The notes below the pieces were generated by a model, which was not told the origin of the DNA, did no database searches, and saw only the letters and a list, made by a program, of their open reading frames with translations. Positions 1-32,308 of a DNA stretch of 32,308 nucleotides are shown here, piece by piece. A program made the translations under genes and the position numbers. Source of the stretch: Prevotellamassilia sp. (GTDB taxonomy: Bacteria > Bacteroidota > Bacteroidia > Bacteroidales > Bacteroidaceae); assembly GCA_018383375.1 (NCBI GenBank), contig JAHAWW010000142.1, positions 1 through 32,308 on the forward strand, given 5' to 3'. Position 1 is the stretch's first letter. Every line of letters begins with the position of its first letter.

Positions 1-2
1 AC

Positions 3-587
3 TATTTCACGGCGCTCACGGGCCAAGCGCTCGACAGCCTGGCTACACAATATCCTGACGAATATGTTCACCGCGTGGAGTTTGTTCCCGGTGCAGGTCA
101 TGGATTTGACTATCGTCCCACGGCCCCCTGGCTCTTCAAACATAAGCGGCAGAGCCATCCGCATCATTTCGTATGGGAAGATTATGCCATGGACGGTTGC
201 TTCAGACGTGGTTTCTACAATCTAAAAATTGACCGCCGACCCGTTGAAAGCGACACGCTGCGCACCCGCTATGAGGTGAGCATCGCCACAGACGGCCTCA
301 TTGACATCACAATTTGCGGCGTGCATTATGAGGCATTGGAAAAAGAACCTCAATGGGGCATCCCCATCAAATACGACAAAACAACCTACCCCATAAGCGG
401 CGGACAAATCACAATCTTTCTCGACGAAAATCTCGTTGACCTCAACAAGAAAGTGACCGTGCGACTCAATGGCAAACGAGTGTGGCGAGGCAAAATGCGC
501 CTTTGGCGCGAACACCTCTTTGAGAGTCTCCGCACTTTTGAAGACCCCAAGCGACTCTATCCCGCTGCTGTGACCATCAACTATTAA
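3..587 (+). CDS. alpha/beta hydrolase (dienelactone/prolyl-oligopeptidase-like), 5' truncated by window edge
   Basis: Frame is open upstream of the listed GTG ([39 protein letters not shown]); GHG histidine context, C-terminal part only. Confidence 0.6.
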
Positions 588-615
588 AGAGCACTTACTA
601 TCAAATCAACATATC

Positions 616-1497
616 ATGAAAGGAATTGTCTTGGCCGGTGGCTCCGGCACACGCCTTTATCCCATTACCAAAGGCATCAGCAAACAGCTTATTCCCATTT
701 TTGACAAACCGATGGTCTACTACCCCATCTCGGTGCTTATGCTGGCCGGCATACGTGACATTCTCATCATATCCACCCCTCAAGACATCGGCGGCTTCAA
801 ACGCCTATTGGGCGACGGCAGCGACTACGGGGTGAATTTCTCTTATGCCGAACAACCATCGCCCGACGGTTTGGCTCAAGCCTTCATCATCGGAGAAGAA
901 TTTATCGGCAACGACAGCGTGTGTCTGGTGTTGGGCGACAACATTTTCCACGGCATGGGTATGCGACGTATGTTCCACGAGGCTGTCCGTATGGCCGAAG
1001 AAGATGCCAAAGCCACCGTCTTTGGCTATCGAGTGCACGACCCCGAACGCTATGGCGTGGTGGAGTTTGACGAAGCCGGACATTGCATCAGCATCGAAGA
1101 AAAACCTGAACAACCCAAATCCAACTATGCCGTGGTAGGCTTGTATTTCTATCCCAACAAAGTAGTTGAAGTGGCCAAGACCATCAAGCCTTCCAAACGC
1201 GGCGAACTCGAAATCACCACGGTCAACCAACGTTTCCTCAACGACGGCGAACTGATGGTGCAGACACTGGGCACGGGGTTTGCTTGGCTCGACACCGGCA
1301 CCCACGACAGTTTGAGCGAAGCGTCCACCTTTATCGAGGTGCTCGAAAAGCGCACTGGCGTTAAAGTGGCCTGCCTCGAAGGTATTGCCCTCAAACAAGG
1401 CTGGATTTCGCCCGAGCGTCTCAAGGCCATTGCCCAGCCTATGATAAAAAACCAATACGGCCAATATCTCCTCAAGTTGGCCGAAGAACATCAATAA
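616..1497 (+). CDS. rfbA: glucose-1-phosphate thymidylyltransferase
   Basis: [38 protein letters not shown] nucleotidyltransferase signature, 293 aa full length. Confidence 0.96.
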
Positions 1498-1503
1498 CAG
1501 CCA

Positions 1504-3279
1504 TTGTCCGAAAGACTTCAAAAAGCCTACACGCTATTGCTCTTGGTGTGCTTTGCATTGACAGGCGCCCAAGCACAAACAACTCCTGCAGAATTGAAGG
1601 GGCTATATGAGCGTGTCTGTTCGCTCAACGACATCCACAGCGGCGACCTCTGTTTGGTCGTCGGGACGATTGTGCCTTTTGGAGAAAACACCAATGCCAA
1701 TCGCCGCCCCTATATGCTGACAAGCAAAGCCGACGACGGCAAATGGCTTGAGGCTGAAATGACGGAGACGGACGTCGAAAACGGCACAGCCATGACGGCA
1801 GCCAAAGAGCATTGTCTTTGGCAAGTGGCCTACGAAGATGGCATCATCTCGCTGAAAAGCCTCGACACAGATTTGTGGCTGAGTCCCGGCACAGCGTCGC
1901 TTGGCTCCACCTCGCTCGTGGCCACGGCTCAAGCGCCCTATGCTTGGCACATCACCGAGGCTGCCGATGCACGTTTTTATATCCAAAACAAAGACAACGA
2001 CCGCTGGCTCACACTCTATCGAGAACAATCGTCACACTTCGGTTGCTACAGCAATGTCACACCCACCGACTGCCACACACTCATTATATATAAATACTTG
2101 AGCGATGAAAACCTTCAAGGCACAGCCCAACTGCCCGAAGACGGCTCAAACGTGGTCTTGGCCAATGGAACGTTGCTGATGGGCCCTTCACTCGAGGCGG
2201 TCAATGTAGCCGAAACGTTGCTCTCAGACGGCACCACCGCACAGACCGAGACGCTCCAACCATGGCGAGTGCAACATCGTGCAGACTCTTGTTTCGTTTT
2301 GCAAAAGGCAGACGGCACATACCTCGGCTATGACTTCCGACACTCTGCCACCGAGGCCTTATGGCGCATCACACAGGGCAAAATCACTACTGTCGAGTCA
2401 ACGCCGAGAAGCCTCTATTTCTCAACAAGCGGAGCACTCACACTCAACGCCTCCGAGACCACCGATAATGCACTGACGTTTGTCACAGCAGCGCCTCCGG
2501 CACAAACCTCAACCAGCTCAGACGGCACGACTACACTGCGTGGAGGATGGACAGCAAAGGCTCTCGAACAGGCAGACTGGAGCGCCACCACCACGCTCGA
2601 TCTCACAGCCATTGCCATGCCTGTGCGCTCATTCACATTCGTCAATCGACCCACCGACCGCCACACATTCATACTCGTCTCAGAGGCAGACGCTGAACGC
2701 ATCCCCTTGTCATGGCCCTTTGTGGCTGCCGCCGATGGTGAGCGGTTTCGTCTTCTCACCCCGTCGGTCATCCAAGACCGCCAAGCCTTCGTCGCGCCGG
2801 TCGACATCAGCTACACAGCCTCACAAGTGAGCTATTCCCGACAAGCCTTTGCCGATGGCGGATGGGAAACACTCTGTTTGCCGTTTGCCACCACTATTCC
2901 CAACGACTTTTCAGCCCAAAAGTTTGAAGCGTTACACGCCGACACGCTCTCATTTTCACCCGTCATCAACATTCCCGCCCATACGCCGGTCATCATCCGC
3001 TATGCTCACACGCCTTTCAACGGCACGACAACCCTCTCGCTACAGGCCACTCAAGACGGCACATTCAAAGCCCGTCAAACACAAAGCGGCGACACGCCAT
3101 TCATCGGTATTTATGAGCCCTTTGTCGTCGACGACTCAGGCACTCCGGCAACCTATTTGCTCACACCGACGGGTTCGGCCTTTGTCAAGGCTGCAGCCCA
3201 AAGCCGGCTTGCCCCTTTCAGAGCACGCCTCGCTTGGCCAACCTCTGCCTCAACGCCACGTCTTATTCACAGACCATAA
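1504..3279 (+). CDS. secreted protein of unknown function (signal peptide, Bacteroidales surface/secreted type)
   Basis: 591 aa ORF, N-terminal hydrophobic signal LLLLVCFALTGAQAQ; only a TTG start is available after the rfbA stop. Confidence 0.7.
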   Translation: MSERLQKAYTLLLLVCFALTGAQAQTTPAELKGLYERVCSLNDIHSGDLCLVVGTIVPFGENTNANRRPYMLTSKADDGKWLEAEMTETDVENGTAMTAAKEHCLWQVAYEDGIISLKSLDTDLWLSPGTASLGSTSLVATAQAPYAWHITEAADARFYIQNKDNDRWLTLYREQSSHFGCYSNVTPTDCHTLIIYKYLSDENLQGTAQLPEDGSNVVLANGTLLMGPSLEAVNVAETLLSDGTTAQTETLQPWRVQHRADSCFVLQKADGTYLGYDFRHSATEALWRITQGKITTVESTPRSLYFSTSGALTLNASETTDNALTFVTAAPPAQTSTSSDGTTTLRGGWTAKALEQADWSATTTLDLTAIAMPVRSFTFVNRPTDRHTFILVSEADAERIPLSWPFVAAADGERFRLLTPSVIQDRQAFVAPVDISYTASQVSYSRQAFADGGWETLCLPFATTIPNDFSAQKFEALHADTLSFSPVINIPAHTPVIIRYAHTPFNGTTTLSLQATQDGTFKARQTQSGDTPFIGIYEPFVVDDSGTPATYLLTPTGSAFVKAAAQSRLAPFRARLAWPTSASTPRLIHRP

Positions 3280-3320
3280 AACACTATCCTTTCAACACTC
3301 AACCCCTCAGAATATTCATT

Positions 3321-3734
3321 ATGAACATCGCTGTAGATTTCGACGGAACCATTGTCGAGCATCGCTATCCCGAAATAGGTAAAGAGCGCCCCTTTGCCAC
3401 TGCAACCCTGCGCAAACTCATCGAAGACGGCCACCGGCTCATCTTATGGAGCGTGCGCGAAGGCGAACTTCTTGAGCAGGCCGTAGAATGGTGTAAAAAG
3501 CGAGGCGTCGTGTTTTATGCCGTCAATCGTGATTTTGAAGAAGACACCCCTGAGCGCAACACCAGCTACAGCCGTAAGCTCAAAGTCCAAATGTTCATCG
3601 ACGACCGCAACGTGGGTGGCCTGCCCGATTGGGGAGCCATCTATCAAATCATCAGCAAACGAATTACTTACGACGAATATCTTGCCCAACAAGACGACCA
3701 GCACAAAAAAAGACGCCGGCTCTGGCCGTTCTGA
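3321..3734 (+). CDS. HAD-like hydrolase family protein
   Basis: MNIAVDFDGTIVEHRYPEIG (motif I DFDGT), LILWSVRE, RKLKVQMFIDDRNVGG; ATG at 3321 preferred over the 3234 ORF start. Confidence 0.8.
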   Translation: MNIAVDFDGTIVEHRYPEIGKERPFATATLRKLIEDGHRLILWSVREGELLEQAVEWCKKRGVVFYAVNRDFEEDTPERNTSYSRKLKVQMFIDDRNVGGLPDWGAIYQIISKRITYDEYLAQQDDQHKKRRRLWPF

Positions 3735-3798
3735 TTTTGTCTTGCACTTTTCTTTTTTGAAGGATGCAAGAAAATGACAAAGAACAGTTTACCACACC

Positions 3799-5343
3799 AT
3801 GCAAAAAATCTTTTCGTCTGCACAGATACAGGAACTCGACGCCGCCACCATCAACGAAGAAGGTATCACTTCGCTCGACTTGATGGAGCGTGCGGCACAA
3901 AAAGCCACCGATGCGCTTTTGCGTCTCTATCCCCAAGCCCACCATTTCGCTCTCTTTGCCGGTCCGGGCAAAAATGGTGGCGACACACTGGCCATGGCTC
4001 GACTCATTGCCGCTTCGAGAGCCGAAAGCCAAATCGAAGTTTGGCTCTTCAACATTTCGGGCCATCTGCACGCCGACTGTCAAGCCAATAAACAACGGCT
4101 CGAAAACATCCACTCGGTGAAGTTCTATGAAGTGACCGACCGTTTCGAACCTCCCATCCTCACCGCCGCGACCGTTGTTGTCGACGGCCTCTTTGGCATC
4201 GGGCTTAGTCGCCCTCTATCGGGCGGTTTCGCTTCGCTCGCCGGTTTCATCAATGCCTCGCCGGCTCAGGTTGTGTCCATAGACATGCCCTCAGGCATAC
4301 CGGCCGACGAAGCCACCTCTACCGGTTCGCTGCTGAGTGTCCAGGCTCATCACACCCTCACCTTCCATAGTCTCAAACGCACCATGATGTTGCCCGACTT
4401 GGCAGAGCGTTTTGGACAAATAGAAATCCTCGACATCGGTCTGTCGCCAAGCAAGTCAGAAGCGTTGGAGACCGAGTGGAACATCTTCTCGCCGGCCGAC
4501 ATTGCCCGAATGAGCGGCGTGCTCACACCCCGACGGCCTCACAGTCATAAAGGCACCTACGGCCAGGCGCTCATCATTGCCGGTAGCTATGGTATGGGCG
4601 GCGCAGCCACATTGTCGGCACGAGCTTGTCTGCGAACGGGTGCAGGAAAAGTGAGCGTTCACACGCCGCTGATGAACAACGACCTCATTCAAATCGCCGT
4701 GCCCGAAGCCACACTCAGCCACGACGCTTCCGACACAGTCTTCACCGCTCCACCCGACCTTGCTCCCTATCAAGCCATAGCCGTGGGTCCCGGCATAGGC
4801 ACGTCACGCCCCACCGGCACAGCCCTATTCAAGCTCCTCACCACGGCCACACGTCCGATGGTGATTGACGCCGATGCACTCAACCTGCTTTCAGCCCATT
4901 CGGCTTGGCTCGGACAAGTGCCCGAGGGAAGCATACTCACGCCACACCCCGGCGAAATGGCTCGTTTGGCTCCCGGTGCCACAACCTCGGGCAGCCTGCT
5001 TGAGGCCGCCCTCCGTTTGGCGTCCACCCACCGCATATATGTGGTGCTCAAAGGCCACCACACCGCCATCTGCACTCCCGAAGGTCAAGTCTGGTTTAAT
5101 GCCACCGGCAATCCCGGCATGGCCACAGCCGGAAGTGGCGATGTGCTCACCGGCATCATCACCAGTCTGCTCGCACAAGGCCACACGCCGCTCCACGCCG
5201 CCATGCTCGGCGTGAGCCTTCACGGCCTCTCCGGCGACATAGCCGCATCAAATCTTGGACAAATATCGCTCATCGCATCCGACCTCATCGACCATCTGCC
5301 ACGGGCCTTTGGCCGACTGGCAGCCGAAGCGGTTCAACCATAA
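3799..5343 (+). CDS. nnrD/nnrE: bifunctional ADP-dependent NAD(P)H-hydrate dehydratase/NAD(P)H-hydrate epimerase
   Basis: N-terminal YjeF_N (FAGPGKNGGDTLAMARLI) and C-terminal carbohydrate-kinase-like domain (LTPHPGEMARL, NATGNPGMATAGSGDVLTGII). Confidence 0.93.
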   Translation: MQKIFSSAQIQELDAATINEEGITSLDLMERAAQKATDALLRLYPQAHHFALFAGPGKNGGDTLAMARLIAASRAESQIEVWLFNISGHLHADCQANKQRLENIHSVKFYEVTDRFEPPILTAATVVVDGLFGIGLSRPLSGGFASLAGFINASPAQVVSIDMPSGIPADEATSTGSLLSVQAHHTLTFHSLKRTMMLPDLAERFGQIEILDIGLSPSKSEALETEWNIFSPADIARMSGVLTPRRPHSHKGTYGQALIIAGSYGMGGAATLSARACLRTGAGKVSVHTPLMNNDLIQIAVPEATLSHDASDTVFTAPPDLAPYQAIAVGPGIGTSRPTGTALFKLLTTATRPMVIDADALNLLSAHSAWLGQVPEGSILTPHPGEMARLAPGATTSGSLLEAALRLASTHRIYVVLKGHHTAICTPEGQVWFNATGNPGMATAGSGDVLTGIITSLLAQGHTPLHAAMLGVSLHGLSGDIAASNLGQISLIASDLIDHLPRAFGRLAAEAVQP

Positions 5344-5394
5344 ACCCGTCTTTTCCTCCATCTCACATACTCATCCATTCCGACTTCCAACCCT

Positions 5395-6474
5395 ATGACC
5401 ACCCATCGCATCCTTTCACTCGCTCTGACTCTGATGAGTCTCGGCACCGTCACGGCTCAAACCGAAGTGACTGACTATCAGCCCGGCGTCACAGCCGAAG
5501 GCATCACCTATTTCCTGCCTCAGACTGCCTTCGAAGTCACCGTGACGGCCAACCGCACCACCTATACACCCGGCGAATATGCCGCCTATGCCCGCCGCTA
5601 CCTGCGACTCGAAGGTATCTCCCAGCAGAGCTACGACACCTGGACCGTCACCGATGTGCGCCTCACCCCCTTCGGCGTGGCAGACAAGCGCAGAGCCTAC
5701 AGCATCAAACTCAAAACCAAAACCTCGGCACCGCTCGTGTCACTTGCTCCCGACGGCCGACTGCTCTCAGTGGGTGCCACGTCTGTGGCCGACGATATGC
5801 CGCGTGCCACCCATCAAGTGCAAGCCCAACCGGTCAAACACCTCAACGCCGCCGACTATAAGACCGAAGAAATCCTCTCTGCCGGCAGCCGGTCGAAGAT
5901 GGCCGAACTCACAGCGGCCGAAATCTACGACATCCGCGAAAACCGCTCTCTGCTCACAAAGGGGCAAGCCGACTTTATGCCAAAAGACGGCGAGCAGTTG
6001 CGCCTTATGCTTGCTCAACTCGATGAGCGTGAAGAGGCTCTGTTGAGCCTTTTCAAAGGCACCACCTCGGTCGAGAGCCACACCTACACCTTCACCTTCA
6101 TTCCTGCCGGAGCGGTGAACGACACCATCCTCTTCCGCTTCTCGCGCTATTTGGGATTGGTCGATGCCGACGATTTGGCTGGCGAACCCTACCTGCTCAC
6201 TCTCACCGACCTGGGCAGTCTGCCCGATGCCGTGACCACGGCCGACCCCAAAGGAAAGAAAGAAGAAAACTCACTGCGCTATGTTGTGCCCGGTCGCGGC
6301 CGATTGGTCATCAACCATGGCAGCGAAACCCTCTTGAGCCAAGACGTGCCCATGGCTCAGTTCGGACGCATCGAGCAACTCGGCGGCGACCTTTTCAACA
6401 AACGCTACAACACACGCGTCTTTCTCTCGCCCGTCACCGGAGGCATCTCACGAATCGAAGCCGACCAGCCCTAA
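5395..6474 (+). CDS. DUF4831-like family protein, exported
   Basis: Signal peptide MTTHRILSLALTLMSLGTVTAQ; YFLPQTAFEVTVTANRTTYTPGEYAAYARRYL resembles the Bacteroidales DUF4831 family. Confidence 0.7.
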   Translation: MTTHRILSLALTLMSLGTVTAQTEVTDYQPGVTAEGITYFLPQTAFEVTVTANRTTYTPGEYAAYARRYLRLEGISQQSYDTWTVTDVRLTPFGVADKRRAYSIKLKTKTSAPLVSLAPDGRLLSVGATSVADDMPRATHQVQAQPVKHLNAADYKTEEILSAGSRSKMAELTAAEIYDIRENRSLLTKGQADFMPKDGEQLRLMLAQLDEREEALLSLFKGTTSVESHTYTFTFIPAGAVNDTILFRFSRYLGLVDADDLAGEPYLLTLTDLGSLPDAVTTADPKGKKEENSLRYVVPGRGRLVINHGSETLLSQDVPMAQFGRIEQLGGDLFNKRYNTRVFLSPVTGGISRIEADQP

Positions 6475-6509
6475 AGGCACGCCTCCTATACCCCAAAATT
6501 GTTGCCTTT

Positions 6510-6609
6510 TTCCCAATCACCCAATCACAGGGCTTGTAATCAAAAGGAAATGAGAGAGTTGCGGTGACTGAACGCTTCAATCACGCTCAATCACGCTCAA
6601 TCACAGACC
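6510..6609. repeat. AATCAC intergenic repeat, copy A
   Basis: tttttcccaatcacccaatcacagg ... gtgactgaacgcttcaatcacgctcaatcacgctcaatcacag; same architecture as copy B at 31872-31960. Confidence 0.7.
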
Positions 6610-6620
6610 GTACAAAACAA

Positions 6621-6666
6621 AAATGCTTGGACACGAGCTCAAACTCGTGTCCCAAGCATTTTTTCA
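6621..6666 (-). terminator. intrinsic terminator (possibly bidirectional)
   Basis: aatgcttgg-acacgag/ctcgtgt-cccaagcatt stem with one bulge, T-tract on both strands. Confidence 0.75.
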
Positions 6667-6688
6667 TTAGTCTATACGGCACTCCGCC

Positions 6689-6796
6689 TCACTTCTTTTT
6701 ACCGAAAAAGGCATTGAGGATAGACGAGCCGATTTTGCGCTCAAGCCCCTGCTTGGTGGTGGGATATGAAGAATAATGTTTGCAGAACGCTTTCAC
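6689..6796 (-). pseudogene. possible C-terminal remnant of an unidentified gene
   Basis: Minus strand reads ..VKAFCKHYSSYPTTKQGLERKIGSSILNAFFGKKK* directly before a minus-strand terminator; no matching full-length ORF. Confidence 0.3.
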
Positions 6797-7098
6797 TGGC
6801 GTTGAGAAATTATGCCGTCGCCATCTGCCGTTTTGTCACGTCAGACACTGCCGTTTTGTCAGTATGAGGCAGGCTATGAATGCGCAGAGATGTGTTCGTT
6901 TTCCGGGGGTGTGTGTGACGCCACAAAGCGATAGTTTAAGATTTCTCTACACTATGCCGATTTCTACGCCAAACGGCCCTCAAATTGGCTAAGAACTTAG
7001 ATGCTAATCATAAGAATATGATTTTCAATAAATTTCCTTCTTTTTATTACACTTTGCTTTAAGGAAAGAGAACTTCGCTGGTTGAAAAGAGACGCCTG

Positions 7099-7170
7099 AA
7101 TAGGGAGAGTTTTTCACGGGAATAGGGAGAGTTTTTACTGCCATAAGGACAGGAAAAACTGCCATAAGCC
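7099..7170 (+). repeat. post-terminator repeat, copy C1
   Basis: AATAGGGAGAGTTTTT at 7099-7114 and 7121-7136; ACTGCCATAAG at 7137-7147 and 7158-7168; related to 14766-14818 and 21917-21970. Confidence 0.7.
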
Positions 7171-7192
7171 CCGTGTGGGCGCGATGTACGAA

Positions 7193-7221
7193 AAAAGAGA
7201 CCTCGTGTGGAGGTCTCTTTT
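7193..7221 (-). terminator. bidirectional intrinsic terminator downstream of htpG
   Basis: gagacctc-gtgtg-gaggtctc stem flanked by A-tract and T-tract. Confidence 0.85.
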
Positions 7222-7279
7222 CTGCTTTGTGTGAAGTTCGCCTTTTTTGTCGTGAAAACAAAAGACAAAAAGGTGGGGT

Positions 7280-9334
7280 TTATTTGATAAGCGCGATGCT
7301 GCGTTTCACAAAGTTGCTCAGGGCTTCGCCGCGCAACAGACCATTTTGCAGCAAGGCAAGGTCGATGAGTTGCGACACGACAGGCTGGGCCTCGGCATAA
7401 TCGGCAAACACCTTGTTGCGACCGGCTTGTTGCTGCTCGATGTCGGCATTACACTGGCGAAGGTCTTCACGCTCTTGGTCGGTAATCTCTTCAGCCTTGC
7501 GGTCTTTTTGGGTCTGCTCGATGGCCGCACGGCGTGCATTGAGTCCCTTGAGCTGGTCGTCGAACGGCTTGAGAGCCTCGGCGGCTTCGGCTTTGAAGCC
7601 CTCGAGAAGCTTAGCCACGAGCGGATGGTCGGCGTTGAGCACGAGGTTGTACATATCAGGCATCTCGCCATAGAAGCCCATACCGGGTTGCAGACGGCTC
7701 ATTTCTTTCATGCGGCGCATGTATTCACTTTGTGTGATGACCACGGGAGCCGACTCCGCACCGAGACGCTCTGTTTCAACGTGGAAGTTGGTCTTTTCGG
7801 CCTTGGGCAGACGGGCTGTGAAGATGGCCGAAAGCGCTTCACGGTCAGTCTCTTCGACAGGCTGCGTGGCAGTCTCGTCTTTGCGGATGAGTCTATCCAC
7901 CACATCGCCGTCGACACGGCTGAAAGTAGATTTCTCCAGCTTCTGCTCGAGCATACCAACGAGCGGAGAGTCGAGCTGTCCGTCGAGCAAGAGCACGCTG
8001 TAGCCTTTGTCTTTGGCTGCCTGTATGTAGCTGTATTGCGCTTCAGGGTCGGAGGCATAGAGATAGACGACGTTGCCGTCTTTGTCGGTCTGCGTGGCCT
8101 TGATGAGGTCGCGATATTCGTCGTAGGTGAAATATTTGCCGTCGACGTCTTTGAACAACGCGTATTTGGAGGCACGGTCGTAGAAGTCCGGCTCTGAGAG
8201 CATACCATAGTGGATGAAGAGTTTGAGGTCGTCCCATTTGGCCTCAAAGTCTTGTCGGTCGGTCTTGAAGATAGATTGAAGACGGTCGCTCACCTTCTTG
8301 GTGATATAGCCCGAAATCTTCTTGACGTTGGCATCGCTCTGCAGGTAGCTGCGGCTGACATTGAGGGGAATGTCGGGCGAGTCGATAACGCCGTGCAGGA
8401 GCGTAAGAAACTCAGGCACAATATTTTCCACCTCGTCTGTCACGAACACCTGATTGCAATAGAGCTGGATTTTGTTGCGATGGATTTCGATGTTGTTTTT
8501 GATGCGAGGGAAGTAGAGCACACCGGTGAGGTGGAAGGGATAGTCCACGTTGAGGTGTATCCAAAAGAGGGGCTCGTCGGCCATAGGATAGAGGTCGCGA
8601 TAAAACTTCTTATAGTCCTCGTCGTTGAGTGTAGACGGTTGGCGTGTCCAGAGCGGATTGGTTTCGCCTATGATATTGTCTTCGTCGGTCTCTTGCTGCT
8701 TGCCGTCTTTCCATTCGGTCTTTTTGCCAAAAGCAATGGGCACGGGCAGGAAGCGGCAATATTTCTTGAGCAGACCTTCGATTTTTGTGTTTTCAAGAAA
8801 CTCTTTGCAGTCTTCGGCAATGTGGAGGACGATGTCGGTGCCTCGGTCGGCCTTGTCGATGTTTTCCATGTCGTAGGCCGGACTGCCATCACACGTCCAG
8901 CACACGGCCTGGGCGTCGTCGCGGTAGCTGCGCGTGCGTATTTCGACCTTGTCGGCCACCATAAACGACGAGTAAAAACCGAGACCGAAGTGGCCGATGA
9001 TGGCATTGGCGTCGTCTTTATATTTTTCAAGAAAATCGGTGGCACCCGAGAAGGCTATCTGATTGATATACTTATCGATTTCTTCGTCTGTCATACCAAT
9101 GCCGCGGTCTGAGATGGTGAGCGTACCGGCATCTTTGTCGATGGCCACTCGGATGGTGAGGTCGCCGAGTTCGCCCTTGAAGTCACCCTTCATGGCATAG
9201 GTTTTGAGCTTCTGGGTGGCGTCTACGGCATTCGAGACAAGTTCGCGGAGGAAGATTTCGTGGTCGCTGTAGAGGAATTTCTTAATGACCGGAAAAATAT
9301 TCTCGGTCGTGATACCAATAGATCCTTTTGACAT
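7280..9334 (-). CDS. htpG: molecular chaperone HtpG (Hsp90)
   Basis: MSKGSIGITTENIFPVIKKFLYSDHEIFLRELVSNAVDATQKLK..., DRGIGMT, GHFGLGFYSSFMV; start trimmed to MSKG at 9334. Confidence 0.97.
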   Translation of the reverse strand: MSKGSIGITTENIFPVIKKFLYSDHEIFLRELVSNAVDATQKLKTYAMKGDFKGELGDLTIRVAIDKDAGTLTISDRGIGMTDEEIDKYINQIAFSGATDFLEKYKDDANAIIGHFGLGFYSSFMVADKVEIRTRSYRDDAQAVCWTCDGSPAYDMENIDKADRGTDIVLHIAEDCKEFLENTKIEGLLKKYCRFLPVPIAFGKKTEWKDGKQQETDEDNIIGETNPLWTRQPSTLNDEDYKKFYRDLYPMADEPLFWIHLNVDYPFHLTGVLYFPRIKNNIEIHRNKIQLYCNQVFVTDEVENIVPEFLTLLHGVIDSPDIPLNVSRSYLQSDANVKKISGYITKKVSDRLQSIFKTDRQDFEAKWDDLKLFIHYGMLSEPDFYDRASKYALFKDVDGKYFTYDEYRDLIKATQTDKDGNVVYLYASDPEAQYSYIQAAKDKGYSVLLLDGQLDSPLVGMLEQKLEKSTFSRVDGDVVDRLIRKDETATQPVEETDREALSAIFTARLPKAEKTNFHVETERLGAESAPVVITQSEYMRRMKEMSRLQPGMGFYGEMPDMYNLVLNADHPLVAKLLEGFKAEAAEALKPFDDQLKGLNARRAAIEQTQKDRKAEEITDQEREDLRQCNADIEQQQAGRNKVFADYAEAQPVVSQLIDLALLQNGLLRGEALSNFVKRSIALIK

Positions 9335-9372
9335 AATATCTGTGTGTTTGATGGTTTTCAAAAATTCGCCTT

Positions 9373-9396
9373 TAATTAATGCAAAATGCGTGCCAA
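9373..9396 (-). promoter_or_regulatory. sigma-54-type -24/-12 promoter of htpG
   Basis: Minus strand TTGGCACGCATTTTGCATTAATTA; exact TGGCACG-N4-TTGCA with 10 bp between GG and GC; about 40 bp upstream of the htpG start. Confidence 0.7.
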
Positions 9397-9439
9397 ATGT
9401 GCGTTCCTCGCCCACGTCGGCTCACACGAGGCACTGAAT

Positions 9440-9471
9440 GTTGCCCAATTGCCCGATTTTTAGTATTTTTG
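9440..9471 (+). promoter_or_regulatory. Bacteroidales housekeeping promoter (-33 TTG / -7 TAnnTTTG) for the ABC-F gene
   Basis: GTTG-N20-TATTTTTG upstream of 9529. Confidence 0.55.
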
Positions 9472-9489
9472 CGCGGCCTTAGGGGCTAA

Positions 9490-11148
<1,659 letters not shown>

Positions 11149-11172
11149 TTGGCACGCTATTTGCACTAATTA
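11149..11172 (+). promoter_or_regulatory. sigma-54-type -24/-12 promoter of grpE-dnaJ
   Basis: TTGGCACGCTATTTGCACTAATTA; exact TGGCACG-N4-TTGCA, 21/24 identical to the htpG element. Confidence 0.7.
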
Positions 11173-11203
11173 TTGCCGTAATAAAGCCTAACACTCTCAA
11201 GAC

Positions 11204-11809
11204 ATGACAAACGACAAAGAAAAAGAAAATCAAAACAAACTGAGCGAAGAGGCCACCGCCGAAAAACAGGCCCCAACGCCCGATACAGAGACTCCCAACC
11301 AAGAGAATGCTGAGGAGACAGAAGCCCCCGCCGAACCGGAGGCCGAAAAAACCGACGCAGAAAAACTCGAAGAGGCTGAAGCCGAAATTGCTTCGCTCAA
11401 AGACCAACTGCTCCGCAAGGCTGCCGAGTTTGAAAACTTCCGCAAGCGCACCATCAAGGAGAAGACCGAGCTCATCCTCAACGGCGGACGCCGCGTGATT
11501 GAGGCTCTCCTTCCCGTGCTCGACGACCTCGAACGAGCCCAAGACAACATGGGTAAGGCCACCGACGTGGAAGCGCTCAAAGAGGGCGTGGACCTCATCC
11601 TCACTAAACTCGACAAAACGCTCAGCGGTCAGGGACTGAAAAAAATAGACACCACCGATGCACTCTTCGACACCGACTTCCACGAGGCCATCGCTATGGT
11701 GCCTGCCGCTGACGACAGCCAAAAAGGCAAAGTCATCGACTGTGTGCAAAGCGGCTATATGCTCGGCGAAACGGTCATCCGTCACGCCAAGGTAGCCGTG
11801 GGACAATGA
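11204..11809 (+). CDS. grpE: nucleotide exchange factor GrpE
   Basis: LRKAAEFENFRKRTIKEKTELILNGGRRVIEALLPVLDDLERA; precedes dnaJ. Confidence 0.95.
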   Translation: MTNDKEKENQNKLSEEATAEKQAPTPDTETPNQENAEETEAPAEPEAEKTDAEKLEEAEAEIASLKDQLLRKAAEFENFRKRTIKEKTELILNGGRRVIEALLPVLDDLERAQDNMGKATDVEALKEGVDLILTKLDKTLSGQGLKKIDTTDALFDTDFHEAIAMVPAADDSQKGKVIDCVQSGYMLGETVIRHAKVAVGQ

Positions 11810-11860
11810 CATCTTTGATGGCTGAAACGGCGACGCTAATCCGAAAGAAAGGAAAACATT

Positions 11861-13009
11861 ATGGCTGAAGAAAAAGACTATTACAAGATACTCGGCGTGG
11901 AAAAGACGGCCTCGGCCGACGAGATTAAACGCGCCTACAAGAAGGTGGCCATCAAATACCACCCCGACCGCAACCCCGGCAATAAAGAGGCCGAAGAGAA
12001 ATTCAAGGAGGCCGCCGAAGCCTATGAAGTATTGCGCGACCCCGAAAAGCGTCAGCGCTACGACCAGTTTGGCGCAGCCGGCGTGAATGGTGCAGGCGGA
12101 TTTGGCGGCTTTGGTGCCGGAGGCATGGACATCAACGACATCTTCTCGCACTTCGGTGACATCTTCGGCGATATGGGCTTCGGTTTCGGAGGCGGTAGCC
12201 GACGCGGCGGCCGACCCAAATTCCGCGGCGGCGACCTACGAATGAAAATCCGCCTCAACCTCCAAGAGGTGGCGAGTGGCGTGACCAAGAAATTCAAAGT
12301 GCACAAAAACGTGACGTGCCCCGAGTGTCAAGGCTCAGGTTGCGAAAAAGGTCACGACCCCGAAACCTGCCCCAACTGCAACGGCACGGGCTATGTGCTC
12401 CGCAGCCAGCGCAGCATGTTTGGCATGATGCAGAGCCAAGAGCCCTGCCCCAACTGTCACGGTGAAGGCGTCATCGTGAAACACAAATGCGCCCACTGTC
12501 ACGGCGAAGGCATCATCGAGGGTGACGAAATTGTCGAAATCACCATTCCCGCCGGCGTCGAATCCGGTATGGTGCTCAATGTCCGCGGCAAAGGCCATGC
12601 CGCCCGTCGTGGCGGTGTGCCCGGCGACATTCAGGTGCTCATTGATGAGGAGCCCAATAAGGACTTCATCCGCGACGGTAGTGACCTCATCTACAACCTG
12701 CTGCTCACCGTGCCTCAAGCGTGTCTGGGCGACTCGGTAGAGATACCCACCATCGACGGCAAGGCCCGCATCAAAATCACTCCCGGCACCCAGCCTGGCA
12801 CAGCCCTGCGTCTGCGTGGCAAGGGTCTGCCCGATGTCAATGGATATGGTAAAGGCGACATCGTGGTCAACATCAGCATCTACATCCCCGAGACGCTGAA
12901 CAGTCAAGACCGCAAGGCGATGGAACAACTCGCCCAAAGCGACCACATCCGTCCCGACCAAAAGGTCAAGGAAAGCATCTTCCGCAAATTCCGCAACTAT
13001 TTCAGCTGA
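11861..13009 (+). CDS. dnaJ: molecular chaperone DnaJ
   Basis: J domain [37 protein letters not shown]-rich linker, four CxxCxGxG-like zinc motifs. Confidence 0.97.
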
Positions 13010-13039
13010 CAGCCTCACTGACCCACAGACGCGGCCTTA

Positions 13040-13173
13040 AGGGAGTGAATGCGAAATAGAATACAATGTGACTTTAGCCCCTCAAGGGCACAATAAATAA
13101 CCCAGGTCGTCAGGCCTGGGTTATGCATTATGTCTCATCTCGCCGCTCGGCCTTATGGCCATTCCGACTCCCT
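13040..13173. repeat. nested inverted-repeat / REP-like element downstream of dnaJ
   Basis: gccc-ctcaa-gggc (13077-13089) and ataacccagg-tcgtcagg-cctgggttat (13097-13124) flanked by AGGGAGTGAATG / CATTCCGACTCCCT. Confidence 0.5.
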
Positions 13174-13294
13174 CCGTTCAATTATTGTCTGCACATCACC
13201 TACACGCCATTGCCTCTGCCACATCTTGTCTATGTGACACACGAGGCCGCAGCGCCTCAACACAATTTTTGACTCAAAAAAAGTTTTGACGCTA

Positions 13295-14635
13295 ATGACT
13301 TATTCTGAAGCTATTCAATATCTCTACGACCTTGCGCCAATGTTTCAGCAGGTGGGCAGCAAGGGCTACAAAACCGGACTGGACAACACGCTTGCCCTCG
13401 ACGCTCATTTTCATCACCCACACAGCGCCTATCGCACCATTCACATTGCCGGCACCAACGGTAAGGGTTCGACCGCACACAGTCTGGCGGCCGTGCTGCA
13501 ACGGCTCGGCTTGAAGGTGGGGCTTTACACTTCGCCTCACCTGATAGACTTCAGGGAGCGCATCAGGGTGAACGGCGAAATGATACCGGCCGACTATGTG
13601 GCCCAATTTGTAGAGACCGAGCGCCACTTTTTCGCACCGCTTCAACCCTCTTTTTTTGAAATCACCACAGCCCTCGCCTTCAAGTATTTCGCCGATGCCG
13701 GCGTAGACGTTGCCGTGATTGAGGTTGGGCTCGGCGGACGCTTGGACTGCACCAACATCATCACGCCCTGTCTGAGCATCGTCACCAACATCAGCCTTGA
13801 CCACACCGCCCTGCTCGGCGACTCGCTCGAGGCCATAGCCCACGAAAAAGCCGGCATCTTCAAGAGCGGCATTCCGGCACTTGTCGGCGAAGCCACTGAA
13901 GAGACGCGAAAGGTCTTCAGAGAGCAGGCTGACACGGTGGGATGCCCACTTACTTTTGCCGAAGACCAAACAGAGGTGTTGAGTCATCAACCCACGGCCG
14001 ATGGCCGCGTGACCTACGACACACGCCACTATAATCGGCTCACGGCTGACCTTGCCGGCGACTGTCAGCCACACAACATGAACACCGTGCTCCATGCCCT
14101 GCAATTGCTTGAAGCCGAAGGTCTTTTTGCCGACCACGCCACCATGCAACGGGCCGCCGCCGAGGCTTTGCCTCAAGTGTGTGCGCTCACCGGCTTGATG
14201 GGGCGCTGGCAGACGTTGAAGCAATCGCCAATGGTGGTCTGCGACACCGGACATAACCCCGGCGGCTGGGAATATCTGGGGCGCCGACTGAACAATCTGG
14301 CGTGTGACAAACTGCACATCGTCTTTGGTATGGCGGCCGACAAAGATATTTCCACCGTGCTGAGCGCACTGCCCACACGGGCTGTCTATTATTTCACTCA
14401 AGCCTCCGTCCGTCGGGCTATGCCTGCTGATGAACTTCAAACTCTTGCCGCCGGCTTTGCGCTCTCGGGCCAAGCCTATGCCAACGTCGCCACTGCCTAT
14501 GAGGCTGCTCTCAAGGCCGCCGAGCCGACCGACTTTATCTTTGTGGGCGGCAGCAGTTTTATCGTGGCCGACCTCTTGACGATGTGGCAACAAAACGGTT
14601 GGCCCGGCGCCGAACTATCACCCCAAACGTCTTAA
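13295..14635 (+). CDS. folC: bifunctional folylpolyglutamate synthase/dihydrofolate synthase
   Basis: HIAGTNGKGSTAHSLAAVLQ, LYTSPHLIDFRERIRVNGE, VIEVGLGGRLDCTNII. Confidence 0.95.
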   Translation: MTYSEAIQYLYDLAPMFQQVGSKGYKTGLDNTLALDAHFHHPHSAYRTIHIAGTNGKGSTAHSLAAVLQRLGLKVGLYTSPHLIDFRERIRVNGEMIPADYVAQFVETERHFFAPLQPSFFEITTALAFKYFADAGVDVAVIEVGLGGRLDCTNIITPCLSIVTNISLDHTALLGDSLEAIAHEKAGIFKSGIPALVGEATEETRKVFREQADTVGCPLTFAEDQTEVLSHQPTADGRVTYDTRHYNRLTADLAGDCQPHNMNTVLHALQLLEAEGLFADHATMQRAAAEALPQVCALTGLMGRWQTLKQSPMVVCDTGHNPGGWEYLGRRLNNLACDKLHIVFGMAADKDISTVLSALPTRAVYYFTQASVRRAMPADELQTLAAGFALSGQAYANVATAYEAALKAAEPTDFIFVGGSSFIVADLLTMWQQNGWPGAELSPQTS

Positions 14636-14718
14636 ACTCATTCCGTCTCTGCCCTTGCGGCAGTTTTGTCTTTTTCTTTTCGACAGAGATGCTTTATCTT
14701 TGAACAAAGAGATAATAG

Positions 14719-14745
14719 AGAGACCCTTTTTGAGGGTCTCTTTTT
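14719..14745 (+). terminator. intrinsic terminator downstream of folC
   Basis: agagaccct-ttttg-agggtctct followed by T-tract. Confidence 0.85.
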
Positions 14746-14765
14746 CATTTTCAAGCGTTTACGGA

Positions 14766-14818
14766 AATAGGGAGAGAAAAAACCGGCCTTATCGCAGGGA
14801 AATCTGTCCTTATGACAG
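14766..14818 (-). repeat. post-terminator repeat, copy C2
   Basis: aatagggagag ... ggccttatcgcagggaaatctgtccttatgacag; reverse complement matches C1 ATAAGGACAG...CATAAG. Confidence 0.65.
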
Positions 14819-14847
14819 GGCGTGCAAAGTCTAAGCTGATGACGAAA

Positions 14848-14914
14848 AGGCCGTTTGAGGGATGAAAAGAGCCTCAACCGGCCTATTTGAAAAAGCGTTT
14901 ATGGCTTTTTCAAA
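14848..14914. other. two adjacent stem-loops in the folC/pepD convergent intergenic region
   Basis: aggccg..gagg/cctc..cggcct (14848-14884), then perfect 11-bp TTTGAAAAAGC-gtttatg-GCTTTTTCAAA (14886-14914). Confidence 0.6.
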
Positions 14915-15029
14915 ACAATTTTGTCACTATCGACCCTATCTAATAAACATTTCGCCGCCCCGGGATGTGGACGGTTTAAGGGCCAAAAGACCCGTGGGAT
15001 GAGGCCATGACTTGGAGCACAAACGGCAT

Positions 15030-15082
15030 TGTCTGAAAAACAAACAGCCCCCGACGCCGGACTAACATTCGGCATCGGAGGC
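15030..15082 (-). terminator. intrinsic terminator of pepD
   Basis: Minus strand GCCTCCGATGCCG ... CGGCGTCGGGGGC followed by TGTTTGTTTTT. Confidence 0.8.
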
Positions 15083-15107
15083 TTCTTATCGTTGTTTCTC
15101 AAAAGAG

Positions 15108-16565
15108 TCAGGCCTTGGGCGTACGCTCGAGCGTGGTCAAGACAAAGCGCCAATAGCGCTCCACACTGGCAATGAGGCAACGCTCGTTGGGGGTGTGTGG
15201 CGAGCGAATGGTGGGACCGAAGCTCACCATATCCATCTCGGGATAGAGCGCACCGATGACGCCACATTCCAAACCGGCATGGACCACCTGCACCTTATTG
15301 TCTACACCGAAGAGTTCGCGATAGACACCTTCCATCAGTTTGACAATTTCGCTCTGCGGGTTGGGCTGCCAAGCAGGATAATTGCCGTCAAACTCCACAC
15401 GCATGCCGGCCATGGAGAAGGCGCTCTCAAGCGATTCTTCAAGACACTCACGCATAGAGTCGCGCGACGAACGCAAAAGGGCCTTAAACATCACCTTGCC
15501 TTCACCAATCTCCACAATGGCCAGATTGGACGAAGTCTCGACGATTTCAGGCACCTCGGGGATGAAGCGATACACACCGTTGTGGCAAGCGCAGAGGGCG
15601 TTGACGAGGTTGTCGGCAATCTCTGCCGGCACCATCTTGGCCGGAAGGGCCACATCGCTAACTTCAAGCGTGAGGTTAGGCTCAATGGTGCCATACTCGC
15701 CCACAAAGGTGGTGCGCCATTCGTCAATCACTTCTTTGAAAGCAGCCACATTTTCTGCCGGCAGGGTCAAGACGACTTCGGCTTCGCGAGGAATGGCATT
15801 GCGCATGTTGCCACCCTTCCACGAGGCAAGACAGGCTTCAAAGTTGGCCAGAGCATCTTGAACGAGACGGGCCATGAGCTTGTTGGCATTGGCGCGGCCC
15901 TTGTTGATTTCAAGGCCGGAGTGTCCGCCCAACAGTTTGTGCAGACGCACACATACGGCAGCGTCGGCACCGTCTACGTCTTGCTCACCATATTCGAGCG
16001 TGGCGGTGAGGTTTACTCCGCCGGCCGAACCGATGACCATCTCGCCGTCGGTCTCATTGTCGAGGTTGAGCAAGATGCGGCCTTTGAGCGTGTCGGCCGC
16101 CATGTGGTTAACGCCATACATCGTGGTCTCTTCGTCGGCGGTGATGAAGCCTTCGAGCGGACCGTGGCAGAGCGTGTTGTCTTCCATAATGGCCATAATC
16201 GTAGCCACGGCCATACCGTCGTCGGCGCCGAGAGTGGTGTTGTTGGCCTTGACCCATTCACCGTCAATGCGGGTCTCAATGGGGTCGTTTTCAAAATCAT
16301 GAGGAGAGTCGGGCGTCTTTTGCGGCACCATGTCCATATGGCCCTGAAGGGTGACAATCTTGCAGTCTTCCATTCCGGGCGAGGCAGACTTATACATCAA
16401 AATGTTTCCGGCTTGGTCTTGATGGGCCTCTATGCCTCTCTCGGCCGCCCAGTCAAGGAGGAATTTCTGTATTTTCTCAAGATGACCCGACGGACGTGGC
16501 ACTTGGGTGAGCAGGTAAAAGTTGCGCCAAATGGCTTCAGGCTGAAGGTTTTTGATTTCACTCAT
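15108..16565 (-). CDS. pepD: aminoacyl-histidine dipeptidase (beta-Ala-His dipeptidase), M20 family
   Basis: LQGHMDMVPQKTPDSPHDFENDPI, NNTTLGADDGMAVATIMAIMED, PLEGFITADEETTMYGV, LLGGHSGLEINKGRANANK. Confidence 0.96.
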   Translation of the reverse strand: MSEIKNLQPEAIWRNFYLLTQVPRPSGHLEKIQKFLLDWAAERGIEAHQDQAGNILMYKSASPGMEDCKIVTLQGHMDMVPQKTPDSPHDFENDPIETRIDGEWVKANNTTLGADDGMAVATIMAIMEDNTLCHGPLEGFITADEETTMYGVNHMAADTLKGRILLNLDNETDGEMVIGSAGGVNLTATLEYGEQDVDGADAAVCVRLHKLLGGHSGLEINKGRANANKLMARLVQDALANFEACLASWKGGNMRNAIPREAEVVLTLPAENVAAFKEVIDEWRTTFVGEYGTIEPNLTLEVSDVALPAKMVPAEIADNLVNALCACHNGVYRFIPEVPEIVETSSNLAIVEIGEGKVMFKALLRSSRDSMRECLEESLESAFSMAGMRVEFDGNYPAWQPNPQSEIVKLMEGVYRELFGVDNKVQVVHAGLECGVIGALYPEMDMVSFGPTIRSPHTPNERCLIASVERYWRFVLTTLERTPKA

Positions 16566-16589
16566 AGTATTTGTTTTATGTAAATAAAT

Positions 16590-17597
16590 TCATTGCGGAT
16601 TGGTGGCAGAAGAAGCGGGCGCAACGCGGCGACGGCGTGTAAGGTCGTACCAGCCATAAAGGCCGAGCACCACGACTTCAAACGTTTGGATGGTGTGGAC
16701 GATGAGGGCAAACATGATGGCCGGCTCTTCGGCTACGCCATAAAGCACGAGCATGGTCTTGACGGCAAAATGCCACGGACCGGCACCGTTAGGGGTGGGC
16801 ACAAGCACGGCAAAGGTGCCGATACAGAAGATGAGGAAGGCCTGCGCCGGATTGATAGACGAAGTGAAGTCGAAACAAAAGAAGGCTATGTAGAAATGCA
16901 GGAAATAGCAGCCCCAAATAGCCAAAGACCAGAACAAGTAAAGCGGCAGATTGCTGACATCGCGCAACGAGATGATACCGGCCCAAAAATTGCGCAAAAC
17001 GTCTTTCCCCTTCGAAAACAACTTAAACCGCCTCACCAGCAGCCAAAGCAAAATGGCCACTGCCACCACACAAACACCGGTGACGATATAACCCGTGCCG
17101 GTGTAGCGACTGAACGAACTGCCAAAATTGGCCCCGGTTTTTTTCAAAAAAGTGAGAAAGTCGGTGAGCTGTAAGACAAACGCCAGCGCAGTGAGCAACA
17201 AAATGACAATGCAGTCTACCAAACGCTCAGAAACCACCGTGCCCAAACCTTTGGCAAAAGGCACACCGTCGTAGCGCTTGAGTGTGCCGCAACGAGCTAC
17301 TTCGCCAATGCGCGGCACCACAAGACTCGAAGCGTATGATAAATAAATGGCATCTTCACACACACGGCGACGCACCGGCACACCGAGCGGACCGAGCACC
17401 ATCTTCCATCGCCAGGCACGAACCATTTGGGCCAAAAGGCCAAACACAAGCGAAAGGGTCATCCAACCCCAATCTAACGATGCCAAATAGCCGGAGAGGC
17501 GATGCCAATCCATGTCGTCATACATCCACCATAAGATGCCGAGACCGAGAAGGAACGGCAGACCTATGTTGAGCGTTTTTTTTATTACTGCAATCAA
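16590..17597 (-). CDS. lysylphosphatidylglycerol synthase TM / YbhN-like flippase-type integral membrane protein
   Basis: Multiple TM helices; ISLVFGLLAQMVRAWRWK-like start, GEVARCGTLKRYDGVPFAKGLGTVVSERLVDCIVI, PTPNGAGPWHFAV; TTG is the apparent start. Confidence 0.85.
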   Translation of the reverse strand: MIAVIKKTLNIGLPFLLGLGILWWMYDDMDWHRLSGYLASLDWGWMTLSLVFGLLAQMVRAWRWKMVLGPLGVPVRRRVCEDAIYLSYASSLVVPRIGEVARCGTLKRYDGVPFAKGLGTVVSERLVDCIVILLLTALAFVLQLTDFLTFLKKTGANFGSSFSRYTGTGYIVTGVCVVAVAILLWLLVRRFKLFSKGKDVLRNFWAGIISLRDVSNLPLYLFWSLAIWGCYFLHFYIAFFCFDFTSSINPAQAFLIFCIGTFAVLVPTPNGAGPWHFAVKTMLVLYGVAEEPAIMFALIVHTIQTFEVVVLGLYGWYDLTRRRRVAPASSATNPQ

Positions 17598-17708
17598 GGG
17601 AATAGGCGATTAGTCTGATACATATATAATAAGGCGTGTCGGCCAAGGCTGCATATGGCCACCAAGACACGGCCGAAAAGGCGGCGAAGTCAAAAAGAGG
17701 GGGCTATG

Positions 17709-17740
17709 CTTGGCCGCCTGCGACGTTTGCACTACCTTCG
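17709..17740 (+). promoter_or_regulatory. Bacteroidales-type promoter for rsmA
   Basis: CTTG-N20-TACCTTCG about 47 bp upstream of the ATG. Confidence 0.4.
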
Positions 17741-17786
17741 CAAGGGCAAAATTAAGCAACCCGGCCCAAAAAAACAATAAAAAGAT

Positions 17787-18617
17787 ATGATAAAGCGTGT
17801 AAAACCCAAGAAGTTCTTAGGCCAACACTTTCTCAAAGACCTCCCAACGGCCCAGGCCATTGCCGACACGGTCGACGCCTGTCCCGACACGCCGATACTC
17901 GAAGTCGGACCGGGCATGGGCGTGCTCACGCAGTTTTTGCTCCACAAAAACAGAGAGGTGAAAGTGGTCGAAATAGACTTTGAGAGTGTGCGCTATCTGC
18001 GCGAAACACATCCTGAACTCGAAGAACAAATCATCGAGGACGACTTCTTGAAAATGCACCTTGAGCACACGTTTGACGGCCGCCCCTTCACGCTCACAGG
18101 CAACTACCCCTATAACATCAGTAGCCAGATTTTTTTCAAAATGCTGGAAAACAAAGACCTCATACCGTGTTGCACGGGTATGATACAAAAGGAGGTGGCC
18201 GAGCGCTTGGCGGCTCCCCACGGGTCGAAGGCCTACGGCATTTTGAGTGTCATGGTGCAACTGTGGTATGACGTGGAATATCTCTTCACAGTGGAACCGG
18301 GCGTCTTTGACCCACCTCCCAAAGTGCAGAGTGCCGTGGTGTGCCTGCGCCGCAACGGCCGCACCGATTGCGGCTGCAACGAGCGGCTGCTCCGCCGCGT
18401 GGTGAAGACCACATTCGGCCAACGCCGCAAAATGTTGCGAGGGTCGCTCAAAGCCCTGCTTAGTCAGTTGGACGGCGAAAGCGGCCGGAGCTGTGACCAC
18501 ACGGAGTTTCTCTCTCAGCCCTTGCTCACCCATCGTCCCGAGCAACTCAGTCTCGACGATTTCATCGGTCTGACCAACGCCATTGAGGCTGAGATTGGAT
18601 TGGGTAATAATAAATAA
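17787..18617 (+). CDS. rsmA: 16S rRNA (adenine(1518)-N(6)/adenine(1519)-N(6))-dimethyltransferase
   Basis: KKFLGQHFLKDLPTAQAIADTV, LEVGPGMGVLTQFLL, LTGNYPYNISSQIFFKML. Confidence 0.96.
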   Translation: MIKRVKPKKFLGQHFLKDLPTAQAIADTVDACPDTPILEVGPGMGVLTQFLLHKNREVKVVEIDFESVRYLRETHPELEEQIIEDDFLKMHLEHTFDGRPFTLTGNYPYNISSQIFFKMLENKDLIPCCTGMIQKEVAERLAAPHGSKAYGILSVMVQLWYDVEYLFTVEPGVFDPPPKVQSAVVCLRRNGRTDCGCNERLLRRVVKTTFGQRRKMLRGSLKALLSQLDGESGRSCDHTEFLSQPLLTHRPEQLSLDDFIGLTNAIEAEIGLGNNK

Positions 18618-18761
18618 ACCGAACGGTGTATTGACACAAATCTGACATTTTATTATTACCTTCGCGGTGATTATTACATTTTATCACAAAAGACGGCCTC
18701 GACGTCGTAATCCCTTTTGTCGAGCGTGCGCCCGGCCGCCGTCATTTTTTTGACGTTTGTT

Positions 18762-20189
18762 ATGTTCACCTTTCTCATTGGCTTAGCCGTTTTGGTGCTG
18801 AGCTATTTTGTCTATGGCAGGTTGGTGGAGCGCCTCTTTGGCCCGGACAACCGCCCTACCCCCGTACAGCTTCACGAAGACGGCGTGGACTTCATCCGTA
18901 TGCCACGCTGGAAAATCTTCATGATACAGTTTCTCAACATTGCCGGCACCGGCCCCATCTTTGGCGCTATCATGGGCGCCAAGTTTGGCACGTCGTGTTT
19001 TTTGTGGATTGTTTTTGGTTGCATCTTCATCGGTGCTGTCCACGACTATCTTGCGGCCATGATTTCGCTTCGGCATAACGGTGAGAGCCTGCCCGAACTT
19101 GTGGGGCGCTATCTCGGTGGCGGCACACGCCAGGTGATGCGTGTGTTCACGCTCGTACTGCTCATCCTTGTCGGGGCCGTTTTTATTGACAGCCCGGCAG
19201 AGATACTCGATGAGCTCACCGGCGGCCACCTTGGACTGATCATATGGATGGCTATCATCTTTGGCTATTACCTTTGTGCAGCCGTATTGCCCATCGACAA
19301 AATCATAGGTAAGATTTATCCCATTTTCGCTTTCGCCATTTTGTTTATGGCTGTGGGCTTGCTCATTGCCTTCTTGTTTCATGCGCCGGGTGCTTGTCCC
19401 GAAATATGGGACGGTCTGCAAAACAACCAACCCAATCCCGAGGCCAAGCCCATATTCCCCATGCTTTTCATCACGGTGGCCTGTGGTGCCATCTCCGGCT
19501 TCCACGCCACCCAAAGTCCCATGATGTGTCGCTGTATGCAGAGCGAGCATCAAGGCCGCGGCATCTTTTTTGGCGCAATGATTACCGAGGGCATCGTCGC
19601 CTTGATTTGGGCCGCAGCAGCCTCTTGGCTTTTCCACACTCAGCCAAACCAAGCCGCTGAGACAGCTCCCAATTTGGTTTTCGTCATGTCGCGCGAATGG
19701 CTTGGTGTGGTGGGCGGTGCTTTGGCCATACTCGGCGTGGTGTTTGCCCCCATATCGACCGGCGACACCGCTTTGCGCTCAGCCCGTCTCATTGTGGCCG
19801 ATATTTTCAAAATAGACCAATCGGCACTGGGCAAGCGACTGGGTGTGGCCATCGTCATTTTCGCCATCACCTTCGGCGTGTTGTTTATGCGCAGTATCTA
19901 TGCCGACGGTTTTGATGCCCTATGGCGTTATTTCGCTTGGGCCAACCAGACCCTGTCTGTCTTCACGCTCTGGGCCATCACGGTCTACTTGGCCAGCCAC
20001 GGCAAATGGTTTGTAGTCACCCTTTTACCGGCGCTCTTCATGACCACCATCTGCACGTCTTATATATGCGTGGCGCCCGAGGGCTTCGGTCTGTCTCTTT
20101 CCGTCGCCACGGCCATTGGTTGCAGTCTGGCCACACTCTCACTCGTGTGGTTCATCATGTGGTGGCGCCGCCAAATTTGCCACATGTAG
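18762..20189 (+). CDS. cstA: carbon starvation protein CstA family transporter
   Basis: YGRLVERLFGPDNRPTP, FLNIAGTGPIFGAIMGAKFG, CGAISGFHATQSPMMCRC, ISTGDTALRSARLI. Confidence 0.93.
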   Translation: MFTFLIGLAVLVLSYFVYGRLVERLFGPDNRPTPVQLHEDGVDFIRMPRWKIFMIQFLNIAGTGPIFGAIMGAKFGTSCFLWIVFGCIFIGAVHDYLAAMISLRHNGESLPELVGRYLGGGTRQVMRVFTLVLLILVGAVFIDSPAEILDELTGGHLGLIIWMAIIFGYYLCAAVLPIDKIIGKIYPIFAFAILFMAVGLLIAFLFHAPGACPEIWDGLQNNQPNPEAKPIFPMLFITVACGAISGFHATQSPMMCRCMQSEHQGRGIFFGAMITEGIVALIWAAAASWLFHTQPNQAAETAPNLVFVMSREWLGVVGGALAILGVVFAPISTGDTALRSARLIVADIFKIDQSALGKRLGVAIVIFAITFGVLFMRSIYADGFDALWRYFAWANQTLSVFTLWAITVYLASHGKWFVVTLLPALFMTTICTSYICVAPEGFGLSLSVATAIGCSLATLSLVWFIMWWRRQICHM

Positions 20190-20325
20190 TCTCTTATTCT
20201 CTCCCCAACACGCTTCCAGATTTTTTTCAAATTATAAATAATTGTGTCTTTGTCTTTTAGCGTACGAATGGTCTTGCTTGTGACAAAAGGCTCTTGTAAG
20301 TTTCGGTTTTTTTAAGCAATTTTGC

Positions 20326-20386
20326 AAAACGTTCGTCTTTATCGGGCGCGCCGCCAAATGCGTCGGCAGCGCCATCGAACGTTTTT
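20326..20386 (+). promoter_or_regulatory. strong hairpin in the dnaA 5' leader, terminator/attenuator-like
   Basis: AAAACGTTCG (20326-20335) / CGAACGTTTT (20376-20385) outer stem; inner GGCGCGCCG / CGGCaGCGCC; right arm runs into a T-tract. Confidence 0.55.
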
Positions 20387-20438
20387 CCTTAAGTGCCAAC
20401 CTATACACGTAAAAACACGTCAACACTGCTACGTTTTA

Positions 20439-21788
20439 ATGGATAACACTGCTGCCGCCCAATGGGAGGCTTGTCTGCAACTCATCCGTACCCAGCTGCC
20501 AGCCACGGAATACAACACTTGGTTTGAACCTCTCGCTTTCGTCGGGTTCAAGTCGGGTCGCCTCACCGTGAGCGTGCCGACGAAATATGTGGGCGACTAC
20601 ATTCGCGAGCATCATCGCGAACTGGTGAGTCGTGCGCTGGCGCAGTGTTTCGACGCCGACACGCAACTCATCTGGCGCAACGAGGAGGTGGTGGCCCAAT
20701 GGCGCGAAGAGGAGAAACGCCGTCGAGAAGCCGACCACAGTCCGTCGCAAAAACAGGCTCCCCCACTCGACTCACGACTCAACTCACGCTTCACCTTCGA
20801 CACCTTCGTAGAGGGACAAAGCAACAAGTTGGCGCGAGCAGTAGCCCTTTCAATTGCTGAAAAACCCGGACAGACCACCTTCAATCCCTTCTTCCTTTAT
20901 GGCCCGTCGGGTGTGGGCAAAACCCACCTGGTCAACGCGCTTGGCATAAGGCTCAAGGAACTCTATCCGGAGAAGCGCGTGCTCTTTGTGTCGGCTCATC
21001 TTTTCAAGACACAATACACCGACTCCATCATCCATAACACGTCGAACGACTTCATCAATTTCTATCAGTCGATAGACGTGCTCATCATCGACGACATCCA
21101 AGAAATCACCACGGCCAAAACGCAAATGGCCTTTTTCCACATATTCAATCACCTGCAGCAAAACAAGCGGCAGATTGTCATCACTTGCGACCGTCCGCCG
21201 GTGCTTTTTGAGGGCATCGAGGAGCGTATGCTCACCCGCTTCAAATGGGGAATGGTGGCCGAACTTGAGAAACCCGACACACAATTGCGGCGCGACATTC
21301 TCACGGCCAAAATCCGCCGCGATGGTCTCTCCTTCCCCGTAGAGGTGGTGGACTATATCGCCCAAAACGTGGATAGCAGTGTGCGCGAACTGGAGGGTAT
21401 CATCAACGGCATCATGGCCTACTCGGTGGTCGACGATTGCGACATCGACATCGACCTGGCTCGCCGCGTCGTGGCCCGTATTGTCAATCTCGAGCGCAAG
21501 GAACTCACCGCCGAGGGCATCCTCACGGCCGTGAGCCGACACAGCGGAGTGAGCCGCCGCGACCTCTGCGCCAAAAGCCGCAAACAGGGCGTCGTGGCCG
21601 TGCGCCAATTGGCCATGTATCTCTGCCACAAATACACGGGCCAGAGTTACGCACAGATTGGACGCATCATCGGCGGGCGCGACCACTCCACCGTGTTGCA
21701 CGGTTGCAACCAGGTGTCACGCCGACTACAGACCGACCGCGACTTCCGTCGCTCTATCGAGGAACTTGAGGCTGCCCTCAGGAAATAA
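20439..21788 (+). CDS. dnaA: chromosomal replication initiator protein DnaA
   Basis: FNPFFLYGPSGVGKTHLVNALG, VLIIDDIQEI, C-terminal YTGQSYAQIGRIIGGRDHSTVLHGCNQV; start at MDNTAAAQW. Confidence 0.97.
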   Translation: MDNTAAAQWEACLQLIRTQLPATEYNTWFEPLAFVGFKSGRLTVSVPTKYVGDYIREHHRELVSRALAQCFDADTQLIWRNEEVVAQWREEEKRRREADHSPSQKQAPPLDSRLNSRFTFDTFVEGQSNKLARAVALSIAEKPGQTTFNPFFLYGPSGVGKTHLVNALGIRLKELYPEKRVLFVSAHLFKTQYTDSIIHNTSNDFINFYQSIDVLIIDDIQEITTAKTQMAFFHIFNHLQQNKRQIVITCDRPPVLFEGIEERMLTRFKWGMVAELEKPDTQLRRDILTAKIRRDGLSFPVEVVDYIAQNVDSSVRELEGIINGIMAYSVVDDCDIDIDLARRVVARIVNLERKELTAEGILTAVSRHSGVSRRDLCAKSRKQGVVAVRQLAMYLCHKYTGQSYAQIGRIIGGRDHSTVLHGCNQVSRRLQTDRDFRRSIEELEAALRK

Positions 21789-21872
21789 TCCACCGGCAAC
21801 CGCCAGCTACACGAAAGTTTTGTCTTTTTACAGAAAAGCCAAACGGCGTATATTTGCTTTAGCATAGAAGAG

Positions 21873-21899
21873 AAAGAGGCCCCGACGGCCTCTTTTTTT
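21873..21899 (+). terminator. intrinsic terminator downstream of dnaA
   Basis: aaagaggcc-ccgac-ggcctcttt followed by T-tract. Confidence 0.85.
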
Positions 21900-21916
21900 A
21901 TCGTCTGCGCCCCCAC

Positions 21917-21970
21917 GGGCCTTATGCGAGAAATTTCTGTCCTTATTCACGTAGCCCCGTCAATAAGGAC
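21917..21970 (-). repeat. post-terminator repeat, copy C3
   Basis: gggccttatgcgagaaatttctgtccttatt ... caataaggac; reverse complement aligns with C1 including the flanking terminator. Confidence 0.65.
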
Positions 21971-22243
21971 TGTTTTTGTGAAGCCCGTTTTTGGTGTAGA
22001 GAAAGCCTTTTTCAGACAAAAATCAAAGCCACTCGGCAAAGCAAAAAACTATTTGAAGAAAAATGACGCCGGTTTTGTCACAGACAATACTGCTTTTTAA
22101 ACAATCGGCGAGCCACAGCAGCCGTGGTCCGTCATGGCTCAATCGGACCATAAAAAACGCCGCCGGCACCACAATCGAGAGAGACTTCATTAAAAATGTA
22201 GAAAAACAGCAGCCACGCACACCCGCGCGTGGAAAAATATTGT

Positions 22244-22251
22244 TATCTTTG
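22244..22251 (+). promoter_or_regulatory. -7 element upstream of dnaN
   Basis: TATCTTTG matching Bacteroidales TAnnTTTG; about 130 bp 5' of dnaN. Confidence 0.5.
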
Positions 22252-22384
22252 CGTGGTTACACGTGGGGCCGACAGACAAGGCAGACACCGCCTCACGACG
22301 CACTTTCACACTAAACCGGATTACTCACCACAGGGCAGCCGCTCCACCAAGACGGCAACCCAAGCAAAAGACACAAAAATAACC

Positions 22385-23509
22385 ATGAAATTTGTCATCT
22401 CGAGCGCCGTGCTCTCTCAAAAACTCCAGGCCGTGGGCCGCGTCATCGCCTCAAAATCGAGCCTGCCCATCCTCGATTGTTTCCTCATTGACATTCACGA
22501 AGGCAAAATCACCATCACCGCCTCCGACAACGAGACCACCATCACCACATGGGCCGACCTCGCTGAATGTGATGCCGACTTCCGTTTCGCCATCAACGCC
22601 AAGACCATTCAAGACGCCATCAAGGAAATATCAGACCAGCCCCTCGACATCTATGTCAACACCACGACCTTCGAGATGGTTATCGAATATCAAAACGGTA
22701 AGTTCAACCTCATGGCACAAACGGCCGACGACTATCCCCAACAGCCCTCACTGCCCGAAGATGCCATCTCTGTCAACATCCCCACAGCCCGACTGCTCAG
22801 CGGACTGGGCCGTGCCATCTTCGCCACCGCCGACGACACCATCCGTCCGGTGATGAACGGCGTCTTTTTCGATGCCAAAACCACAGGGCTTACCATCGTG
22901 GCCAGCGACGGCCACAAACTGGCCATGAGCACCTTGCCCGAAGCCACCGCCTCAGTCGACGCCTCGTTTATCCTGCCCAAAAAGCCCGCCACACTCATCA
23001 AAAACATTTTGGGCAAAGAGACTGAAGACACCGTCATCAAAATCTCTGAGCAAAAGGCCGCACTCCATTCTGGCTCTTTCGTGCTCAACTTCCGCCTCAT
23101 CGAAGGCAAATATCCCAACTATAACAGCGTCATCCCGCAAGACAATCCCAACCAGGCCACCATCAACCGACCGGCCTTGCTGAGCGCCTTGCGCCGCGTG
23201 CTCATCTGCTCAAGTGCCAACAGCGCTCTGGTCAAACTGCAAATCGGCAGCAGCCGACTGCTCATCTCAAGCCAAGACATCGACTTCTCACGCTCGGCCG
23301 AAGAAGAGATGCTCTGCGACTACAACGGCAACCCCATCTCAATCGGCTTCAAGGGCACCTTCCTGCTCGACCTCCTCAACAACCTCGAAAGCGAAGAAGT
23401 CACCATCAAACTGGCCGACGCCAGCCGCGCCGGAGTCATCGTGCCGGCACCGCAAAATGAGCAGGAGCAAGTGCTGATGTTGCTCATGCCAATGATGCTC
23501 AACGACTAA
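22385..23509 (+). CDS. dnaN: DNA polymerase III subunit beta (sliding clamp)
   Basis: MKFVISSAVLSQKLQAVGRVIASKSSLPILDCFLIDI..., VASDGHKLA, FLLDLLNNLES; start trimmed to 22385. Confidence 0.96.
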   Translation: MKFVISSAVLSQKLQAVGRVIASKSSLPILDCFLIDIHEGKITITASDNETTITTWADLAECDADFRFAINAKTIQDAIKEISDQPLDIYVNTTTFEMVIEYQNGKFNLMAQTADDYPQQPSLPEDAISVNIPTARLLSGLGRAIFATADDTIRPVMNGVFFDAKTTGLTIVASDGHKLAMSTLPEATASVDASFILPKKPATLIKNILGKETEDTVIKISEQKAALHSGSFVLNFRLIEGKYPNYNSVIPQDNPNQATINRPALLSALRRVLICSSANSALVKLQIGSSRLLISSQDIDFSRSAEEEMLCDYNGNPISIGFKGTFLLDLLNNLESEEVTIKLADASRAGVIVPAPQNEQEQVLMLLMPMMLND

Positions 23510-23564
23510 GCCTATTCCACACCGGTAGCGACCACATCAAAATGCCGCTCGCGGTGTAACCCCC

Positions 23565-23622
23565 ACAGGCCGGATTGTCGGGCCACCTCCAACCCGGGCC
23601 TGACAACCCGGGCTGTTTGTTT
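23565..23622 (+). terminator. intrinsic terminator of dnaN
   Basis: aggccggattgtcgggcc ... gggcctgacaacccgggct long imperfect stem, then TGTTTGTTTT. Confidence 0.8.
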
Positions 23623-23665
23623 TAGGCTCATTCCTCCACGTTCATCCTCCCTTTTTCTTCTTCCA

Positions 23666-24436
23666 ATGAAACTCAATCTCGTCCGCCCCATCATCTTCTT
23701 CGACATCGAGGCCACCGGACTCAATCCCGGCAAAGACCGCATCGTCGAAATGTCTTATATCAAAGTCTTTCCCGACAATCACGAAGAGAGCGACACCCTG
23801 CGCTTCAACCCCGAGATGCCCATCTCGGCCGAGGCCAGTGCCGTCAACGGCATCACCGACGCCGACGTGGCCAACTGCCCAACGTTCAAGGAACGCGCAC
23901 ACGACCTCAACCACATCTTTGAAGGCTCAGACATCGCCGGCTTCAACTCCAACTACTTCGACATCCCCATGCTCGTCGAGGAATTCTTGCGGGCAGGCAT
24001 CAACTTCGACCTTTCAGACCGCCGCTTTATTGATGTGCAGAATATCTACCACAAAATGGAGCCGCGCAATCTCGTGGCCGCCTATGCCTTCTATTGTCAA
24101 AAAGACCTCAAAGACGCCCACACGGCCATGGCCGACACACGTGCCACCTACGAAGTGCTGCTCGGACAGCTCGATCGCTACGCCGACAAACTCCAAAACG
24201 ACGTGGCGGCCCTCTCGGCGTTTTCGTCACGCAACCGCAACGTCGACCTCGCCGGCCGCATCGTGCTCAACGACAAAAACCAACCGGTCTTCAACTTCGG
24301 AAAATACAAAGGGCAGCCCGTGGCCCACGTCTTCAAGACCTCGCCCGGCTACTACGCTTGGCTCATGCAGGGCGACTTCCCGCAAAACACCAAACAAGCC
24401 TTCATCAAAATCAAACTCGAGTCTGAAAAACAATAA
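23666..24436 (+). CDS. DEDDh 3'-5' exonuclease (DnaQ-like) with ExoX-type C-terminal domain
   Basis: FFDIEATGLNPGKDRIVEMSYIKV, DIAGFNSNYFDIPML, DAHTAMADTRATYEVL; C-terminal VFNFGKYKGQPVAHVFKTSPGYYAWLMQGDFP. Confidence 0.9.
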   Translation: MKLNLVRPIIFFDIEATGLNPGKDRIVEMSYIKVFPDNHEESDTLRFNPEMPISAEASAVNGITDADVANCPTFKERAHDLNHIFEGSDIAGFNSNYFDIPMLVEEFLRAGINFDLSDRRFIDVQNIYHKMEPRNLVAAYAFYCQKDLKDAHTAMADTRATYEVLLGQLDRYADKLQNDVAALSAFSSRNRNVDLAGRIVLNDKNQPVFNFGKYKGQPVAHVFKTSPGYYAWLMQGDFPQNTKQAFIKIKLESEKQ

Positions 24437-24473
24437 GCCGCCACACGGTTTGTGACCCGATTTTTCAAGCCTT

Positions 24474-25688
24474 ATGACAGACAAGCACTCTCCCCTCAAG
24501 GGCAAACATTGCGTGCTGGGCATCACCGGCAGCATAGCGGCCTACAAAGCCTGCACCCTCATCCGCCTGCTCTCAAAAGCCGGTGTCGAGGTGCAAGTGG
24601 TCATCACGCCTGCCGGCAAAGAGTTCATCACGCCGCTCACGCTCTCCACGCTCACACGCCGCCCCGTGGTGAGCGAGTTTTTTGACCGCCGCGACGGCTC
24701 ATGGCACAGCCACGTTGACCTCGGCCTCTGGGCCGACTTCATGATTATCGCGCCGGCCACAGCCGCAACCATCGGCAAAATGGCCCATGGCATAGCCGAC
24801 AACATGCTCCTCACCACCTATCTCTCCATGAAGGCACCCACCTTCGTGGCACCAGCCATGGACCTCGATATGTATGCCCATCCGGCCACACAGGCCAACC
24901 TCGAGACACTGCGCAAACGGGGCGTGGGCATCATAGAGGCCGGCAGCGGCGAACTGGCCAGCGGACTGGTGGGCAAAGGCCGCATGGAAGAGCCTGAGCG
25001 CATATTCAATTACCTCGAAAACCATTTTGCCACCTGTCAAAGGCTCGCCGGCAAGCGCGTCCTCATCACTGCCGGTCCCACGAGAGAGCGCATCGACCCC
25101 GTGAGATACATTGGAAATTTCTCGACCGGCAAGATGGGCTTCGCCCTGGCTGAAGCCTGTGCCGAAGCGGGAGCTGAGGTCGAACTGGTAGCCGGTCCGG
25201 TGAGCTTGACCACCAATTCGCCCCTCATTCATCGCACCGACGTGGAAAGTGCCGCAGAGATGTATGAAGCCGCCGCCGCGAAATTTGCCCACTGCGACGC
25301 GGCTATACTCTGTGCCGCCGTAGCCGACTTCACCCCGGCCGTCAAGGCTGACCAAAAACTCAAACGCGAAGGCGACGGCCTTACGCTCCATCTCCAACCC
25401 ACCACCGACATTGCCGCCGCGCTCGGACAGGCCAAACGACAAGGACAAAAACTCGTGGGATTTGCCTTGGAAACTAACGACGAACTGGACCACGCTCGCG
25501 CAAAACTCAAAAAGAAAAATCTCGACTTCATCGTGCTCAACTCGCTTCGCGACAAAGGCGCCGGATTTGCCTTCGACACGAATAAAATCACCATCCTCTC
25601 GGCCGACGACTGCGTGGAGTTTTCGCTCAAACCCAAAACAGAAGTGGCACGAGACATCACCGACCGCCTATGCGCACTCTTCGACTGA
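24474..25688 (+). CDS. coaBC: bifunctional phosphopantothenoylcysteine decarboxylase/phosphopantothenate-cysteine ligase
   Basis: [68 protein letters not shown]. Confidence 0.97.
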
Positions 25689-26587
25689 CCCTTTGGCTGG
25701 CACTCGCCCTGACCTTCATGCCGCAACACCTTGCGGCGCAAGAACTCGACGCTCGCGTGGTGGTGAACCACCAGCAGATACAAGGTAGCAGCACGGGCGT
25801 GTTTGACAATCTGCAGAAACTCCTCACCGAGTTGCTCAACGAGCGACAATGGACCAACCTGCAATATGCCCGACACGAACGCATCACCTGCAACTTCAAC
25901 ATCACCGTGTCGAAATACGACGAAAGCCAAAACCTGATGGAGTGTAAACTGATGGTGCAAAGCACACGTCCCGTCTACAACTCCAACTACACCACCACGG
26001 TGTTTTCCACACAAGACGCCGACTTCAAATTCAACTTCTCAGAGTTTGACAAACTGGAGTTTCGCGCCGATGTCATCGACAACGACCTCACTGCGCTTAT
26101 CGCCTTCTATGCCTACCTTATCATAGGTCTCGACATGGATACGATGGCACCACTCGGCGGCACGGAAGCGCTCACCATGGCGCAGACTATTGCCAACAAC
26201 GCCCAGACTCTGACCACCTCGGCCAAAGGCTGGAAACCTTTTGAGGACGAAAAAAACCGTTACGCCCTCATCAACGGCTATCTCGAAAGCGCCTTCGAGC
26301 CGTTCAGACAAATGCAATACAAATACTACCGCGAGGGTATGGACACCATGGCCGAGAACGCCGAACGCGGACGAGCCGCCATCACCGAAGCCATAGACCT
26401 GCTCGCACAGGCACGCACCAACAAACCAATGAGTGCCTGGCCCATGCTCTTCTCTGAATTCAAACGCGACGAAATCGTCGGCATCTACCAAGGCAAAGGC
26501 ACTGACGCTGACAAGGAAAAAGTGAGCAACACCTTCGTGCGTATCAATCCGTCGCAAAACACCTATTGGAGAAAAATCAGACAATAA
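25670..26587 (+). CDS. DUF4835 family protein (PorD-like)
   Basis: Signal peptide; ELDARVVVNHQQIQGSSTGVFDNLQKLLTELLNERQWTNLQY; located between coaBC and recN as usual in Bacteroidales; overlaps the coaBC end. Confidence 0.88.
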   Translation: MRTLRLTLWLALALTFMPQHLAAQELDARVVVNHQQIQGSSTGVFDNLQKLLTELLNERQWTNLQYARHERITCNFNITVSKYDESQNLMECKLMVQSTRPVYNSNYTTTVFSTQDADFKFNFSEFDKLEFRADVIDNDLTALIAFYAYLIIGLDMDTMAPLGGTEALTMAQTIANNAQTLTTSAKGWKPFEDEKNRYALINGYLESAFEPFRQMQYKYYREGMDTMAENAERGRAAITEAIDLLAQARTNKPMSAWPMLFSEFKRDEIVGIYQGKGTDADKEKVSNTFVRINPSQNTYWRKIRQ

Positions 26588-26630
26588 TGCCCCTACCGGT
26601 GGCTGCATCATCAGCCATCTGCAAAGACTT

Positions 26631-28292
26631 ATGCTCAAAAATCTGCAAATCGCCCACTACGCGCTCATCGACACACTCGACGTCGACTTTAACACAGGTT
26701 TCTCGGTAATCACCGGAGAAACCGGAGCCGGCAAAAGCATCATTCTCGGTGCCCTCGGCCTGCTTATGGGAAACCGAGCCGATGCCAAAGCCATTAAAGC
26801 AGGCGAAAAAAAATGTAGCGTCGAAGCCGTCTTTGATATTGAAAATCTACATCTTGAGGCTTTCTTCAAAGAGAATGACTTGGACTACGACCCTCAAGAC
26901 TGTATCGTGCGACGCGAAGTATCGGCCAACGGCAAAAGCCGGGCATTCATCAACGACCAGCCCGTATCGCTCGCCACGCTCAAAGCCTTCAGCACCAAAG
27001 CCATTGACATCCACTCACAGCACCAGAATTTGCTGATGGGACGCGAACATTTCCTGCTCGACGTGATTGACGGCGTGGCCAAAAACCAAAAGACGAAAAA
27101 CGCCTACTCCACCGCCTACGGCGAATGGAAAGAGGCTGTCAAGGCGCTCGAAGCATTAAAAAACAAACAAGACGGCGAGCAGAAAGATTTTCTTGCCTTC
27201 AAACTGGCCGAACTCGAAGAGGCTAATCTCGAAGAAGGCGAAGAGGAAACTCTCGAAGCCGAAAGCCGACTGCTCGAACATGCCGAAGAAATCAAGGCTG
27301 CCCTCTATGAGGCTGCCTCACTCATCCAAACGGCAGACCGTAGCGTCACAGACCAACTGCGACAAAGCGGAAACGCGCTCGCTGCCGTAGCGCAGTCTTA
27401 TGAAAAAGCCGACGAACTCGTCGAACGTATCGAGTCGGCCCGAATTGACTTGGCCGACGTGGCCGATGAGTTGCAAAAAGACCTGAGCCGCATCGACTTC
27501 GACCCCACACGACTCGACTTCGTCACCAGTCGCCTCAACACCCTATATTCTTTAGAGAAGAAACACCACACCGCCTCGGTGGCCGAACTCATCGCCTTGC
27601 GCGACAACCTGCGCGACGAACTCCACACGCTCGACAACTTCGAGGCCGTACTGGAAGAAAAGACAGCCCAAGTGGAAGCCTTGAGGTCTAAACTTCAAAA
27701 GGCTTGTGCCGCACTGACCACCACACGCGTCAAAGCCGCCGGCAAACTGACCGAAGCCTTAGCAACGACACTCCGACAACTCGGCATGCCCAACGTCAGC
27801 CTCGACTTGCCACTCACGGCCAAAGCCTCTCCCGACGCTTCAGGTGGCGACGCCGCACAATTACGTTTCAGTGCCAACAAAAATGTCGCTTTGCAGGATG
27901 TCTCCGAAATTGCCTCGGGTGGCGAGATTGCCCGACTGATGCTCGCTCTCAAGGCATTCGTGGCACAAGACGGCCATCTGCCCACACTCATCTTCGACGA
28001 AATAGACACCGGCGTATCTGGTGCAATGGCCGAAAAAATGGCTTGCGTGATGCAAGAGATGGGACACCACAGCCAAGTGATTTGCATCACCCACCTGCCC
28101 CAAATTGCCGCGCGCGGACAAGCACACTACCGCGTCTATAAAGCCGAAAGCGAAGAAGGCACAACGAGCCACCTCATCTCACTCACCGACCAACAACGCG
28201 TCGAAGAGATTGCCCACATGCTCAGCGGCACCGACGTGACACAGGCCGCCATAGACAACGCCAAGTCGCTGCTCCAAACTGCTACGTCATAA
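26631..28292 (+). CDS. recN: DNA repair protein RecN
   Basis: MLKNLQIAHYALIDTLDVDFNTGFSVITGETGAGKSIILGAL; EIASGGEIARLMLALK; LIFDEIDTGVSG; VICITHLPQIAARG. Confidence 0.97.
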   Translation: MLKNLQIAHYALIDTLDVDFNTGFSVITGETGAGKSIILGALGLLMGNRADAKAIKAGEKKCSVEAVFDIENLHLEAFFKENDLDYDPQDCIVRREVSANGKSRAFINDQPVSLATLKAFSTKAIDIHSQHQNLLMGREHFLLDVIDGVAKNQKTKNAYSTAYGEWKEAVKALEALKNKQDGEQKDFLAFKLAELEEANLEEGEEETLEAESRLLEHAEEIKAALYEAASLIQTADRSVTDQLRQSGNALAAVAQSYEKADELVERIESARIDLADVADELQKDLSRIDFDPTRLDFVTSRLNTLYSLEKKHHTASVAELIALRDNLRDELHTLDNFEAVLEEKTAQVEALRSKLQKACAALTTTRVKAAGKLTEALATTLRQLGMPNVSLDLPLTAKASPDASGGDAAQLRFSANKNVALQDVSEIASGGEIARLMLALKAFVAQDGHLPTLIFDEIDTGVSGAMAEKMACVMQEMGHHSQVICITHLPQIAARGQAHYRVYKAESEEGTTSHLISLTDQQRVEEIAHMLSGTDVTQAAIDNAKSLLQTATS

Positions 28293-28329
28293 CCCCACAA
28301 TCGTTTCATCCACTCCTTATATATTATAT

Positions 28330-30009
28330 ATGTATTCCACAAAACGCTTCATCACTTTGACCATTGGCTTTATGGCTGTCACCATCGTGGCCAATGCACA
28401 AGTCACCATCAAAGACGCTTGGAAGGCCATCGTCAAGGTGGTCACCTACGACGACGCCCATCAGCCGCTCCATGAGGGCACCGGGAGTTTCATCGACGAT
28501 AAAGGCACCTGCGTGGCGCCTTGGTCCGTGCTTAAAGGGGCCTCAAGTGCCATCGTCACCGACAGCAAGGGAAAAAACTGGGAGGTGCAACGCATCGCAG
28601 GCGGCAATAGCAATTACGACTTGGTGAAATTCACCACCAACGCCAATAAGGTGCCGGGCTATATGACTACGGCCCAGGAGGCCACTCTGCCGGGCCAGAC
28701 ACTCCAACTCCGTCACTACACCACCAACAAAAAAGCCACCGAGCTCGATGTGGTGGTCACCAAAACCGATGAGTATGAGAGCTATCTCTATTTGCATTTA
28801 GCCATAGCCAACGACTCCGCCCGCGTCGGGTTGCCCCTGATTAACCAAGAGGGCGCACTGGCCGGCTTCACACAAAGAGGTTATGGACCAAAAGACACCA
28901 CTATCTGCGCAATCGACGCACGCTTCATCGACAAACTCACCCTCTCGCCGCTCGGCGCCCTCACCAGCGACATGAGTGACATCCATATCGCCAAAGCCAT
29001 TCCGGAGAACGAAAGCGATGCGCTCAACTATCTCAATATGATTGCCACGGCCGACAGTGCCACCGTCATCACGGCCGCGAACGATTTCATTGCGGCTCAT
29101 CCCGACAACGCCGAGGGCTACGTCATCAGAGCGCGTAAACTGTCAGACTTGAAGCATTTTGCCGAAGCCGACAAAGACTTTGCCACCGCTTTGGCCAAAG
29201 CCGCCGATGGTGTCTCTACGATGACGCTCGACGAGGTGCATAACGCGCTGAGCTCTGCGATTTTCCAGAAATCTGTCTATGCGGCCTATGTGCCCTACGA
29301 GCCCTGGACGCTCGACCGCGCCGCCGACGAGGCCGCCGCAGCCTATGCCATCAAGGCCGCACCGTTTTATATGTTACAGATAGGGCGATGCCGTTTTGCC
29401 AACAAGCAATACGACGAAGCCTATAAGGCTTTTATGCAAATCACCAAGCCGGTTGCCGACACCGCCGGCGTCGGCGACTGGTCTGACATTGCCCGCGCCG
29501 AATGTTGGTTTTATGCCGCACGCGCTCTGGAACAGGGAGGTGGCGACAGTCTGCAAGTCATTGCCCACATAGACAGTTGCCTCGAAGTCTGCCCCAAACC
29601 GCTCAATGCCTCCACGGCTCAGTATGTGCTCGAACGTGCGCAGCGCTTGCAAGCCGCCGGGCTTTATCGCCAGTCGGCCCTTGACTATATTCAGTATGAA
29701 GCGCTTGTGGGCACGCGCAATCTGCAGCCACAATTCTTCTACATTAGAGAGCAAGTGGAACTTGAGGCCAAAATGTATCAGCAAGCCCTCGACGACATCC
29801 GCACAGCCATTGCCCGTGCACCCAAAGTGTCGCTCTTCCGTGTAGAAGAGGCTTATGTATTGTTGCGCACCAGTCAGAACGAGGAGTGCGTCAAGGCCTG
29901 CGAAGCACTTCTGAGAGAAGACGACCAGAACATGGCAGCCTATCGCTTGATGGGCCTTGCCTACATCAATATGAATCAGAAAGCCAAGGGCGCAGCCTAT
30001 CTCAAATAA
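28330..30009 (+). CDS. trypsin-like (HtrA-like) domain protein with TPR-like repeats, catalytic residues not conserved; C-terminus apparently shortened by an in-frame TAA
   Basis: Signal peptide; GTGSFIDDKGTCVAPWSVLKGASSAIVTDSKGK...YDLVKF...ARVGLPLINQEGALAGF; C-terminal TPR-like helices; frame continues AEELGDATAAAYLERYQ* to 30063. Confidence 0.8.
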   Translation: MYSTKRFITLTIGFMAVTIVANAQVTIKDAWKAIVKVVTYDDAHQPLHEGTGSFIDDKGTCVAPWSVLKGASSAIVTDSKGKNWEVQRIAGGNSNYDLVKFTTNANKVPGYMTTAQEATLPGQTLQLRHYTTNKKATELDVVVTKTDEYESYLYLHLAIANDSARVGLPLINQEGALAGFTQRGYGPKDTTICAIDARFIDKLTLSPLGALTSDMSDIHIAKAIPENESDALNYLNMIATADSATVITAANDFIAAHPDNAEGYVIRARKLSDLKHFAEADKDFATALAKAADGVSTMTLDEVHNALSSAIFQKSVYAAYVPYEPWTLDRAADEAAAAYAIKAAPFYMLQIGRCRFANKQYDEAYKAFMQITKPVADTAGVGDWSDIARAECWFYAARALEQGGGDSLQVIAHIDSCLEVCPKPLNASTAQYVLERAQRLQAAGLYRQSALDYIQYEALVGTRNLQPQFFYIREQVELEAKMYQQALDDIRTAIARAPKVSLFRVEEAYVLLRTSQNEECVKACEALLREDDQNMAAYRLMGLAYINMNQKAKGAAYLK

Positions 30010-30078
30010 GCCGAAGAACTGGGTGATGCGACGGCTGCGGCTTATCTTGAGCGCTATCAATAAATCCATTTTCTCCAG

Positions 30079-31125
30079 ATGACGGACATCATCAAACTGG
30101 CCCGACCCTTCGTGGCGAGACAGCTGAAACACGACGAGGCACAGAGTGAAGCCAACCCCAAATCGCAAGACTGCATTTGTCTGGACGGTGGCGTCAATCC
30201 GTTCAACTCGCCATATAACGTCTTGCCCACGGCGGCCGCTATTGCCGAGACTGAGGCTCAAGCCGCCAAGGCTTTGGGCATCAATCCCGACTATCTCTGC
30301 CTGACCTGTGGCGGTGAAGCAGGATTTGACCTGCTTTTGCGTACCTTCTGCACCCCTTCGCGCGACAACATCATCGTGGCGGCCCAGTCGGCCGAACGCT
30401 ATCGTCACTGCGCAGACATCAACGACGTGGAGGTGCGAGAGGTCTCGTTCGGAGAAGATTTGAAGCCGCACTTTCACGACTTCAACCGGTGTATTGGGCC
30501 ACGCACCAAACTCATCGTCGCAGGTGCTCCAGCCTTCCCTGTCGGCACAATGCCGTCGGTCGACTTCATCCGCCAGACGGCTGAAACCTTTGAGGGCCTC
30601 ACCGTATTGGACACCACTTTCGCCTCACTTAAAGATCAAACCGAACTCACCCGGCTCATCTCGTCGCTGCCTCGCTTGGTGGTGATGGGGAGTTTTGCCA
30701 GCAATCTGGCCTCGGCTGGTTTGCAACTTCACTATCTCATCGGCCGTCGCGAGGTGGTGGACTGCCTGCGCGTGGTGACGCCGACCCACCATTTGCCTAA
30801 GCCCGTAATGGACGAGGCCAAGCGCATCTTGACCACTCACCGTTTCGACGCCGACAAGTGGCAAACGTGGATTTCCGGAGAAAAGCTCAAAGTGATGTCG
30901 GCCATAGCCAACCTGCCTTATTGCAAGACTGTGGTGCCCTCGAGTGCCAATTTTTTCATGGTGCGCTTAAACAACGTTGACGCTCTCCTTGAATTTCTTC
31001 AAGCCGAAGGCATCATCGTGAAAGACTGCCGCCACTTGCCCCTCTGCAGCGACTGCATCGCCTTGACAATTGGCCGCAAAGAAGATAACAACCTCTTGCT
31101 GAGCGCTTTACGCCGCTTTGCTTAA
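30079..31125 (+). CDS. histidinol-phosphate aminotransferase-like fold-type I protein, probable pseudoenzyme
   Basis: Aligns along its length with HisC (LTCGGEAGFDLLLRTFCTPSRDNIIV, VEVREV, SANFFMVRL, GIIVKDCRHLPLCSDCIALTIGRKEDN) but lacks the PLP lysine and other catalytic positions. Confidence 0.8.
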   Translation: MTDIIKLARPFVARQLKHDEAQSEANPKSQDCICLDGGVNPFNSPYNVLPTAAAIAETEAQAAKALGINPDYLCLTCGGEAGFDLLLRTFCTPSRDNIIVAAQSAERYRHCADINDVEVREVSFGEDLKPHFHDFNRCIGPRTKLIVAGAPAFPVGTMPSVDFIRQTAETFEGLTVLDTTFASLKDQTELTRLISSLPRLVVMGSFASNLASAGLQLHYLIGRREVVDCLRVVTPTHHLPKPVMDEAKRILTTHRFDADKWQTWISGEKLKVMSAIANLPYCKTVVPSSANFFMVRLNNVDALLEFLQAEGIIVKDCRHLPLCSDCIALTIGRKEDNNLLLSALRRFA

Positions 31126-31145
31126 ACCTTCGGCATAAACAAAAA

Positions 31146-31727
31146 ATGCACCCATCTATGCCACGTCACCTTTTATCGTTGGGCCGTCTGCTGGCTGTGC
31201 TCTGCGTCTTGCTGGTCTTACCGACAAGTTGCGAGAAGACTTTGTTGCTTGATGACGAGAGCAATGAAGAAGGCACCCAAAACGGTGACAGCGAAACTCC
31301 GGAAGAGGGGGGCGACACACTGACGGTTGCTGAGTTCCTTCAAGTTGAGCCAGGCAACGTGGTGACAGTCAAAGGCTATATTGTGGGTTATCTGGCCTCA
31401 ACCAGCTTTAGCGGGGCGGTTTTTGGCCTACCGACCGAAACGGCCAACACCAATTTCATCATGGCCGACCGTGCCGATGAGACCAACCCTGACCACTGCA
31501 TTGCCGTGAAACTCAATGCAGGTGAAGAGCGCGAGGCCCTCAATCTGCTCGACAATCCGGAATACCTTCATCAATATGTGGCTGTAAAGGGCTTGAGTGC
31601 GACCTATTTCCGGCGTAACGGCATCACGGAAATCTTAGCGGTGGAAAGCATTGACGCGCCACAAAGTGCAGCCGTCCCCACCCCTACGCTTCAACACGAA
31701 CCTTGCCTGATTGTTGACGGCAGATAA
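31146..31727 (+). CDS. lipoprotein, DUF6359/OB-like domain
   Basis: Lipobox LPTSC after hydrophobic N-terminus; LTVAEFLQVEPGNVVTVKGYIVGYL pattern. Confidence 0.7.
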   Translation: MHPSMPRHLLSLGRLLAVLCVLLVLPTSCEKTLLLDDESNEEGTQNGDSETPEEGGDTLTVAEFLQVEPGNVVTVKGYIVGYLASTSFSGAVFGLPTETANTNFIMADRADETNPDHCIAVKLNAGEEREALNLLDNPEYLHQYVAVKGLSATYFRRNGITEILAVESIDAPQSAAVPTPTLQHEPCLIVDGR

Positions 31728-31741
31728 ATAAACGGAAACTA

Positions 31742-31783
31742 ACACCGGTCATTAGGATGTCTTTTGCCTAATGACCGGTGTTG
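31742..31783. terminator. perfect 16-bp stem-loop downstream of the lipoprotein gene
   Basis: aacaccggtcattagg / cctaatgaccggtgtt, 10-nt loop; no clear T-tract. Confidence 0.6.
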
Positions 31784-31871
31784 TATGGTCAAGCTCTGAG
31801 TGCATAAGGTTGTATGTCGTCAAACGCCGCCCACTCCCAAAACGGCCCTTCTCTCTTCCCCCGAATTTTTA

Positions 31872-31960
31872 CCTTTTTCCCAATCACCCAATCACAGGCC
31901 TGCAACGCACTGACTTTAAGGCGTTTGCTGTGACTGAACACTTCAGTCACAGCAATCACG
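31872..31960. repeat. AATCAC intergenic repeat, copy B
   Basis: cctttttcccaatcacccaatcacagg ... tgtgactgaa-cac-ttcagtcaca; shares a perfect 27-bp block with copy A. Confidence 0.7.
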
Positions 31961-32019
31961 CCCCAGACGGGGGCTACCAACAAAAAATCGCCCGGCAATG
32001 TGTTTGCCGAGCGGTGAAG

Positions 32020-32091
32020 TAGCGCCTACGGGAATCGAACCCGTATACCATGCGTGAGAGGCATGTATCCTAACCATTAGATGAAAGCGCC
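32020..32091 (-). tRNA. tRNA-Glu (anticodon CTC)
   Basis: GGCGCTTTCATCTAATGGTTAGGATACATGCCTCTCACGCATGGTATACGGGTTCGATTCCCGTAGGCGCTA folds as cloverleaf; loop CTCTCAC. Confidence 0.93.
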
Positions 32092-32099
32092 ATAATGTG

Positions 32100-32187
32100 C
32101 GGAAGCTGGGGGATTCGAACCCCCGGTACGGTAAACCCGTACGTCAGTTTAGCAAACTGGTGGTTTCAGCCACTCACCCAAACTTCC
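32100..32187 (-). tRNA. tRNA-Ser (anticodon GCT)
   Basis: GGAAGTTTGGGTGAGTGGCTGAAACCACCAGTTTGCTAAACTG... class II variable arm; GGTTCGAATCC T-loop. Confidence 0.94.
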
Positions 32188-32222
32188 TTGCAATGTTCAA
32201 GGCCTTTGCCTTATTGCGTGTG

Positions 32223-32253
32223 CAAAGTTAGTATTTTTTTCTAAGACTCCAAA
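32223..32253 (-). promoter_or_regulatory. Bacteroidales promoter for the tRNA unit
   Basis: Minus strand TTTG-N19-TAACTTTG, exact match to the -33/-7 consensus. Confidence 0.65.
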
Positions 32254-32308
32254 TATTTGCCGCGATTTTTCTTTTTCTGCCCGGCTTATTTTGGTGAATT
32301 GCAGAGTC

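Follow-up and report, generated by a model that had tools for sequence, protein, structure and literature searches.

A probable sigma-54 promoter of htpG and a candidate activator of the chaperone regulon in Bacteroidota

Chaperone control without sigma-32 or HrcA is poorly defined in gut and marine Bacteroidota, and one locus of a Prevotella-like gut bacterium (Bacteroidales) poses the problem directly: what is a -24/-12 element of the sigma-54 type doing upstream of the Hsp90 gene htpG? Here, we follow this element through the window (the whole stretch of DNA that was analysed, 32,308 nucleotides, contig C174 of a 2.2 Mb draft assembly with 355 contigs and 89% completeness), through the rest of the genome and through related genomes. 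With a probability that we put at about 0.9, the element is a functional promoter from which RpoN polymerase transcribes htpG, and a member of an inherited, Bacteroidota-wide sigma-54 chaperone regulon (dnaK, grpE-dnaJ, htpG, groES-groEL and others) that replaces the sigma-32 and HrcA/CIRCE schemes. Six lines of evidence lead to this reading: the motif itself, the rarity of exact sites, their conservation at four chaperone genes, the presence of rpoN, the lack of an HrcA match or of an RpoH match at family level, and a single enhancer-binding protein. The question of how these chaperones are controlled can now be narrowed to one gene and one DNA site.

The htpG element and the sigma-54 machinery

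The sequence TTGGCACGCATTTTGCA lies on the minus strand upstream of htpG (9380-9396) with GG-N10-GC spacing, and within the longer stretch TTGGCACGCATTTTGCATTAATTA (minus strand, 9396-9373) all fixed positions of TGGCACG-N4-TTGCW are matched exactly at 9380-9395. GG and GC stand 10 bp apart in consensus flanks, the -24/-12 arrangement of a sigma-54-dependent promoter, and the htpG ATG (9332-9334) is 45 bp from the end of the -12 element. The first-pass annotation had described an exact RpoN consensus with this spacing at htpG and a near-identical element at grpE; both descriptions are confirmed, the grpE element TGGCACGCTATTTGCA (11150-11165, plus strand) being an exact match in its own right (Table 1). 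The dnaJ gene, 51 bp beyond grpE, is probably co-transcribed with it. Between htpG and grpE lies a gene for an ABC-F type ATPase, which is outside the sigma-54 chaperone regulon; its housekeeping-type promoter, which lies no more than about 50 bp from the sigma-54 promoter of htpG, provides an internal contrast.

Table 1. Features of the htpG-grpE region, in window coordinates
Feature	Position	Strand	Basis
htpG sigma-54 promoter with A+T-rich downstream flank	9373..9396	-	sequence; conserved at htpG orthologs
-24 element of htpG promoter, TTGGCAC	9390-9396	-	
-12 element of htpG promoter, TTGCA (its GC at 9381-9382)	9380-9384	-	
htpG, Hsp90 family chaperone, 684 aa	7280..9334	-	Pfam HSP90, E=1.2e-49
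Housekeeping-type -33/-7 promoter of divergent ABC-F gene, TTG-N20-TATTTTTG	9441..9471	+	scan
ABC-F type ATPase gene, between htpG and grpE	9532..11148	+	Pfam ABC_tran, ABC_tran_Xtn
grpE-dnaJ sigma-54 promoter, TTGGCACGCTATTTGCA	11149..11165	+	pattern scan, conservation
grpE	11204..11809	+	Pfam GrpE, E=3.3e-44
dnaJ	11861..13009	+	Pfam DnaJ domains

Only four exact matches to the pattern exist in the 2.2 Mb genome, at htpG, grpE-dnaJ, dnaK and a gene of the Bax1-I family; all four sites precede a gene, and three of these genes head core chaperone operons. The groES gene has a site with one mismatch (TTGGCACGGTTTTGGCA, with TGGC in place of TTGC), so that sigma-54 elements stand at dnaK, grpE, groES and htpG in a single genome. 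Scanning the genome with one mismatch allowed gave 27 matches, while the reversed-pattern control gave 36, a background level that adds no further members, and only the exact class is therefore informative genome-wide. The fourth exact site precedes the gene of a Bax1-I family membrane protein on another contig (L003:1501-1516, contig C332); among the exact sites of 37 genus genomes, no other was recognised at a gene of this type.

The machinery for reading such promoters is present. The genome carries rpoN (contig C47), as do 58 of 61 genomes overall, and its product (L312:1448-2923) matches the core-binding and DNA-binding families; among the family matches listed at E up to 0.001, none is to the N-terminal activator-interacting (region I) family. 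A search for the sigma-54 activator domain returns one strong protein (L030:1156-2397, PF00158, E=8.9e-65) and three weak hits that are probably other AAA+ ATPases. The RpoH (sigma-32) and HrcA/CIRCE systems of heat-shock control act on the same target genes as those considered here but differ in promoter and regulator, and we rejected both as explanations: HrcA was found in none of 27 genomes and no CIRCE element lies in the window, while in 27 genomes no bona fide RpoH rises above the family cut-off, the matches below it being probably the primary sigma factor.

Conservation of the element and its place among known systems

We scored the element in 36 relatives from the genus and in 24 genomes that represent other families of the order, taking at most 300 bp in front of htpG, grpE, dnaK and groES wherever the gene was found, using 12 positions, a reversed pattern as control, orthologs picked by similarity and start codons taken from protein matches; since the genomes are related the counts are not independent, drafts are among the genomes, and the shuffle expectations ignore relatedness. 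Within the genus, at least 11 of the 12 positions are matched at htpG in 25/30 genomes, at grpE in 21/33, at dnaK in 27/27 and at groES in 24/31, and the reversed control never scores above 10; about 0.001 hits at this level would be expected per 300 bp of shuffled sequence. A good element is missing (score 9 or lower) from htpG in four of the 30 genomes. Scores of at least 10 extend to the other families (htpG 9/22, grpE 10/22, dnaK 13/21, groES 12/20), where the reversed control reaches that level 0, 0, 1 and 0 times, respectively, and where the -12 element is weaker, drifting often to TTGA or else to TTGT.

The exact form TTGGCAC-N5-TTGCW occurs at 115 sites in 37 genus genomes (our own included), and 47 of these lie at htpG, grpE, dnaK or groES. 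Further exact sites precede genes for Hsp20, Clp ATPases, SecA, trigger factor and thioredoxin, and also genes for a neutral zinc peptidase, LolA, RsfS, Dxr and DUF3467, a set that looks like protein quality control together with envelope traffic. Some of the 68 exact sites away from the four chaperone genes fall inside reading frames and are probably due to chance. The peptidase gene (PF04298) has a recurrent upstream sigma-54 site in the genus (L045, L052, L060, L356, L370), with the family confirmed for L045 and assigned by sequence similarity for the others. Predicted secreted type I phosphodiesterase/nucleotide pyrophosphatase genes likewise have sigma-54-like sites upstream, with no palindrome of the kind described below, in several genus genomes (L026, L341, L368). 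One genome, G031, contains four identical copies of TTGGCACAAGTTTTGCT (L041, L343, L345, L348), mostly with only short reading frames downstream, which are possibly part of a repeated element.

Short degenerate patterns do arise by chance, as the background level of one-mismatch sites in this genome illustrates, and the htpG sequence might in principle resemble a sigma-54 promoter and have no function. We consider this highly improbable, as it is already contradicted by the placement of all four exact sites before genes, three of them chaperone operons, and by ortholog conservation in many genomes with matched controls. It is also improbable, if less extremely so, that htpG has a genuine but minor sigma-54 element and is transcribed mainly from a housekeeping -33/-7 promoter. 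A need for basal expression is usual among chaperones, and genes with two promoters are widespread in general; both would suit such an arrangement. However, scanning for TTG-N19-21-TAnnTTTG, which would miss weaker housekeeping promoters, detects the promoter of the ABC-F gene at 9441-9471 but none in sense orientation upstream of htpG, and in the genus the same pattern is found at htpG in 1/30 genomes, at grpE in 0/33, at dnaK in 0/27 and at groES in 0/31.

A sigma-54 promoter at htpG is not new in kind, since chaperones under sigma-54 control are on record for Bacteroidota. Start sites of a sigma-54 type (SM4), with -24/-12 elements, have been mapped in Flavobacterium psychrophilum, a member of another order of the phylum, at groES-groEL, lon, dnaK, grpE-dnaJ, htpG, skp and clpB, and thus at the same four core chaperone operons as in our genome (PMC9723704). 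That study left the activators unassigned, its searched text reports no upstream palindrome, and the lptE-linked regulator discussed below appears in it only as a gene behind another promoter type, SM5. In the aRpoNDB predictions, GroEL, GroES, GrpE, DnaJ and DnaK are enriched in Bacteroidia and in further classes, and HSP90 (COG0326) is enriched in Bacteroidia; these regulons are matrix predictions only, with no assignment of activators to targets or of enhancer sites in the parts consulted, and reference 80, cited for B. thetaiotaomicron grpE and groES, appears not to match the statement it accompanies (PMC12316311). The assignment of an activator, its gene neighbourhood and the palindrome appear to be new: the open-access literature searched yielded no prior report of them in Bacteroidota.

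Against this background, the suggestion in the first-pass annotation that an RpoN chaperone regulon lies behind the htpG and grpE elements is very likely right. The annotation had made it depend on an rpoN gene and on recurrence of the motif at htpG in close relatives, and both were found; it had also pointed to a genome scan, to enhancer-binding protein genes and to dnaK and groES, which proved to yield the four exact sites, one strong protein and a shared element, respectively. Its remark that an RpoN-driven Hsp90 would be unusual stands in comparison with Proteobacteria and Firmicutes and falls within Bacteroidota (PMC9723704, PMC12316311), and the regulon, which it had suggested for this lineage, looks like the ordinary chaperone control of the phylum and no speciality of one lineage.

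An enhancer-binding protein linked to lptE

The one strong activator-domain protein of this genome consists of an AAA+ domain and a Fis-type helix-turn-helix with no N-terminal sensor domain, an architecture shared by five orthologs. Its GAFTGA loop is present (GSFTGA in several relatives), and the linker between its domains, about 100 residues long, includes a conserved EREILYK-LFDM-DVNELK stretch. The recognition helix, SERTLYRKxK, is invariant among 16 aligned orthologs, as would be expected if the DNA site were the same throughout. Close matches to this protein occur in 59 of 61 genomes. Of the 37 genus genomes, 26 have no other match, and one of these, G004, is a single contig scored 99% complete; in nine genus genomes there are further matches, fragments among them. 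Where a genome encodes a single enhancer-binding protein, all of its active sigma-54 promoters should rely on that protein. F. psychrophilum encodes three activator-domain proteins (PMC9723704), and the one-activator logic is thus not applicable there.

The gene neighbourhood links this protein to the chaperones. In seven other families of Bacteroidales (L299-L305) the gene order is activator, lptE, a third gene (TPR-like in our own genome), secG and groES, and groEL follows next in the six loci that are long enough, L303 ending at groES. The activator-lptE-secG-groES-groEL neighbourhood is also found in many named Flavobacteriia, in a Dyadobacter and in a Saprospiraceae record (L385-L423), and the coordinates of F. 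psychrophilum reveal the same proximity, with groES starting at 867211 and the regulator-lptE pair at 870544 (PMC9723704). In our own genome (L306) the activator-lptE pair is kept and groESL is on another contig. Upstream of the activator gene we find no consistent sigma-54 site or palindrome that would indicate autoregulation.

From its domains, its neighbours and its frequent status as the sole candidate, we infer that the lptE-linked protein is the activator of the chaperone promoters. It resembles the sensorless enhancer-binding proteins of the PspF type, which likewise have the AAA+ sigma-54 interaction domain right at the N terminus and a Fis-type helix-turn-helix, but it adjoins lptE, secG and groESL rather than pspA, and its predicted target is a chaperone regulon. 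PspF is controlled in trans, and the lack of a sensor domain makes control in trans likely for the lptE-linked protein as well; a free chaperone or an envelope signal is a candidate input.

A palindrome upstream of chaperone promoters

Many chaperone promoters have a palindrome with the consensus cTGnCA-N3-TGnCAg 20-84 bp upstream. An unsupervised motif search upstream of the promoters of the other families returned atcTGACAaatTGTCAgat, with an estimated 96% of sequences having a site, and a similar motif ranks lower in the genus set. Exact copies of TGnCA-N3-TGnCA occur in the genus at 15/27 dnaK and 8/30 groES promoters, against 0.04 and 0.07 in shuffles, whereas nothing above chance is found at htpG and grpE of the genus and no exact copy lies in the window; outside the genus, exact copies occur at all four genes, htpG and grpE of other families included. 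Our own genome has TGCCAATTTGTCA at dnaK, 43 bp from the promoter, and a copy with one mismatch, TGCCTTTTTGTCA, at groES, 52 bp away. Distances from the palindrome centre to the GG of the -24 element (within 100 bp) fall mainly at about 20, 30-33, 36-46, 51-55 and 76-84 bp, and the Rayleigh statistic peaks at a period of 10.5-10.75 bp (n*R^2 of about 9, a value inflated by related sequences), roughly the helical phase. Motif discovery in the genus also gave further long palindromes (for example GtTTatCaACactGTtGatAAaC), which were set aside as probably conserved coding sequence of upstream genes; they did not turn up in the order set.

We infer from this distribution that the palindrome at dnaK and groES is bound by the lptE-linked activator. 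Fis-type helix-turn-helix proteins bind palindromes, and the invariant recognition helix of this protein fits such a site. Ownership by another regulator, for example RprY, is unlikely but deserves serious weight. RprY is of the OmpR type, and OmpR-type regulators usually bind direct repeats; the palindrome also precedes htpG and grpE in other families, and its roughly helical spacing from the -24 element speaks for the activator. On the side of RprY, the protein of Porphyromonas gingivalis binds the promoters of groES, clpB and dnaK, where it reportedly acts as a repressor, and does not bind that of htpG (PMC3646045), which parallels the genus palindrome, likewise found at dnaK and groES and absent at htpG. 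Some palindromes are moreover centred only 20 bp from the -24 element, closer than classical enhancer sites, which counts against the activator; a repressor could also act from there. A different objection is that the true activator is absent from the assembly and that the lptE-linked protein serves other genes, such as lptE itself. A second activator could indeed be missing from an 89% complete, 355-contig assembly, and the nine genus genomes with more than one match, fragments among them, leave some room for this idea. It is nonetheless quite unlikely, as the lptE-linked protein stands alone in most genus genomes, the 99% complete single contig among them, and its gene adjoins groES-groEL in other families and classes.

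Returning to the lptE-linked protein as activator, we propose that sigma-54 polymerase waits at the chaperone promoters as a closed complex, which the activator, positioned at the palindrome where one is present, would open by ATP hydrolysis. Enhancer-binding activators can work without a recognisable enhancer site, and the genus promoters of htpG and grpE, which show no palindrome, may be reached by the protein from solution or through a site that is weak or far away. Lacking a sensor, it would be regulated in trans, with RprY as a possible second layer. More speculatively, and with a likelihood we place slightly short of even, this single sensorless protein, ancestrally beside groES-groEL, may be the master activator of a sigma-54 heat-shock and proteostasis regulon throughout Bacteroidota. 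It would bind the phased palindrome where promoters are strongest, and either a free chaperone or the state of lipopolysaccharide export would keep it inactive in trans.

At secondary promoters of the genus site set (Clp, trigger factor, thioredoxin, LolA and others) the palindromes are mostly absent. Searched across the phylum, the combined pattern of palindrome and promoter matched in 13 of 199 genomes, the reversed control in none; by their translations, dnaK accounts for nine of the matches, and an Hsp20 gene and secA for one each.
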